Of a DNA stretch of 64,000 bases, positions 1 through 64,000 are shown piece after piece. Below the pieces are notes generated by a model. It saw only the letters and a program-made list of their open reading frames with translations, did no database searches and was not told the DNA's origin. The stretch comes from Natronohydrobacter thiooxidans (lineage in GTDB: Bacteria; Pseudomonadota; Alphaproteobacteria; Rhodobacterales; Rhodobacteraceae): the NCBI RefSeq assembly GCF_001884735.1, contig NZ_MJAP01000019.1:1-64000 (forward strand), read 5' to 3'. Each line of letters starts with the position of its first letter. Positions within the stretch are counted from its first letter, which is position 1. The position numbers and the translations under genes were made by a program.

Positions 1-122
1 ATCAAGACGGATACTCACTTCATCTTGCCCCAAATACTCTCACTGAGTGGCCACGGGCCGCGAGGCCCGTCCCCCCGTGGGCAGCGCCTGCGGCGCAGCG
101 GTCGAAATGCCCTCCAGCGCGC
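1..122. other. intergenic left edge with extragenic repeat copy
   Basis: No gene is visible here. Positions 21-40 hold one copy of the dispersed extragenic repeat (CATCTTGCCCCAAATACTC). It is followed by a GC-rich inverted repeat, ACGGGCC..GGCCCGT, at about 53-70. The minus-strand oxidoreductase/epimerase gene stops at 123, so this is probably its 3' untranslated region. Confidence 0.5.
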
Positions 123-2225
123 TCAGAACCCGAACATCGCCTCCGGCGAAATCGCCCGCGCAACAAAACGCGCTTTATCCGCCTCGGGCTGCCAGCCCAG
201 CCCCTCGCAGGCCGCGCGGTTGGAAAACTGCGCCAGATGCGCCCGCGACCGCCAGTCGCGCAGCGAGCCGCGCGTGGCCCCCTTGCGCCCCATCACATAG
301 CGTTTCAGCGCGTATTTCACCTGATCCCCGGCCCAGAACACGGTCAGATTGCCCCCCGCAACTTCAATCCGCGTCCCGGTCTGCGCCGCGATCGCGTCAA
401 ACCAGCCCCGCGCGCTCAAGAGCGGCGGCCCGACCAGATTGAAGGAGCGCCCCTCAACCCCCTCCGCCCCCGCCATCAGCACGAGCGCGCGCGCCACATC
501 CTCGTTCAGCACGAAAGGCAGCATATTCTGCCCATTGCCCCAGATCCGCACCGCGCCCGCCCCATGCCAGCGCCCGATCCCCCAATGCTGCAACGGCCCG
601 CCGGGACCAACCACAATACCGGGCCGCGCGATCACCAGCGGCAGCCCCTCAGACCGATGCAACGCCAGCAGCCGCTCCTCACAGAGCGCTTTTGACCGCG
701 CATAAAGATTGCGCGCCGCCATATCGCCAAAGGGCGTCTCCTCGGTGATCACCTGCGCCGGGTTCGAGGCATCATAGGAGGCAATCGTTCCCGAATAGAT
801 GAACCGCCCCACGCCCGCGCCCAGCGCCGCCCGCGCCAGCCGCTCGGTCACGGCAACATCGTTTTTCAGATAGCCGTCCCAACTCGATTCCTCGGCCTTG
901 GCCAGATGATAGACGCAGCCCATCCCCGCCATGGCATCACGCAGCGCCGCCTCATCCTGCAAGCCCGCTGTCACCAGCGTGACGCGATCTTCCAGCCCGG
1001 CAAAGGGATTGCTCTTGGCGCGGCTCAACACGCCCACGCGCTGCCCTTCCGCCACCAGTTGCCGCACCAGTTCGCGGCCCAGAAACCCGGTGCCGCCGAT
1101 CACCAGACAATCGGGCTTGCCACTGGCCATGGCAGGCGCTGCCGGTTGCGGGCGATAGCGCTCAGGAATACGCAAGCGCAGCCCCTCGATCCCGCGCATC
1201 ACCGCGCAGGCCGCCGCCCCCGAACAGGCATCCGGCAGTTCGCCCCCCTCGCGCAGCGCCCCGTAAAACCCGCCAAACAGCCCCTCGAACCCCAGCGCAT
1301 AGGGCTGACGACGGTTGAGCGAGCGCGCCTGCACCAACGCATTGCGCAGCCCCTCGCGCAGATGCGCGCCCGCTGCCGCCAGTTCCACCCGCAGCGGGTT
1401 GACGATGATATCCGAGGCATTGCCGCGCGCGATGATCAATCGGTCCTTGGCGAAATCCAGCTCCGCCGACCCGGCCACCCCGCGCAGCCGCAGCGCGCGA
1501 TCATCCGCGCCTTCGGTCAGCGACACCGAGAGCGTGACCTCGGTCACCCCCGCGCGGCCCTGAACCCGCCAGCCCTGCGGCAGCACCCGCCCGGTGGGGA
1601 GCGTCACAGGCCGCATCAGCCGCAGATCGACATCCTCCATCGGGCCGAACAGATCATGGGCGAAAGCATGCAGATGCGGCCCAAGCTCCAGCATCAGGTT
1701 TTCGGCACTTTGCAGCATCCACATCCCGAACGGCCCGGTGCGCAAGGGCTGCAGCGGGTAATGCCAATGGACGGATGCCTGATCCACCCGCCCGATCAGC
1801 CCCGCCTGCAGTGCCTGCCGCAGCCGCTGATAGGCAGGCAGGCCCAGAAAATTATGGTTCACCCCGACCCTGCGCCCGGCCTTGTCCGCCGCCGCGCAAA
1901 TCGCCTCGGCCTCGGCCAGCGTGGTGGCAAAGGGCTTTTCGACCAGCACATGCGCGCCCGCTTCCAGCGCCTCGATCGCCAGCAGCGCATGCAGATGCGG
2001 CGGCGTCAGGATATGCACCGCGTCGCATTGCACCGCCGCCATCATCTCGGACAGGCTGCTGAACGCGCGCGCGCCATGGCTGGCGGCCAGCGCCTCGGCC
2101 CCGCTCAGCGCCGGGTCGCAAATCCCCACCAGACGCACCCCCGGCACCCGGTGCAGGCTGCTTGCATGCCAATCCGCAATATAGCCCGCGCCGACCAGCC
2201 CGACGCGCAATTCCTTATCTGTCAT
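123..2225 (-). CDS. Gfo/Idh/MocA oxidoreductase fused to SDR-type NAD-dependent epimerase/dehydratase
   Basis: Two complete Rossmann-type modules in one 700-residue chain. Residues 1 to about 350 are a Gfo/Idh/MocA oxidoreductase, with nucleotide-binding VGLVGAGYIADWH near the N-terminus and EKPF at residues 97-100. Residues from about 371 are an extended SDR, with GGTGFLG at 377-383 and a catalytic YARSK motif. Such proteins oxidise or epimerise nucleotide sugars or other cyclic polyols. The gene lies 34 bp downstream of a GT2 glycosyltransferase on the same strand, so a role in surface polysaccharide or glycolipid synthesis is inferred; the substrate is unknown. The ATG at 2225 was chosen because the nucleotide-binding motif starts seven residues later; an in-frame upstream extension to 2339 would run into the GT2 gene and looks non-coding. 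Confidence 0.85.
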   Translation of the reverse strand: MTDKELRVGLVGAGYIADWHASSLHRVPGVRLVGICDPALSGAEALAASHGARAFSSLSEMMAAVQCDAVHILTPPHLHALLAIEALEAGAHVLVEKPFATTLAEAEAICAAADKAGRRVGVNHNFLGLPAYQRLRQALQAGLIGRVDQASVHWHYPLQPLRTGPFGMWMLQSAENLMLELGPHLHAFAHDLFGPMEDVDLRLMRPVTLPTGRVLPQGWRVQGRAGVTEVTLSVSLTEGADDRALRLRGVAGSAELDFAKDRLIIARGNASDIIVNPLRVELAAAGAHLREGLRNALVQARSLNRRQPYALGFEGLFGGFYGALREGGELPDACSGAAACAVMRGIEGLRLRIPERYRPQPAAPAMASGKPDCLVIGGTGFLGRELVRQLVAEGQRVGVLSRAKSNPFAGLEDRVTLVTAGLQDEAALRDAMAGMGCVYHLAKAEESSWDGYLKNDVAVTERLARAALGAGVGRFIYSGTIASYDASNPAQVITEETPFGDMAARNLYARSKALCEERLLALHRSEGLPLVIARPGIVVGPGGPLQHWGIGRWHGAGAVRIWGNGQNMLPFVLNEDVARALVLMAGAEGVEGRSFNLVGPPLLSARGWFDAIAAQTGTRIEVAGGNLTVFWAGDQVKYALKRYVMGRKGATRGSLRDWRSRAHLAQFSNRAACEGLGWQPEADKARFVARAISPEAMFGF

Positions 2226-2259
2226 GAAAACACTTGTCCCTGATTCGCCGATTTTGCGG

Positions 2260-3228
2260 CTATTTGTATTCAATGATCTGGGCATCACTGCGGCGCAGCC
2301 GCCGCAGCCAATACCAGCCCATGCCGTAAAGATTGGCAAATTTGCTCAGCATGACCAGCCCCGCCGCCGCACCCGCCCGCGCAGGCGCAGCCCCCATACG
2401 CGCGAATCGCAAACCCTGCCGCGCCATCGCCGCCAGGTAAAGCGCTACGACCCCCACGACCAAAGGCCACCACAGCACCGCCCCCGCAAGCCCCGCAAGC
2501 GGCAGCAGCCCCCCCCAGAGCAGCGCCCGCCTCTGCGCCGCCGCCGCTGTGCCGGGATGCAAAGCCCCCAGTTCCGCGAAACTATGGCCCGCGCGGATCA
2601 TCCGCCGCCACCACGGACGGAACCTGTGCAGCCCCGCATCATGGCTGCACATCGGCGCGGCAATGCTCCAGGTCTGCCAGCCAAGCCCGCGCATCCGCAG
2701 GAACATCTCGTCATCTTCCGCCGCGATCATGCTGTCACGAAACCCGCCAGTCTGCGCGAAAGCCCCGGCGCGGGCCATGAAGGTGCCGATCCCGGCGGCC
2801 TCCGGCCCCTCGGGCTTGTCCCATTCCCAATCGGTCAGCCAGTTATAGACGGATGCTTCGGGCGCTTCCTCGCGGTAGCGCCCGATCACCAGCCCGGCCT
2901 GCGGATGGGCCTCAAGGAAGCCAAGCGCGCGCTCCAGCCAGCCCGGCACCAGCAGGCAATCAGCATCAATGAATTGCACGAAGGCGGCGCGATCTTCGCC
3001 CAGCGCCGCGAACCCCTCATTGCGCGCCCGCGCCGCAGAAAAAGGCCGCGCCGGGTCCAGTTCCAGCACCTCGACGCCGTTCGCCCGCGCCAAACCCACC
3101 GACCCGTCGCGCGATCCGCTATCGACATAGATCACCCGCCGCGCCAGCCCGAGAACCGCGCCCAGCGCAGCCCCCAGCCGCGCCGCCTCATTCCGGCCGA
3201 TCACCACCGCATCATATTCCACACGCAC
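2260..3228 (-). CDS. family 2 glycosyltransferase, membrane-anchored
   Basis: A 322-residue GT2 (GT-A fold) enzyme. The N-terminus reads YDAVVIGRNEAARLG, followed by YVDSGSRDGS, the usual nucleotide-sugar region, and a QFIDADC segment carrying the DxD-type metal site. An EDDEMFLR stretch resembles the ED motif of GT2 enzymes. The C-terminal 90 residues contain two or three hydrophobic segments, suggesting attachment to the inner membrane. The start is a GTG at 3228 (a second GTG lies two codons inside). It is the first gene of a probable two-gene operon with the oxidoreductase/epimerase fusion downstream. The acceptor is unknown. Confidence 0.85.
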   Translation of the reverse strand: MRVEYDAVVIGRNEAARLGAALGAVLGLARRVIYVDSGSRDGSVGLARANGVEVLELDPARPFSAARARNEGFAALGEDRAAFVQFIDADCLLVPGWLERALGFLEAHPQAGLVIGRYREEAPEASVYNWLTDWEWDKPEGPEAAGIGTFMARAGAFAQTGGFRDSMIAAEDDEMFLRMRGLGWQTWSIAAPMCSHDAGLHRFRPWWRRMIRAGHSFAELGALHPGTAAAAQRRALLWGGLLPLAGLAGAVLWWPLVVGVVALYLAAMARQGLRFARMGAAPARAGAAAGLVMLSKFANLYGMGWYWLRRLRRSDAQIIEYK

Positions 3229-3295
3229 TCAGACCGGCCCCTCGTGAAAACACTCTTTCACAAGGCCATAGCAGATTTTGCGCCCGGCGACAGGC

Positions 3296-3478
3296 TCAGG
3301 TGGTCCGCCCGCGCGCGATCCTTGCATAGGCGGCCAGCCGGTCACCGGCCCGTTTCTGCATCCGCGCCACCAGCGCCTTGGTGCTCTGATGCGGGCGCAT
3401 CGCCCGCTCGATCTGCACGAAGCGCGGCAAGGCCTGCGGTGCAGCCGGTTTCGACTGGTCGATGACATGTTTCGCCAT
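3296..3478 (-). CDS. small basic protein of unknown function (60 aa)
   Basis: A 60-residue, Arg/Lys/Ala-rich ORF starting MAKHVIDQSKPAAP. I do not recognise it. It is believed real because its ATG at 3478 is preceded by a good ribosome binding site (GGAGG-type, about 6 nt upstream) and the ORF fills the gap between leuB and the glycosyltransferase. The C-terminal half (residues about 30-58) looks helical and strongly basic, which could suit RNA or DNA binding, but this is inference. It is divergent from leuB and could be co-transcribed with the GT2 gene 67 bp downstream. Confidence 0.55.
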   Translation of the reverse strand: MAKHVIDQSKPAAPQALPRFVQIERAMRPHQSTKALVARMQKRAGDRLAAYARIARGRTT

Positions 3479-3554
3479 TCTGCGCTCCTCCGTTTTCCCA
3501 ATGCGCCCAGTCTATCACAGAACCCCGCAACCGCCAAAGCGCGACCTCATGACC

Positions 3555-3583
3555 TTGACGGGATTTCGCCCAGCGTCTAGCGA
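3555..3583 (+). promoter_or_regulatory. candidate leuB promoter
   Basis: TTGACG at 3555-3560, a 17-bp spacer and TAGCGA at 3578-3583, lying 30 bp before the leuB start. The -35 is good and the -10 is poor. Pattern match only. Confidence 0.35.
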
Positions 3584-3612
3584 ATGGCGCGACCCAAACC
3601 AGAGGACATGCC

Positions 3613-4716
3613 ATGACCAACCCTTCCCTGCTCATCCTGCCCGGCGACGGTATCGGCCCCGAAGTCATGGCCGAGGTCCGCAAGATCATCGACTGGTACG
3701 GCGCCAAACGCGGGCTGGTCTTTGATGTCAGCGAAGATCTGGTCGGCGGCTGCGCCTATGACAAGCACGGCACGCCGCTGCATGATGACACGATGGCCAA
3801 GGCGCAGGAAGTGGACGCGGTGCTGCTGGGCGCGGTCGGCGGCCCGCAATATGACAATCTCGACTTCTCGGTAAAGCCCGAGCGCGGGTTGCTGCGCCTG
3901 CGCAAGGAAATGGATCTCTTCTCCAACCTGCGCCCGGCGCAATGTTTCGACGCGCTCGCGGATTTCTCCTCGCTCAAGAAAGATGTGGTCGCCGGGCTCG
4001 ATATCATGATCGTGCGCGAACTGACCTCGGGCGTCTATTTCGGCGAGCCGCGCGGCATCTTCAAGGAAGGCAATGAGCGCGTCGGCATCAACACCCAGCG
4101 CTATACCGAATCGGAAATCGCCCGCGTCGCGCGCTCGGCCTTTGATCTGGCCATGAAACGCGGCAAGAAACTGTGTTCGATGGAAAAGGCCAATGTCATG
4201 GAATCGGGCATTCTCTGGCGCGAGGTCGTGACCGAAGTGTCCAAAGAATACCCCGAGGTCGAACTCAGCCATATGTATGCCGATGCGGGCGCGATGCAGC
4301 TGACCCGCTGGCCCAAGCAATTCGACGTCATCGTGACCGACAACCTCTTTGGCGATCTGCTCTCGGATCTCGCCGCCATGCTGACCGGCTCGCTGGGCAT
4401 GCTGCCCTCGGCCAGCCTTGGTGCGCCCATGGCCAATGGCCGCCCGAAAGCGCTCTATGAGCCTGTCCATGGCTCCGCGCCCGATATCGCGGGTCAAGGC
4501 AAGGCCAATCCCATCGCCTGTATCCTCAGCTTCGCCATGGCGCTGCGCTACAGCTTCGATCAGGGCGATGAGGCCGCACGTCTGGAAGCGGCGATTGAAA
4601 AAGTACTGGCCGACGGGCTGCGCACCGCCGATCTGATGGGGCCGGAAGGCGGCACGCCGGTTTCGACCTCGGGCATGGGCGACGCGATCATCGCCGCACT
4701 GGACGCGAGCCTCTGA
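3613..4716 (+). CDS. leuB: 3-isopropylmalate dehydrogenase
   Basis: Catalyses the NAD-dependent oxidative decarboxylation of (2R,3S)-3-isopropylmalate to 2-oxoisocaproate, the third step of leucine biosynthesis, in the cytoplasm. The 367-residue chain is family length. It opens with [13 protein letters not shown] and carries the C-terminal family signatures [14 protein letters not shown] and [18 protein letters not shown]. The ATG at 3613 has a GAGG site 7 nt upstream. leuC/leuD are not in the window. A 10-bp-stem hairpin follows the stop codon. Confidence 0.97.
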
Positions 4717-4722
4717 GGCTTG

Positions 4723-4750
4723 TCGCGCGGCGTCCGCAGGCGCCGCGCGA
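4723..4750 (+). terminator. GC-rich hairpin after leuB
   Basis: A perfect 10-bp stem, TCGCGCGGCG (4723-4732) against CGCCGCGCGA (4741-4750), with an 8-nt loop, 6 bp after the leuB stop codon. There is no U-tract, so it may be a pause or 3'-end stabiliser rather than a classical intrinsic terminator. Confidence 0.45.
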
Positions 4751-5227
4751 ATGCAGGTTGCGACAGCGGCATTCGCGGCCTATCCTCCGCGAATGCCCGC
4801 CAGTATCTCGCCAAGGATTGCCGCCTTCGTGAACGCCCTTCCCCTGCAAGAGGGGTTTCGTGTGCTGGAAATCGGCTGCGGTCCGGGCGTTGCCGCGAGA
4901 GAGGTCAGCCGACGCATCGGAACCGGCTTCGTGCTCGCCATAGACCGGTCCGAAAAGGCGATAGCTCTGGCCCGCGCAGGATCGGCTTCCGAGATTGCAT
5001 CGGGTCGTCTTGCATTCCTGCAGGCGTCAATCGAACAGTTCCAGCTTCCCGAAGGCCTTGACCGCTTTGACTGCGCCTTCGCAATGCGCGTCGGGGCGCT
5101 GGATGGTCGTTATCCTGATGCGGAAAAACTTGCGATCACAAGGATCATGGCGGCGCTGAAACCGACGGGCCGCCTTTTCATCGACGGGGGCAATCCGCTG
5201 CGGGAAATCGCCCTGCATGGCGCCTGA
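4751..5227 (+). CDS. class I SAM-dependent methyltransferase
   Basis: A 158-residue protein with the class I SAM-binding motif VLEIGCGPGVA (motif I), followed by an acidic LAIDRSEKAI strand (motif II) and FDCAFAMRV (motif IV region). The chain is short for the fold and ends soon after LKPTGRLFIDGG, so the last strands of a full domain may be missing. The start is uncertain: the ATG at 4751 abuts the leuB hairpin and lacks a clear ribosome binding site; the ATG at 4793 (MPASISPR) is an alternative. Substrate unknown. It is followed by a DUF1801 gene on the same strand. Confidence 0.75.
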   Translation: MQVATAAFAAYPPRMPASISPRIAAFVNALPLQEGFRVLEIGCGPGVAAREVSRRIGTGFVLAIDRSEKAIALARAGSASEIASGRLAFLQASIEQFQLPEGLDRFDCAFAMRVGALDGRYPDAEKLAITRIMAALKPTGRLFIDGGNPLREIALHGA

Positions 5228-5276
5228 TCGACGTTGAACATTCAGTTGGTCGCAAGACCATGCTATATCTGTCCCC

Positions 5277-5672
5277 ATGAAACCGACCACGATCGCTGAA
5301 TTTCACGACGCCCAGACCCCGCAGGACAGGGCCATCTGCGAGCTTTTGCGCCATGCCATTGACCAAGCCCTGCCGGAGGCGCAAAGCAAGCTGTGGCACG
5401 CCCACCCGGTCTGGTTCCTCGACGAGAATCCCATCGTCGGCTACAGCAAACTCAAGCACTGTATCCGCCTGATGTTCTGGAGCGGCGCCGATTTCGACGA
5501 ACCAGCCCTCACGCCCGGAACCGACAAGTTCAAGGATGCCTCGATCCGCTACACCGATGCCGCCCAGATCGACCTGGACAATCTGCAGCGCTGGCTGAGC
5601 AAGAGCCGCGCCATCCAATGGGATTACAAGACTGTCGTCAAACGCAAGGGACGGCTGGAGCGCTTGACCTGA
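5277..5672 (+). CDS. DUF1801 domain protein
   Basis: A 131-residue protein that I recognise as DUF1801-type (YdhG-like fold). Visible family features are an N-terminal helix region (ICELLRHAIDQALPEA), the KLWHAHPVWFLD segment, and a mid-domain CIRLMFWSGADF strand. No enzymatic activity is established for the family as far as I know. It stands 49 bp after the methyltransferase and may share its transcript. It ends 140 bp before icd. Confidence 0.75.
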   Translation: MKPTTIAEFHDAQTPQDRAICELLRHAIDQALPEAQSKLWHAHPVWFLDENPIVGYSKLKHCIRLMFWSGADFDEPALTPGTDKFKDASIRYTDAAQIDLDNLQRWLSKSRAIQWDYKTVVKRKGRLERLT

Positions 5673-5812
5673 GACAACGCCCCCGTCACATCTGACCCCG
5701 CACCGCCACCCCTCACTCACCAATAATTTTTCATTGTATACCATTGTGCACTGTTTACGCGGGCGCAGAATCCCCCTATGGTGCGCCCAAATTCACCAAG
5801 GGGTCTTGCGCC

Positions 5813-8020
5813 ATGACAGACAAAACCATTCCCGATATCATCTATACCAAGGTTGACGAGGCCCCCGAGCTGGCCTCGGCCTCGCTCCTGCCGATCATCC
5901 GCAGCTTCGCGCAGGCCGCCGGGATCAGCATCGGCACCCGTGATATCTCGCTTGCAGGCCGCATCATCTCGGCCTTCCCCGAATATCTGTCGGAAGATCA
6001 GCGCATCAGCGACGATCTCGCGGAACTGGGCGAATTGGTGAAAACGCCTCAGGCCAATGTCATCAAACTGCCGAATATCTCGGCCTCGGTCCCGCAGCTT
6101 GTGGCGGCGGTGAAGGAATTGCAGGCCCAAGGCTACAATCTGCCCGATTACCCGGAGACCCCCAATACCGAGGAAGAAAAGAAAGTCCGCGCGCGTTATG
6201 ACGCGATCAAGGGCTCTGCCGTGAACCCGGTGCTGCGCGAAGGCAATTCCGACCGCCGCGCCGCCACGGCGGTGAAGAAATTCGCGCAATCCAACCCGCA
6301 TCGCATGGGCAAATGGACCGCCGACAGCCAGACCGAAGTCTCTTCCATGTCCGGCGGCGATTTCTTCTCGAATGAGAAATCGGTGACGCTGACGGACGCG
6401 GCCAAGGCGAAAATCCTGCTCATCAGCGAGGCAGGCAATGAGACCGTGCTGAAAGACGGCCTCAGCTACCCAGCAGGCACAGTGGTCGATGCCACTTTCA
6501 TGTCGGCGCGCGCGCTGTCCGAGTTTCTGGACGCGGAAATCGCCCGCACCAAGGAGAAAGGCACGCTGTTTTCGCTGCATATGAAAGCCACGATGATGAA
6601 GGTCTCGGACCCGATCATCTTCGGCCATGCGGTCAAGGCCTGGCTCAAACCCGTTTTCGAGAAACATGCCGATGAACTGGCCGCGATGGGGGTGAACCCC
6701 AATTCCGGCCTTGGCGACCTTCTGGCCCGCGCCAAGGGGGATGCCGAGATCATGGCCGAGATCGAGGCCGTGACCGCAAGCCGTCCGCCGATGTATATGG
6801 TGAATTCGGACAAGGGCATCACCAACCTGCATGTGCCCTCGGATGTGATCATCGACGCCTCCATGCCCGCGCTGATCCGCGCCGGCGGCAAGGGCTGGGG
6901 ACCGGACGGTCAGGAACATGACACCAATTGCGTCATCCCCGACAATTCCTATGCGCCGGTCTATGACGAGGCGATCCGTTTCTTCAAAGCCAATGGCGCG
7001 CTTGATCCCGCAACCGCCGGGACGGTGCAGAATATCGGCCTGATGGCGCAGAAAGCCGAAGAATATGGCAGCCACCCGACCACATTCGAAATTCCCCATG
7101 ACGGCACTGTGCGCATGGTGCTCGAAGATGGCACGGTGATCCACGAGCACAAGGTGGAAGCGGGCGATATCTGGCGCTCCGCCTCGGCCCGCAAGGCCCC
7201 GATTGAAGACTGGGTGCAACTCGCCATCGACCGTCAGGCCGCGACCGGCTACCGCGCGATCTTCTGGCTGGATGCGAACCGCGCCCATGACGCGGAACTC
7301 ATCGCCTATGTGACGCCCATTCTCGAAGCCAAGGGCGTGGCGGACCGTTTCGAGATCATGGCCCCGCGCGAGGCTACCCGCGCCAGCCTTGAGACGATCA
7401 CCAAGGGCGAGAACACGATTGCGATCACCGGCAATGTGCTGCGCGACTACCTGACGGATCTGTTCCCGATTCTGGAACTCGCGACCTCGGCCAAGATGCT
7501 CTCCATCGTCAAGCTGATGAATGGCGGTGGACTGTTCGAGACCGGCGCGGGCGGCTCTGCGCCCAAACATGTGCAGGCGCTGATGGAAGAAAACCACCTG
7601 CGCTGGGATTCCTTGGGCGAATTCTGCGCGCTGGGCGAAAGCTTCCGCTTCCTCGCCGATACGCGCGACAACCCCAAGGCGCGCCTGCTCGGTGCCGCCA
7701 TCGATGCGGCAACGCAAGGCTATCTCGACAATGACCGCTCCCCCCAGCGCAAGCCGGGCCAGCCCGACAACCGCGACAGCCATTACTGGTTCGCCCGCTA
7801 CTGGGCCGAAGCGCTGGCCGCACAGAGCGAAGACGCGGATCTGGCCGCCCATTTCGCGCCCATCGCGCAGGCCCTGGCTGAGAAGGAAGGTGAGATCCTC
7901 GCGGAACTGCACGCGGATCGTGGCAAACCCGTCGATCTGGGCGGCTATTACCACGGCGATGCGGCAAAAACCGCCGCTGTCATGCGCCCGTCCGCCACGC
8001 TGAACGCAATCATCGGCTGA
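5813..8020 (+). CDS. icd: isocitrate dehydrogenase, NADP-dependent, monomeric type
   Basis: Converts isocitrate to 2-oxoglutarate with NADPH formation in the TCA cycle. The 735-residue length and the N-terminus ([17 protein letters not shown]) identify the monomeric IDH-II family rather than the about 400-residue dimeric type. Internal landmarks are [25 protein letters not shown]-like [20 protein letters not shown] and the C-terminal [19 protein letters not shown]. The ATG at 5813 was chosen over an upstream in-frame start because MTDKTIP is the family N-terminus. It is followed by a palindromic repeat and converges on fabA. Confidence 0.96.
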
Positions 8021-8035
8021 GGCGCCACAGTTCCC

Positions 8036-8065
8036 GTAGGGTGCGTGCTACAGCACGCACCCTAC
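8036..8065. repeat. 30-bp palindromic repeat between icd and fabA (copy 1)
   Basis: GTAGGGTGCGTGCT joined to its inverse AGCACGCACCCTAC, forming a near-perfect 14-bp-arm hairpin in the 51-bp gap between two convergent genes. A second copy is at 34791-34820. It is likely a REP-like extragenic palindrome that could also end transcription from both sides. Confidence 0.75.
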
Positions 8066-8071
8066 AGCAGG

Positions 8072-8581
8072 TCACGCTTCCGACAGCGCGACTTTCATAT
8101 CCTTGACGATATAGATCACCTCGCCATCGGCCTCGACGATCCCGTCAGCCACCCCCATGGTCAGCCGCCGCGTCTGCACCGCCTTGGTGAAATCCACCTT
8201 ATAGGTCAGCATCTTGCGGTCCGGCCGCACCATCCCCGTCAGCTTCACCTCGCCCACGCCCAGCGCATAGCCGCGCCCTTTCCAGCCGCGCCAGCCCAGA
8301 TTGAACCCGGTCAGCTGCCACAGACCATCGAGCCCCAGACAGCCCGGCATGATCGGATTGCCCGGAAAATGGCACTCGAAAAACCACAGATCCGGCGTGA
8401 TATCAAACTCGGCCACCACATGCCCCTTGCCATGCAGCCCCCCATCCCCCGAGATATCGGTGATCCGGTCCATCATCAGCATCGGCGGCGCGGGCAGTTG
8501 CGCATTGCCGGGGCCAAAGAGTTCGCCGCGCGCACAGGCCAGAAGGCCCTCTTTGTCAAAGGATGTGGGAAAGTCAGTCAT
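8072..8581 (-). CDS. fabA: 3-hydroxydecanoyl-[acyl-carrier-protein] dehydratase/isomerase
   Basis: Dehydrates beta-hydroxyacyl-ACP and isomerises trans-2- to cis-3-decenoyl-ACP, the branch point to unsaturated fatty acids in type II fatty acid synthesis. The 169-residue length fits FabA. The chain shows [24 protein letters not shown], the catalytic histidine in [13 protein letters not shown] and the aspartate in [12 protein letters not shown]. The ATG at 8581 (MTDFPTSF) has GGAG about 7 nt upstream; an in-frame ATG at 8593 is possible. It is divergent from irr, a common arrangement in Rhodobacterales. fabB is not adjacent here. Confidence 0.95.
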
Positions 8582-8682
8582 GCCATGCTCCATCAGGGGT
8601 TTTCCCCCTCTAGCACTGTGACAAACTTGCTGACAAGCCGCACGCGCCCCCGGCCCGCAACCGCAGTTGCAAGCAATTCTCA

Positions 8683-8711
8683 TTGAAAACTGTTACAATC
8701 GCGCTTTATAT
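8683..8711 (+). promoter_or_regulatory. candidate irr promoter, possibly giving a leaderless mRNA
   Basis: TTGAAA at 8683-8688, a 17-bp spacer and TTATAT at 8706-8711. The predicted transcription start would fall at about 8718-8719, on the irr ATG itself, and no ribosome binding site is visible before it. The A/T-rich stretch AGCAATTCTCATTGAAAAC just upstream could hold an iron-responsive operator. Confidence 0.4.
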
Positions 8712-8718
8712 ATGCCCT

Positions 8719-9156
8719 ATGGACCAGTTTTTCGCCTCAGTTGATGATACCGCCCAGAGCCGGGCCGCCGCCTGGCTCGCCCGCGCCCAGTTGCGCCCGA
8801 CCCGGCAGCGCCTCTCGCTCGCCTCGCTTCTCGTGGGCGACGGGCAGAACCGCCATGTCACTGCCGAAGGGCTGTTCATGGCCGCGAAAGCCAGCGGCGA
8901 ATCCGTCTCGCTCGCAACCGTCTACAACACGCTGCGCGCCTTTTGCGATGCCGGGCTGATGAACGAGATCACAGTGGACGCGACGCGCTCCTATTTCGAC
9001 ACCTGTGTCGAGGATCACCCGCATTACTTCTGGGAAGACACGCAGGATCTGACCGATGCGCCTGCCGGGGCCGTCGCCTTCTCGCGCCTGCCCGACCCGC
9101 CTGCCGGGGCCGAGATCAGCCGTGTCGATGTGGTCATCCGCCTGCGCCGGACCTGA
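8719..9156 (+). CDS. irr: Fur-family iron response regulator Irr
   Basis: A 145-residue Fur-superfamily transcription factor. The winged-helix half contains LRPTRQRLSLASLL and VSLATVYNTLRAFCDAGL, the DNA-recognition helix typical of the family. The regulatory half has YFDTCVEDHPHYFWED, the HxH-containing segment that marks Irr rather than classical Fur, which has a CxxC-rich end that is absent here. Irr represses or activates iron and haem genes under iron limitation in alphaproteobacteria. It is next to fabA, which supports the call. The start at 8719 (MDQFFAS) is preferred over an in-frame GTG/ATG upstream. Its 3' end overlaps the convergent EamA gene by 23 bp. Confidence 0.9.
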   Translation: MDQFFASVDDTAQSRAAAWLARAQLRPTRQRLSLASLLVGDGQNRHVTAEGLFMAAKASGESVSLATVYNTLRAFCDAGLMNEITVDATRSYFDTCVEDHPHYFWEDTQDLTDAPAGAVAFSRLPDPPAGAEISRVDVVIRLRRT

Positions 9157-10012
9157 CCCGCCTGCGCCGCAGCGCCACGATATTCGACACCACCAGCGCG
9201 GAAATCATGATCGCACCGCCCAGCAGCGTCCAGCGGCCGGGATCTTCCCCCATCACCGCCCAGACCAGCAGCGGCGCGAGTGTGGTTTCCAACAGCAAGA
9301 GCAGCGCCACTTCCGCCGAACTCAGATAGCGCGGCCCCAGCACCAGCAGGCCAGAGGCGAAGGCAATGAAAAACCCGTGCCCCAGAAACAGCGGCCAGAA
9401 TTCCGCAAACGGGGCCAGCACATCGACAAAGGGCAGGATCACCACTGCCCCCCCGATCAGCGCCACCGGCACCGCAGGCAGCATCGAGCGCGCCCGCACC
9501 TGCCGCACACAGGTCAGGGCGGCGGCGAAGAAAAACGCCACCATCAGCGCCACCAGATCGCCGGTCCAATGCGCGCCCGCCTGCTCTTTCGACCCCGACA
9601 GGATCACCCCCAGCCCGAGAAACACCCCCGCCATGGTCCAGACCATGCGCGGCGCAATCGGCTCGCCCAGCCAGATTCGGCTGAAAATCGTCGCGAAAAC
9701 CGGCATCGCGGCCAAAATGAACACCACATTGGCGACACTGGTCAGCGACACGGCGAGCACGAAACCCGGCGCCGACATGCCATAGAGCAGCATATAGCCC
9801 CAGGCAGGCGGTCCCGCGCGCAGCACCTCTGGCACCGCGCCGCGCCCGATCTGCCAGGTCACGAAGCCAAGGATCATCAGCCCTGCAAACAGCCCCCGCC
9901 AAAAGGCGATCACCAGCGCATCGGCCTCGATCAGCCGCACGAACAGGGCATCGGGCACGATGAACAGAACGCCCAGCGCCGTGATCATCAACCCTTTGAG
10001 ATGGTCATTCAT
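9134..10012 (-). CDS. EamA/DMT-family transporter
   Basis: A 292-residue membrane protein with about ten hydrophobic segments arranged as two EamA repeats. Examples are ALGVLFIVPDALFVRLIEAD at the start and LLLLLETTLAPLLVWAVMGE near the end, the latter being the typical EamA E-T-x-x-P helix. Family members export amino acids, nucleosides or other metabolites; the substrate is unknown. The ATG at 10012 (MNDHLKG) was taken because the hydrophobic repeat starts soon after. The last 23 bp overlap the end of irr on the other strand. Confidence 0.85.
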   Translation of the reverse strand: MNDHLKGLMITALGVLFIVPDALFVRLIEADALVIAFWRGLFAGLMILGFVTWQIGRGAVPEVLRAGPPAWGYMLLYGMSAPGFVLAVSLTSVANVVFILAAMPVFATIFSRIWLGEPIAPRMVWTMAGVFLGLGVILSGSKEQAGAHWTGDLVALMVAFFFAAALTCVRQVRARSMLPAVPVALIGGAVVILPFVDVLAPFAEFWPLFLGHGFFIAFASGLLVLGPRYLSSAEVALLLLLETTLAPLLVWAVMGEDPGRWTLLGGAIMISALVVSNIVALRRRRVRSGAGG

Positions 10013-10380
10013 GCGCAACTCCTGAGCGCAGCCGCGCGCCCTGTCAAGCGCCCGCAACATGGTTGCGGGGAAATCACCAACACCCCTGCCCCGCCACAGT
10101 TTTCCAAGGGGGGCGAAGCCAGCGTCGCGCCGTCAGCTTCAGCCCGGAAAACCGCCACCGCAGCGATATTGCCCGCCCGGCAACGCCGGGCAGCGCCCGC
10201 GAATGGCAAGGGCGGGCGGGAGGGCCATGAGCGGGCGCTCCTGACCTTGCGGAAACGCCCGGCGCTGCGGAACATCCCCACCGCCCCGGACGGGCAGCGG
10301 TCCTCGCCGGATGCAATTCCCCTGTTCCCTTTCCCGCGCCAATCTGGGCCTATGGGACGGAATGAACCGAGGGGAGACAC
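10013..10380. other. intergenic region with nested GC-rich inverted repeats
   Basis: No convincing gene in 368 bp between the divergent EamA and LrgA genes. It contains a tight hairpin GCCCGGC-AAC-GCCGGGC at 10175-10191, followed by a larger inverted repeat AGCGCCCGC (10192-10200) and GCGGGCGCT (10231-10239). These look like a structured extragenic repeat, but no second copy was noticed in the window. Confidence 0.4.
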
Positions 10381-10737
10381 ATGATCCACGCCCTGACCCT
10401 GATCCTGGCCTGCCAGCTTGCTGGCGAAACCCTGACCCGCCTCATGGGCTGGCCCGTTCCCGGCCCGGTGCTTGGCATGGCGCTTCTCTTCGCGCTGATG
10501 CTCGCCAGCCCGCGCATCGCGGCACTGGTCATTCCCACAGGCGAAGGCATCCTGCGCCATCTGTCGCTTCTGTTTGTCCCCGCAGGTGTGGGCGTGGTCG
10601 GCCATGTCCAGATGCTCGGCGCGCAGGGCGCGGTACTGATGCTGGCGCTGGTCCTCTCCACTATTCTCGCGCTCGCGGTCGGCGCAGGCGTCTTTGTGGC
10701 GGTCGCCCGCCTGACGAAAGGGCGCAAAGATGCGTGA
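10381..10737 (+). CDS. lrgA: CidA/LrgA-family holin-like membrane protein
   Basis: A 118-residue protein with four hydrophobic segments and the family pattern LACQLAGETLTRLMGWPVPGPVLGM, followed by LSLLFVPAGVGVVGH. LrgA/CidA proteins work with LrgB/CidB in control of murein hydrolase export and, in several bacteria, in pyruvate or short-chain acid transport. GGGGAG lies 6 nt before the ATG. Its last 8 bp overlap the lrgB start, so the two are translationally coupled. Confidence 0.85.
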   Translation: MIHALTLILACQLAGETLTRLMGWPVPGPVLGMALLFALMLASPRIAALVIPTGEGILRHLSLLFVPAGVGVVGHVQMLGAQGAVLMLALVLSTILALAVGAGVFVAVARLTKGRKDA

Positions 10738-11446
10738 TTTCACCGAAATCTGGTCCTATCTTGCGGGCGATCCGCTGATCTGGCTCGCGGCCACGCTCCT
10801 CGCCTATGTGATCGGCGATGCGGCGTCCTCCCGCATGGGGCGCGCGCCCTGGGTCAATCCGGTGCTGATCGCCGTGGTGCTGCTCGGCGCGCTGCTCTAT
10901 CTCTCGGATACCCGCTACGACACTTATTTCGAGGGCGCGCAATTCGTCCATTTCCTGCTTGGCCCGGCCACGGTCGCGCTTGCGATCCCGCTCTGGCACC
11001 AGCGCGCCGCCTTTCGCCGCGCGCTCCTGCCGGTGCTGGCCGCGCTGATCGCCGGATCGCTCACCGCTGTGCTGTCAGCACTGGCCATCGGCCATGCGCT
11101 CGGCCTCTCGCCGCAGCTTCTCGCGACCCTCGCCCCCAAAGGCACCACGGCGCCCGTCGCCATCGGCATCTCTCAGGCGCTCGGCGGTTCGCCCACCCTC
11201 ACCGCCGTTCTGGTCCTGCTGACCGGGATCGTCGGCGCAATCGTCGTCACGCCGCTGATGAATCTCTTGCGCATTCGTGACTGGCGCGCACGCGGCCTCG
11301 CGGTGGGGGTCGCGGCGCATGGCATCGGCACGGCCCGCGCGCTGCAGGTCAACCCGCAGGCCGGGGCCTTCGCGGGCATCGGCATGGCGCTGAACGCGCT
11401 TCTGACTGCGCTGCTCGCCCCCTGGGCGCTGGGGCTGTATTTCTGA
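10730..11446 (+). CDS. lrgB: LrgB/CidB-family membrane protein
   Basis: A 238-residue partner of the upstream LrgA-like protein, with about six or seven transmembrane segments. The family signature is ATLAPKGTTAPVAIGISQAL, and AAHGIGTARALQ near the C-terminus is also typical. It overlaps lrgA by 8 bp. No LytTR-type or other dedicated regulator is next to the pair. After the stop, GCGTTTTTC..GTGAAAAAAGC forms an imperfect inverted repeat of uncertain meaning. Confidence 0.85.
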   Translation: MRDFTEIWSYLAGDPLIWLAATLLAYVIGDAASSRMGRAPWVNPVLIAVVLLGALLYLSDTRYDTYFEGAQFVHFLLGPATVALAIPLWHQRAAFRRALLPVLAALIAGSLTAVLSALAIGHALGLSPQLLATLAPKGTTAPVAIGISQALGGSPTLTAVLVLLTGIVGAIVVTPLMNLLRIRDWRARGLAVGVAAHGIGTARALQVNPQAGAFAGIGMALNALLTALLAPWALGLYF

Positions 11447-11489
11447 AAGCGTTTTTCGTCTGGTGAAAAAAGCGGGGGCGAGTCAGGCC

Positions 11490-11513
11490 AAAAACATGAA
11501 ATGGTTTTTCATG
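11490..11513 (-). terminator. intrinsic terminator of smpB
   Basis: Read on the minus strand: CATGAAA, a 5-nt loop, TTTCATG, then five T. It lies 11 bp after the smpB stop. The stem is short (7 bp) and A/T-rich but is followed directly by the U-tract. Confidence 0.6.
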
Positions 11514-11523
11514 CTTGAAGATC

Positions 11524-11997
11524 CTATCCCATCTCTTTGAGAAGCCTGCGTTTTTGCTTGTCCCAATCGCGTTTGGCCTCTGTCGCGCGTTTGTCGGCCA
11601 GTTTCTTGCCTTTGGCGACCCCGATCTTCAGCTTCACCAATCCACGATGGTTAAAATACATCACCATGGGCACCAGAGTCATGCCGTCCTTGGCCGTTGC
11701 CGCCCAGAGCCGGGCCATTTCCCGCTTGGAAACCAACAGTTTGCGGCGGCGGCGCTCGTCATGGCCAAAGGTCTTGGCCTGCGCATAGGGAGCGATATAG
11801 CTGTTAACCAGCCACAATTCGCCATCCTCGACCGTGGCATAGCTTTCCGCGATCTGTGACTGCCCCGCCCGCAGCGACTTAACCTCTGATCCCATAAGCA
11901 TAATTCCGCATTCGAGATCACTCTCGATTGCATAATCATACCGCGCCCGGCGGTTCTCGGCGATGATACGGTAATTGGGGTCAGATTTCTGTGCCAT
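11524..11997 (-). CDS. smpB: SsrA-binding protein
   Basis: Binds tmRNA and delivers it to stalled ribosomes in trans-translation. The 157-residue chain shows [17 protein letters not shown], the [13 protein letters not shown] strand, [17 protein letters not shown] and the basic C-terminal tail [16 protein letters not shown] that enters the ribosome. The ATG at 11997 (MAQKSDPNY) is the family start. tmRNA (ssrA) itself was not seen in the window. It is 32 bp downstream of the NYN gene on the same strand. Confidence 0.96.
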
Positions 11998-12029
11998 CGC
12001 AACCAGATAAGGGCCCTTTCGCCCTCTGT

Positions 12030-12737
12030 CTAGGGTTTCAGCCGCACCTGCATCGCATTGCCCGAGGATTTGCGCAGCTCGAACACCCCGGCTTTGGCGA
12101 TCAGTTCGCTCAGTTTCGCGCAGCCATAATTGCGCGCGTCGAAATCCGGGTTGGCCGCGACGATGAACTGCCCAAGCTGCCCCAGCGAGAACCATTCTTC
12201 ATCTTTATCAATGGCTTGCATGGCCGCCTTGACCAGAGGCACCGCCTTGGACGCGGGCGCTTTGCGCCCCTTGGCGGCGGTTTCGGGCTCGGTTTCGGGC
12301 AGGATATTCTCGACGAAGATGAATCGTTTGCAGGCCTTGCGAAACGCCTCGGGCGTCTTTTGCTGGCCGATTCCATAGACATCCAGCCCCTGTTCGCGGA
12401 TCCGCGACGCCAGCCGGGTGAAATCGCTGTCGGAACTGATCAGCACAAACCCGTCGAACCGGCCCGAATGCAGCAGGTCCATCGCGTCGATCACAAGGGC
12501 TATGTCACTGGAATTCTTGCCAATTGTGTTCGCGGGTTGGTGATGCGGGACCAGTGCCAGCGTCGGCAATTTGTCCTGCCAGCCCGACATCTGGGACCGC
12601 GAGAAATCCCCGTAAATGCGGCGCACGCTGGCTTCACCAAGCGACGCAATCTCCTCGAAAATCGCCTCGGCCCATTTCGGCGAGGAATTATCCGCATCAA
12701 TCAGGACAGCCAGCAGCGGTATCCCTGCGCGCGCCAT
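12030..12737 (-). CDS. NYN (PIN-like) nuclease-fold protein with C-terminal OST-HTH/LOTUS domain
   Basis: A 235-residue protein. The first half is an NYN domain of the LabA/DUF88 type: [12 protein letters not shown] with the first acidic cluster, [15 protein letters not shown] and [14 protein letters not shown] with further conserved aspartates, then [16 protein letters not shown]. The C-terminal half (about residues 160-235) resembles an OST-HTH/LOTUS RNA-binding domain ([24 protein letters not shown]). Metal-dependent RNA cleavage or RNA recognition is inferred from the family, not shown. It sits between a GNAT and smpB on the same strand, a suggestive but unproven link with RNA quality control. 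Confidence 0.85.
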
Positions 12738-12764
12738 GGTAACTCTCCGTTTTTCAAGAGCTTG

Positions 12765-13262
12765 TCACAGATGGCGGTACATGACCAGAGCATCGACAAA
12801 GCCTTGATCCGGATGACGAAATGCGCCGGGCAGTCGCCCGACGATGTCGAACCCATTGGCCTGCCAGAGCGCCACAGCACGGGTATTGGTCGCGACCACG
12901 AAATTGAACTGCATCGCCCGAAACCCCCGGCTGCGGGCTTCAGTCAAGGCATGATCCAGCAACAAACGCGCCACCCCCCGCCCCCGCGCATCGGGCGCGG
13001 TGACAAAACCGCAATTGCAGACATGCGCGCCGCCGCCCTGCTGGTTGGGGCAGATATAGTAGCTGCCCAGGGATTGCACCCCATCATCCAGCATAAACGC
13101 GCGATGCGTGCCGCCCCGCCACCAGTTCAGCGCATCCGCGCGGCTGATGGCAGGGTCCAGCGCATAACTGTCGCCCGCGCGAAAAACCGGCTCCAGCATC
13201 GCCCAGAGCCGGTCGTCATCCGCCGCTGTCACAGGGCGGATCAGCAGGTTCGGGTCGTTCAA
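12765..13262 (-). CDS. GNAT-family N-acetyltransferase
   Basis: A 165-residue GNAT enzyme, with the acetyl-CoA-binding motif A visible as [20 protein letters not shown] (R/Q-x-x-G-x-G/A type) and a following [17 protein letters not shown] motif B. The acceptor is unknown. Its start overlaps the stop of the formaldehyde dehydrogenase gene by 4 bp (ATGA), indicating one operon and translational coupling. Confidence 0.85.
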
Positions 13263-14386
13263 AATTCGACCACCGCCCGGATCGATTTACCTTCATGCAT
13301 CAGGTCAAACCCCTCGTTGATCTGATCGAGGCTCAGTTTATGCGTGATCATCGAATCGATCTCGATCTTGCCATTCATGTACCAGTCCACGAATTTCGGC
13401 ACATCCGTCCGCCCCTTCGCGCCGCCGAACGCCGTGCCTTTCCAGACCCGGCCGGTCACAAGCTGGAACGGCCGCGTCGAGATTTCAGCCCCGGCAGGCG
13501 CCACACCGATGATCACCGAAACGCCCCAGCCGCGATGCGAACATTCCAGCGCGTCACGCATGACTTTCACATTCCCGGTGGCGTCAAAGGAATAATCCAC
13601 GCCCCCGATCTGATCATCGCCGCGCTTGGTCAGATTGACGATTTCCTGCACCGTATTCTCGACCTTCGAGGGGTTCACGAAATGCGTCATCCCGAATTTG
13701 CGCGCCATTTCGGCCTTCGAGTCATTCAGATCGACCCCGATGATCATATCCGCCCCGGCCATGCGCAGGCCCTGAATGACATTGAGGCCAATCCCGCCGA
13801 GGCCAAAGACCGCCGCAGTCGATCCGATCTCGACGCCTGCGGTATTGATGACCGCACCGATCCCCGTGGTAACACCGCAGCCGATATAGCAGATCTTGTC
13901 GAAAGGCGCGTCCTCGCGCACCTTGGCCAGCGCGATCTCGGGCATGACCGTGTGATTGGCGAAGGTCGAGCAACCCATATAGTGATAGATCGGCGTCCCA
14001 TCGAGCATGGAAAACCGCGTGGTGCCATCGGGCATCAGCCCCTGGCCTTGGGTGTTGCGGATCGCGGTGCAGAGATTGGTTTTCCCTGACCGGCAGGAAT
14101 AGCATTCGCGGCATTCGGGCGTATAGAGCGGGATCACATGATCGCCGGGTTTCAGGGTGGTCACGCCTTCGCCCACCTCGATCACCACGCCCGCGCCTTC
14201 ATGCCCGAGGATGCAGGGAAACAGCCCCTCCGGGTCCGCACCCGAGCGGGTGAATTCATCCGTATGGCAGATGCCGGTGGCCTTGATCTCGACCAGAACC
14301 TCGCCCGCTTTCGGGCCTTCAAGGTTCACTTCCATGATCTCAAGGGGTTTTCCAGCCTCTAAGGCGACGGCGGCACGGGTGCGCAT
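13259..14386 (-). CDS. frmA: S-(hydroxymethyl)glutathione dehydrogenase / class III alcohol dehydrogenase
   Basis: Oxidises S-hydroxymethylglutathione (formaldehyde adduct) with NAD, and can act as GSNO reductase. The 375-residue length fits. Zinc-binding residues are visible in [10 protein letters not shown], the GHEGAG motif, and the structural zinc loop [18 protein letters not shown]. The cofactor motif is [20 protein letters not shown]. The ATG at 14386 (MRTRAAVAL) is the family start; an in-frame upstream start at 14452 is rejected. S-formylglutathione hydrolase is not adjacent; instead a GNAT follows with a 4-bp overlap. Confidence 0.95.
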
Positions 14387-14528
14387 GAGTTTGTCCTTCC
14401 TGTTATGCTTTGGCCCAAGATTGCGCAGCGCCCTAGGAATGTGCAAGTGCAACTGCGACCTGCCAGACCAGAAAAGCGCCCCGGCGTCGCGGCTTGATTT
14501 TCTGCGCGAAGCATCTCACACTTGGCCG

Positions 14529-14864
14529 ATGAACATGCAAAGCCCTCCGCGCAGCATCGAGAGCCGGATCAGTTTCGACCGGCGCGAGCTGGGTGTGATC
14601 CTGTCGCTTTACGGGCGCATGGTGGCCGCAGGCGAGTGGCGCGATTACGGAATTTCCTGTCTGCGCGATGCCGCCATCTTCTCGGTCTTCCGGCGCACGG
14701 CGGAGAACCCGCTTTACCGCATCGAGAAGCACCCGCATCTGCGGAACCGGCAGGGCATGTATGTGGTGATCGGCATGGACGGGCAGATCCTCAAGCGCGG
14801 CCATGATCTGGCACAGGTGCTGAAAGTCCTCGAACGCAGGCTTTTGCGCGTCATCACACCATAA
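14529..14864 (+). CDS. DUF2794 domain protein
   Basis: A 111-residue protein recognised as DUF2794, an alphaproteobacterial family of unknown function. Typical segments are ISFDRRELGVILSLYGRMV, DAAIFSVFRRTAENPLYRIE and QGMYVVIGMDGQILKRG. No catalytic motif or membrane segment is visible. It is divergent from frmA. The ATG at 14529 is followed by a second in-frame ATG at 14535. Confidence 0.8.
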   Translation: MNMQSPPRSIESRISFDRRELGVILSLYGRMVAAGEWRDYGISCLRDAAIFSVFRRTAENPLYRIEKHPHLRNRQGMYVVIGMDGQILKRGHDLAQVLKVLERRLLRVITP

Positions 14865-15066
14865 GGGATTTACAGGCGCCTGCAGAGTTGCTACGCGGCG
14901 CGCATGACTGGTCTGAGCACCCTTTTCTCTGCCCTGCGACGCCGCACCCGACGCGGCTGATCGCGCCTGCGCGCCAGTCCTGCCTGCCCCCTCACACAGC
15001 AATCTTGCGTTGACTTGGCCGCATCGCTTTGGCAGGTCAGTGCTTTCCGCAAACGGGATGATCCTG

Positions 15067-16242
15067 ATGACAGTGCCTTTTCCTGCCCTTCTGCCCACCT
15101 ATAACCGCACGCCCCTGCGTTTCGCACGCGGCGAAGGGTCATGGCTGATCGAAGAGAACGGCACGCGCTATCTCGACCTGACTTCGGGGATCGCGGTGAA
15201 TGCGCTGGGCCATGCTCATCCCGCGCTGATCGAGACCCTGACCGAACAGGCGCAGGCGCTGTGGCATGTCTCGAACCTTTATCAGATCCCCGCGCAGGAG
15301 AAGCTGGCCGAGGCGCTGGTCGCCGAGACCTTTGCCGATACGGCGTTTTTCACCAATTCCGGGACGGAAGCGGCGGAACTCGCGCTCAAGATGGTGCGCA
15401 AGTACTGGTATGAGAAGGGCGCGGACCGCCCCACCATCCTGAGTTTCGAGGGCGCGTTTCATGGCCGCTCGACCGGCGCGATTGCCGCCGCCGGGTCCGA
15501 GAAGATGACCAAGGGCTTCGGCCCGCTGATGCCGGGCTTCAAGCTGCTGCCCTGGGGCGATCACGACGCGCTGCGCGCGGCGCTGGATGAAACGGTCGCG
15601 GCAGTGATGATCGAACCCATACAGGGCGAGGGCGGGATCCGGCCCGTGCCGGATCAGTGCCTGAAGGGGCTGCGCGATCTCTGCGATCAGACCGGCGCGC
15701 TCCTGGTCCTTGATGAAGTGCAATGCGGCATGGGGCGCACGGGGCGGCTGTTCGCGCATGAATGGGCGGGGATCACGCCCGATATCATGATGGTCGCCAA
15801 GGGCATCGGCGGGGGCTTTCCGCTGGGGGCTGTGCTGGCGACCGCCGCTGCCGCCTCGGCCATGACCCTGGGCACGCATGGCTCGACCTATGGCGGCAAC
15901 CCGCTGGGCTGCGCGATCGGGGCCAAGGTGCTGGAGATCGTCACGGCGGACGGCTTCCTCGATGAGGTCAACCGCAAATCCGCTTTCCTACGCCAGAAGC
16001 TGGAAGGGCTGGTCGCCAGCCATCCCGATATTCTGGAAGAGGTGCGCGGCGCGGGCCTGCTGATGGGGCTGAAATGCCGCGTGACCAATACCGATCTGGT
16101 GCGGGCCGCGCAGGAGGCGCATCTGCTGACCGTGCCTGCAGCCGATAATGTCATCCGCCTGTTGCCGCCCCTGACCATCTCGGAAGACGAGATCGCCGAG
16201 GCCGTCGACCGCCTCGACCGGGCAGCCAAAACCCTCTCCTGA
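15067..16242 (+). CDS. argD: acetylornithine aminotransferase
   Basis: PLP-dependent class III aminotransferase converting N-acetylglutamate 5-semialdehyde to N-acetylornithine in arginine synthesis; many members also serve the succinyl-diaminopimelate step. Landmarks are [37 protein letters not shown] and the PLP lysine in [15 protein letters not shown] (about residue 245). The start was set at the ATG at 15067 ([14 protein letters not shown]); 15058 (MILM) is an alternative. It is upstream of argF with one extragenic repeat between, so the two probably form one unit. Confidence 0.92.
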
Positions 16243-16300
16243 TTTTCTTGCTCCAAATACTCCGGGAGCGCGAGGGCAGCGCCCTCGCACCCCTCGCCAA
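16242..16300 (+). repeat. extragenic repeat copy with hairpin between argD and argF
   Basis: Starts right after the argD stop: ATTTTCTTGCTCCAAATACTC, then a hairpin GCGAGGGC-AGC-GCCCTCGC. This is one of five copies of the head sequence in the window; the hairpin half may attenuate or stabilise the argD-argF transcript. Confidence 0.65.
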
Positions 16301-16315
16301 AGAAAGCCACCAGCC

Positions 16316-17242
16316 ATGCCGCATTTTCTGGATATCCACACCACTGACAAGCCTGCGCTGCGCGGGATGATCGATCAGGCCCGCGCCATGAAAGAGGCGC
16401 GCAATGGTCTGCCCAAGGCCACGCCGGATGCCGACCAGCCCTTGCGCAACCACATGGTCGCGCTGATCTTCGAGAAACCCTCGACCCGCACCCGCGTCAG
16501 TTTCGATGTCGGCGTGCGCCAGATGGGCGGGCAGACCATGGTGCTCTCGGGCAAGGAAATGCAGCTTGGCCATGGCGAGACCATTGCCGACACCGCCCGC
16601 GTGCTGTCGCGCTATGTCGATCTGATCATGATCCGCACATTCGAGGAAACCGTGCTGCAGGAACTGGCCGAATATGCATCCGTGCCGGTCATCAACGGGC
16701 TGACGAACCGCACCCATCCCTGTCAGATCATGGCCGATATCCTGACCTATGAGGAGCATCGCGGCCCGATCAAAGGGCGCAAGGTGGTCTGGTCGGGCGA
16801 TGGCAATAATGTCTGCGCCTCTTTCCTGCATGCGGCGGGGCAGTTCGGGTTCGATCTGACCTTCACCGGCCCCGAGGCTTTGGACCCTGACCCGGAATTC
16901 GTGGCGCTGGCCCGCGCCGAGGGGGCGAAGATCGAGATCATCCGCGACCCGGTCGAGGCGGTCGCGGGGGCTGATCTGGTGGTGACCGATACCTGGGTCA
17001 GCATGCATGACAGCCAGTCCAATCGCGAGCGCCGCCACAACCTGTTGCGCGCCTATCAGGTCAATGACGCGCTGATGGCGCAGGCCAAGCCTGACGCGCT
17101 GTTCATGCATTGCCTGCCCGCGCATCGCGAGGAGGAAGTCACCAATGCAGTGATGGACGGCCCGCAATCGGTGGTGTTCGACGAGGCCGAGAACCGGCTT
17201 CACGCGCAGAAAGCGGTGATGCGCTACTGTCTGGGGCTGTAA
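16316..17242 (+). CDS. argF: ornithine carbamoyltransferase
   Basis: Transfers carbamoyl phosphate to ornithine to form citrulline. The 308-residue chain has the carbamoyl-phosphate site [12 protein letters not shown], the HPCQIMAD motif, and the ornithine-binding HCLPAHR loop near the end. It follows argD by 73 bp. A strong terminator directly follows. Confidence 0.97.
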
Positions 17243-17248
17243 GACAGC

Positions 17249-17275
17249 AAAGGCCGCGCGGATTGCGCGGCCTTT
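17249..17275. terminator. bidirectional intrinsic terminator
   Basis: A perfect 11-bp stem, AAAGGCCGCGC and GCGCGGCCTTT, with a 5-nt loop. The A-rich 5' and T-rich 3' ends of the stem suit termination of both argF (plus) and the convergent membrane-protein gene (minus). Confidence 0.85.
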
Positions 17276-17294
17276 GTGCTCTTTTGTGGCGGGG

Positions 17295-18506
17295 TTACTC
17301 TGCCGGAACCGCCTCGGGGGTTTTGGCAGCGCCGAAATGGCGGCGGTTCAGCTGCCAGACCAGCCAGATCATTGCGGCCTGTGACAGGAGCGCCACGGCC
17401 GTCAGCGCCCAGTAGGTAGCGCCGAATTTCGCGATCAGACCGGCATCGACCAGCCCCTTGTTGACGAAGAAATGCATCAGCACCGCGAAACCGACACCGG
17501 GGCAGACCAGCGCGTAGGAGCCGGGCGAGGTCTCGCGACCGAAGATGAAGCGTCTGGCATAGCCCTGACGGATCAGCACCAGCCCGGCGAAGATCAGGAA
17601 GATCACCTGCACCGACAGGAATTTGGTCAGCAAGACCAGCGTTTCCCCGGCGACGGCGCTGCCGCCGAAATGCTCGTGCAGACCATGGTTCTGGCGCAGG
17701 CTCAGGATGCCCAGAACCGCGAGCAGCGGCACGATGATCGAGAGCGTCGGCGCGGTTTCGGGGTTGGCGCCGTTTTCCATCATCGAGCGGATGCCGAGGA
17801 TCATGGCGACGACCGCGATCAGGCTCGATACCATCAGGAAGAAGGTCGAGAAGACCAGCCCGAGGCCCGAAAGCGCGGGCATAGTACTGAGGGCTGCAGG
17901 GGCAGCGAGGCCGACCCCCACCATGGCGAAGGCGAAGGCGGGCAGGATCTGGCCGAAATTGTTATTGGCCGCGCAGTTGAAACCGCCCTCCGTCAGCACC
18001 CGGCCCAGAAAGCCACCATAGAGCCTGAAACCATAGGCGCCGATCGCAAGGAAGGTGATCATGGCCAGCGGGAACAGGTATTCGACGATGGACCACAGCC
18101 CCGGCACAAAGACCATGCCAAGGATGAAAAGCACATTCACCGACATGGCCAGCGCCAGCGGCATGGCCATGACCTGACTCTGGGCATTGGTTTTCGAGAA
18201 GGCGGCGAAGCTTTCGGTTTTCGCCCAGACTGAGAAGCGGCGCAGGTTCCAGACCAGAAGTTTCAGGTTCAGGAAGGAGAAGATGGCAATCCCCGCCATC
18301 GCGACGAGAATCATGCCCTGGGTGAGTGTGCCGCCGGTGGCGAAGGCGGCGGTGATATCCTCGAAAACCGGGACGGTCTTGCCGGGATGCGGGATCCAGT
18401 GCATCAGCCACATGAAGAATGTAACCGCAAGCCCCCCTGCCCCGAGCGAGGCGAGGAAGTAGAGCGGCGAATAGCTGTCCGATGGGCGCTTAACGTGATC
18501 TGTCAT
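17295..18506 (-). CDS. polytopic membrane protein, possibly TsoY/SLAC1-TehA-like
   Basis: A 403-residue integral membrane protein with about ten hydrophobic segments and short loops. The N-terminal SPLYFLASLGAGGLAVTFFM and the mid-chain GGFNCAANNNFGQILP are the most distinctive. From memory it resembles the family annotated as TsoY (seleno)protein, whose overall plan recalls SLAC1/TehA-type channels; I cannot verify this. No Sec codon is needed: the cysteine in NCAANNN is TGC-encoded. The ATG at 18506 has GGAG 9 nt upstream; that GGAG lies inside an apparent earlier in-frame ATG, so the shorter start was used. A perfect palindrome lies in its upstream region. Confidence 0.6.
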   Translation of the reverse strand: MTDHVKRPSDSYSPLYFLASLGAGGLAVTFFMWLMHWIPHPGKTVPVFEDITAAFATGGTLTQGMILVAMAGIAIFSFLNLKLLVWNLRRFSVWAKTESFAAFSKTNAQSQVMAMPLALAMSVNVLFILGMVFVPGLWSIVEYLFPLAMITFLAIGAYGFRLYGGFLGRVLTEGGFNCAANNNFGQILPAFAFAMVGVGLAAPAALSTMPALSGLGLVFSTFFLMVSSLIAVVAMILGIRSMMENGANPETAPTLSIIVPLLAVLGILSLRQNHGLHEHFGGSAVAGETLVLLTKFLSVQVIFLIFAGLVLIRQGYARRFIFGRETSPGSYALVCPGVGFAVLMHFFVNKGLVDAGLIAKFGATYWALTAVALLSQAAMIWLVWQLNRRHFGAAKTPEAVPAE

Positions 18507-18546
18507 GGCGCGGGCTCCTTTCATATTTATGTTTTTGAATATGTCT

Positions 18547-18560
18547 ATGTGAGTTCACAT
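18547..18560. promoter_or_regulatory. candidate operator palindrome upstream of the membrane-protein gene
   Basis: ATGTGA-GT-TCACAT, two 6-bp inverted arms, 41 bp before the minus-strand start at 18506. The size suits a dimeric winged-helix repressor (for example ArsR type); no regulator gene is adjacent. Confidence 0.35.
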
Positions 18561-18711
18561 TACACTGTGGCAGGGTGTCGCATGGCGCGAGGCGCAATGC
18601 TAAATCTGGTAGGATACCGCGCACAGCCCGCAATATGGGCCAAATGCGCTTGACTTGGCCCCGGAATGCACAGACACTCCTGCCCCAGTATCCACTCGGG
18701 TTTTCTCGCGC

Positions 18712-21700
18712 GTGCAATTCAATCGTCTGCGTCTCAATGGCTTCAAGAGCTTCACGGACCCCACGGATCTGGTGATCCATGCGGGTCTGACCGGCGTTGT
18801 CGGCCCCAATGGCTGCGGCAAGTCCAACCTGCTGGAAGCGCTGCGCTGGGTGATGGGCGAGAATCGCCCGACCGCGATGCGCGGCGACGGCATGGAAGAT
18901 GTGATCTTCGCGGGCACCGATTCGCGTGGGGCGCGGCATTTTGCCGAAGTCAGCCTGCAGATCGACAATCGCGAGCGGCTGGCCCCAGCGGGTTTCAACG
19001 ATGCCGATACGCTGGATATCACCCGCCGCATCACCCGCGACGCGGGCAGCGCCTATAAGATCAATGGCAAGGAAGTCCGCGCGCGGGATGTGCAGATGCT
19101 GTTTGCCGACGCCTCGACCGGCGCGCATAGTCCGGCGCTGGTGCGGCAGGGACAAATCTCGGAGCTGATCAACGCCAAGCCCAAGGCGCGGCGGCGGATT
19201 CTGGAGGAAGCGGCGGGAATCTCGGGCCTCTATCAGCGCCGCCATGAGGCGGAATTGCGGCTGCGCGCGACCGAGACCAATCTGGAGCGCATCAGCGATG
19301 TGATCGAGCAGATGGCGGCGCAACTGGCGCAGCTTGCCCGGCAGGCGCGGCAGGCGGCGCGCTACCGCGAGATCGGCGAGAAGCTGCGCCGGATCGAGGG
19401 GCTGTTATTCTATCGCCGCTGGCGCGAAGCGGATCTGGCCCGCGCAGAGGCCGAAGAGGCGCTGCAGGCCGCGCTTCGCGACAATGCGGCGCTGGAACGT
19501 GCGGCGCGCGACGCGAGTGCGGCGCGTCTGGCGGCGGAGGATCAACTGCCCGGCCTGCGCGAGGAAGAAGCGGTCGCGGGCGCGGTAATGCAGCGGCTGG
19601 AAGTGCAGCGCGACACGCTGGCCAATGAGGAAGCCCGCGCCGCCGAGATCTTGCGCAACCTGCAGGCCCGCATTGTGCAGCTTGGCCGCGATATCGAGCG
19701 CGAGACCAGCCTGAACACCGATGCGCAGGAGATGATCACGCAACTGGGCTGGGAGCAGGAGCAGATCGCCAAGGCCAGCGAAGGTCAGGATGCGCTTGTG
19801 GCGGAAGCGGCGGCGCTGGCCTCGGACGCGGCGCATGCCTTGCAGGAGCATGAATCGGCGCTGGGGACGGCGACGGAAGATGTGGCGCGGCTGGCGGCGC
19901 AGCACCAGTCGCTTGAGCGCCAGATCCGTGATCTGCAAGCTGCGCTGACCAAGGCAGAGGACGCGCGCGGCGCGGCGCAGCGCGCGAAATCCGAGGCCGA
20001 GGCGGCCTTGGCGGCGCTGGATGGGGATGTGTCGCAGGCCGTGGCGGAACTGGAGGCGATACGCGATCTGACCGAGGATGCCGAGGCCACGCTGGGCACG
20101 CTGGAACAGACCCGCAGCGCCGCGCAGAGCGAAGAGGCCGAGGCGCGCAGCGCGCTGGCCGAGGCCGAAGGCGCGGCGAGCACTCTGCGCGCCGAACTTG
20201 CGGCGCTGACCCGGCTGCTGGAGCGTGACCGCAGCGATGGCGCGCGGTTGCTGGACCAGTTGCGGGTGGCGCCGGGGTTTGAGCAGGCTTTGGGCGCGGC
20301 GCTGGGCGATGATCTGCAGGCGCCGCTGGCCAAGGGCGGATCGGGCTGGGTCGCGCTGGAGCCCTACCCCGAGCCACAACCCCTGCCCGAGGGGATTGCG
20401 CCCCTCGCCCCGCATGTGACCGGCCCGGAGGCGCTGCTGCGGCGGCTGAGCCAGATCGGGATTGTCGAGGGGCCGGAGGGGGCTGCGCATCAGGCGGCGT
20501 TGCGCCCCGGTCAGCGTCTGGTCTCGCGCACGGGCGATCTGTGGCGCTGGGACGGGCTACATCTGGCCGCCAAGGACGCGCCCAGTGCCGCCGCCCTGCG
20601 CCTGCAGCAGATGAACCGGCGCGATGCGCTGCGCCGCGACATGGACGCGCAAGAGGCGCGGCTTGACGCGCTGCGCGGCGCGCATCAGGCGCAGAAAGCG
20701 CGGCTGGAGGAATTGAACCATGCCGAGCAGCAGGCGCGCGATGCGCGGCGGGCAGCGGATCAGCGGCTGATGGAGGCCACGCGCGCGCTGTCGCGGGCGG
20801 AATCCTCGCAATCCAGCGCGCAAAGCCGGGTCGAGACGGCGACGGCGCAGATGGAGCGGCTGGCGCTGGAGACGACCGAACTGCGCCAGACCGAGCAGGG
20901 CTTGCAGGCACAGATGGCCGATCTGGACGATCTGGAGGTCGCGCGCCGCGAGATCGAGATGCTGCGTATGGCGGTGGAAAGCGCGCGGATCGCGATGATG
21001 TCGCGGCGCGCGCAGGCCGATGAGGCGCGGCGCGAGGCCACTGCCCGCGTGAGCCGCGCGCAGGAGATCACGAAATCTCTGAGCGGCTGGCGGCACCGGC
21101 TGGAAACGGCGGATGGCCGGATCGCGGACCTTTCTGCGCGCAAGGCCGGGGCCGAGGCTGAGTTGAAAGAGGCCAGCGCCGCGCCGGAAGAGATGGCATT
21201 GCGCCGCGCGGCCCTTGGCGATGAGCTTGCCCGCGCCGCGACGCGGCTGGCGGCTGCGCGCGACGCGCTCTCTGCCGGGGACAGCGCCTTGCGGGCGGCG
21301 ACCGAGGCGGAACGGGCGGCGGAACGCGCGGCCTCTGACGGGCGCGAGGGGCGCGCGCGGGCTGAGGCCCGGCGCGACGCGGCGCGCGAAAGCGTGGCGG
21401 TGGCTGCGGCCCGGATCGAGGAAGAACTTGACTGCACGCCCGAGGTGCTGCTGGCGCAATTGCAGGCCGACCCCGAAGAGATGCCCGAAGCGCGCGTCAT
21501 GGAGGAAGAACTGAGCCGGTTGCGCCGGGCGCGCGATGCGCTGGGGGCGGTGAATCTGCGCGCCGAGGAAGATGCGCGCGAAGTGCAGGGCGAGCATGAT
21601 CTTCTGGTGCAGGAAAAGGCCGATCTGGAAGCGGCGATCAGCAAGCTGCGCGCAGGCATTACCGCGCTGAACCGGGAAGGGCGCGAGCGGTTGCTGGCGG

Positions 21701-22161
21701 CCTTCGACAAGGTGAATGCAAATTTCACCACGCTTTTCACCCATCTTTTTGCAGGCGGTGAGGCGCGGCTGGTGCTGGTGGAAAGCGATGATCCGCTGGA
21801 AGCCGGGCTTGAGATCATGTGCCAGCCACCGGGCAAGAAACTCTCGACGCTCTCGCTGCTGTCGGGGGGCGAGCAGACGCTGACGGCACTGGCGCTGATC
21901 TTCGGGGTGTTTCTGGCCAATCCCGCGCCGATCTGCGTGCTCGACGAGGTGGATGCACCGCTGGATGATGCCAATGTGGCGCGGTTCTGTGATCTCTTGG
22001 ACGAGATGACGCGCCGGGCCGACACGCGCTATCTGATCATCACCCATAACGCGCTGACCATGGCGCGGATGGACCGGCTGTTCGGTGTGACCATGGCCGA
22101 GCGCGGGGTCAGCCAGCTGGTCAGTGTCGATCTGAAAGCCGCAGAGACATTGGTGGCGTGA
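18712..22161 (+). CDS. smc: chromosome segregation protein SMC
   Basis: ATPase of the condensin-like SMC-ScpAB complex that compacts and separates chromosomes. The 1149-residue chain shows the N-terminal half-ATPase with Walker A GPNGCGKSNLLEA, long Ala/Glu/Arg-rich coiled coils (about residues 170-505 and 640-990), a hinge at about 515-620, and the C-terminal half-ATPase with LSGGEQTLTALAL and Walker B ICVLDEVDAPLDDAN. A GTG start at 18712 gives the family N-terminus VQFNRLRLNGFKSF; a longer TTG-initiated frame from 18655 is less likely. TTGACT at 18650-18655 could be its -35 element. scpA/scpB are not in the window. Confidence 0.95.
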   Translation: MQFNRLRLNGFKSFTDPTDLVIHAGLTGVVGPNGCGKSNLLEALRWVMGENRPTAMRGDGMEDVIFAGTDSRGARHFAEVSLQIDNRERLAPAGFNDADTLDITRRITRDAGSAYKINGKEVRARDVQMLFADASTGAHSPALVRQGQISELINAKPKARRRILEEAAGISGLYQRRHEAELRLRATETNLERISDVIEQMAAQLAQLARQARQAARYREIGEKLRRIEGLLFYRRWREADLARAEAEEALQAALRDNAALERAARDASAARLAAEDQLPGLREEEAVAGAVMQRLEVQRDTLANEEARAAEILRNLQARIVQLGRDIERETSLNTDAQEMITQLGWEQEQIAKASEGQDALVAEAAALASDAAHALQEHESALGTATEDVARLAAQHQSLERQIRDLQAALTKAEDARGAAQRAKSEAEAALAALDGDVSQAVAELEAIRDLTEDAEATLGTLEQTRSAAQSEEAEARSALAEAEGAASTLRAELAALTRLLERDRSDGARLLDQLRVAPGFEQALGAALGDDLQAPLAKGGSGWVALEPYPEPQPLPEGIAPLAPHVTGPEALLRRLSQIGIVEGPEGAAHQAALRPGQRLVSRTGDLWRWDGLHLAAKDAPSAAALRLQQMNRRDALRRDMDAQEARLDALRGAHQAQKARLEELNHAEQQARDARRAADQRLMEATRALSRAESSQSSAQSRVETATAQMERLALETTELRQTEQGLQAQMADLDDLEVARREIEMLRMAVESARIAMMSRRAQADEARREATARVSRAQEITKSLSGWRHRLETADGRIADLSARKAGAEAELKEASAAPEEMALRRAALGDELARAATRLAAARDALSAGDSALRAATEAERAAERAASDGREGRARAEARRDAARESVAVAAARIEEELDCTPEVLLAQLQADPEEMPEARVMEEELSRLRRARDALGAVNLRAEEDAREVQGEHDLLVQEKADLEAAISKLRAGITALNREGRERLLAAFDKVNANFTTLFTHLFAGGEARLVLVESDDPLEAGLEIMCQPPGKKLSTLSLLSGGEQTLTALALIFGVFLANPAPICVLDEVDAPLDDANVARFCDLLDEMTRRADTRYLIITHNALTMARMDRLFGVTMAERGVSQLVSVDLKAAETLVA

Positions 22162-22227
22162 TTTCCGCTCGACAAGGGCAGTGCTTCGCGGTTAGCTGAA
22201 CGTGTGAAGCAAATTTGCGGTCCTGCC

Positions 22228-23472
22228 ATGTCCCCTGCTGCGCGCGCGCCCCTGATGACACCTGTTCTGATCGGGGGCTGTATCATCATCATGATCAGCT
22301 TCGCGATCCGCGCGAGTTTCGGGGTGTTCCAGATCCCGATTGCCGAGGAATTCGGCTGGCTGCGGGCCGAATTCTCGCTTGCAATCGCGATCCAGAATCT
22401 GGCCTGGGGGATCGGCCAGCCGATTTTCGGTGCGATTGCGGAACGTTTCGGGGACCGGCGGGCGATCATCCTTGGCGCGCTGGTCTATGCGGCGGGGCTG
22501 GTGCTGTCATCCTTCGCAGTCACGCCCGGCGCGCATCAGGTGTTGGAAATCCTTGTGGGCTTCGGGGTCGCGGGCACCGGCTTCGGGGTGATCCTCGCGG
22601 TGGTCGGGCGGGCGGCATCCGATGAAAACCGATCGCTGGCGCTGGGTATTGCGACAGCGGCAGGCAGTGCGGGGCAGGTTTTCGGCGCACCGGTCGCGGA
22701 GATCCTGCTGAGTTTCTATTCGTGGCAGATGGTGTTTGTGATCTTTGCCGCTGCCGTCCTGCTGACGCTGCTGGCGCTGCCGATGATGCGCAGCCCGGCC
22801 CCGGCCAGCCGGGGCGAGCTGGAACAGAGCATGGGGCAGGCGCTGACGCAGGCCTTTCGTGACCCGAGCTTCACGCTGATTTTCCTTGGCTTCTTTTCCT
22901 GCGGCTATCAGCTGGCCTTTGTCACCGCGCATTTCCCGGCGATGGTGACCGAGATGTGCGGACCGATTGCCCCGGACGGGATGCTGGCAGCATTCGGGAT
23001 CACGACCACATCGGCGCTGGGGGCTGTGGCGATTTCGCTGATCGGTCTGGCCAATATCGGCGGCACGATTGCGGCGGCCTGGCTCGGCAAGCGCTATTCC
23101 AAGAAATACCTGCTGGCCTCGATCTATATGGCGCGGACCGTGGTGGCGGCGGCCTTCATCCTGTCGCCGATCACACCGGGATCGGTGCTGCTGTTTTCTC
23201 TGCTGATGGGGGGATTGTGGCTGGCCACGGTGCCGCTGACCTCGGGGCTGATCGCGCATATCTACGGGCTGCGCTATATGGGCACGCTCTATGGCATCGT
23301 GTTTTTCAGCCATCAGCTGGGCAGTTTTCTGGGGGTCTGGCTGGGGGGCAGGCTCTATGATCTGCATGGCGATTACACGCTGGTCTGGTGGGTGGGGGTC
23401 GCGGTCGGGCTGTTTTCGGCGATTGTGCATCTGCCGGTGAAGGAACGGGCGCTGAACCTGCGGCCTGCCTGA
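22228..23472 (+). CDS. MFS transporter (oxalate/formate antiporter-like subgroup)
   Basis: A 414-residue, 12-segment major facilitator protein. It starts with APLMTPVLIGGCIIIMISFA, with GDRRAIILGALVYAAGLVLS corresponding to the conserved loop after helix 2. The C-terminal half contains GFFSCGYQLAFVTAHFPAMV and FFSHQLGSFLGVWLGGRLYD, a pattern I associate with monocarboxylate/oxalate-formate-type MFS members. The substrate is unknown. Start uncertain: ATG at 22228 or an in-frame GTG at 22204. It stands alone, 66 bp after smc. Confidence 0.85.
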   Translation: MSPAARAPLMTPVLIGGCIIIMISFAIRASFGVFQIPIAEEFGWLRAEFSLAIAIQNLAWGIGQPIFGAIAERFGDRRAIILGALVYAAGLVLSSFAVTPGAHQVLEILVGFGVAGTGFGVILAVVGRAASDENRSLALGIATAAGSAGQVFGAPVAEILLSFYSWQMVFVIFAAAVLLTLLALPMMRSPAPASRGELEQSMGQALTQAFRDPSFTLIFLGFFSCGYQLAFVTAHFPAMVTEMCGPIAPDGMLAAFGITTTSALGAVAISLIGLANIGGTIAAAWLGKRYSKKYLLASIYMARTVVAAAFILSPITPGSVLLFSLLMGGLWLATVPLTSGLIAHIYGLRYMGTLYGIVFFSHQLGSFLGVWLGGRLYDLHGDYTLVWWVGVAVGLFSAIVHLPVKERALNLRPA

Positions 23473-23486
23473 ACGCCGCTGTTCTA

Positions 23487-23511
23487 TTTGAGTATTTTTG
23501 GCAAGAAAATG
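23487..23511 (-). repeat. extragenic repeat copy between MFS and flavoprotein genes
   Basis: On the minus strand it reads GACATTTTCTTGCCAAAAATACTC. It lies between convergent genes, just at the stop of the flavoprotein gene. Unlike the other copies, no GC-rich hairpin follows it. Confidence 0.55.
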
Positions 23512-24675
23512 TCAGAACCGGGCGGCATGGGAGCCGGCCCAATGGCCCGTGGCAAGGCAGGCGGTCAAGAGATAGCCGCCGGTGGGCGCTTCCCAGTCGA
23601 GCATTTCGCCTGCGGCGAAGGTGCCGGGCCAGCCCTGCAGCATCAGCCCATCGGTGAGCGCCGCGCGGGGGATGCCGCCTGCGGTCGAGATCGCCTCGTC
23701 CAGCGGGCGGGGGCCGCGAAGCGGGAGCGCGAGCGTCTTGAGTTGCGCGGGGGCGGCGGGGATATCGCGGGCCAGTTCGAGCGCGAGGGCGAGCCGCGCG
23801 CCATCGAGCTTCAGCGCGCGGCGCAGCCGGTTCTTGGTGGAAAGTCTGGCGGGCTGGCGCGCGAGGCGCTCTGTGATCTGCCCTTGGGTCAGGTCGGGGA
23901 AAAGGTCGATGCTGAGCGGCGCCCCTTCGCGCAGCTTGCGCGACAGGGCATAGATCGCGCCGCCCTCGACCCCCTTGGCAGAGAGGACAAATTCGGCGCG
24001 GATGGACTGGTTACCCGCGCTGAGCCGCGCACCCTTGATCGGCTGGCCGAAATGCGCGGTCATATGCGACGACCATGTGACGCAAAAGCCCATATTGGCG
24101 GGCTGGAACGGCGCCAGCGGGATGCCACGCGCCGCAAGATAGCCGGTCCATGCCCCGTCAGAGCCCAGCCGCGCCCAGCTTGCGCCGCCAAGCGCAAGCA
24201 CTGTGACCTGCGGCACGAGACTGCGGGGGCCGTCGGGGGTGGCGAAATCGAACGCGCCGCCCTGCCAGGACCAGCCGCGCCGCAACTCCACGCCGATCCG
24301 GTCGAGCCGCGCCAGCCAGGTCCGCAGCAGTGGCGAGGCCTTCATCGCCCTGGGAAAGACGCGGCCGGATGAGCCGGTGAAGAGATCTTGGCCGAGCGCT
24401 TCGGCCCAGGCGCGGATCTGATCGGGGCCGAACTGGCGCAGCATGGGGGCGAGCCAGTCGCGGGCTTCGGCATATTGCGCGATCTGGGCGTCGAGCGGGG
24501 CTGCGTTCATCAGGTTCAGCCCGGATTTTCCGGCCATCAGGAACTTGCGCGCGGGCGAGGGTTTTGCCTCGCAGATCACGACCCGCCGCCCGGCCTGCGC
24601 CATGCGCTCCGCCGCCATCAGCCCGGCAGGACCGGCGCCGATTACAAGGGCATCTATGGGTTCGGACAGGGGCAT
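23512..24675 (-). CDS. HI0933-like NAD(P)/FAD-dependent flavoprotein (TIGR03862-type)
   Basis: A 387-residue flavoprotein. The FAD dinucleotide-binding motif VIGAGPAGLMAAERMAQAG is at the N-terminus, followed by the family signature RKFLMAGKSGLNLMNA. A second family segment is VLALGGASWARLGSDGAW. The C-terminal ATGxG-like part is FAAGEMLDWEAPTGGYLLTACLATG. The reaction is not known for this family. The gene has no co-directional neighbour, and its start is 96 bp from the divergent EEP gene. Confidence 0.85.
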   Translation of the reverse strand: MPLSEPIDALVIGAGPAGLMAAERMAQAGRRVVICEAKPSPARKFLMAGKSGLNLMNAAPLDAQIAQYAEARDWLAPMLRQFGPDQIRAWAEALGQDLFTGSSGRVFPRAMKASPLLRTWLARLDRIGVELRRGWSWQGGAFDFATPDGPRSLVPQVTVLALGGASWARLGSDGAWTGYLAARGIPLAPFQPANMGFCVTWSSHMTAHFGQPIKGARLSAGNQSIRAEFVLSAKGVEGGAIYALSRKLREGAPLSIDLFPDLTQGQITERLARQPARLSTKNRLRRALKLDGARLALALELARDIPAAPAQLKTLALPLRGPRPLDEAISTAGGIPRAALTDGLMLQGWPGTFAAGEMLDWEAPTGGYLLTACLATGHWAGSHAARF

Positions 24676-24771
24676 GGCGGGCTTTAACAGAGTTTTGAGG
24701 AATGAGTCTTATTGTGAAATAGCGCGCGAGACCACATAGTTGTGAGGAGCAGATATAGACAAAGTCCGCAA

Positions 24772-25509
24772 ATGTCCGAACTGATCGTAAGTTCCTATAA
24801 CATCCACAAGGCGGTTGGCACCGACATGCGCCGTGACCCGGCACGCACGGTACAGGTGATCCGGGAGATCGGCGCGGATATCGTCGCCTTGCAGGAGGTT
24901 GACCGGCGTTTCGGCGACCGCAGGGGCGTGCTGGACCCGGACCTCTTGCAAAGCGAAACCGGCCTGACACCGCTTGCGCTGACCGACCGGCTGGGGACGC
25001 GCGCGCATGGCTGGCATGGCAATCTGCTGCTGCTGCGCGGCGCGGAAGTCGAGCAGGCGCAGGCTGTGACCCTGCCCGGACTGGAGCCGCGTGGGGCGAT
25101 CATCGCGGATATCCGGATGAACGGTCAGCCCTTGCGGGTGATCGCGGCGCATCTGGGGCTGCTGCATCAGTCGCGCCTGTTGCAGGCGCAGTTCCTGACC
25201 AAGGAGATTGACAGCGGGGATGGGCGGCCGACATTGGTAATGGGGGATTTCAACGAGTGGCGGCTCGGAGCGGGTTGCTCGCTGATGCCCTTGCGCCGGG
25301 GCTTGCGGGCGGTGAAGCGTTCGGCGGATACGATCGCGAGTTTTCCCGCGCAGATGCCCATGCTGCCCCTGGACCGGATCATCGGCTGCAGGCGCGCGGA
25401 GGTTTTTGATCTGCGCGTACATGACAGTGCCCTGGCGCGCAGGGCGTCGGATCACCTGCCGATCCGCGCGGCGCTGAGGCTGTCAGAGGCGCAGAGCGCG
25501 GTGGTTTGA
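24772..25509 (+). CDS. endonuclease/exonuclease/phosphatase (EEP) superfamily protein
   Basis: A 245-residue EEP-fold hydrolase. It shows VSSYNIHKAVGTD (conserved Asn), ALQEVDRRFGD (catalytic Glu), a mid-domain strand with a catalytic-type His in VIAAHLGLLHQSR, MGDFNEW (conserved Asp/Asn) and the C-terminal [12 protein letters not shown] (catalytic Asp-His). All expected metal and catalytic residues seem present, so the gene appears intact. Substrates of the family range from DNA to phospholipids; unknown here. The 3' part of the gene (from about 25281) is repeated twice downstream in degenerate form. Confidence 0.85.
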   Translation: MSELIVSSYNIHKAVGTDMRRDPARTVQVIREIGADIVALQEVDRRFGDRRGVLDPDLLQSETGLTPLALTDRLGTRAHGWHGNLLLLRGAEVEQAQAVTLPGLEPRGAIIADIRMNGQPLRVIAAHLGLLHQSRLLQAQFLTKEIDSGDGRPTLVMGDFNEWRLGAGCSLMPLRRGLRAVKRSADTIASFPAQMPMLPLDRIIGCRRAEVFDLRVHDSALARRASDHLPIRAALRLSEAQSAVV

Positions 25510-25618
25510 CTGGGCGCGCTGCAGGCCAGTGCTGCGGTTGCGGGAGAACCAGTGTGCGGTGACTGGTCCGGAGAGGCGCCGCGACCGTGGGCCGGGGTTG
25601 CCGGGGTTGCCGGGAGAG

Positions 25619-25907
25619 GCTGATGTCCCTGCGCCGGAGGTGCAAGCAGTGACGTGCTCGGTGGATGTAATCGCGCGTTTCCCCTCCCGCCGCAGATGGC
25701 CATGCGGCCGCTGGATCAGTTCATCGGCTGCGGGCCTGCGGAGGTCATGGGGTGGTGCGCTCGTTGTGGTGCACAGGCAGATGGGCGGCATGACGGCACC
25801 GTAGTGGTACTGCGCGTCTGACGGTATTCTGGCGCGCAGGGCGTCGGATCACCTGCCGATCCGCGCGGCGCTGAGGCTGTCAGAGGCGCAGAGCGCCGTG
25901 GTCTGAC
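25619..25907 (+). pseudogene. degenerate copy 2 of EEP gene 3' end
   Basis: Aligns by eye with 25281-25509. Shared stretches include GGATCAGTTCATCGGCTGCG against GGATCATCGGCTGCAGG, and a nearly identical block of about 88 bp (25834-25921 against 25436-25523) encoding [17 protein letters not shown] and reaching beyond the stop codon. Indels and in-frame stops break the frame, so it is not translated as an EEP domain. Confidence 0.7.
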
Positions 25908-26005
25908 TGGGCGCGCTGCGGGCCGGAGTTGCGGTTGCGGGAGAAGCGGTGTGCGGTGATTTGCCGGAAAGGCGCCCTGGCGAGGTTGCCGGGTTGCCGG
26001 GACGG

Positions 26006-26260
26006 GGTGATGCGCTTGCGCCGGAGGCGCAAGCAGTGACGCGCTCGGCGAATGCGATCGCGCATGTGCTGCCGCAGATGCCCGTGCTGCCCTTGGGCCG
26101 GATCATCGGCTGGAGGCGCGCGGAGGTCATGGGGTGCTGGGCCATCTGCGGCGCAGTAGCCGATCTGCGCGGGCATGACGGCGCCTTCGCGGTGCGTCGC
26201 GAATGACGGCATTCTGGCGCGAAAGGCGTCGGACCATCTGCCGATCCGTGCGGCGAAACC
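26006..26260 (+). pseudogene. degenerate copy 3 of EEP gene 3' end
   Basis: The third and most diverged unit. It keeps GATGC.CTTGCGCCGGAGGCGC, CCGCAGATGCCCGTGCTGC, CGGATCATCGGCTGGAGGCG and the end block GGCGTCGGACCATCTGCCG. The frame is interrupted, and similarity is lost after about 26255 where copies 1 and 2 continue to match each other. Confidence 0.65.
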
Positions 26261-26499
26261 CGGCGCGGGTAAAACGCGCAGTGCGGAATCTGTCTCGGGC
26301 ATGGAATGCGGCAGTCGGTGCCGCATTCGGCAAAAAGCGGATCAGGCCGCAGCACATGCGTGACCGGCAAGGCGGGGTGACTCCGCCCCGGAGGCCCGGG
26401 ATGACCATCTGTTGCACAGGTTTCAGGGCGCACTGCTTGCTCAATCGCCCTTGCAGGGCTATGTGTGCGCGGTCCGACACGAAGCGCAAGAGAGCCCCG

Positions 26500-27819
26500 A
26501 TGGCCGATCCGAAGAAGCTGTTCATCAAGACCTATGGCTGCCAGATGAATGTCTATGACAGCGAACGCATGGCCGAAGCGCTGGGCGCGTCGGGCTATGT
26601 CACGACGGAACGGGTGGAAGACGCGGATATGATCCTGCTCAATACCTGCCATATCCGCGAGAAGGCCGCCGAGAAGGTCTATTCGGAACTGGGGCGGTTC
26701 AAGCCGCTGAAAACCGCCAATCCTGATCTGAAAATCGGGGTTGCGGGCTGTGTGGCGCAGGCCGAGGGCGAGGAGATCATGCGCCGCCAGCCGCTGGTCG
26801 ATCTGGTGGTCGGGCCGCAGACCTATCACCGGCTGCCTGCGATGGAAGCGGCAGTGCGGGCGGGCGCGCGCGCGGTGGATACGGATTTCCCTGAAGAGGA
26901 CAAGTTCGAGCATCTGCCCAAAGCCCCGCGCGCCAAACGCGCCCCGGCGGCCTTTCTGACCGTGCAGGAGGGCTGCGACAAGTTCTGCGCCTTTTGCGTG
27001 GTGCCCTATACGCGCGGCGCCGAGGTCTCGCGACCCGTGGAGCGCGTGCTGCGCGAGGCGCGGGATCTGGTGGAACGCGGGGTGCGCGAGATCACATTGC
27101 TGGGCCAGAATGTGAACGCCTATCACGGCGAGGGGGCGGGCGGCACCTGGGGGCTGGCGCGGCTGATTCGGGAGCTTGCGAAGATCGAGGGACTGGCGCG
27201 GATCCGGTTCACGACCTCGCACCCCAATGACATGGAGGATGACCTGATCGCCGCGCATGGGGATGAGCCGAAGCTGATGCCCTATCTGCATCTGCCGGTG
27301 CAATCGGGCAGCGACCGGATATTGAAAGCTATGGCGCGCAAGCACACGGCGGAACAATACCTGCGGTTGATCGACCGGCTGCGCGCGGCGCGGCCTGACC
27401 TGCTGCTCTCGGGCGATTTCATCGTGGGTTTTCCCGGCGAGACTGATCAGGATTTCGAGGACACGCTCGCGCTGGTGCGCGAGGTGGGATATGGACAGGC
27501 TTATAGTTTCAAATACTCCGCCCGGCCCGGCACCCCGGCGGCTGAAAAGACGCCGGTGCCCGATGATGTGGCCAGCGACCGGCTCCATCGCCTGCAGGCG
27601 CTGCTGAGCGACCAGCAACGCGCGGCGCAGGAGGCGATGGTGGGGCGCGAGGTCTCGGTGCTGTTCGAGAAACCGGGGCGTATGGCCGGGCAGATGGTGG
27701 GCAAGTCGGATTATCTGCATGCGGTCCATGTCACCGATCCGTGCGCGCAAACGGGGCAGATCGCGCGGGTGCGCATTACCCGATCGGGGCCGAATTCGCT
27801 GGCGGGGGAACTGGTCTGA
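26500..27819 (+). CDS. miaB: tRNA-2-methylthio-N6-dimethylallyladenosine synthase
   Basis: Radical-SAM enzyme that adds the methylthio group to i6A37 in tRNAs. The 439-residue chain has the N-terminal UPF0004 domain with cluster cysteines in [23 protein letters not shown] and GVAGCVAQ, the radical-SAM CxxxCxxC at about residues 159-166 (GCDKFCAFC), and a C-terminal TRAM domain. The ATG at 26500 ([13 protein letters not shown]) is the family start; the frame is open far upstream, through the decayed EEP repeats, but that part is not conserved-looking. It is followed by phoH. Confidence 0.96.
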
Positions 27820-27972
27820 TCCGGCCTGACCCGCAATATATTGTGTCACTTTAGCGAAATTTCTCCGAATCTGCGCTGCGGCGCAAATGAATGCTTGCGC
27901 GAGTCCGGGTCCGTTGGCAGCATGAAACTATCGACTCGCGGTCCATCCAACCACCACCTGAGGGAGATCTGC

Positions 27973-28981
<1,009 letters not shown>

Positions 28982-28989
<8 letters not shown>

Positions 28990-29515
28990 GGCGGCGCTAG
29001 TCGATGTGGTGATCGAGGATGCGCGCTGGGACGAGGATCATCTGACCGGACTGGCCGAGCGGGCGGCGCGGGCCACACTGGCGCATCTGGGCCTGCCCGC
29101 AGAAGGTTTTGAGATTGCGTGTCTGGCCTGCGATGACACGCGGATCGCGGCGCTGAATACCGAGTTTCGCGGCAAGGCGCAGGCGACCAATGTTCTCAGC
29201 TGGCCGACATGGGATCTCAGCGCGGAAGAAGATGGCGGCGCCCCTGATCTGCCCGAGCAGGGCGATGCGGATGACCCGGAAGCCTTGGGCGATATTGCGC
29301 TGTCCTATGACACCTGTGCGCGAGAGGCCGCCGAGCAGGGCAAGGCGTTTGACGCGCATCTGACGCATCTGATTGTCCATTCGGTGCTGCATCTGCTAGG
29401 ATATGACCATATCCGTGACAAAGATGCCGCGTTGATGGAAGAAACCGAAGTGGCGATACTTGCGCGACTCGGGGTGGCGGACCCATATGAAACCGGGGCC
29501 GAGATGCCCTTGTAA
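28982..29515 (+). CDS. ybeY: endoribonuclease YbeY, rRNA maturation factor
   Basis: Zinc-dependent RNase for 16S rRNA 3' maturation and ribosome quality control. The 177-residue chain has the H3-type metal site HLIVHSVLHLLGYDH and the NTEFRGKAQATNVLSWP strand. A GTG start at 28982 overlaps the phoH stop by 8 bp and has GAGGA upstream. The operon order phoH-ybeY-CBS/CorC-lnt is conserved across many bacteria. Confidence 0.94.
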
Positions 29516-29530
29516 CACCGGAAAGGACCG

Positions 29531-30403
29531 ATGGGCGATACGACAGACGGATCTAGAGCAGCGCAGCGCGCGCTGGAGGATCCAAGAGAGAGTGAAACGC
29601 GTGGCCTGTTTGGCCGGTTGTTTGATGCCCTGACCCCCGATGACGAGGACGCCCGCGAAAAGGCGGATGCGCTGGGACAGACCCTGCCGGGCCTGCCCAA
29701 TCTGCAGCGTCTGCGTGTGGCGGATGTGGCGATTCCCAAAGCCGAGATCATCGCAGTGGAACAGGGCGCATCGCTGAGCGATATCGTCGCGAGTTTCCGC
29801 GAATCCGGCTATTCGCGTATTCCGGTCTATGAGGATACGCTCGACAAGCCGCTGGGCCTGCTGCTGCTGAAAGACCTTGCCCTGCGCTACGGGTTCAACG
29901 GCCATCACGAGATTGATCTGCGCGCCTTGTTGCGCCCGATCCTCTATGTGCCACCCTCGATGCCGCTCTCGGTGCTGTTGCGCAAGATGCAGGCGGAGCG
30001 GACGCATTTTGCGCTGGTGATCGACGAATATGGCGGCGTGGACGGGCTGGTGACGATCGAGGATCTGCTGGAGCAGGTCGTGGGCGAGATCGAGGATGAG
30101 CACGACACGGATGAAGACGCGATGATCATGCAGGAAAGCGCGGCCAGTCTGCTGGTGGATGCCCGCGCGGCACTGGATGAGCTGGAGGAAGAGCTGGGCT
30201 TTGCCCTGACCGGCGAGGATGACGAAGAAGAGATCGACACGCTGGGCGGGCTTCTGTTCCTGCTGGCGGGGCGCGTGCCGGTGCGGGGCGAGGTGATCGC
30301 GCATCCCTCGGGGGTCGAGTTCGAGGTGATCGAGGCCGATCTGCGCCGCATCAAGCGTTTGCGCGTGCATCTGCCACAGGCGCTGCGCGACGCGGCGCAG
30401 TGA
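29531..30403 (+). CDS. hemolysin-family protein with CBS pair and CorC/HlyC domain
   Basis: A 290-residue cytoplasmic protein. A CBS pair covers about residues 55-190 (RVADVAIPKAEIIAV, SGYSRIPVYEDTLDKPLG, HFALVIDEYGGVDGLVTIEDLLEQVVGEI split over the two repeats), and the C-terminal 80 residues form the CorC_HlyC (transporter-associated) domain. No transmembrane DUF21 domain is present, as in CorC/YbeX. In this operon position it is the YbeX homologue, linked with ribosome or magnesium homeostasis. GAAAGGA lies before the ATG. Confidence 0.88.
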   Translation: MGDTTDGSRAAQRALEDPRESETRGLFGRLFDALTPDDEDAREKADALGQTLPGLPNLQRLRVADVAIPKAEIIAVEQGASLSDIVASFRESGYSRIPVYEDTLDKPLGLLLLKDLALRYGFNGHHEIDLRALLRPILYVPPSMPLSVLLRKMQAERTHFALVIDEYGGVDGLVTIEDLLEQVVGEIEDEHDTDEDAMIMQESAASLLVDARAALDELEEELGFALTGEDDEEEIDTLGGLLFLLAGRVPVRGEVIAHPSGVEFEVIEADLRRIKRLRVHLPQALRDAAQ

Positions 30404-30416
30404 GGGGTTTTCCGGT

Positions 30417-31922
30417 TTGACACGCTGGGCCAGAGCACGGCCACGGCTGCAACTGGCGGTGGGCTATGGCGCGCTTGGCGCGCTGGCGGTGGCCGGGCAG
30501 GCGCCGCTGGGCTGGTGGCCGGTCTCGATACTGGCGCTGGCGGTGCTGTTTCATGCGCTGCCGCTGGCGCGGGGCTGGCGGGCGCTGTCGGGCCGGATGT
30601 GGCTGGCGGGGACAGGCTATTTCGGCGCGGCGCTGTTCTGGATCGTCGAGCCGTTTTTCATTGAACCCGAAGTGCATGGCTGGATGGCCCCTTTCGCGCT
30701 GGTGGCGATGGCGGGCGGCATGGCGCTGTTCTGGGCCGGTGCGGGGGCTTTGGCGGGGCTCGCACAGGGCCGGGCGCGGCTGGTTGTGCTGGGCGCAGGG
30801 CTGGTCGTGCTGGAACTGCTGCGCGGCTGGGTCTTCACGGGGTTTCCCTGGGCGATGCTGGGGCATGGGGTGATCGGCACGCCCCTGATGCACCTGGCGG
30901 CGATCACAGGCGCGGGCGGGTTGTCGCTGCTGATCGTCGGCGCGGCGGTGCTGCCGGTGCTGGGCAGGGGCTGGATTGCGCGGGGTTTCGGGGCCGCTTC
31001 TGCGCTCGCGCTGCTAGCGCTGATCTGGCTCTGGGGGGCGGGGCAGACGGCGCTGCCGCCGGATCGCGCGGGGGTGATCCGGCTCGCGCAACCCAATGCG
31101 CCGCAGGATGAGAAATGGCTGCAGGGCAATATGTATCTGTTCTTCAGCCGCTTGCTGGATCAGACCGCCGCCCCGGCTGTTCCTGCGCCTGATCTGGTGC
31201 TCTGGCCGGAAACCTCGGTCCCGTTCCTGCTGGAATATCCGGGCGACGCGCTGGAGATGATGGCCGATGCGGCCGCCCTGCACGGGCCGGGCACAGGGAT
31301 CGGTTTTGGCGTGCAGCGGGTCGAGGGGGAGCGGTATTTCAACTCGCTGGCGGTGCTGACCACCGATGCCGCGATCACCCATATCTATGACAAACATCAT
31401 CTGGTCCCCTTTGGTGAATATATCCCGTTTTCGGAATGGCTGATGGGCACGCCGCTCGGCGGCCTCGCCGGTCAGGCTTTGATGGGCTACAGCCCCGGCC
31501 CCGGCCCTGAACTGCTGGATCTGGGGCCCTTGGGCGTGGCGCTGCCGCTGATCTGCTACGAGTCGATCTTTCCCCGCCATTTGCGGACGGAAACCCGGCC
31601 TGACTGGATTTTGCAGGTTACGAATGATGCGTGGTTCGGCGAAGTGACCGGGCCGTTTCAGCATCTGGCGCAGGCGCGGCTGCGCGCGGTCGAGCAGGGG
31701 CTGCCGGTGCTGCGGGTCGCCAATACCGGCGTGTCGGCCTTTATCGACGCGCGGGGCGGGATCGCGGCAGAGTTGGGGCTGGGGGTGACCGGGTTCATCG
31801 ATGGCCCCCTGCCCGGTGCGCTGCCGCACACATTCTACAGCCGTCACGGCGATTGGCCGGTCTGGCTGGCGCTGGCGCTGCTGATGGCAGGCGCTTGCGC
31901 GGGCCGGGTTATCCGGCGCTGA
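30417..31922 (+). CDS. lnt: apolipoprotein N-acyltransferase
   Basis: Integral inner-membrane enzyme that adds the third acyl chain to bacterial lipoproteins. In the 501-residue chain, about six or more N-terminal membrane segments precede a periplasmic nitrilase domain with the Glu-Lys-Cys triad in LWPETSVPFL, DKHHLVPFGEY and LICYESIF (Cys about 381). The C-terminus ends in one more membrane segment. It starts with TTG at 30417, preceded by GAGGGG. Its last 14 bp overlap the end of the convergent deoA gene. Confidence 0.94.
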   Translation: MTRWARARPRLQLAVGYGALGALAVAGQAPLGWWPVSILALAVLFHALPLARGWRALSGRMWLAGTGYFGAALFWIVEPFFIEPEVHGWMAPFALVAMAGGMALFWAGAGALAGLAQGRARLVVLGAGLVVLELLRGWVFTGFPWAMLGHGVIGTPLMHLAAITGAGGLSLLIVGAAVLPVLGRGWIARGFGAASALALLALIWLWGAGQTALPPDRAGVIRLAQPNAPQDEKWLQGNMYLFFSRLLDQTAAPAVPAPDLVLWPETSVPFLLEYPGDALEMMADAAALHGPGTGIGFGVQRVEGERYFNSLAVLTTDAAITHIYDKHHLVPFGEYIPFSEWLMGTPLGGLAGQALMGYSPGPGPELLDLGPLGVALPLICYESIFPRHLRTETRPDWILQVTNDAWFGEVTGPFQHLAQARLRAVEQGLPVLRVANTGVSAFIDARGGIAAELGLGVTGFIDGPLPGALPHTFYSRHGDWPVWLALALLMAGACAGRVIRR

Positions 31923-33216
31923 TCCGGTCGAGGATCAGAGGGCGGTCCGGGGCCGCGTCGCCGATCTGACAGGTGGCGAGGAAGGCCGCGGTCGCGCGCT
32001 CGGCCTGTGCCTCATCTGCGGCATGCACGAAGGCGAGCGGGTCGCCTTGGTTGACGGACGCGCCCTCGGGGGCGATCTGCGCGAAGCCCACGCGCGGGTC
32101 GATCCGGTCGCTGGGTTGCCTGCGCCCGCCGCCCATCTCGATCACGGCAAGCCCGATTTCGCGGGTGGTGTAGCCTGTGACAATCCCTGCACGCGGCGCG
32201 GGGATGGGGCGGATGACCGGGGCTTGGGGAAGATGGGTTTGCGCCTGTTCGATGAAATCCGCTGGCCCGCCCAAGGCGGCGACCATCTGGCCGAAGCGTT
32301 CCGCCGCGCGGCCCGAATGGAACGCCTCTTCCATCATCGCGCGGCCCTGATCCGTGTCGGGGGCAAGCCCGGCGATCACCAGCGCCTCTGCCCCCAAGGC
32401 GCAGGTCACATCCCACAGGCGCGGGAAGCGGCGCGCGCCGGTCAGGAAATCAACGGCATCCAGCACCTCGATGGCATTGCCCGCACTGGGCGCAAGCGGG
32501 GCGTTCATATCGGTGATCAGCGCCACAGTGCGACAGCCCGCACCATTCGCGACCTCGACCAGCGCGCGCGCCAACCCTTCCGCCTCGGTCCGCGTGGCCA
32601 TGAAGGCGCCATTGCCGCATTTGACGTCCAGCACCAGCCCTTCCAGCCCGGAGGCGAGTTTCTTGGACAGGATCGAGGCGGTGATCAGATCCATCGATTC
32701 CACCGTCCCTGTCACATCGCGCACCGCATAGAAGCGCTTGTCGGCGGGCGCGAGGCTGCCGGTCTGGCCGATGATCGCGCAGCCGATCCTGCGCGTGACA
32801 TCTTGCAGGGTCGCACCATCGGGGGCGGTGTTATAGCCGGGGATCGCGTCGAGCTTGTCGAGCGTGCCGCCGGTATGGCCCAGACCCCGGCCAGAGATCA
32901 TCGGCACCACCGCCCCGCAGGCGGCGAGCGCAGGCGCGAGCATCAGCGAGACGTTATCGCCAATGCCGCCGGTCGAGTGCTTGTCGATCACCGGGCCACG
33001 GTCCCAGTCCAGCACCTCGCCCGAATCGCGCATGGATGTGGTCAGGGCGACGCGCTCGGGCAGGGACATGCCCTTGAGCAGCACGGCCATGGCGAAAGCG
33101 CCAAGCTGTGCATCACCCAGATCGCCGGTGGTGATGCCGGAGACCAATGCGCGGATCTCCGGTGCGGTCAGCGTTCCGCCATCGCGTTTGCGGCGGATGA
33201 GTTCCTGATAGAGCAT
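31909..33216 (-). CDS. deoA: thymidine phosphorylase
   Basis: Reversible phosphorolysis of thymidine to thymine and deoxyribose-1-phosphate in pyrimidine salvage. The 435-residue chain shows the phosphate-binding and family signature DKHSTGGIGDNVSLMLAP, SGRGLGHTGGTLDKLDAIPG, and VKCGNGAFMAT. The ATG at 33216 (MLYQELIRRKRDGG) is the family start; a longer upstream reading frame exists but is unsupported. No other deo genes are adjacent. Confidence 0.95.
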   Translation of the reverse strand: MLYQELIRRKRDGGTLTAPEIRALVSGITTGDLGDAQLGAFAMAVLLKGMSLPERVALTTSMRDSGEVLDWDRGPVIDKHSTGGIGDNVSLMLAPALAACGAVVPMISGRGLGHTGGTLDKLDAIPGYNTAPDGATLQDVTRRIGCAIIGQTGSLAPADKRFYAVRDVTGTVESMDLITASILSKKLASGLEGLVLDVKCGNGAFMATRTEAEGLARALVEVANGAGCRTVALITDMNAPLAPSAGNAIEVLDAVDFLTGARRFPRLWDVTCALGAEALVIAGLAPDTDQGRAMMEEAFHSGRAAERFGQMVAALGGPADFIEQAQTHLPQAPVIRPIPAPRAGIVTGYTTREIGLAVIEMGGGRRQPSDRIDPRVGFAQIAPEGASVNQGDPLAFVHAADEAQAERATAAFLATCQIGDAAPDRPLILDRISAG

Positions 33217-33296
33217 GTTGCGGCCTCCGGGTCTTTGGCATGAGCCTTGCCTTTTGTGCGGGCAAAGGCAAGGTTCGGATGCAAGGGGGAGTGACG

Positions 33297-33701
33297 ATGA
33301 TCGACGCGCGCGTGGCCGCAAGTTTCGGCAAGCAGAGCATGATGGCAAGCCTTGGCGCGGAACTCATGGCGGCGGGGGATGGGCGCTGCGTGATCCGCGC
33401 GCCGCGACTGGCGCAATTCGGCCAGCAGCATGGCGCGGCGCATGCGGCGGTGGCCTTTGCGCTGGGCGATTCGGCGGCGGGCTATGCGGCCCTGACCCGG
33501 ATGCCCGAGGGGCAGGAGGTGATGACCGCCGAAATGAAGATCAACCTGCTTGCGCCCGCGATGGGCGAGGCGTTCGAGGCCGTGGGCGAAGTGGTCCGCG
33601 CGGGGCGCAGGCTGACCGTGGTGCGCGCCGAGGTCTTTGCGCTGAGTGGCGGGACACGCAAATCCGTCGCGCTGTTGCAGGGCACGATGATCGGGGTCTG
33701 A
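33297..33701 (+). CDS. PaaI-family hotdog-fold thioesterase
   Basis: A 134-residue single hotdog domain. FGQQHGAAHAAVAFALGDSAAG corresponds to the PaaI region with the usual G-x-x-H(G)-G active-site helix, followed by MTAEMKINLLAPA and the strand VVRAGRRLTVVRAEV. Likely hydrolyses acyl-CoA thioesters; substrate unknown. The ATG at 33297 was chosen because GGGGGAG lies 7 nt upstream. It stands alone, divergent from deoA. Confidence 0.82.
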   Translation: MIDARVAASFGKQSMMASLGAELMAAGDGRCVIRAPRLAQFGQQHGAAHAAVAFALGDSAAGYAALTRMPEGQEVMTAEMKINLLAPAMGEAFEAVGEVVRAGRRLTVVRAEVFALSGGTRKSVALLQGTMIGV

Positions 33702-33768
33702 GGGCGGGGCTGGACAGGGGCGTTGCGCGGGTATAGTGCACAAGTTCACTACTCTCACGAGCCGGACC

Positions 33769-34671
33769 ATGCCCAAGCAACCGACATTCGGAAACTGGAT
33801 CGGCCTGATCGCGCTCGGGCTGATCTGGGGCGCGTCCTTTCTGGGGGTGGCGGTGGCGCTGGAAGGGGTCTCGCCGGTCTGGATCGCCACGGCGCGGATC
33901 GTCATCGGGGCGCTTACCCTGAGCGTGATCGCATGGGCGATGGGGGTGCGGCTGACGCTCTCGCGGCCCGTGCTGGCCTTCGCGGCGGGGATGGCGCTTC
34001 TGTCCAATGCCCTGCCCTTCTACATGCTCAGTTGGTCGCAGCAGCATGTCACCTCGGGCTTTGCGGGCATCACCATGGCGGCGATTCCGCTCTTCGTGCT
34101 GGGTCTGGCGCATGTTTTTGTGCCGGGAGAAGGGCTGACGCGGCCCAAGGCGCTGGGCTTTGCCCTGGGGCTCCTCGGCGTCGCGGTCCTGATCGGTCCG
34201 GGGGTGCTGGCGCGCAGCGGGTCGGAGTTTGAGACGCTGGCGCGATTCGGCTGTCTGGCGGCGGCGCTGTGCTATGCGCTGGGCAGTATTGTCACACGCC
34301 GCTGCCCGGAAGTGCATCCGGTGGCCTTTGGCATGATGGCGCTCTGGATCGCGGGCGCGGTCATGATACCTGTCGCACTGCTGAGCGACGGCGTGCCGAC
34401 CCTGCCCGAATTGCGCCCGCTGCTGGCGGTGCTCTATCTGGGGCTGTTGCCCACGGGCTACGCGACGTTTCTGCTGGTCGGCATTATTCGTTCGGCAGGG
34501 CCAAGTTTCCTGTCACAGGTGAATTACCATGTGCCGGTCTGGTCGGTCCTGCTGGGGGCGGTGGTTCTGGGCGAGGAGGTACCGGGCCGCTTCGTGCTGG
34601 CGCTGGCGATCATCCTTGCGGGGCTGATGCTGGCGCGGCGCAAGGGGCTGCGCGCGGAACCTGCGGTCTGA
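33769..34671 (+). CDS. EamA/DMT-family transporter
   Basis: A 300-residue, ten-segment membrane protein with two EamA repeats: IGLIALGLIWGASFLGVAVA at the start, and VPVWSVLLGAVVLGEEVPGR with the typical E-x-x-P near the end. It is unrelated in detail to the EamA protein at 9134. Metabolite exporter of unknown substrate. Start uncertain between the ATG at 33769 (MPKQPTFG) and an in-frame GTG at 33736. It is followed by two extragenic repeats and converges on purD. Confidence 0.85.
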   Translation: MPKQPTFGNWIGLIALGLIWGASFLGVAVALEGVSPVWIATARIVIGALTLSVIAWAMGVRLTLSRPVLAFAAGMALLSNALPFYMLSWSQQHVTSGFAGITMAAIPLFVLGLAHVFVPGEGLTRPKALGFALGLLGVAVLIGPGVLARSGSEFETLARFGCLAAALCYALGSIVTRRCPEVHPVAFGMMALWIAGAVMIPVALLSDGVPTLPELRPLLAVLYLGLLPTGYATFLLVGIIRSAGPSFLSQVNYHVPVWSVLLGAVVLGEEVPGRFVLALAIILAGLMLARRKGLRAEPAV

Positions 34672-34743
34672 GCGGCTTTCGCCCGCGCCCGGCCATGGGC
34701 TGATGCGTTCGCCGCGACAGGCTGTTCCATCCGCCACGCCTGA

Positions 34744-34785
34744 CATTTTCTTGCCCCAAATACTCAAAGCGGGCGGGCGCCCCCC
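34744..34785 (+). repeat. extragenic repeat copy between EamA gene and purD
   Basis: CATTTTCTTGCCCCAAATACTC followed by a GC-rich stretch GGGCGGGCGCCCCCC. It is immediately followed by the second class of palindrome at 34791, so two repeat families sit side by side in this 145-bp gap. Confidence 0.65.
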
Positions 34786-34790
34786 TTGCC

Positions 34791-34820
34791 GTAGGGTGCG
34801 TGCTGCAGCACGCACCTTAC
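34791..34820. repeat. 30-bp palindromic repeat (copy 2), overlapping the purD stop
   Basis: GTAGGGTGCGTGCT joined to AGCACGCACCTTAC, the same element as at 8036-8065 with only two differences. Its last bases overlap the purD stop codon (34817-34819 on the minus strand). Confidence 0.75.
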
Positions 34821-36082
34821 ATCAGCGCGCGCCAGCCGATATCGCGGCGGCAGAACCCTTCCGGCCAGTCGATCTGATCGACCATCTGATAGGCGCGCGC
34901 CTGTGCCTCTGTCAGGCTCGCCCCCCGCGCCGTGACATTCAGCACGCGCCCGCCACTCGCCAGAATGCGGCCCGCTTCTGCCTTAGTGCCCGCGTGAAAG
35001 ACCATATGCGCGCTGTCCTCGGGGCAGGTTTCCAGCCCTTTGATCTCGCTGCCCTTGGCATAGTCGCCCGGATAGCCCTGCGCCGCCATCACCACGGTCA
35101 TGGCATGGTCATCCGCCCAGTTCACCGCGACCCGATCCAGCCGCCCTTCGGCGCAGGCCAGCATCAGATCCAGCGTCTGCGCGCCCAGCCGCATCATCAG
35201 CACCTGACATTCCGGATCGCCAAAGCGGACATTATATTCCACCAGTCGCGGCTGGCCGTCCCGGATCATCAGCCCGGCATAGAGCACGCCCTGATAGGGC
35301 ATTCCGCGCCGCGCCATCTCGGCCATTGTCGGCCGCACGATCTGATCCAGCGCGATCTGCGCGATGGCATCGGTCAGCACAGGTGCGGGCGAATAGGCCC
35401 CCATGCCGCCGGTATTCGGGCCGGTATCGCCATCGCCCACGCGCTTGTGGTCCTGCGCCGTACCGATGGGCAGGCAGGTCTCGCCGTCGACCAGCACGAA
35501 AAAGGACGCTTCTTCGCCCTCCATGAATTCCTCGATCACCACTTCGGCCCCGGCAGCACCGAATTCGCCGCCGAACATGGTGTCGATGGCCGCAAGCGCC
35601 TCGGCCTCGGTCATGGCCACGATCACGCCCTTGCCTGCGGCCAGACCATCCGCCTTGACCACAATCGGCGCGCCTTGCGCACGGATATAGGCGCGGGCGG
35701 CTTCTGCATCGGTGAAATGAGCGTAGCCTGCGGTCGGGGCATCGACGGCGGCACAGATTTCCTTGGTAAAGGCTTTCGACGCCTCCAGCCGCGCCGCCGC
35801 CGCCGAGGGGCCGAAGCAGGAAATTCCGAGATCGCGCAGCCGGTCCGCGACACCTGCGGCCAGGGGGGCTTCCGGGCCGATCACCACGAAATCAATGGCA
35901 TTCTCCTCGCAGAACCGCGCCACGGCCCCGCCATTGCAGATATCGAACGCGGCGCATTCCGCGATTGCGGCCATGCCCGCATTTCCGGGCGCGCAGATCA
36001 GCCGGTCGCATTTGGGGTTCTGCAGAATCGCCCAGGCCAGCGCATGTTCGCGCCCGCCGCTGCCCAGCACCAGAATATTCAT
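34817..36082 (-). CDS. purD: phosphoribosylamine-glycine ligase
   Basis: ATP-dependent synthesis of glycinamide ribonucleotide, step 2 of purine synthesis. The 421-residue chain has MNILVLGSGGREHALAW, the ATP-grasp lysines in VVKADGLAAGKGVIVA, TAQDHKRVGDGDTGPNTGGMGAYSP and the metal site LVEYNVRFGDPECQ. The start is ATG at 36082, with another ATG at 36085 directly before it and GAGAGGG upstream. The reading frame stays open far upstream, antisense to xseA; that part is not coding. It is divergent from xseA. Confidence 0.95.
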   Translation of the reverse strand: MNILVLGSGGREHALAWAILQNPKCDRLICAPGNAGMAAIAECAAFDICNGGAVARFCEENAIDFVVIGPEAPLAAGVADRLRDLGISCFGPSAAAARLEASKAFTKEICAAVDAPTAGYAHFTDAEAARAYIRAQGAPIVVKADGLAAGKGVIVAMTEAEALAAIDTMFGGEFGAAGAEVVIEEFMEGEEASFFVLVDGETCLPIGTAQDHKRVGDGDTGPNTGGMGAYSPAPVLTDAIAQIALDQIVRPTMAEMARRGMPYQGVLYAGLMIRDGQPRLVEYNVRFGDPECQVLMMRLGAQTLDLMLACAEGRLDRVAVNWADDHAMTVVMAAQGYPGDYAKGSEIKGLETCPEDSAHMVFHAGTKAEAGRILASGGRVLNVTARGASLTEAQARAYQMVDQIDWPEGFCRRDIGWRALM

Positions 36083-36136
36083 CATCCGCCCTCTCTTGGC
36101 CTTCTTGCCCGCGCGTTCTAGGGTGCGCGCGCGCCC

Positions 36137-37567
36137 ATGACAAGCCGGAGCACTGCCTTGGACCTGATCGACGAGCCCGCCAGCAACACGCCCGAATTTT
36201 CGGTCTCGGAGATCTCGGGCGCGGTGAAACGCGTGCTGGAAGGCGAGTTTGGCCGTGTGCGGGTGCGCGGCGAGGTCGGGCGCGTGGTGTTGGCGCGCAC
36301 GGGTCATATGTATTTCGACCTGAAGGATGACCGCGCAGTGATCGCCTCGGTCAGCTGGAAAGGTCAGGTCGCGAAAATGGCGGTCAGGCCCGAAGAGGGG
36401 ATGGAGGTCATCGCCACGGGCCGCCTGACCACATTCGCGCCGCAGTCGAAATACCAGTTGCAGGTCGAGAGCGTGGAGCCTGCGGGCGCGGGCGCGCTGA
36501 TGGCGATGCTGGAGCGGCGCAAGGCGGCACTCGCCGCCGAAGGGCTGTTCGCGGCAGAGCGCAAGCGCCCGCTGCCCTATCTGCCGCGCGTGATCGGGGT
36601 CGTGACCTCGCCGCAAGGCGCGGTGATCCGCGATATCCTGCACCGCCTTCAGGACCGGTTCGGGGTGCATGTGCTGCTCTGGCCGGTGGCGGTGCAGGGG
36701 CAGTCCTGCGCGGCGGAGGTGGCGCGCGCCATAGCGGGTTTCAATGCTTTGCCTGCAGGCGGTGCGATCCCCCGGCCCGATGTGCTGATCGTCGCGCGCG
36801 GCGGCGGGTCGATCGAGGATCTCTGGGGGTTCAATGAGGAAATCGTGGTGCGGGCAGCGGCGGCCAGCGTGATCCCGCTGATTTCCGCTGTGGGGCATGA
36901 GACGGATACCACGCTGATCGATTTCGCCTCTGACCGGCGCGCGCCCACCCCCACGGCGGCGGCGGAAATCGCGGTGCCGGTCCATGCCGATCTGATGGCC
37001 CATGTCACGACGCTTGACGCGCGCCTGACCCGTGCTGCGGCGGTTTCGGTCAGCCAGCGCCGCCAGCGCCTGTCGGATCTCTCGCGCGCCCTGCCGCGCG
37101 CCGAGAGCCTGCTCGCGCCTGCGATGCAGCGGCTGGACCAATGGGCCGAACGCTTCCCCGGCAGTCTGCGTGCGCTGCTGGTGGCGAAGCGGCAGGATTT
37201 GCGCTCGACCGCTGCGGGGCTGCGCCCCGCGACCATCACCAGCGAAATCGCCAAGGCCCGCGAACGCCTGAGCGAGCGCGGCACACGCGCCGCGCGGGCC
37301 ATGGCCAGCCAGATCGACCGCCACCAGACGCGGCTTGCGGCGCTGGAGCGGCTGCGCCAGTCGCTGGGCTATCCGGCAACATTGGCGCGCGGCTATGCGG
37401 TGGTGCGGGATGGCGAGGGCACGCCCCTGACCAGCGCGAAATCCGCAGGCGCGGCACCGGCTCTGAGTATCGAATTTGCCGATGGCGAGATCCGCGCAGT
37501 GCCGCAAAAGTCACCCAGGCCCGCGAAACCAAAGCCGCAAAAACCCGATCAGGGCAGCCTGTTCTGA
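36137..37567 (+). CDS. xseA: exodeoxyribonuclease VII large subunit
   Basis: Catalytic subunit of the single-strand-specific ExoVII. The 476-residue chain has an N-terminal OB fold (EISGAVKRVLEGEFGRVRVRGEV, GHMYFDLKDDRAVI), the catalytic-domain signatures IGVVTSPQGAVIRDIL and VARGGGSIEDLWGFN, AVGHETDTTLIDFASD, then an Arg/Ala-rich coiled coil (about residues 290-400). The small subunit gene xseB is not in the window. The ATG at 36137 is 54 bp from the divergent purD start. Confidence 0.94.
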   Translation: MTSRSTALDLIDEPASNTPEFSVSEISGAVKRVLEGEFGRVRVRGEVGRVVLARTGHMYFDLKDDRAVIASVSWKGQVAKMAVRPEEGMEVIATGRLTTFAPQSKYQLQVESVEPAGAGALMAMLERRKAALAAEGLFAAERKRPLPYLPRVIGVVTSPQGAVIRDILHRLQDRFGVHVLLWPVAVQGQSCAAEVARAIAGFNALPAGGAIPRPDVLIVARGGGSIEDLWGFNEEIVVRAAAASVIPLISAVGHETDTTLIDFASDRRAPTPTAAAEIAVPVHADLMAHVTTLDARLTRAAAVSVSQRRQRLSDLSRALPRAESLLAPAMQRLDQWAERFPGSLRALLVAKRQDLRSTAAGLRPATITSEIAKARERLSERGTRAARAMASQIDRHQTRLAALERLRQSLGYPATLARGYAVVRDGEGTPLTSAKSAGAAPALSIEFADGEIRAVPQKSPRPAKPKPQKPDQGSLF

Positions 37568-37576
37568 CCTCTACCT

Positions 37577-37625
37577 CATTTTCTTGCGGCAAATACTCCG
37601 GGGTCCGGGGCAGCGCCCCGGCGCT
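37577..37625 (+). repeat. extragenic repeat copy with hairpin between xseA and aminotransferase
   Basis: CATTTTCTTGCGGCAAATACTC, then the hairpin CCGGGGC-AGC-GCCCCGG. It lies 9 bp after the xseA stop, between convergent genes, where it could help end transcription. Confidence 0.65.
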
Positions 37626-37630
37626 CTCGT

Positions 37631-38809
37631 CTATCGCGTCACGCTGGCAATCGCGCGCGCGCAGGCCGCGATGTTGCGCGCCGACAGCCCCGCCATATTC
37701 GCCCGCCCATCATCCAGCACATAAACCCCATGCTCGGCGCGCAGGCGCTGCACCTCGTCATGCGAGAGCGGCAGCAGCGAGAACATGCCCTGTTCGGCCG
37801 CGACCCCGGCGAAGCGGTCCGATCCGGTCTCGGCGCGCAGGGCCTCGGCCAGCGCGCGGCGATTGGCCTGCACACGCGCGCGCATCGCGTCCAGCTCGGT
37901 CAGCCATTGGTGACGCAGCGCCACATCGCCCAGGATCGTGCTGACCACCCGCGCGCCGTGATCGGGCGGGAAGGCGAAATTCTGGCGGTTGAGCCCGGCC
38001 AGAACCGCCGCCAGCGTGTCGCGCTGCGCCGCGCTGACAATCGCCATCGCGATCCCCACCCGCTCGCGATAGAGGCCGAAATTCTTCGAGCAACTCGCGG
38101 CGACCAGCACTTCGGGCAGGCGCGCGGCCAGATGGCGCAGCCCGCCTGCATCGGCGTCAAGCCCCGCGCCAAAACCCTGATAGGCCATATCGACGAAAGG
38201 CACCGCGCCGCGCCGTGCGAGAAGCGCGCCAAGCTCGGCCCAGTCCTGCGGGGCCAGATCCACGCCGCTCGGGTTGTGGCAGCAGCCATGCAACAGCACC
38301 ACATCGCCCGCCGCCGCCTGTTCGAGATCGGCAAACAGCCCCGGCTGGTCCAGCCCGCCCTCGGGCGCCAGATAGCGATAGGGCCGTGCCTGCAGCCCCG
38401 CCGCCGTGATCAGCGGCAGATGGTTGGGCCAGGTCTGGGCGCTGACCCAGATCACACTCTCGGGCCGGGTCTTGCGGATCAGCTCGCAAATCTGGCGCAC
38501 CGCCGCAGAGCCGCCCGGAGTGCCGACCGCGGCCACCCGCGCAGAGGGCGCCGCGCCGCCCAGAAGCAGGGTTTCCATCGCTTGCAGGAAACCTGCATCG
38601 CCCGCCAGCGAGAGGTAGCTCTTGCTGTCCTGCTCGGCCAGGATCCGCGCCTCGGCGGCCTTGACGGCGGCCATGACCGGAGTACGCCCCTCCTCATCGC
38701 GGTAGACACCCACACCGAGGTCGATCTTCCCGGCGCGGGTATCTGCGGCAAAAGCCTGCATCAATGCGATGATCGCGTCGGGTTTCGGCGCGGTGAGGGT
38801 CTCGAACAT
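37631..38809 (-). CDS. aspartate/aromatic amino acid aminotransferase (class Ia)
   Basis: PLP enzyme of the AspC/TyrB branch (392 residues). It shows the N-terminal DLGVGVYRDEEGRTPVM, GTPGGSAAVRQ, HGCCHNPSGVD for cofactor contacts, and the Schiff-base lysine in SCSKNFGLYRERVG. It moves amino groups between aspartate or aromatic amino acids and 2-oxoglutarate. It is the last gene of a likely operon: sulfurtransferase (39375), GNAT (38818), aminotransferase, with gaps of -4 and 8 bp. Together with the 3-mercaptopyruvate-type sulfurtransferase it could deaminate cysteine or a related sulfur amino acid; this link is inference. Confidence 0.9.
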   Translation of the reverse strand: MFETLTAPKPDAIIALMQAFAADTRAGKIDLGVGVYRDEEGRTPVMAAVKAAEARILAEQDSKSYLSLAGDAGFLQAMETLLLGGAAPSARVAAVGTPGGSAAVRQICELIRKTRPESVIWVSAQTWPNHLPLITAAGLQARPYRYLAPEGGLDQPGLFADLEQAAAGDVVLLHGCCHNPSGVDLAPQDWAELGALLARRGAVPFVDMAYQGFGAGLDADAGGLRHLAARLPEVLVAASCSKNFGLYRERVGIAMAIVSAAQRDTLAAVLAGLNRQNFAFPPDHGARVVSTILGDVALRHQWLTELDAMRARVQANRRALAEALRAETGSDRFAGVAAEQGMFSLLPLSHDEVQRLRAEHGVYVLDDGRANMAGLSARNIAACARAIASVTR

Positions 38810-38817
38810 CTGCGGGA

Positions 38818-39378
38818 TCAGCTTTCTGCAAGGGTCCAGTCGCGGGACAGAAGGCGCTTGCGCGCCTCTTGCCGGACGGGGGTGAAACCCTGTTTCTGAT
38901 ACTGGATCAGCGCGCGCGGGTGATCGAGCGTGCAGGTATTCACGCTCAGACAACTCACGCCCTCGCGCGCCCAGCCGGTCAGGATCGCAGTGCGCAGCAT
39001 CCATGTGCCAAGCCCGCGCCCGACCGCTTGCGGGACCAGCCCGAAATAGGCCAGATCACAGGTCGCGCCCGCGCGCCAGTCCAGCAGGAAAAACCCCTGC
39101 GGCCAGCCGTGATCGATCAGCGTGTAAAGCGCCACATCGGGACTTGCGAGCCAATCCGCGATTTCCGCATCCTCGGAGGCATGCAGATCGGTCCAGGCAT
39201 AATCGCGCCCGACCGCATCATAGAGCGCGCGGAAATACCACACCGGCGGGGTTTCGGCCCTAAGCAGCGCGCCGGTCATGCCTGCAGGTGTCGCGGGCCA
39301 GTCATAGCCTGGCCGCGCGGCCATTTCGAGATATGTCACCGTGTAATCGACGGTTTCGCCTGCGCGGTAGGTGGTCAT
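38818..39378 (-). CDS. GNAT-family acetyltransferase
   Basis: A 186-residue GNAT with acetyl-CoA motif A in YFGLVPQAVGRGLGTWMLRTA and a C-terminal NTCTLDHPRALIQYQKQGFTP motif B. The acceptor is unknown. The ATG at 39378 overlaps the stop of the upstream sulfurtransferase gene by 4 bp (ATGA), and the aminotransferase starts 8 bp after it, so it is the middle gene of a three-gene operon. Confidence 0.85.
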   Translation of the reverse strand: MTTYRAGETVDYTVTYLEMAARPGYDWPATPAGMTGALLRAETPPVWYFRALYDAVGRDYAWTDLHASEDAEIADWLASPDVALYTLIDHGWPQGFFLLDWRAGATCDLAYFGLVPQAVGRGLGTWMLRTAILTGWAREGVSCLSVNTCTLDHPRALIQYQKQGFTPVRQEARKRLLSRDWTLAES

Positions 39379-40220
39379 CCGATCTCGACCTTCAAATCGG
39401 GGAACTGGCCCCATTCCGACCATGATCCGTCATAAAGCGCATGCGCCCGGTGGCCGAGGATTTCCAACCCGAGGCTGAGCACAGCGGCGGTGATGCCCGA
39501 CCCGCAGGTGGTTATGATCTGGCGCTCCAGATCGACGCCCGCAGCCTCGAAAGCCGCGCGCAGATCATCGCCGCGCTTCATCGTGCCATCCGCGTTCAGA
39601 AGCTGGGTGAAGGGCAGGTTCAGCGCGCCGGGCATATGGCCTGCGCGCAATCCCTCGCGCGGCTCTGGCGCATCGCCGCGAAAGCGCTCGGCGGAGCGCG
39701 CATCGAGGATCTGCCAGTCGCGCAGTTTCACCGCGGCGGCGACCTGGCTTACATCCTTGACCAGATGATTCTGGCGCTGGACCGTGATATGGCGCTCGCG
39801 CAGGACCGGGGGCATATCCTCGACCGCGCGCCCCTCGGCCTGCCATTTCGGGAAGCCGCCATCGAGTACCGCCACATCCGTCTTGCCCATCAGCCGGAAC
39901 AGCCACCAGACGCGGGCGGCGGAAAACAGGCCCATCCCGTCATAGACCACCACCTGATGCCCGTCGCCCACGCCCATGGCGCGCATGCGGGACATGAATT
40001 TCTCGACCGGCGGCGCCATATGCGGCAGGTTCGAGCGCGTGTCGCTGATCTCGTCGATATCGAAGAAGCGCGCGCCCGGAATATGGGCGTTCTGATATTC
40101 AGCCCGACCGTCGCGGCCCATTTGCGGCAGGTAATAGCTTGCATCAAGGACACGCAGATCCGGGTCGTGCAGATGCTTTTCCAGCCAGTCTGTCGACACA
40201 AGTGTTTTCGGATCGTCCAT
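39375..40220 (-). CDS. sseA: 3-mercaptopyruvate/thiosulfate sulfurtransferase (two rhodanese domains)
   Basis: A 281-residue protein with tandem rhodanese domains. The inactive N-terminal domain includes VLDASYYLPQMGRD and HIPGARFFDIDEISD; the active C-terminal domain has the cysteine loop CGSGITA, which fits 3-mercaptopyruvate rather than thiosulfate sulfurtransferases. It transfers sulfane sulfur from 3-mercaptopyruvate to cyanide or thiols. The ATG at 40220 (MDDPKTLVS) is preferred to an upstream in-frame start. First gene of the operon with GNAT and aminotransferase. Confidence 0.9.
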   Translation of the reverse strand: MDDPKTLVSTDWLEKHLHDPDLRVLDASYYLPQMGRDGRAEYQNAHIPGARFFDIDEISDTRSNLPHMAPPVEKFMSRMRAMGVGDGHQVVVYDGMGLFSAARVWWLFRLMGKTDVAVLDGGFPKWQAEGRAVEDMPPVLRERHITVQRQNHLVKDVSQVAAAVKLRDWQILDARSAERFRGDAPEPREGLRAGHMPGALNLPFTQLLNADGTMKRGDDLRAAFEAAGVDLERQIITTCGSGITAAVLSLGLEILGHRAHALYDGSWSEWGQFPDLKVEIG

Positions 40221-40330
40221 CAGACACCCCCAGTCCTGAATCCTGTCCCTACCCCTAAAGGTGCGAAAGCGGGCTGACAAGACGACAGCGGGGCTTTCGC
40301 GCCTGCGCGCTTTGGCCTAGTCAGGGGGCC

Positions 40331-41410
40331 ATGAGTCTGATTGCGCAATATGATGCCCTTGTCGAGGCGGGCAAGCTACGCCCCGATGCCGCCCAGCGCG
40401 GAGCCATGGCGCTGTTCGACCCGATCCTTGACTATCTGGCGAAGCCCGCCGCGAAAGCCAGTGGGCTGCGCGGGCTTTGGGGGCGCAGGGCGGTCGAGCC
40501 GCCGCCGGGCCTGTATCTGTGGGGCGGTGTCGGGCGCGGAAAATCCATGCTGATGGATCTGTTTGTGGCCCATGCGGGCGATGTGCCAAAGCGCCGGGTG
40601 CATTTTCACGCCTTCATGCAGGAAATCCATGCCGGGCTGCACGAGGCGCGCCAACGCGGCGTCGAGGATGCGCTGGCCCCGGTGGCCGACAAGGTGGCGG
40701 GCGAAGTGCGGCTGCTGGCCTTTGACGAAATGCAGATCACCGATATCACTGATGCGATGCTGGTGGGGCGGCTTTTCGAGCGGCTGATCGCGGCGGGCGT
40801 GGCGATTGTCACCACCTCGAACCGGGTGCCGGATGATCTGTACAAGAACGGGCTGAACCGCGCCTTGTTCCTGCCCTTCATCGAGATGATCAAGTCCCGG
40901 ATGGTGGTGCATGAGCTGGTTGCGGAAACCGATTACCGCCAGCAACGTCTGGCGGGCGCGCAGGTGTTTTTCACGCCTGCGGGCGCTGCTGCGCGTGCAG
41001 AGATGGCGCGGATCTGGGATGAACTGACGGGGCATGATCCGGGCACACCCCTGCGTCTGCAGATGAAAGGGCGCGAGATCGTGGTGCCGAAGGTGCATAA
41101 CGGGGTCGGGCGGGCCACATTCTGGGATCTGTGCGGGCAGCCGCTGGGACCGGGGGATTATCTGGCCATCGCACAGGCGCTGCGGGTGCTGATGCTGGAT
41201 GACATCCCCTATCTCTCGGCCTCGAATTACAACGAGGCCAAACGTTTCGTGACCATGATCGATGCGCTTTACGAGGGCCGGGTGCGGCTGATCGCCTCTG
41301 CGGCGGCGGAACCGGAGCGGCTCTATACCGAGGGCGAAGGCACCTTTGAATTCGAGCGCACGGCCAGCCGGTTGCGCGAGATGCAGGGCGCCGACTGGGC
41401 CGAGGGCTGA
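40331..41410 (+). CDS. zapE: cell division protein ZapE (AFG1-like ATPase)
   Basis: A 359-residue AAA-type ATPase of the ZapE/AFG1 family, associated with the Z-ring during constriction in E. coli. Walker A is in YLWGGVGRGKSMLMD and Walker B in LLAFDEMQITDITDAM, followed by the sensor-1 region VTTSNRVPDDLYKNGL. The C-terminal SASNYNEAKRFVTMIDALYEGRV is characteristic. In Rhodobacterales it is often near mdh/suc genes, which are not seen here. Confidence 0.92.
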   Translation: MSLIAQYDALVEAGKLRPDAAQRGAMALFDPILDYLAKPAAKASGLRGLWGRRAVEPPPGLYLWGGVGRGKSMLMDLFVAHAGDVPKRRVHFHAFMQEIHAGLHEARQRGVEDALAPVADKVAGEVRLLAFDEMQITDITDAMLVGRLFERLIAAGVAIVTTSNRVPDDLYKNGLNRALFLPFIEMIKSRMVVHELVAETDYRQQRLAGAQVFFTPAGAAARAEMARIWDELTGHDPGTPLRLQMKGREIVVPKVHNGVGRATFWDLCGQPLGPGDYLAIAQALRVLMLDDIPYLSASNYNEAKRFVTMIDALYEGRVRLIASAAAEPERLYTEGEGTFEFERTASRLREMQGADWAEG

Positions 41411-41483
41411 GGGGCTGCCGCGCGGTTGCTGCGTTGCGAGGGTTCGGGTGCGTCCCGCAGGCGGGTCTGCACGGGTTGCCGGG

Positions 41484-42197
41484 TCAGGGCGCGCGTCTTT
41501 GCGCGATGCCGTGCAACGCTTCACGCAGGCCCGAGACCGGCATGGGGGCTTCGGACAGGCGCAGCGCGGTTTCCAGATGCTCCAGATGATGGGTCATCTC
41601 ATGGCTGGCGCGCGATTCGTCGCGCGCCTCGATTGCGGCGAGAATACGGTCATGTTCATCCGGGCCACAGGTCTGGGTGGCCTGTGTCTGATACATCGCC
41701 GTGATCAGCGATGTGCGGATTGTCAGCGTTCGCAGGATTTTCAGAAGCAACTCGGCTTCGGCCAGCCGCGCGATCAGCATGTGAAATTCGCCGGACAGGC
41801 GAATCACGGCTTCGCTGTCGCCGCGCGCATGGGCGGCGCGTTCCTGTGCGATATGGTCGCGCAGGATGGCGATATCTTCCGGTTTGGCACTGCGACACAG
41901 GCGCGTGACCAGTCGCTGCTCGATCGCCAGTCGGGCAGAAAAGGCGTCCTGCGCGTCATCGACGCTGGGTTCGGCAATGCAGGCCCCGCGATTGGGATAG
42001 ATCGTCACCAGCCCGTCCTGTTCCAGAATCGCAAGTGCCTGACGCACGCGCGCGCGGGTGGTGCCGAAAATCTCGGTCAGTTCCTCTTCCTTCAGCCGCG
42101 CGCCGGGGCGCAGCGTGCGCTGCACGACAGCAAGCCAGATCCGGTCACAGATCTGGTTGATGACCTCATTCGTCGTGCTGTGCGAAATCCAAGGCAT
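41484..42197 (-). CDS. GntR-family (FadR/FCD subgroup) regulator, module A
   Basis: A 237-residue regulator. The N-terminal winged helix includes LRPGARLKEEELTEIFGTTRARVRQALAILEQDGLV, here with TRARV in place of the usual S-R-T/x-P-V-R recognition pattern. The C-terminal FCD ligand domain keeps metal-type histidines (EFHMLIARLA, EMTHHLEHLE). It is divergent from a hydantoin racemase gene with two overlapping palindromes between, and it probably also governs the ABC importer ending at 43135, whose upstream region has a third palindrome of the same core. The ligand may be a hydantoin, an amino acid derivative or a peptide. Confidence 0.88.
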   Translation of the reverse strand: MPWISHSTTNEVINQICDRIWLAVVQRTLRPGARLKEEELTEIFGTTRARVRQALAILEQDGLVTIYPNRGACIAEPSVDDAQDAFSARLAIEQRLVTRLCRSAKPEDIAILRDHIAQERAAHARGDSEAVIRLSGEFHMLIARLAEAELLLKILRTLTIRTSLITAMYQTQATQTCGPDEHDRILAAIEARDESRASHEMTHHLEHLETALRLSEAPMPVSGLREALHGIAQRRAP

Positions 42198-42278
42198 ATC
42201 GGATCCTCATTCGACAAACGTCATATCGGTATAACGTGCGGATGACAAAGGCTTTGCACTGGCACCCAAGGTCATATA

Positions 42279-42306
42279 ATATTGTTGACAATATCGTTGA
42301 CAATAT
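42279..42306. promoter_or_regulatory. tandem overlapping operators of module A regulator
   Basis: ATATTGT-TG-ACAATAT (42279-42294) is a perfect 7-bp-arm palindrome. A second copy, ATATCGT-TG-ACAATAT (42291-42306), has one mismatch, shares four bases and is shifted by 12 bp. The TTGT-NN-ACAA core suits FadR/FCD-type GntR proteins. They lie 63 bp before the racemase start and about 80 bp before the regulator start. Confidence 0.7.
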
Positions 42307-42368
42307 TGCCTCGTGGGATTTGCCACGCTACACTGATAGGATGCTCACTTCTGACTGAAGGGACAGTC

Positions 42369-43115
42369 ATGCAGCTTTTTGTTTATAATCCGAATTCCAG
42401 TCGTGAAATGACCGCCCTGATCGCGCGGTCGGCCGAAGCTGCTGCGAGCCCCGGTAGCCATATCGTAACCGACTGTGCCCGCCCACCGGTGCCGCCCAGC
42501 ATCGAAGGGTATCATGACGAAGCCGTCGCGGTTCCGGCGATGCTGGATGCGCTGCGCCGGGCCGAGGCAGAGGGCGCGCAGGCTCATGTCATCGCCTGTT
42601 TCGACGATCCCGGCATTGGCGCTGCGCGCGAGGTGGTGGCCGGGCCGGTCATCGGCATCGCACAGGCGGCGATGCAGGTGGCGAGCGTTCTGGCGGCGCG
42701 GTTTTCGGTCGTCACCACCCTGCCCCGCGCCATTCCCATCATCGAGGATCTGGCCCTGCGCTATGGCGTGTCGCATGGATTGCGGCGCGTGCGGTCGGTC
42801 GATCTGCCTGTTCTGGGGATTGAGGCCGACCCGGAGCGCGCGAAATCCCTGCTGCGCGGCCAGATCATTGCGGCGCGCGATGAGGATGGGGCCGAGGCGG
42901 TGATCCTGGGTTGTGCGGGCATGTCGGATATGTGCCATGCACTCTCTGCCGAAACCGGCCTGCCGGTCATCGACGGGGTGCATGCCGCCGTCCGGCTGGC
43001 CGAGGCGATGGCGGGGGGCGGCTACCGGACCTCGAAGGTAGGCGCCTATAGCTGGCCGCGTGACAAGTCGGGGGATCTTGTGCACACAACGCCCCTGCGC
43101 CGCCCTGCCGAGTGA
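42369..43115 (+). CDS. hydantoin racemase (Asp/Glu racemase superfamily)
   Basis: A 248-residue enzyme of the Asp/Glu/hydantoin racemase family. The two expected catalytic cysteines are present, Cys77 in VIACFDDPGIGAAREV and Cys182 in VILGCAGMSD; hydantoin racemases carry the pair near 76 and 181. It would interconvert D- and L-5-monosubstituted hydantoins, supplying a stereospecific hydantoinase and carbamoylase; neither is in the window, so an allantoin-like or other ureido compound is also possible. The ATG at 42369 has AAGGGA upstream. It is converging on the ABC importer operon. Confidence 0.85.
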   Translation: MQLFVYNPNSSREMTALIARSAEAAASPGSHIVTDCARPPVPPSIEGYHDEAVAVPAMLDALRRAEAEGAQAHVIACFDDPGIGAAREVVAGPVIGIAQAAMQVASVLAARFSVVTTLPRAIPIIEDLALRYGVSHGLRRVRSVDLPVLGIEADPERAKSLLRGQIIAARDEDGAEAVILGCAGMSDMCHALSAETGLPVIDGVHAAVRLAEAMAGGGYRTSKVGAYSWPRDKSGDLVHTTPLRRPAE

Positions 43116-43124
43116 CAGGGCGGC
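43099..43124. terminator. hairpin between convergent racemase and importer genes
   Basis: GCCGCCCTG (43099-43107) pairs with CAGGGCGGC (43116-43124); the 8-nt loop contains the racemase stop codon. There is no U-tract on either side, but its position between two convergent stops suggests a shared 3' end. Confidence 0.5.
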
Positions 43125-43134
43125 ACCGGAAGCA

Positions 43135-44127
43135 CTAACCGGCATCTTGCAAGGCAGTCTGATCGAGCCTGCGGCAGCGCGCATGATGGCCTGCGGTGAT
43201 CTGCTCCATCCCGATCTGACCGGCGCGACAGCCCGCATCCGCGAGAAAGCAGCGCGGCGCGAAGGGGCAGCCATCGGGCAGATTGGCCAGATCCGGCGGC
43301 GCACCGGGGATGGCGTCGAGTTTCGTACCCTTCACCATCGCATCATGGGCGCGGCTTTTCAGCAGACCCAGCGTATAGGGGTGGCGCGGGTTGCGGATCA
43401 GGTCGCGGGCCGTGGCCTGCTCGACGATCTGGCCTGCATACATCACCGCGATCCGGTCCGCGACCTCGACCGCCGCGCCGATATCATGGGTGACGAAGAT
43501 GATCGACAGGCCCAGATCGCGCTGCAACTCGCGCAAGAGCAGCAGAACCTGAATCTGCACGGTGGCATCCAGCGCGGTGGTGGGTTCATCGGCCAGCAGC
43601 AGTTTCGGGCGGCACGAGAGCGCGAGCGCGATCATCGCACGCTGGCGCATGCCGCCGGACATTTCATGCGGGTAATTGTCGAGCCGCGATTTCGCGGAAG
43701 GAATGCGCACGCGGTCGAACAGTTCCAGCGCACGGGCGCGGGCGTCGTCGCGGCTGATCGGCTCATGGCGGCGGATGGTCTCCACGATCTGATCGCCCAA
43801 GGTATAGACCGGATCGAGCGCCAGAAGCGGTTCCTGAAAGATCATCGCCGCCTCGCCACCGCGAAAGGCCGATAGCTGGCGCGTGTTCATTGCCATCACA
43901 TCGCGCCCGCCGACAAGGATCTGCCCCTGCAGTTTCGAGCGTTTCTCGGGGTTCAGGCGCATCACCGCGCGCATGGTCACGGATTTTCCGGAGCCGGACT
44001 CGCCGATCAGCGCCACGGCTTCGCCCTGCGCCACGTCCAGCGAGACGTCATTGACTGCACGCACAGGGCGGGTGCCGCCGGTGAAAGTCACGCCCAGATT
44101 GCGGATAGACAGGAACGGGGCAGTCAT
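43135..44127 (-). CDS. peptide-type ABC transporter ATP-binding protein (DppD/OppD)
   Basis: A 330-residue ABC ATPase. Walker A is GESGSGKS, signature [12 protein letters not shown] and Walker [13 protein letters not shown]. The C-terminal oligopeptide/dipeptide extension contains the cysteine-rich end CPFAPRC..C..GC of OppD/DppD proteins, which can hold an iron-sulfur cluster. It pairs with the second ATPase, whose stop overlaps its start by 4 bp. Last gene of the importer operon. Confidence 0.92.
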
Positions 44128-45140
44128 TCGGCGGCCTCCTTGGTTGTGGGCGCGACATAGCCTGAGGCCGGATCATGCGCGTGGCAGGCGACCAGGTGCT
44201 TTTCGCCGCGTTGGGTCAGCGCCGGGTCGCGCTGCGCACAGACCGAGGCCACGATCGGGCAGCGCGTATGGAAGCGGCAGCCGGATGGCGGGTCGATCGG
44301 ATTGGGGGGATCGCCGGTCAGGGCCGGTTCCATCGTACGATTATCAGGGTCCATCGAGGGCATGGAGGACAGAAGCGCGCGCGAATAGGGATGCAGCGGA
44401 TCGTCATAGAGCGCCTCTGCATCGCCGATTTCCGCGACCTGCCCCAGATACATGACCATCACCCGGTCGGAGACAAAGCGCACCACATTCAGATCATGGC
44501 TGATGAAGATATAGGTCAGCCCGAATTCGGCCTTCAGATCCGCGAGCAGGTTCAGCACCTGCGCTTCCACGGATTTGTCGAGCGCCGAGACCGCCTCGTC
44601 AAGGATGATGATCTTGGGCCGCAAGGCCAGCGCGCGGGCGATGTTGACCCGCTGTCGCTGCCCGCCCGAAAGCTCATGCGGATAGCGGCCCGCGAAACGC
44701 GCAGGATCCAGCCCGACGCGGGTCAAGAGGTCATGGGTGCGCGACAGGGCTTCGCCCGAGGGGGTGCCATGGACACGGGCACCGAAGGCGATATTGTCCT
44801 CGATGGTCAGGCGCGGGTTCAGGGATGAATAGCTGTCCTGAAACACCATCTGCACCTGCCGCCGAAAGGCTTTGAGCGGCAGGTCCGAGCTGCCCACAAG
44901 CTTGCCCTCGAAATAGAGCGCGCCCTCGTCCGGGGTAATGAGCTGCATCAGAAGCCGCGCGGTGGTGGATTTGCCGCAGCCGGATTCGCCCACCACGCCG
45001 AGGGTTTCCCCGGCAAAGACTTCGAGATCCACCCCATCGACCGCATGGACGTTCTTCACGGTCCGGCCCAGAATACCCCCCTTGATCGGGAAGTATTTGC
45101 GCAGGCCGCGCACGGTCAGGATTGGGTTTTCCGTACTCAT
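44124..45140 (-). CDS. peptide-type ABC transporter ATP-binding protein (DppF/OppF)
   Basis: A 338-residue ABC ATPase. Walker A GESGCGKST, signature LSGGQRQRVNIA, Walker B IIILDEAVSALD (Ala-Val in place of the usual Pro-Thr after the Glu), and the C-terminal oligopeptide extension with CRFHTRCP. The ATG at 45140 (MSTENPILTV) is 4 bp inside the end of the upstream permease gene. Energises import together with the DppD-like subunit. Confidence 0.92.
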   Translation of the reverse strand: MSTENPILTVRGLRKYFPIKGGILGRTVKNVHAVDGVDLEVFAGETLGVVGESGCGKSTTARLLMQLITPDEGALYFEGKLVGSSDLPLKAFRRQVQMVFQDSYSSLNPRLTIEDNIAFGARVHGTPSGEALSRTHDLLTRVGLDPARFAGRYPHELSGGQRQRVNIARALALRPKIIILDEAVSALDKSVEAQVLNLLADLKAEFGLTYIFISHDLNVVRFVSDRVMVMYLGQVAEIGDAEALYDDPLHPYSRALLSSMPSMDPDNRTMEPALTGDPPNPIDPPSGCRFHTRCPIVASVCAQRDPALTQRGEKHLVACHAHDPASGYVAPTTKEAAE

Positions 45141-46021
45141 TGGCGCACCTCCATGGCAGAGCGTAGCCCGTCGGACAGCATGTTGAAGGAAATCGAGACC
45201 AGGAAGATCATCGCACCCGGCAGGGCCGCGACCCAGGGCTGGGCATAGATCGCCGTGCGCAGCGTGTTCAGCATCAGCCCCCATTCCGGGTTGGGCGGGC
45301 GCACGCCAAGGCCAAGGAACGAAAGCCCTGAGGCCAGGATCATGCTGACCGCGATCAGCGAGGTCGCATAGACGAAGATCGGCCCCAGCACATTGCCCAG
45401 CACATGCACGCGCACGATGGTCAGCGCCCCTGCCCCCGAGGCGCGCGCGGCCTCGATGAAATCTGACGAACGCAGACGGGTCGTGACCGATTCGGCCACG
45501 CGCGCGATGGGCGGGATGAACACCACGGTCAGCGAGAAGAGCGCATTGCCCAGCCCTGCCCCCAGCGCGCCGGACAGCGCCACCGCAAGCAGGACCGAGG
45601 GGAAGGCATAGAAGACATCGACCGTGCGCATGATCAGCGTGTTGGTCCAGCCGCCCGCATAGCCCGCGATGATGCCGATGGCAGAGCCGAGGAAGAAGGC
45701 CAGCACAACCGGCGTCACCCCCATCAGCAACGACAGTCGCCCGCCCCAGATCAGGCGCGAGAGCATGTCGCGGCCCAACTCATCCGTGCCGAGCAGATGG
45801 CCTTCGGTTCCGATGGGTTTCAGCCGGTTGATCAGCCGCCCGTCCAGCGGATCCATTGGGGCGATCAGCGGCGCGAAGATGGCGGCCAAAGCGATCAGCG
45901 CGAGCACAGCGGCCGCGGCCATCGCGGTTTTGTCGCGCATCAGGCGCTTGCCTACATTTTGCCAATACCCGGCACTGCGCACCGGATTGAGTATCGGTTG
46001 GCTCAGGGTTGCATCGACCAT
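45137..46021 (-). CDS. peptide-type ABC transporter permease (DppC/OppC)
   Basis: A 294-residue permease with six membrane segments, the N-terminal OppC-type extension and HLLGTDELGRDMLSRLIWGGR, the typical DppC segment. The coupling (EAA) loop is EAARASGAGALTIVRVHVLGN. The ATG at 46021 follows the DppB-like gene with a 4-bp gap. Confidence 0.92.
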   Translation of the reverse strand: MVDATLSQPILNPVRSAGYWQNVGKRLMRDKTAMAAAAVLALIALAAIFAPLIAPMDPLDGRLINRLKPIGTEGHLLGTDELGRDMLSRLIWGGRLSLLMGVTPVVLAFFLGSAIGIIAGYAGGWTNTLIMRTVDVFYAFPSVLLAVALSGALGAGLGNALFSLTVVFIPPIARVAESVTTRLRSSDFIEAARASGAGALTIVRVHVLGNVLGPIFVYATSLIAVSMILASGLSFLGLGVRPPNPEWGLMLNTLRTAIYAQPWVAALPGAMIFLVSISFNMLSDGLRSAMEVRQ

Positions 46022-46025
46022 GGGC

Positions 46026-46976
46026 TTACCTCTTGATGCGCGGATCAAGCGCGCTTTGCATGATATCGACCACCATATTCAGCACCACGAAAAACAGCGC
46101 CAGCACGAGGATCGTGCCTTGAAGCAGCGGCAGATCGCGCTGGAAGATGGCGGAATTCAGCAGCATTCCGGTGCCGGGCCAGCTGAACACGGTCTCGATC
46201 AGGATCGAGCCGCCCAGCAGATAGCCAAGCTGCACGCCCATGACGGCCAGCGCGGTCGGTGCGGCGTTTTTCACGACATGCATGAAGACGCCGAATTCGG
46301 ACAGGCCGCGCGCACGCAGCCCGATGACGAATTCCTGCGCAAGGATTTCCGCCACCAGCGCGCGCACGGTGCGGGCGATGATCCCCATGGGGATCACGCT
46401 CATGGTGATCGCGGGCAGCACCATATAGCTGAGATGCACCATATCGAATCTCCACTGGCTGGATCCCCCCGGCCCCGCGCCTGCGGCGGGCAACCAGCCA
46501 AGCTGCGCCGAGAAGATGATCACCAGCACCATGCCCAGCCAGTAATGCGGCACCGACACGCCAAAGACCGCTGCGGCAGAGGCGGCCTTGTCCAGCGGCG
46601 AATTGCTGAAATACCCGGCCACGAAGCCGAAGAAGCAGCCCAGCACAAAGCCGATCGCGGTTGCGACCGCCGCCAGCATCAGCGTATTGCCGACCGCGCG
46701 CATGACTTCGGTGGTCACCGGGCGCCCGGTCGCGATGGATGTACCCAGATCGCCCTGCAGCGCGCGTCCCAGCCAGAGGATGAATTGTTCAGGATAGCTG
46801 CGGTCAAACCCGTAGAGTGTCCGCAACCGGTTCTGCAACTCGACCGAGGCATCTGCAGGCAGGATCGAGATCAGCGGATCACCGGGCGAGATATGGACAA
46901 GTGCAAAACAGACCACGGAGACACCGAACAGCACGGGGGCCGTGTAGATGATCCGTCGCAAGCTATAGCCAAGCAT
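46026..46976 (-). CDS. peptide-type ABC transporter permease (DppB/OppB)
   Basis: A 316-residue permease with six membrane segments, a long periplasmic loop after the first, and the EAA loop GLRARGLSEFGVFMHVVKNAAP. It starts MLGYSLRRIIYTAPVLFGVSV. The gene lies 68 bp after the binding-protein gene, separated by a hairpin. Confidence 0.92.
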   Translation of the reverse strand: MLGYSLRRIIYTAPVLFGVSVVCFALVHISPGDPLISILPADASVELQNRLRTLYGFDRSYPEQFILWLGRALQGDLGTSIATGRPVTTEVMRAVGNTLMLAAVATAIGFVLGCFFGFVAGYFSNSPLDKAASAAAVFGVSVPHYWLGMVLVIIFSAQLGWLPAAGAGPGGSSQWRFDMVHLSYMVLPAITMSVIPMGIIARTVRALVAEILAQEFVIGLRARGLSEFGVFMHVVKNAAPTALAVMGVQLGYLLGGSILIETVFSWPGTGMLLNSAIFQRDLPLLQGTILVLALFFVVLNMVVDIMQSALDPRIKR

Positions 46977-47010
46977 TGGGCGTTCCTTTCGGCTGGGCGG
47001 AAAAGCAAGA

Positions 47011-47033
47011 GGCCCCGGACAGGATCCGGGGCC
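47011..47033 (-). terminator. intra-operon hairpin between binding-protein and permease genes
   Basis: GGCCCCGG, a 7-nt loop, CCGGGGCC, 11 bp after the binding-protein stop (minus strand), followed by TCTTGCTTTT. Such hairpins usually raise binding-protein mRNA over the membrane components by blocking exonucleases or by partial termination. Confidence 0.6.
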
Positions 47034-47044
47034 AACTGTTCAGA

Positions 47045-48673
47045 TCATTCGATATCCATCGGCGCGATGTCAATGAACCAGCTTTTCGGCTGCACCACCC
47101 CGGTGACGCGGCTGGACATGGCGCGCGGGCCGGCATCATGCGCCACCCAGACGAAGGGCGCCTCTTCGACGATACGCGCATGCAACCGGGCCAATGCCGC
47201 GTCGCGGGCATCATCCTCGAAGGTGGTCCGCGCGTCCTCGATCAGCGCGTCAAACTCGTCATTGCCGAAATGCCCCCAGTTGTTGGAAACCGGCGGGAAG
47301 GTTTGGGTGGAGGTGAAGCGCACCATGGCAAAGAACGGGTCCATCGTGGCAAAGGTCACATTGATGGCATGCGCGCCATTCGCGCTTTCGTCATAGGCCC
47401 CGCGACGCCAGTTGGTGAAGAGCGTGTTCCACTCCAGCACATCAAGCTCGACATCGAAATAGCACTCGCGCAGGGCCTGTTGCAGATACTCGTTCATCGG
47501 GATCGGCTGCATCTGCCCCGAGCCGGAGGCCGAGGTCTGCACTTTCACTTTCAGCGGATTGTCCGCTGAAAAACCCGCTTCCGACATCAGGCGCTGCGCT
47601 TCGTCCAGATCGTAGCGGATATCGAAGGAAGGGTTGCCCCACCAGGGATGGGTCGGATCCACAGTTCCTTTGGGCGACCCCATGAATCCACCCAGCAGGA
47701 TCGAGAGTTCATCCCGGTCAAAGCAGAGGTTGGCGGCATGACGCACACGCTTGTCCAGCCAGGGGGAACCTTCGGCAAAAGAGAGCTGCCATGGCCAGAC
47801 ATGCGGCTGCGGATTGGCGTAGATCGTGAAACCACGCGCTTCGATCTGGGCAATCGCGTCAGGGGCCGGTGCTTCGATCCAGTCTACCTGACCCGACAAC
47901 AAGGCCGCCGTGCGCGCATTCGCCTCGGGCAGTGGGACCAGAACGACACCATCGAGCTTGGGCGTGCGGTCGGGGTTCCAGTAATCTTTGTTTGCAGCCA
48001 GTTCCAGCCGCTCGCGCGCGGCGAAATTGGTCACGCGGAACGGGCCGGACCCGGAAGGATCAGCAGCAAAGGCGGCCCACGCGGCCTCGGAATCGCCTGT
48101 TTCGTCAAATTTCGCCTGCCAATGCGCGGGCGAGGCAATGAAGAGGTTGGTCAGGTTGATAGGCAGGAAGCTGTCGGGCTGCGATGTGGTCAGTTCCACG
48201 GTGAATTCGTCGATGGCGCGCGCAGAACGCAATGTTGGCATGCGCGAGGCGGTGACGCCCACCTGGCTGGCGTCAAAATGCGGGGCATCTTCATCCAGCA
48301 CTTTCTGGACGTTCCAGACGATGGCCTCGGCATTCAACGGGCTGCCATCATGGAAGGTGACATCATCGCGCAGATTGAAGATCCATTTGGTGGTATCGTC
48401 GGGGTTGACGGCCCAGCTTGTCGCCAGGGAGGGGATCACGACCGAGGCTTCGTCTTCCTTGGTCAGATCCCATGCCGTGAGACTGTCATAGATTGTCATA
48501 CCCGTGAAGCGATTGCCTTCGAATCCCTGATCGGGCTGTCCCAGCGTGCGTGGAATATCGGCAGCGGTCATGCCGATGCGCAAAATCTTGTCTTGTGCCA
48601 GCGCACTGACAGGGATGGTGAAGAAGGAGGTCGCAAGCAGCGCTGCGATGGTCATATGTTTGGATTGTCCCAT
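47045..48673 (-). CDS. periplasmic solute-binding protein, SBP_bac_5 family
   Basis: A 542-residue protein with a Sec signal peptide (basic MGQSKHM, hydrophobic core, SALAQ cleavage site near residue 26) and the family-5 pattern: WIFNLRDDVTFHDGSPLNAE, then SGPFRVTNFAARERLELAAN and WPWQLSFAEGSPWLDKRVRHA. Peptide-type binding proteins accept peptides, opines, nickel chelates or other amines. Being controlled by the same palindrome as the hydantoin racemase suggests the cargo is a hydantoin, ureido acid or small peptide; this is inference. First gene of the operon. Confidence 0.9.
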   Translation of the reverse strand: MGQSKHMTIAALLATSFFTIPVSALAQDKILRIGMTAADIPRTLGQPDQGFEGNRFTGMTIYDSLTAWDLTKEDEASVVIPSLATSWAVNPDDTTKWIFNLRDDVTFHDGSPLNAEAIVWNVQKVLDEDAPHFDASQVGVTASRMPTLRSARAIDEFTVELTTSQPDSFLPINLTNLFIASPAHWQAKFDETGDSEAAWAAFAADPSGSGPFRVTNFAARERLELAANKDYWNPDRTPKLDGVVLVPLPEANARTAALLSGQVDWIEAPAPDAIAQIEARGFTIYANPQPHVWPWQLSFAEGSPWLDKRVRHAANLCFDRDELSILLGGFMGSPKGTVDPTHPWWGNPSFDIRYDLDEAQRLMSEAGFSADNPLKVKVQTSASGSGQMQPIPMNEYLQQALRECYFDVELDVLEWNTLFTNWRRGAYDESANGAHAINVTFATMDPFFAMVRFTSTQTFPPVSNNWGHFGNDEFDALIEDARTTFEDDARDAALARLHARIVEEAPFVWVAHDAGPRAMSSRVTGVVQPKSWFIDIAPMDIE

Positions 48674-49040
48674 GTCTGGTCTCCCTGATGGACGTGCCGT
48701 TTATTATTCAGAAGCGACGGCTCATTTTTTGACAACAAGATTGTTGACAATCTTAAGCTGGCCCAATTTTCGGATTCAGTCAAAGACTTTTATTGGGTCA
48801 TTCGGCGCGCCAGGCGGTCAGTCTTGCACGCGCACAAGGTCGGGTCACCTCTCAGCCTTTGCGCACAGAGTTTGGGCAGAGTGAAAACAATTACCGGTGA
48901 GGAATACCGTTTGTGACCAGTTTTGCGCGGAAATTTGTCCGGATCGCGGATGGCCCGGCCCGGTCCTTCGCGCTCAGGGCTCGGCCCGGTATTGCCCTCA
49001 ATCCTCCCGCTGCTGCATCCGGTCCGGCGCCATATGCGGA
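48674..49040. other. upstream region of the importer operon
   Basis: 367 bp between the importer operon and the MFS gene, both on the minus strand. It holds the operator palindrome at 48737-48754. From about 48790 to 49040 I see no gene; this part should contain the 3' end of the MFS transcript and no clear terminator. Confidence 0.5.
48737..48754. promoter_or_regulatory. operator palindrome upstream of the ABC importer operon
   Basis: AAGATTGT-TG-ACAATCTT, a perfect 8-bp-arm palindrome 64 bp before the binding-protein start. The ATTGTTGACAAT core is identical to that of the racemase operator at 42279. A further TTGACAA half-site lies at 48729-48735. Confidence 0.7.
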
Positions 49041-50240
49041 TCAACTGCGCTTGCGGTCGCACCACAGCAATGCAAATGCGAACACGACGCCCAGCGCAGT
49101 CAACCCCCATGCCAGGGCGAAGCCGCCGCCCAGATCCAGCACCATCCCAAAGGCAGGCGGCGCAACGACGCCGCCAATATTGGTCACCAGCATGTTGTAG
49201 CCGATCGCGCCGCCCGCTTGCTCTGGTCGCGCGCTTTGCAAGGTCAAGGCGAGCTGCACACCTGTGGCCGAGCAGATCGTGAGCCCCAGTGCAACCGCCA
49301 GCAGCGGCACAACCAGAAGCGCATTCTGCGGCGTGACCAAAGCCATACCAAGCAAGCCCGCAATCGCAATCGCGGTCAGCACCAGCAAGGTTGCGCGCGA
49401 GTCGCGGCGCATCACCCGATCCGTCAGCCAGCCCCAGAGCACGCGGCCTGCGACACTGCCGAGATGCAGGATCGTCAGGCAGGCATTCGCCAGAGGCAGG
49501 CCGAACCCCGCGCCAAGGCGCAGGAACTCGGTCAGATAGCTCCACAGGATGAACTGCCCGCCATTGGTAAGTCCGCTGGCCAGATTGTTGCGCCCCAGCA
49601 CAGGGTCGCGGAACAACTGGCCGATGGCGTCAAACTCTTCGCGCAGGGTTTTGCGCCGAACCGGGGCAGTGGTCTGATCGCGCGGCAAGGTGAGAAACAT
49701 CACGCCCAGAAGCGCGGTCACGACCCCAAGCCCGCCGATGACCGCGTGCCAGCCGACTGCCGGGGCCAGAACAGCGCTGGTGGTTCCGATGGCCCCGCCA
49801 ATCGGGACGCCGGTCTGCTTGATCCCCATCAGGGTGCCGCGCCATTCAGCCGGATACCATTGCAACACCGCGCGCCCGGCAGCAGGATTGACCAGACTAT
49901 AGCCAGCCCCGCACAGAACGATACCGGCCAGAAGAGCGCCAAAACCGGCACTGGCGGCGATGATCAACGCCCCTGTCGCGATAAGCATTGCGGCCAGAAA
50001 CAGCGAGAGGCGCACGCCCAGACTATCTGTCAGCCGCCCCGCCGGAATGGACAACCCGCCCAGAGCCGCGGAATAGGCGCTTGCGATCAGTCCGATATCG
50101 ACGGCGGTGAGGTCGAGTTCAACCGCGATCAGGGGCGAACAGGCCAGCACGGCCAGCAGGTTCATCACGCCAAGGCAATGTGCGGCGACGACAAGACCAA
50201 ATCCCGGCCAGACCGGATAAAAGCGGTCAGGCGTTGTCAT
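49041..50240 (-). CDS. MFS transporter
   Basis: A 399-residue protein with 12 hydrophobic segments. GRLTDSLGVRLSLFLAAMLI is the conserved loop after helix 2 and GRVLWGWLTDRVMRRDSRATL its C-terminal counterpart. The amphipathic YPAEWRGTLMGIKQTGVPIGG segment is typical of small organic-acid and cyanate-type MFS proteins. The ATG at 50240 (MTTPDRFYP) has GGGGGTG upstream; a longer start at 50318 is possible. It is divergent from tctC, with the TTGTAT..ATACAA inverted repeat between, so it may belong to module B. Confidence 0.87.
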   Translation of the reverse strand: MTTPDRFYPVWPGFGLVVAAHCLGVMNLLAVLACSPLIAVELDLTAVDIGLIASAYSAALGGLSIPAGRLTDSLGVRLSLFLAAMLIATGALIIAASAGFGALLAGIVLCGAGYSLVNPAAGRAVLQWYPAEWRGTLMGIKQTGVPIGGAIGTTSAVLAPAVGWHAVIGGLGVVTALLGVMFLTLPRDQTTAPVRRKTLREEFDAIGQLFRDPVLGRNNLASGLTNGGQFILWSYLTEFLRLGAGFGLPLANACLTILHLGSVAGRVLWGWLTDRVMRRDSRATLLVLTAIAIAGLLGMALVTPQNALLVVPLLAVALGLTICSATGVQLALTLQSARPEQAGGAIGYNMLVTNIGGVVAPPAFGMVLDLGGGFALAWGLTALGVVFAFALLWCDRKRS

Positions 50241-50609
50241 CAACACCCCCGACGCGCGAGAACCCGGAAGGATAGGCGCCGGGAATGTCGGAGAGCAGTC
50301 GGCACGAATGAAGAACATTCATCAAGTGGATTCGCCCAACTTCGGACGATATGACTGTCATCCTCGGAAATCTCGGTCGAAATCATTGCCATTACCGGTA
50401 GAACCGTCACTTTTCCTGATGGTGACATGTTACCCTTCTCTGGAATGGAAACAGCCGGACGTCGTAAGTGCGCAACCTTCTTGCACCTTAGCGCCTGATC
50501 GGCCCCAAGAACAATGGATTTTGTATCCAAAATACAATCGGGATGAAACCTGAGATCCACCCCTGTTGCCGCAGCGGCGGCACCTGTCTTATCAACAAGG
50601 GAGACCCTA
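50241..50609. other. divergent regulatory region between MFS and TTT transporter genes
   Basis: 369 bp with lower GC than its neighbours. It holds the inverted repeat at 50521-50537 and, directly before tctC, AAGGGAG as ribosome binding site. No convincing gene; a short plus-strand frame at 50308-50553 has no ribosome binding site. Confidence 0.5.
50521..50537. promoter_or_regulatory. candidate operator of module B regulator before tctC
   Basis: TTGTAT-CCAAA-ATACAA, 6-bp arms with a 5-bp spacer, about 73 bp before tctC. The 13-mer TTGTATCCAAAAT recurs in inverse orientation at 56851-56863, before the catabolic genes and second GntR gene. Confidence 0.55.
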
Positions 50610-51587
50610 ATGTTCCACAAAATGACCAACAGCAACAAAGTCGCGGTCACAGTCGTCGCGTCGATGATGGCCTTTGCGCCCGGTGTCGCGGCTGCAAGCC
50701 CCCTGAGCAATGATCCGATCCGGCTGGTCATTCCCTTTGGCCCCGGCGGCGGCAGCGACATCACCGCGCGCGTGCTTTCGGCAACTGCACCGGAATTCTG
50801 CGGCCCGCGCATTGATGTCGTCAGCATGTCAGGCGCCGCAGGGCTGGAGGCCGTGAATTTCGTGCGCAATGCCGAACCCAACGGTCACACACTTCTCGTC
50901 ACCGATTACGGCCCCATCGTGACCTCGGGCTTTGTCGATGACGTGGACTGGAGTCATGATGACTGGCAGCCGGTGATGAATTTCACCGAATGGCTGCCGA
51001 CCGTCTATACCCGCCCCGATCACCCGATTCAAACCATTGACGACTGGGTCACTGCCGCAACGGAAGAGCCTGCTACGATCACCTTCGGCCATGCCTCGCC
51101 GCTGGGGCTGGTGCATCTGCCGCTGATCCTGTTCGAATCCGTCACCGGGCTGGAGAATATCCATGTTCCGACCTCGGGCGGCGGCGAAACCCGCAGCCTG
51201 ATCATGGGCGGGCATATCGATCTGGGCATGACGCTGCCCCCGAGCATCGCCAGCGAAGTCGCCGCCGGGGAATTGACCGCGCTAGGCATATTCTCGGAAG
51301 AGCGCTCGCCGGTCCTGCCGGACACGCCGACCTTCCGGGAAGCGGGCTATGACGTGGTGCTGCCCGCATGGCTGATGATCTTCGCCACCAGCGATGTCCC
51401 GTCGGAAACCGTCGAACATCTGCAGGATTGCTTCATGGAAGCGCTGGCCTCGCCCACGGCTGTGGCCATGAGCGACCGCGTGAATGCCGGGATCGAGCCG
51501 CTGAACGCTGCTGACTCGACGCGGCTCTATCAGAATACGGTCGAGAATATCGGCAATATTCTGCGCGACATTGGCGAAATCGACTGA
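50610..51587 (+). CDS. tctC: tripartite tricarboxylate transporter substrate-binding protein
   Basis: A 325-residue periplasmic binding protein of the Bug/TctC family with a signal peptide (MFHKMTNSNK, hydrophobic core, PGVAAA). Family segments are IRLVIPFGPGGGSDITARVL and NFVRNAEPNGHTLLV. Family members bind carboxylates, including citrate, aromatic acids and amino-acid-like compounds. First gene of a C-A-B operon. The sequence at the ligand loop does not allow a substrate call. Confidence 0.9.
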   Translation: MFHKMTNSNKVAVTVVASMMAFAPGVAAASPLSNDPIRLVIPFGPGGGSDITARVLSATAPEFCGPRIDVVSMSGAAGLEAVNFVRNAEPNGHTLLVTDYGPIVTSGFVDDVDWSHDDWQPVMNFTEWLPTVYTRPDHPIQTIDDWVTAATEEPATITFGHASPLGLVHLPLILFESVTGLENIHVPTSGGGETRSLIMGGHIDLGMTLPPSIASEVAAGELTALGIFSEERSPVLPDTPTFREAGYDVVLPAWLMIFATSDVPSETVEHLQDCFMEALASPTAVAMSDRVNAGIEPLNAADSTRLYQNTVENIGNILRDIGEID

Positions 51588-51599
51588 TCCCTCGCCGAC

Positions 51600-51636
51600 T
51601 GGCCCCGCCATGCCGCCAATGGCATCGGCGGGGCCA
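51600..51636 (+). terminator. intra-operon hairpin between tctC and tctA
   Basis: TGGCCCCGCC and ATGCC pair with GGCAT and GGCGGGGCCA around a 6-nt loop, with one bulged C, followed by TTTC. Its position after the binding-protein gene matches the hairpin after the ABC binding-protein gene at 47011. Confidence 0.6.
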
Positions 51637-51704
51637 TTTCACGGCGCCGCGCGCAGATATGCCGTGCCGCCTTTTCCCGGATATTGCAGTTTTGGGCGGC
51701 CACC

Positions 51705-53222
51705 ATGTTGGAGTCTTTCATCCCCGCGCTGATGCTCGCCTTCAGCCCGGAAGTTATCCTTTATGTCGCCATCGGCGTGTTCATGGGTGTCACGCTGGGG
51801 GCTATTCCGGGCTTGAGCGGGGATATGGCCATCGCCATTCTGCTGCCCATTGTGTTTTTTCTGGAACCGGCTGCGGCACTGGGCCTGCTGACCGGCATCT
51901 ACAAGGGCGGGATGTTCGGCGGCTCGATCTCGGCCATCTCCTTCGGGGTGCCGGGGACGCCCGGTTCTGCCGCGACAGCGATTGACGGGTATCAGGCCAA
52001 GCTGAAAGGCACCCCCAACAAGGCGTTGATGACGGCTTTGTATTCATCGGTGATCGGCGATTCGACCAGCGATCTGGTTCTGATCTTTCTGGCCTTGCCG
52101 CTGGCCATTGTCGCCCTGACCTTCGGCCCGGTCGAGTTTTTCGCGCTCTATGCGTTCTCGCTTCTGCTGATCTCGGCGCTGACCAAGGGCAAGGTCGCCA
52201 AAGGCGTCGCGATGGCGGCTCTGGGCGTGCTTCTGGCGATGATCGGGCGCGACCCGATGGGCGGAACCTTGCGTCTGACCTTCGGCATCCCTGAACTGGC
52301 GGGGGGGCTTGCGCTGATCCCGGTGCTGGTGGGCATTTTTGCTGTGTCCGAACTGATCATTCAGTTGTCCAAGGCATGGATGGAACGCGCCGAGCGCATC
52401 ATGGACGACACGCGCCAGAGGGCCCAATCGCTGCTGGGCGATTATGATGCCAGCAAGGACAAGCTCACCTTCAGCGAATTCCGCTTCACGCTGAAAGCGA
52501 CATGGATCGGCACCACCATGGGCACGCTGATCGGCGCACTGCCCGGTGCGGGATCGTCGCTGGCGGCTTTCATCAGTTACGGGCTGGCGCAACGCTTCTC
52601 GCGCAAAGGCGACGAGTTCGGCAAAGGCTCGCTGGAAGGGGTCGCCGCCGCCGAGGCAGGCAACAGCGCGACATCCGGCTCGACCCTGATCCCGCTCTTT
52701 GCCTTCGGGATTCCGGGCAGTGCCACGGCGGCCCTGTTCGGCGCCGCCTTCATCCTGATGGGCATGACGCCCGGACCAAGGCTGATCTATGATCATACCG
52801 AAGTGATCTATGCGCTGTTTCTGATCCTGATCTATGCCAATTTCATCAATCTGTTCCTGTCCCAATTCCTGCTGCCCTTCTATTCCAAGATCGCCATGAT
52901 CCAGTCGCGCATCCTGCTGCCGATTGTCTGTGTGCTGGCGATTCTGGGCACATTCGCGGCGGGAAATTCGGTCATTGATGTCTGGGTGCTGTTGTTTGCA
53001 GGGTTTCTGGGGGTGGTGCTGCGGATGTTCAACTTCCCGCTGGCACCGCTGATCCTGGGGTTCATCGTCGCACCGGGGGCCGAGCGCGCGCTGCGCCAGT
53101 CGCTGCTGATCGGGCGCGGAGACTGGATGCATCTGCTCTCCAGCCCTATCGCAATCGGGCTCTATACGGTGGCGGCGATCATGATCCTGACATTCACCCT
53201 TGTCCTGCGCGACAAGAAATAA
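51705..53222 (+). CDS. tctA: tripartite tricarboxylate transporter large permease
   Basis: A 505-residue membrane protein with about 11-12 segments. The duplicated family motif is visible as GVTLGAIPGLSGDMAIAILLP in the first half and GTLIGALPGAGSSLAAFISYG in the second. KGGMFGGSISAISFGVPGTPGS and IPLFAFGIPGSATAALFGAA are the paired TctA signatures. The ATG at 51705 (MLESFIPALM) is favoured over an in-frame TTG at 51684. Confidence 0.92.
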   Translation: MLESFIPALMLAFSPEVILYVAIGVFMGVTLGAIPGLSGDMAIAILLPIVFFLEPAAALGLLTGIYKGGMFGGSISAISFGVPGTPGSAATAIDGYQAKLKGTPNKALMTALYSSVIGDSTSDLVLIFLALPLAIVALTFGPVEFFALYAFSLLLISALTKGKVAKGVAMAALGVLLAMIGRDPMGGTLRLTFGIPELAGGLALIPVLVGIFAVSELIIQLSKAWMERAERIMDDTRQRAQSLLGDYDASKDKLTFSEFRFTLKATWIGTTMGTLIGALPGAGSSLAAFISYGLAQRFSRKGDEFGKGSLEGVAAAEAGNSATSGSTLIPLFAFGIPGSATAALFGAAFILMGMTPGPRLIYDHTEVIYALFLILIYANFINLFLSQFLLPFYSKIAMIQSRILLPIVCVLAILGTFAAGNSVIDVWVLLFAGFLGVVLRMFNFPLAPLILGFIVAPGAERALRQSLLIGRGDWMHLLSSPIAIGLYTVAAIMILTFTLVLRDKK

Positions 53223-53238
53223 GAACGGGGGCAAAGCG

Positions 53239-53721
53239 ATGCTGAAACCGCAATTTTTCGGGCTTCTGACGCGGCAGGATTTCTACACTGGGCTGGTCAC
53301 GATTGCTGTGGGGGCTATCGGACTGTTCGATATTGCCTATGGCGACTGGCGTCCGGGGCCCGGACTCGGGCCGCATGCCTTTCCGCAACTGGCCTATATC
53401 ACATTGGTCTGTGCGGGTGTCGTGATCATGATCGAAGCCGTGTTTGGCAAATCTGACCAGTTTCCCGAAAACCTGCGCGCGGTTGTCAGCACGGGCGTGG
53501 CGCTTCTGGCCATCGGGATGGGGATGTTCTGGGCGATTGGCAAGCTGGGCTTCATGGTCAGCGTCTGCATCACCCTGATCGGGGCCAGCTTTGTGCTGAC
53601 CCGCGATCCGTTGCGCCACTGGCCCAGCACGATTGTGGTGCCGGTGGTGGCGACAGCGGTGATCTGGCTGTTATTCGTCAAGCTGATCAATGTGCCGCTG
53701 CCGCGCGGGCTGTTGTTCTAG
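53239..53721 (+). CDS. tctB: tripartite tricarboxylate transporter small membrane subunit
   Basis: A 160-residue protein with four hydrophobic segments, fitting TctB. It begins [21 protein letters not shown], with [20 protein letters not shown] following. GGGGG lies 8 nt before the ATG. In most clusters tctB precedes tctA; here it comes last. Its TAG stop interlocks with the stop of the convergent racemase-like gene. Confidence 0.85.
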
Positions 53722-54755
53722 CCCCGGTCCCGCAATGGCCAGGTGTCATTGACGCGGTAGCCACGCGGCCAGGGGTCTGCAGGGTCGAGCAGCAACTGGC
53801 GCGTGTCGGTGATCCATGCGCGGCCCGAAATCTCGGGCACGATCGCGGGCTTGCCGCCAAGCGTGAGGGTCTCGACAATCTGCCCCTGAAACTCCGACCC
53901 GATCAGCGAGCGCGCCGTCAGCATCCTGCCTTTGCCAATCTGTCCGCGCCGGTGCATCAGCGCCAGCCGCGCCGAAACTGCCGTGCCCGTGGGCGAGCGG
54001 TCGATCTTGCCCGGCTCGATCACCACGGCATGATGCGTCACCAGCCCTTGCGGGCTGTCCGCGGGCGGGGTGGCGAACAGGCAAAACGAGATATGCCGCC
54101 AGTCGGGATTTTGCGGATGGGTGAAGCCAAGCTGCGCATTGGCCGCCGCTGTGATCCTCCTGCCCAGCGCGGCAATCTCGCGGGCCTCATGCGCGGCCAT
54201 CTCAAGCCCCAGATCCCGCGCATTGACCACCACGAAACTGTCGCCGCCATAGGCGGTATCGACCTGCAGGCGTCCCAGCCCTTCGACCTCCAGCCCCGCG
54301 TCAAGCTGGCTCGCAAAAGATGGCACATTGCGCAGGAAAATCCGCTGCGCCTTGCCCTCCGCGCAGTCCGCGCGCACATGGATCAGCCCGCCGGGCGCTT
54401 CCAGAACCATATGGGTTTCAGGTTCCTGCATCCCGATAATGCCGGTATCGAGCAGCACGGTCGATACACAGATCGCGTTCGAGCCTGACATCGGTGGGGT
54501 ATGTTCCGGCTCCATGATGATGAACCCCAACTGCGCGCGCGGGTCTTTGGGCGGCACCAGCAGATTGACATGGCGAAACACACCGCCGCGCGGCTCGTTC
54601 AGCACGAAATCCCGCAAGGCACCGTCCTGATGGATCCAACGCGCCTGCTCCCAGAGCGTGTCACCGGGCGGAGGGGCAACGCCGCCCACGATCACATCGC
54701 CCACTTCGCCCTCGGCATGGCAGCCGACAATCTGGATCGCACGGGTCGAGCGCAT
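53718..54755 (-). CDS. proline racemase superfamily protein with Ser/Thr in place of the catalytic cysteines
   Basis: A 345-residue member of the proline racemase / 4-hydroxyproline epimerase / trans-3-hydroxyproline dehydratase superfamily. The first catalytic position is Ser90 ([10 protein letters not shown] instead of MCGH) and the second Thr256 (DRSPTGT instead of DRSPCGT). Known trans-3-hydroxy-L-proline dehydratases have Cys/Thr, epimerases Cys/Cys or Ser/Cys. I recall homologues with this Ser/Thr form, without knowing an assigned activity. It follows the Cys/Cys epimerase and is preceded by a 17-codon leader frame ending TGATG at its start codon. A dehydratase-like role on an imino acid is inferred. 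Confidence 0.8.
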
Positions 54756-54808
54756 CAGCCGACGCCCCGCAGAGTGCCCGGAGCGGTGCTGTCAGCGATC
54801 ATTGTCAT
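54755..54808 (-). CDS. putative 17-codon leader ORF translationally coupled to the racemase-like gene
   Basis: Reads [17 protein letters not shown] and stops. AGGAG lies 6-7 nt before its ATG, and its TGA overlaps the ATG of the downstream gene as TGATG. It may be a coupling or attenuation leader, or a remnant of a longer N-terminus lost by frameshift. No regulatory residues stand out (one Arg, no His/Trp/Pro run). Confidence 0.35.
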
Positions 54809-54919
54809 GGCATTCTCCTGAACTGGTCATCTGTGCTGCAAACTGAAACGGGCGCTGCCGGGCAGATCAGGCCGCCTGTCAAACTCGCGGCGCTGAGTTG
54901 CCCCGCCCTCTGGCGCAGA

Positions 54920-55849
54920 TCATGCGGCGGGGATGCCCGCCACATAGGGATCACCGGGCGCAAAATGCAGATCGGCTTCCGCCGTGACCCATGCGCGCCC
55001 GCGGATCGTGGGGATGATCCCGCCATGCCTGCCCGCGACATGGCTGAGATGATATCTGCTGCCGATGATGCTCTGCTGCACCCAGGGATCGCCCGGCTGA
55101 AGCTGCCCATCCGCCGCAAGGCAGGCCAGTAGCGCGGATGTGCCGGTCCCGCAGGGCGAGCGGTCATAGCTGCCGCTCGGACACAGAACGAAATTGCGCG
55201 CATCGGCCCCGTCGCAGGGGGCGAGCAGGACCACATGATCAATCCACGCCCCGCCCGCGCCAGTCCAGCCCTGATCGTGCAGCGTCCGGCGAATGCGCAG
55301 GGTCGCGTCGGTCAGTTGGCGGATATTCGTGATATCCAGCGCACAGGGCAGATCACGGGTGATGAAGAACCAGTTCCCACCCCATGCAATATCCCCCGTG
55401 ACCGGCCCAAGCCCCGCCACATCTACGGTGACCGCCTTGTGCAACCGGTAGCTTTCGACATTGGTGACGCTGGCCTCGTGACCGGAATGCAACTCCAGCG
55501 TCACCACGCCGACGGGGGTTTCCAGCCGGTGCTGTCCGGGTCCGATCCGGCCCAGATGCGCCAATGTGATCGCCGTGCCGATGGCGGCATGGCCGCACAT
55601 TCCCAGCATCCCGACCGCATTGAAATAGATCACGCCTGCCACAGAGTCAGGATGCGCGGGCGGCACCAGCAGCGCGCCCACCATGGCCTCGGTCCCGCGC
55701 GGCTCGCGCGTTACCGAGTTGCAGAACGCATCATGCGCGCGCGCCAGCCGCGCCGCGCGCTCCGCCACGCTGCCCGCGCCCAGATCCGGCCCGCCCGAGA
55801 GGATGACGCGGGTCGGTTCGCCCTCGGTATGGCTGTCGATCACGCGCAT
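54920..55849 (-). CDS. lhpA: 4-hydroxyproline 2-epimerase (proline racemase family)
   Basis: A 309-residue enzyme with both catalytic cysteines: Cys85 in GMLGMCGHAAIG and Cys233 in DRSPCGTGTSA. RVIDSHTEGEPTRVI opens the chain, as in 4-hydroxyproline epimerases, which convert trans-4-hydroxy-L-proline to cis-4-hydroxy-D-proline. The start overlaps the end of the DHDPS-family gene by 10 bp. In the standard pathway the product is then oxidised by a D-hydroxyproline dehydrogenase, not present in the window. True proline racemase activity cannot be excluded from motifs alone. Confidence 0.82.
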   Translation of the reverse strand: MRVIDSHTEGEPTRVILSGGPDLGAGSVAERAARLARAHDAFCNSVTREPRGTEAMVGALLVPPAHPDSVAGVIYFNAVGMLGMCGHAAIGTAITLAHLGRIGPGQHRLETPVGVVTLELHSGHEASVTNVESYRLHKAVTVDVAGLGPVTGDIAWGGNWFFITRDLPCALDITNIRQLTDATLRIRRTLHDQGWTGAGGAWIDHVVLLAPCDGADARNFVLCPSGSYDRSPCGTGTSALLACLAADGQLQPGDPWVQQSIIGSRYHLSHVAGRHGGIIPTIRGRAWVTAEADLHFAPGDPYVAGIPAA

Positions 55850-56799
55850 TTCAGATGCGGCTCCAGCCCCTGCGCCCAATCCGCATACCAGTTGCGGAAC
55901 AGATCAAGCTGCGCCTGCGCGAAGCCGCGCTGGCTTGGGCTGAGCTGATCGGTGGGGTTGATGTGGAGCGCGTATTCCTGCTCGCCGAGACAGGTCAGAA
56001 GGTATTTGTAATAGAGCACCAGATCCACACCTTCGTCGAAGGAGGACAGCACCGCCATCGCCTGATCAAGCTCCTGCGCACGAACCCGCGCGCGCGCATC
56101 CCCGGCTGCGGCCTTGCGCGACAGATCGACCAGATGCAGCACTTCGCACGGCAGCACATTGCCGATACCGGTAATCGCCCCGCGCGCGCCGTAATTCACG
56201 AAGCCTTCGACCACCATCGTATCGACACCCACCATCAGCGAGATCTCCGCATCCTGACTGGTGATGAATTCCGCCGCTTGGCGCAGCGCCGCGCTGCCCC
56301 CGAATTCCTTGAACCCCACAAGGTTCGGATGCTCAGTACGCAGGGCAAAGAACAGCTCTGCCCCGGTGGCATAGCCGTAATAGGGGCTGTTATAGATCAC
56401 CGCAGGGATATCGGGCGCAGCCGCCAGAATGGCCTTGAAATGGTGGCGCTGCGCTTCGACTGAACTGCCCCGCGAGAGGACGCGCGGAATGACCATCAAC
56501 GCCTGCGCCCCCAGCTTCGCGGCATGGGCGGCATGGGCGACCGCTTGGGCGGTGTTCACAGCCCCCGTACCCACCATGACCGGCACCCCCGCGCCGACAA
56601 GCCGGGCAACCCCGTCCATCCGGTCGGCATCGCTGATCAGCGGCCAGTCGCCCATGGACCCGCAATACACGACCCCGGACATGCCCGCCGCGACCATCGC
56701 CTCCCCCTTGCGCACCAACGCATCAAGGTCCGGGCTGTGATCGGGTTTGCAGGGCGTCATCAGGGCAGGGATACAGCCATTCAGCATCTCTGTATTCAT
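55840..56799 (-). CDS. lhpC: DHDPS/NAL-family lyase, probable 1-pyrroline-4-hydroxy-2-carboxylate deaminase
   Basis: A 319-residue TIM-barrel aldolase of the dihydrodipicolinate synthase/N-acetylneuraminate lyase family. The Schiff-base lysine is Lys164 (LVGFKEFGG) and the catalytic tyrosine Tyr136 (VIYNSPYYG). Next to a 4-hydroxyproline epimerase it is best read as the hydroxyproline-pathway deaminase, which gives 2-oxoglutarate semialdehyde; DapA itself would normally stand elsewhere. It is first of a three-gene operon and divergent from its likely regulator. The ATG at 56799 (MNTEMLNGCIPAL) was chosen; the frame is open further upstream through the operator region. Confidence 0.8.
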   Translation of the reverse strand: MNTEMLNGCIPALMTPCKPDHSPDLDALVRKGEAMVAAGMSGVVYCGSMGDWPLISDADRMDGVARLVGAGVPVMVGTGAVNTAQAVAHAAHAAKLGAQALMVIPRVLSRGSSVEAQRHHFKAILAAAPDIPAVIYNSPYYGYATGAELFFALRTEHPNLVGFKEFGGSAALRQAAEFITSQDAEISLMVGVDTMVVEGFVNYGARGAITGIGNVLPCEVLHLVDLSRKAAAGDARARVRAQELDQAMAVLSSFDEGVDLVLYYKYLLTCLGEQEYALHINPTDQLSPSQRGFAQAQLDLFRNWYADWAQGLEPHLKCA

Positions 56800-56850
56800 G
56801 GGGATCTCGCTTCGATGAGGTTTCGCTTGCGGGCAAATATACAGCTTCCC

Positions 56851-56871
56851 ATTTTGGATACAATATACAAT
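56851..56871. promoter_or_regulatory. candidate operator of module B regulator
   Basis: ATTTTGGATACAATATACAAT: two adjacent ATACAAT repeats (56858-56864, 56865-56871) and the 13-mer ATTTTGGATACAA that matches, inverted, the element before tctC. It lies between the divergent regulator and catabolic genes. Confidence 0.55.
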
Positions 56872-56923
56872 CAGACTCACTTCCCCTCTCTCGTGGCACT
56901 GTGTAAGAAACCAGCAGGAGCAC

Positions 56924-57586
56924 ATGACGATGAAGATCCAGGCATATGACATTTCCAAGACCGCCTCGGCCGCAACGCTGATCTTCGACGCGATTCGTCA
57001 GGCGATCATCACCGGGGATCTGGCGCAGGGCGAGCCATTGCGGCAGGAAGACATCGCGCGGGCCTTCAATGTCAGCCGCATCCCGGTCCGCGAGGCGCTG
57101 CAGAAACTGGAACAGCACGGGCTGATCGTGTCACAGCGCTACAAGGGGGCCGTGGTCGCCGGGCTGTCGCTGGAAGAGGCCACCGAAATCTTCGAATTCC
57201 GCGCCTTGCTGGAGCCAGAAGTCATCCGCCGCGCCGTGCCGCATATGTCGCCACAGGTTCTGCAAGAGGCGGCACGCTGCTGCGCGGCCTTTGGCAATGC
57301 GGAAGACCCGATGCAATGGGGCGATCTGAACCGGCGTTTCCACACGACGCTCTATGCGGCCAGCGGTCTGGCCTATCATCTGGAGATGCTGAACAAGGCG
57401 ATGGACCGGATCGACCCCTATCTCCGGGCGCAGCTCTTGCTCAGCGACGGGATGCAGCGCGCCAATCGCGAGCATCTGATGATCGTCGATGCCTGCAAAT
57501 CCGGGCAGGCCGACAAGGCCGCAGATCTGACCCGCCAGCATATCCTCGGCGCACAGGAATCACTGTCGCGTCATTGGCAGAAGTGA
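56924..57586 (+). CDS. GntR-family (FCD subgroup) regulator, module B
   Basis: A 220-residue regulator. The winged helix contains LAQGEPLRQEDIARAFNVSRIPVREALQKLEQHGLI with the typical SRIPVREAL recognition helix; the FCD domain has EFRALLEPEVIRRA, DLNRRFHTTLYAASG and REHLMIVDACKSGQAD, retaining the usual metal-binding Asp and His residues. AGGAG lies before the ATG. Divergent from the hydroxyproline-type operon, which it presumably controls together with the TTT transporter. Confidence 0.9.
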   Translation: MTMKIQAYDISKTASAATLIFDAIRQAIITGDLAQGEPLRQEDIARAFNVSRIPVREALQKLEQHGLIVSQRYKGAVVAGLSLEEATEIFEFRALLEPEVIRRAVPHMSPQVLQEAARCCAAFGNAEDPMQWGDLNRRFHTTLYAASGLAYHLEMLNKAMDRIDPYLRAQLLLSDGMQRANREHLMIVDACKSGQADKAADLTRQHILGAQESLSRHWQK

Positions 57587-57745
57587 CGTCGCGCAGCGCA
57601 TAAGCGGCCGTTTCGGCGGGCATATTGGTGTGTCTGGTTTGGCTTCGGGCCGGGCGCGAAGCGGGGCGAAGTCATTCAACGGACAGCCCACGCGACAATC
57701 CGGTGACGCAGAAGGCAATCTTGCCCGGTGTTCACAGGTAAGAAA

Positions 57746-57822
57746 TGGCGCGCCCGAAAGGATTCGAACCTCTGACCCCCAGATTCGTAGTCTGGTGCTC
57801 TATCCAGCTGAGCTACGGGCGC
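57746..57822 (-). tRNA. tRNA-Arg (anticodon ACG)
   Basis: Read on the minus strand: 7-bp acceptor stem GCGCCCG/CGGGCGC, D-arm TAGCTCAGCTGGATAGAGCA, anticodon stem-loop CCAGA-CTACGAA-TCTGG with ACG in the anticodon position, T-arm AGAGGTTCGAATCCTTT, discriminator G and an encoded CCA end. All stems pair. Confidence 0.97.
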
Positions 57823-57901
57823 GTTGGGGGCGACATATCGCCCTGTTCCGGGCAATGCAAGGGGGGTTTCGCATGGAAACGAAGTTATTGCGCAAAACCT
57901 G

Positions 57902-59299
57902 CTACTCTGCCACCGGAAGCCAGATACGAAACTCTGTCCCGTCCTGATCGCTGCGGATCAGTTCCAGTTTGCCGCCATGCCCGCGCACCAGTTCCGCCGC
58001 AATCGCCAGCCCCAGACCGATCCCGCCCTTGCGCGCGCCGCCCTGAAATGCCTCGAACAAATGCTCGCGCGCCTTTGGGGGCAGGCCGGGGCCGGAATCG
58101 CCGATCCGGATGGCGACGCCTTTCTGCGCGTCCTGCAGCGTGGGTTTGGCAAGGATCTCGATCACGCCGGGTTGTTTCGTGGCCTCGATCGCCTGCCTTG
58201 CGTTGCGCACCAGATTGCTGAGCACGCGGAAAATCTGCTCGCCATCCGCGCGCACCACCAGATCCCTGGCCATGTCAATCAGGAAGGTGATCTCCGCCCC
58301 CTCGGCCAGCGCCAGTTTCTCGCTTTCGACAACATCTTCCAGGAGGGTCGCAAGGCGCAGCGGGGCAAGTTTCGGCGGCGGTTCTTCGGCCTTGCCGAAA
58401 GCGAGGGTCGATTCGCACAGATTGATGGCGCGCGACAGCGAGCCCACCAGTTTGGGCGCGGCGCGTTTCACGCTCGGATCGTCGCTCATTTCCATCCGGT
58501 CCGCCAGCATCGAGGCGGTTGTCAGCATGTTGCGCAGATCATGGCTGATCCGCGCGACCGAACCGCCAAGCTGCGCCAGCCGGTCTTTCTGGCGCAAGAG
58601 CCCGGTCAGATCGGTCTGCATCCGGGTCAGGGCTTCCTCGGCCTCGCGCAATTCGCGGATCCGCGAACTGGGTGTGAGGATCCGTGTCGCGTCCTGTGGG
58701 GCTTCGGCATAATCCTGCATGGAGCGGATCACCCGTCGCATCGGCGCCACGACAAAAGCCTGGATCGACAGATAGAGAAGCAGCGCCGTGATGCCGGAGA
58801 TCAGCAGGGACAAGAGCAGGATGCGTTTGCCATATTCCCAGAGCTCTTCCTGCAGCCGCGCCGTGTCGAGCGTGATCTCGATCAGCAACCCCGCCTGCCG
58901 CACCGGATCGCCGATCACCCGGATGATACGCGGCTCTGACCGGCGCATCTCGTCCAGCGCATCGCGCATCAGTTCCAAAGCCGTGGCGGTGCGCAGATCA
59001 TAGGTTGCATCGATCTGCGCGGGGATTGGCGAGGAGAGGATCAGCTCGCGCACCGCGTCACGCCGCAACACGACGTTGAACACGCCTGCATTCTCCAGCA
59101 GTTCGCTGGCCAGTTCCCCGGCGATGGATCCGTCGGATGCCAGCAGCGCCAGCGAGGCGATCTGTGCGCGCTCCAGCCGGGCGAGAAGATACTCTTCGCG
59201 GAAGCGCGACACCGAGGGCACGAAGATCAGCACTTCAGCCAGCATCACGAAGATGACGACAAGCCAGAGAAACCGCGCTGAAAGACTGCTCGAAATCAT
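57902..59299 (-). CDS. sensor histidine kinase (orphan)
   Basis: A 465-residue membrane kinase. One N-terminal and one central membrane segment (about residues 10-30 and 160-185) enclose a periplasmic sensor part. Then come a HAMP-like linker, HisKA with phospho-acceptor His253 (ISHDLRNMLTTA), and the HATPase_c boxes NLVRNARQAIE (N box), IGDSGPGLP (G1) and GIGLGLAIAAELVRGHGG (G2). No response regulator is adjacent, so its partner is unknown. Its stop lies 80 bp from the tRNA-Arg gene, which is on the same strand downstream. Confidence 0.9.
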   Translation of the reverse strand: MISSSLSARFLWLVVIFVMLAEVLIFVPSVSRFREEYLLARLERAQIASLALLASDGSIAGELASELLENAGVFNVVLRRDAVRELILSSPIPAQIDATYDLRTATALELMRDALDEMRRSEPRIIRVIGDPVRQAGLLIEITLDTARLQEELWEYGKRILLLSLLISGITALLLYLSIQAFVVAPMRRVIRSMQDYAEAPQDATRILTPSSRIRELREAEEALTRMQTDLTGLLRQKDRLAQLGGSVARISHDLRNMLTTASMLADRMEMSDDPSVKRAAPKLVGSLSRAINLCESTLAFGKAEEPPPKLAPLRLATLLEDVVESEKLALAEGAEITFLIDMARDLVVRADGEQIFRVLSNLVRNARQAIEATKQPGVIEILAKPTLQDAQKGVAIRIGDSGPGLPPKAREHLFEAFQGGARKGGIGLGLAIAAELVRGHGGKLELIRSDQDGTEFRIWLPVAE

Positions 59300-59321
59300 G
59301 CCCTAACCTAACCTGTGCCGG

Positions 59322-60716
59322 TCAGGGGAGCCACCTCTGAACCAGCCTCACCACACGCTTCACATTCATGTTATCAAACAGTCTGGGCGAGAAATAGGCC
59401 CCCGCTGCGCGTTTGCCGATTTCCGCCAATGTCGGATAGGGCAGCACCGTTCCGGCAACGGCGCTGAGCTTGAGCCTGTTCGCGAGCGCAAGCGCATAGG
59501 GCGCGATCACCTCGCCTGCCTGCGCGCCGACAACGGTCACACCGACAGCGCGCCCGCGCACGGCGATCAATTGCAAAAAGCCTTGCGTGCGCCCCTCGGC
59601 CTGCGCCCGGTCGATCTGGTCATAGCCGATCCTGTGCACCGAAACCCCGCCACCGTATTTCTTGCGTGCCTCGGCCTCGGTCAATCCGATCTGCGCGAGT
59701 TCGGGATCGGTATAGGTGACATGCGGGATATGGTCATGGCGTGCCCGGGCGGGCAGGCCGAAGAGGATGGCCCGGATCACCACTCCTGCGTGATAGCCCG
59801 CAAGATGGGTGAACTGCCCCTGCCCAGCCGCATCGCCAATCGCATAGACGCGCTTGTTGGTGCTGCGCAGGCCCGCATCGACCGTGATCCCGGCGCGGTC
59901 GGATTTCACCCCGGCCTTGTCCAGATCGAGCTTGTCCAGATTGGGCACGCGCCCGACCGCGACCAGAAGATGCGTGCCGGTGAAGATCGTGCCGCCCTTG
60001 ACCTGCACTTCCAGCGCTCCGGGACGACCGCCGACGCGCTCGACCTGCGCGTCCTCGATGATCTCGATCCCCTCGCGGCGCAACTGCGCCAGCACCACAG
60101 CGGCGGCATCGGGATCGTCGCGGCCCAGCGCCTTCGCGCCCTCGATCACGGTCACGCGCGAGCCGAGCCGCCGATGCGCCTGCGCCATTTCCAGCCCGAT
60201 GGGGCCCGCGCCGATGATCAGCAGATGGGCGGGGCGCTCGGACTGGTCGAACAGGGTTTCATTGGTCATGTAGGGCACATCCGCCAGCCCCGGAATCGGC
60301 GGAACAGCCGCGCGCGAGCCGGTGGCGATCACGAAGCGGCGGGCGGTGATGGTCTGGCCCGCGACCTCGATCTCGCTGGGCGAGGTGAAGCGCGCGAAGC
60401 CCTTGATCACCTGCACCCCGAGCCCCTCGAAACGTTCGACCGAATCATGCGGTTCAATCGCGGCGATGGTCGCTTTCACATGCGCCATGGCGGCCCTGAA
60501 ATCCTCTGGCACCGGATCCGCCGCGCGTGCGGCGACCTGTCTGGCCTGCGCGAGCAGCGCTTTTGAGGGCACGCAGCCATAGTTCAGGCAATCGCCGCCC
60601 ATCTTGTGCCCCTCGATCAGTACGACGCGCGCGCCCATCTGCACGGCCCCTGCCGCGACCGACAACCCGCCGGAACCGCCGCCGATCACGCAGATATCTG
60701 TCTTGATGCGAGTCAT
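59322..60716 (-). CDS. mercuric-reductase-like FAD/NAD(P)-disulfide oxidoreductase
   Basis: A 464-residue class I pyridine nucleotide-disulfide oxidoreductase. FAD motif CVIGGGSGGLSVAAGA, redox pair Cys43/Cys48 in GGDCLNYGCVPSKALL, second nucleotide motif IIGAGPIGLEMA, and a dimerisation domain. The His-Glu pair expected in lipoamide dehydrogenases (HxHPTxxE) reads LPYPTLAE, so the active-site base is absent; no MerA-type N-terminal metal domain or C-terminal cysteine pair is present either. The gene overlaps the upstream TVP38/TMEM64 gene by 4 bp, an arrangement common to this subfamily. Substrate unknown. Confidence 0.88.
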   Translation of the reverse strand: MTRIKTDICVIGGGSGGLSVAAGAVQMGARVVLIEGHKMGGDCLNYGCVPSKALLAQARQVAARAADPVPEDFRAAMAHVKATIAAIEPHDSVERFEGLGVQVIKGFARFTSPSEIEVAGQTITARRFVIATGSRAAVPPIPGLADVPYMTNETLFDQSERPAHLLIIGAGPIGLEMAQAHRRLGSRVTVIEGAKALGRDDPDAAAVVLAQLRREGIEIIEDAQVERVGGRPGALEVQVKGGTIFTGTHLLVAVGRVPNLDKLDLDKAGVKSDRAGITVDAGLRSTNKRVYAIGDAAGQGQFTHLAGYHAGVVIRAILFGLPARARHDHIPHVTYTDPELAQIGLTEAEARKKYGGGVSVHRIGYDQIDRAQAEGRTQGFLQLIAVRGRAVGVTVVGAQAGEVIAPYALALANRLKLSAVAGTVLPYPTLAEIGKRAAGAYFSPRLFDNMNVKRVVRLVQRWLP

Positions 60717-61450
60717 GGCTGTCCCTCCTTGCGGCGCAACTGTTTCACGATCACCGGCAGCAGCGACAGGGCGGCCAGTCCGATGAGCGGGCCGATAATA
60801 TGCGGCTCGAAAATAATACCCAGATCCGGGGACTCGTCGCGGGCAAAGACCTCGCCCAGCCCCGCGCCGACCCATGTGTAGATCGCACCGCCGGGCATGA
60901 TCCCGAAAAATGTGGTCACGACAAAGACGCGCAATCGCACGCCGATCAGCGCGGGGACCACGTTCATCACGAAGAAGGGCAGCACTGGCATGAGCCGCAG
61001 CGAGAACAGCACCGGGGCTTCATTGGCGCGGATCGCATCGGTGATCTGCTTGATGCGCCCGTCACTGGCGTCGATTCTCGCGGACAAGGCCCGACCGAAA
61101 CCCGCGCGCACCGCAAGGAAGATCGCGGCGGCGCCGATGGTGGCCGCCACGATGTTGAACAGCGCGCCGGGAAAGACCCCGAACAGAAATCCCCCGGTCA
61201 GCGTAGCGGCTGTGGCACCGGGCAGCGAGAAGGCGACGATGGCGATATAGGCCAGCACGAAGATCAGCGCTGTCAGCAGGTAATGCGAGTCGCGAAAGGC
61301 GATCAATGCTGCACGATTGTCGCGCAGCGCCTCGAAGGACAGGTAGTCGCGCAAAGCGACGGCGCCGAGGATAGCCACCAGCGCGATCACAAGGACGGGC
61401 AGGCGGCGGCGCCAGACCGCTTTGCTGTTGATTGTCTCATGCTGGTCCAC
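60713..61450 (-). CDS. TVP38/TMEM64 (DedA-like SNARE-associated) membrane protein
   Basis: A 245-residue protein with five or six hydrophobic segments and the VTT-domain pattern: GATAATLTGGFLFGVFPGALFN, then ARIDASDGRIKQITDAI and LRLMPVLPFFVMNVVPALIGV. A GTG start at 61450 gives VDQHETINSK and has GGAG 7 nt upstream; no ATG is suitably placed. Translationally coupled (4-bp overlap) to the disulfide oxidoreductase, suggesting a joint membrane or redox task. Family members may move lipids or ions. Confidence 0.83.
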   Translation of the reverse strand: MDQHETINSKAVWRRRLPVLVIALVAILGAVALRDYLSFEALRDNRAALIAFRDSHYLLTALIFVLAYIAIVAFSLPGATAATLTGGFLFGVFPGALFNIVAATIGAAAIFLAVRAGFGRALSARIDASDGRIKQITDAIRANEAPVLFSLRLMPVLPFFVMNVVPALIGVRLRVFVVTTFFGIMPGGAIYTWVGAGLGEVFARDESPDLGIIFEPHIIGPLIGLAALSLLPVIVKQLRRKEGQP

Positions 61451-61613
61451 GAGAAACTCCGCTTTGTCACGTTCATGGGGAATTACGCGCGGAATGGCCA
61501 GTTGTTTCGGCTGTTTCACCACGATCACATGGGCTTGAACAGCCCCGATCCCCCGAGAGGCATTTTTTATGCGCCTCACCCGGCGCAGTCGCGCGAAACT
61601 CTGGAATTGCGAA

Positions 61614-61642
61614 TTGACTTGCGGGCAGGAGGCAGGTAATCG
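61614..61642 (+). promoter_or_regulatory. candidate rpmH promoter
   Basis: TTGACT at 61614-61619, a 17-bp spacer, TAATCG at 61637-61642, 72 bp before rpmH. The rest of the 263-bp gap (61451-61713) shows no gene. Confidence 0.4.
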
Positions 61643-61713
61643 GCGGGTTCGAGATGACAAGGCGGCCGAATCCGGCAGGATATGCGCACGCCAGAATGTA
61701 AGGAAACGGAGCG

Positions 61714-61848
61714 ATGAAACGCACCTATCAGCCCAGCAACCTGGTCCGCAAGCGCCGCCACGGTTTCCGCGCACGCATGGCCACCAAGGCAGGCCGCAAG
61801 ATTCTGAACGCGCGTCGTCGCATCGGCCGCAAGAATCTGTCGGCTTGA
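61714..61848 (+). CDS. rpmH: 50S ribosomal protein L34
   Basis: 44 residues, [20 protein letters not shown] and onward to [18 protein letters not shown], matching L34 along its whole length. AAGGAAACGGAG lies before the ATG. First gene of the rpmH-rnpA-yidD-ttcA-yidC string. Confidence 0.97.
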
Positions 61849-61886
61849 ACGCGATGGCCTGCGCAAGCGGGCCAGAGGTTAGCGAG

Positions 61887-62309
61887 ATGACACCGCCGGG
61901 GGCAGATGTGGCAAGGCAAGGTGCCGAGGCCGCAGACGCCCCGGCGGTTTTGTCATGCGCGATGCCTGCAACGCTTCTGAAACGCGCCGATTTCCTGCGC
62001 GCGGCGAAAGCGCGGCGGCTGCCCTGCCCGGCCTTTCTGGTGCAGGCGCGGGTGCGCGATGCGGCGGAAGCGGTCAGTGGCGCGCGGATCGGCTATACCT
62101 GTTCGAAGAAGCTCGGCAATGCCGTCACCCGCAACCGTGCCAAGCGTCGCCTGCGCGCCGTGGCGCGGGCTGTCTTGCCGCAACACGCGCGGGATGGCTG
62201 GGATTATGTGCTGATCGGGCGGCCCGGTGCGACGGTCAGCCATGATTTCGCAGCCATGTGTGCCGATCTGGAGCGGGCCTTGCGCAAACTGCATGGGGAT
62301 GGGCGATGA
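61887..62309 (+). CDS. rnpA: ribonuclease P protein component
   Basis: Basic protein that helps RNase P RNA mature tRNA 5' ends. The 140-residue chain has [15 protein letters not shown], the strand [24 protein letters not shown] with the signature RNR motif, and [13 protein letters not shown]. The start is uncertain: ATG 61887 ([14 protein letters not shown] upstream) is chosen; 61854 and 61962 are in frame. It overlaps yidD by 4 bp (ATGA). Confidence 0.93.
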
Positions 62310-62584
62310 AACCCGGCGCATGGCTGCTTTCGCTGCCCGTCCGGTTCTACCGGATCGTGTTCAGCCCCTGGGTGGGGTTCAACTGCCGCTATCAGCCCAC
62401 CTGTTCGGCCTATGCGCTGGAAGCGCTGGAGCGCCACGGGGCGATCAGGGGCGGCTGGCTGGCCCTGCGCCGGATCGGGCGCTGCCACCCCTGGGGCCAT
62501 TCGGGCTATGATCCGGTGCCGGGGGCAGACCCGGAGCATGACCATGATGGACATATCTGCAGGAAAGGCCCGCATGATGCTTGA
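62306..62584 (+). CDS. yidD: membrane protein insertion efficiency factor YidD
   Basis: A 92-residue amphipathic protein. [19 protein letters not shown] and the conserved cysteine motif [15 protein letters not shown], followed by [18 protein letters not shown], are diagnostic. It associates with the inner membrane and assists YidC. Overlaps rnpA by 4 bp and the start of ttcA by about 11 bp. Confidence 0.95.
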
Positions 62585-63446
62585 TGACACTGCCGATCTG
62601 CCGCTGATCCTGCAAGGCGCGCCGGACACGACCGAGTTTCGCAAGCTGCGCAAACGGATCATCCGAGAAACCCGCGCGGTGCTCGATCAATACGGCATGG
62701 TGGAACCCGGCGCGCGCTGGCTGGTGTGCCTGTCGGGCGGCAAGGACAGCTATACGCTGCTGGCGGCGCTGATCGAGCTGAAATGGCGCGGGCTGTTGCC
62801 GGTCGAGCTGCTGGCCTGCAATCTGGATCAGGGACAGCCGGGCTTTCCCGCGACCGTGCTGCCGGATTTCTTGACACGCATGCAGGTGCCGCACCGGATC
62901 GAGTATCAGGACACCTATTCCATCGTCATGGACAAGGTGCCGCAGGGCCGGACCTATTGCGCGCTGTGTTCGCGGCTGCGGCGCGGCAATCTGTACCGGA
63001 TCGCGCGGGAAGAAGGCTGCTCTGCGGTGGTGCTGGGCCATCATCGCGACGATCTGCTGGAAACCTTCTTCATGAACCTCTTTCATGGCGGGCGGCTGGC
63101 CACCATGCCGCCGAAACTGGTCAATGAAGAGGGCGACCTGTTCGTCTACCGCCCCCTGGCCTTTGTCGCGGAAGAGGATTGTGACCGCTTCGCCCGCGCG
63201 ATGAATTACCCGATCATCCCTTGCGACCTCTGTGGCTCTCAGGATGGGTTGCAGCGGATGCAGGTCAAGGCGCTGCTGAATGAGTGGGAAAAGCGCACAC
63301 CGGGGCGGCGCAATGTCATGTTCCGGGCGCTGATGAATGTGCGCCCCTCGCATCTGCCGGACCCCGCGCTGTTCGACTTCATGGGCTTGAATACCAGCGC
63401 ATCGGCGCGTCCGTCCGGGTCTGTGCCGGATTTGAAGGGGATGTGA
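62574..63446 (+). CDS. ttcA: tRNA 2-thiocytidine(32) synthetase TtcA
   Basis: Iron-sulfur-dependent thiolase for C32 of some tRNAs. The 290-residue chain has the PP-loop ATPase motif [15 protein letters not shown] and the cluster-binding CxxC motifs [10 protein letters not shown] and CDLCGSQ, with the [16 protein letters not shown] segment. Start uncertain: paired ATGs at 62574/62577, or 62547 upstream; the first was used because AGGAAAGG precedes it. Its place between yidD and yidC fits Rhodobacterales. Confidence 0.92.
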
Positions 63447-63455
63447 GCCGCTGCA

Positions 63456-63470
63456 CCCCCGATTCGGGGG
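63456..63470 (+). terminator. hairpin between ttcA and yidC
   Basis: CCCCCG-ATT-CGGGGG, 10 bp after the ttcA stop, with AAAA rather than U after it. Weak as a terminator; more likely an mRNA 3' stabiliser. Confidence 0.35.
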
Positions 63471-63558
63471 AAAACCGCTTGACCTTTGGGCGGGGCTTTA
63501 GTTGAACCGGGCGCGACGCCCGAACTCTCGGGCCCGAGTGACAGGATACCTCTGATCC

Positions 63559-64000
63559 ATGCAAGAACAGAACCGCAATCTGCTATTGGCCTTTGGCCTG
63601 AGCCTGATGGTGCTCGTCGTCTGGATGTGGATGTTCCCGCCCCCCGAGCCCACGCCGCGCGAGGCTGCCGATGTCGCGGAACTGCCGGTTGCCGGCAGCG
63701 GCGAGGCGCAGAGCATGGCCGAAGCCGAGCAGGTTGCTGCGGATGAGGAACTGCCGCGCGTCGCGATCCAGACTCCGCGCCTGTCGGGCACAATCAATCT
63801 GCGCGGCGGCCGGATCGATGATCTGGTGCTACTGGATTACCGCCAGACGACCGAGCCGGGATCGGACAATGTGCATCTGCTGAACCCGGAAGGGGAGCGC
63901 AATGCCTTCTATGCGCTTTATGGCTGGCGGCCCGGTCCGAATATGGACTGGGACATGGTGCCCGGTGCCAATACTCCCTGGGAGGTGATCGAAGGCAGCA
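63559..64000 (+). CDS. yidC: membrane protein insertase YidC (5' part, runs off the window)
   Basis: The first 147 residues are present. The N-terminus MQEQNRNLLLAFGLSLMVLV is the YidC-type first membrane segment, followed by a Pro/Glu/Ala-rich linker and the start of the periplasmic domain (LSGTINLRGGRIDDLVLLDY). YidC inserts inner-membrane proteins alone or with Sec. The rest lies to the right of the window. Confidence 0.94.
   Translation, partial: MQEQNRNLLLAFGLSLMVLVVWMWMFPPPEPTPREAADVAELPVAGSGEAQSMAEAEQVAADEELPRVAIQTPRLSGTINLRGGRIDDLVLLDYRQTTEPGSDNVHLLNPEGERNAFYALYGWRPGPNMDWDMVPGANTPWEVIEGS

Follow-up and report, generated by a model that had tools for sequence, protein, structure and literature searches.

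Ser/Thr enzymes of the proline racemase superfamily were described in 2014 by Zhao et al., who reported that the 4K7G enzyme is a trans-3-hydroxyproline dehydratase (t3HypD) with a catalytic Ser90 and a non-catalytic Thr256 (PMC4113996). According to this work, Ser90 of the cluster 3 Ser/Thr enzyme is held by Asn93, and Thr256 sets its side-chain methylene against the so-called anomeric carbon, a non-catalytic orientation. The reaction is presented as a syn-dehydration: a single base abstracts the alpha-proton, and the conjugate acid of that base likely aids departure of the 3-hydroxyl (PMC4113996). The dehydration product gives Delta1-pyrroline-2-carboxylate, which is converted to L-proline by reduction (PMC4113996, PMC4364671); cis-3-hydroxyproline dehydratase, an enolase-superfamily type enzyme, likewise yields Delta1-pyrroline-2-carboxylate (PMC5144071). 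Proteins with the Ser-Thr pair were since annotated as T3LHypD, type II (PMC4364671, 2015). Cluster 3, the home of the Ser/Thr enzymes, is described as functionally heterogeneous, some members having both t3HypD and 4-hydroxyproline 2-epimerase (4HypE) activities, and includes the proteins of PDB entries 1TM0 and 4K8L (PMC4113996). One sentence of the same paper assigns UniProt B9K4G4, the sequence of 4K7G, to the Ser/Cys epimerase, contradicting the paper's own figure legend.

The window analysed here is a 64,000-nucleotide stretch of DNA from Natronohydrobacter thiooxidans. On its minus strand, the ORF at 53718..54755 starts with ATG and encodes 345 amino acids without an internal stop. The protein has Ser at position 90 (motif PMSGSNA) and Thr at position 256 (motif DRSPTGTA). 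Derived from the ORF start at 54755, the codon of Ser90, which opens the motif S90-G-S-N93, lies at 54486..54488 and that of Thr256, within DRSPTGTA, at 53988..53990, both on the minus strand. None of the four cysteines of the protein (12, 96, 131 and 225) occupies either active-site position. The two catalytic cysteines of proline racemase and Cys/Cys 4HypE are therefore absent, Ser90 and Thr256 standing in their place, as is the first-site cysteine of the Cys-Thr type dehydratases (Ser90). An earlier note on this DNA had pointed out hydroxyl residues at both catalytic positions, next to a normal Cys/Cys paralogue. Both observations held: the reading frame is intact and the adjoining protein, encoded at 54920..55879 on the minus strand, carries MCGH (Cys95) and DRSPCGTG (Cys243), counted from its TTG start.

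Profile models assigned the 53718..54755 gene to the trans-3-hydroxyproline dehydratases. The window protein scored 604.1 bits against the equivalog model NF047722 (T3LHypDht), above the cutoff of 550, the match spanning positions 1-340 of the 341 of the profile. The next-best models were those for proline racemase (218 bits), NF045511 (203 bits) and 4HypE (193 bits), all far under their own cutoffs; for NF045511, another trans-3-hydroxyproline dehydratase model, the cutoff is 540. We take NF045511 to be the model for the type I enzyme. In the profile search, the window protein fell far under each of the cutoffs of PRK13969, PRK13971, NF052296 and PRK13970. Pfam family PF05544 (Pro_racemase) matched only two proteins in the 4.07-Mb assembly, the 53718..54755 product with 428 bits and the 54920..55879 product with 295 bits.

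Comparison with proteins of known structure led to the same assignment. The top PDB sequence matches were 1tm0, 4k7g and 4k8l, with E values of about 1e-151. The A. vitis (Agrobacterium vitis) t3HypD (B9K4G4, 4K7G) was identical to the window protein at 229 of 339 aligned residues (67.6%), and Ser90, Asn93, Asp252 and Thr256 bear the same numbers in both proteins. An AlphaFold model of the window protein, built from 18 aligned sequences (pLDDT 91.9), had 4K7G as its best structure match in Foldseek (TM 0.96). VIA-align superposed 338 residues of this predicted model on 4K7G with a Z score of 54.6 and an rmsd of 1.2 A. The model places both residue 90 and residue 256 immediately before a helix (H91-104 and H257-269, respectively). 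Two differences were noted: Thr256 is followed by GTAV in the window protein, whereas 4K7G has GTGC, and 4K7G was solved with pyrrole-2-carboxylate, whereas the window protein is known from its sequence and a predicted model. By analogy with the aligned Ser90 of 4K7G (PMC4113996), Ser90 of the window protein, with Asn93 on one face, would act as the general base/acid, and Thr256, on the opposite face, would be non-catalytic, as reported in the same paper. The SGSN and DRSPTGT motifs of the window protein are shared by 1TM0 (Brucella melitensis) and 4K8L (Ochrobactrum anthropi). The former is titled a putative proline racemase; the PDB title of the latter gives both activities, although the data deposition of PMC4113996 puts this near homologue among the 4HypEs.

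Other characterised members of the superfamily are further removed. The Cys-Thr type dehydratases, human 7QPO and Thermococcus litoralis 6R76, have the superfamily fold and the reaction proposed for the window protein, but their first site is described as Cys in the corresponding papers, where the window protein has Ser, and their identity to it is 26-32%. The A. vitis Ser/Cys 4-hydroxyproline epimerase (PDB 4LB0) resembles the window protein in its first-face Ser with SGSN; it differs in having Cys at the second site, where the window protein has Thr256, in being an epimerase, and in its overall sequence (38-39% identity). The Cys/Cys 4HypE of PDB 4J9W has the fold in common with the window dehydratase and differs by its two cysteines. 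The window's own 54920..55879 protein belongs to the same Pfam family as the dehydratase and has two cysteines, an MCGH motif and 28% identity to it.

We then surveyed the residue pairs of related proteins. Matches above the NF047722 cutoff were present in 35 of the 147 genomes searched: 32 genomes, including that of the window, had an intact Ser/Thr protein, two (G068 and G089) had Ser/Cys, and the remaining copy (G044) had SGSN followed by an in-frame TAG four codons past the Ser, with Thr at the second site. The finding of the same pair, intact, in 32 of 35 genomes indicated that Ser/Thr is neither chance nor a sequencing error. More distant proteins in the survey included eight with Ser/Cys, and the epimerase-like proteins comprised 20 distinct Cys/Cys sequences and one Cys/Gly. 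The survey comprised 66 rows, with each of the window's two proteins entered twice; duplicates of the same sequence and matches aligned over fewer than 200 residues had been removed before counting, so that partial copies (for example in G009, G023 and G031) are excluded from the counts. The Cys/Gly protein (L102:467-1471, genome G087) has the motifs MCGH and DRSPGGTG, and the parts of the literature consulted make no mention of this residue pair. On plasmids, relatives of the window protein occurred in 555 records, 202 of them at 60-80% identity.

The two Ser/Cys proteins above the cutoff, L088 (G068) and L067:9268-10281, also L026 (G089), are 62% identical to the window protein, and in the tree they fall in an unresolved fork that gives no order for the origins of Ser/Cys and Ser/Thr. 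L026 scored 618.8 bits against NF047722. Since the model accepts this protein, passing NF047722 alone fixes no residue pair and leaves room for epimerase activity; the model may cover both dehydratases and epimerases.

The dehydratase gene lies in a cluster of hydroxyproline genes. Three plus-strand genes, TctC-TctA-TctB, meet it tail to tail: a TctC-like solute-binding protein (50610..51587; PF03401, 119.5 bits), a TctA-like permease (51684..53222; PF01970, 423.8 bits) and a TctB-like permease, the direct neighbour (53200..53721; PF07331, 55.7 bits). The minus-strand genes are the dehydratase gene, the Cys/Cys 4HypE gene (54920..55879) and a DHDPS-family gene (55840..56958; PF00701, 105 bits). 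The 4HypE scored 471.4 bits against NF052296, above the cutoff of 450, and has 319 amino acids from its TTG start, with an internal ATG at codon 11. No NCBIfam cutoff was passed by the DHDPS-family gene in the profile search, and the part of it common to congeners stops at 56799; a role in the hydroxyproline pathway is suggested by the scheme given in PMC4113996. Divergent from this operon is a gene for a GntR/FCD-family regulator (56924..57586, plus strand; PF00392, PF07729), found at the same position in congeners. To the left of the cluster, an Asp/Glu/hydantoin racemase-family gene (42282-43115, plus strand) adjoins an oligopeptide-type ABC transporter operon (43135-48673, minus strand).

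The expected pathway partner is a Delta1-pyrroline-2-carboxylate reductase of the OCD or MLD2 superfamily. The genome encodes four OCD-family and two Ldh_2-family proteins, families that are candidates for the reductase step. None of these six genes was found on the window's contig, nor did any of them pass an NCBIfam cutoff for a pyrroline-2-carboxylate reductase. The nearest candidate, an OCD-family gene on G000:C34 (L006:1324-2256), scored 240 bits against a cutoff of 322. An Ldh_2-like gene is near the dehydratase in 4 of the 18 relatives' stretches and is 37-41% identical to one of those in the window's genome.

The gene neighbourhood bears on the question of whether epimerisation of 4-hydroxyproline is an additional, or even the main, activity of the Ser/Thr enzyme. 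We consider this unlikely, and its bifunctional form overlaps with the dehydratase explanation. The genes of a 4-hydroxyproline pathway at the locus (the DHDPS-family gene and the Cys/Cys 4HypE) are compatible with it, as are the promiscuity of cluster 3 and the placement of the near homologue 4K8L among the 4HypEs in PMC4113996. A dedicated Cys/Cys 4HypE (NF052296) nevertheless adjoins the gene, which would make a second epimerase unneeded, and Thr256 is non-catalytic in the solved homologue (PMC4113996). The profile scores point the same way, the dehydratase model being passed and three 4HypE models being matched far under their cutoffs, with the qualification that NF047722 accepts Ser/Cys proteins too.

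Comparison with congeners revealed that the window's operon is shorter. Five congeners have two hydroxyproline genes at the position corresponding to 54755-54920, a cis-3-hydroxyproline dehydratase gene and a D-hydroxyproline dehydrogenase-like gene; the window's genome lacks both there. Elsewhere in the genome, no clear ortholog of either was found, the best matches being 31% identical to the cis-3-hydroxyproline dehydratase and 41% to the D-hydroxyproline dehydrogenase-like protein. The copy of the cis-3 enzyme tested, from G012, scored 696.9 bits against the NF043002 cutoff of 500; among the 15 genomes of the genus whose dehydratase exceeds the cutoff, 7 have this enzyme. In the tree, the window's dehydratase groups with that of G002 (support 96/82) within a fully supported group of nine rows. 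The cis-3 gene is present in the remaining seven rows and absent from G002, as it is from the window's genome. The absence of the gene from the nearest relative by this tree indicates that it is probably a loss, and the simplest reading is a single loss of the cis-3 gene in the common ancestor of the window genome and G002. In a further genome of the genus, G025, whose dehydratase lies outside the nine-row group, 4HypE and the dehydratase are likewise immediate neighbours, and the two genes are missing.

Two other arrangements were observed among these relatives. In G002, an assembly that is 87% complete with 8% contamination, just the last 60-80 residues of 4HypE precede the dehydratase (L106:2148-2408), which reflects either a genuine truncation or a faulty assembly. 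G033 carries an aldehyde dehydrogenase (L062:7173-8980) in the position of the congeners' oxidase, with a short oxidase-like fragment next to it, and a more complete copy of the oxidase lies on a different contig. The closest model for this aldehyde dehydrogenase is alpha-ketoglutaric semialdehyde dehydrogenase, with 498 bits against a cutoff of 770.

Directly upstream of the window's dehydratase gene is a 17-codon open frame (54755..54808, minus strand) whose TGA overlaps the dehydratase ATG (TGATG). G002 has a counterpart of 18 codons in the same place (L037:1445-1501, plus strand), dissimilar in sequence to that of the window. Both mini-frames have a purine-rich stretch before their ATG and the TGATG overlap with the dehydratase start. 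At the junctions examined, in G001, G012, G013 and G033, the cis-3 gene ends GTGATG, with the same overlap. The mini-frame looks like preserved translational coupling, possibly a leader in the missing gene's place. One could extend this to a broadened or bifunctional role for the dehydratase (dehydratase plus epimerase, or action on a new hydroxyproline isomer), acquired after the loss of the cis-3-hydroxyproline dehydratase and D-hydroxyproline dehydrogenase-like genes and translated through coupling to the new 17-codon leader, a scenario that we regard as very improbable.

The earlier note listed Cys/Cys, Cys/Thr and Ser/Cys as the known variants of the superfamily, a list to which the Ser/Thr type of 2014 (PMC4113996) has to be added. 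From the apparent lack of an established reaction it had proposed a dehydratase or a new activity on the same imino acid pool. The dehydratase half of this proposal agrees with NF047722 and 4K7G; the other half found no support. The note had itself named beforehand what would refute it, namely a close homologue that carries the same two residues and has been characterised, and B9K4G4 / 4K7G is such a homologue. A new or unknown reaction was accordingly rejected. About a third of the residues differ from 4K7G, including GTAV against GTGC after Thr256, and these leave a new activity, with a different hydroxyproline or some modified form of proline as substrate, for example, only a very slim chance, given the full-length equivalog match above its cutoff and the shared numbering and best fold match with 4K7G. 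GTA is the usual form after Thr256, being found in 27 of the 32 intact proteins with this residue pair, and GTAV was likewise rejected as a sign of altered function. That the protein is a decayed or inactive racemase is the least credible reading of all: it would fit the loss of both cysteines, the operon without two genes present in congeners and the in-frame TAG of the G044 copy, but it was rejected on the intact Ser/Thr protein in 32 of the 35 genomes above the NF047722 cutoff, the catalytic Ser of the solved homologue (PMC4113996), and the intact frame of a gene whose GC3 (0.786) resembles that of its neighbours (0.769 and 0.765).

Collectively, these data indicate that the window protein is very probably a trans-3-hydroxyproline dehydratase of the Ser/Thr type, acting by one-base dehydration at Ser90; we infer its activity, substrate range and downstream reductase. 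In the mechanism proposed, Ser90, which lies where a helix begins and is held in position by Asn93, would take the alpha-proton of trans-3-hydroxy-L-proline, and its conjugate acid would likely aid the departure of the 3-hydroxyl in a syn elimination. The product would tautomerise to Delta1-pyrroline-2-carboxylate, to be converted to L-proline by an NAD(P)H-dependent reductase. Thr256 would occupy the place of the second Cys of the racemases without serving as an acid/base residue, and this one-base chemistry would favour elimination over epimerisation.

The protein is a typical representative of an established subfamily, for whose Ser/Thr active site a crystal structure has been available for some ten years. 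The two Ser/Cys relatives above the cutoff are a warning that the family model alone leaves the active site unfixed. Ser/Thr at the two positions is an accepted signature of the dehydratases and no sign of unknown chemistry, which settles the matter of the missing cysteines; for annotation, this pair together with SGSN tells the dehydratase from its Cys/Cys epimerase neighbour.
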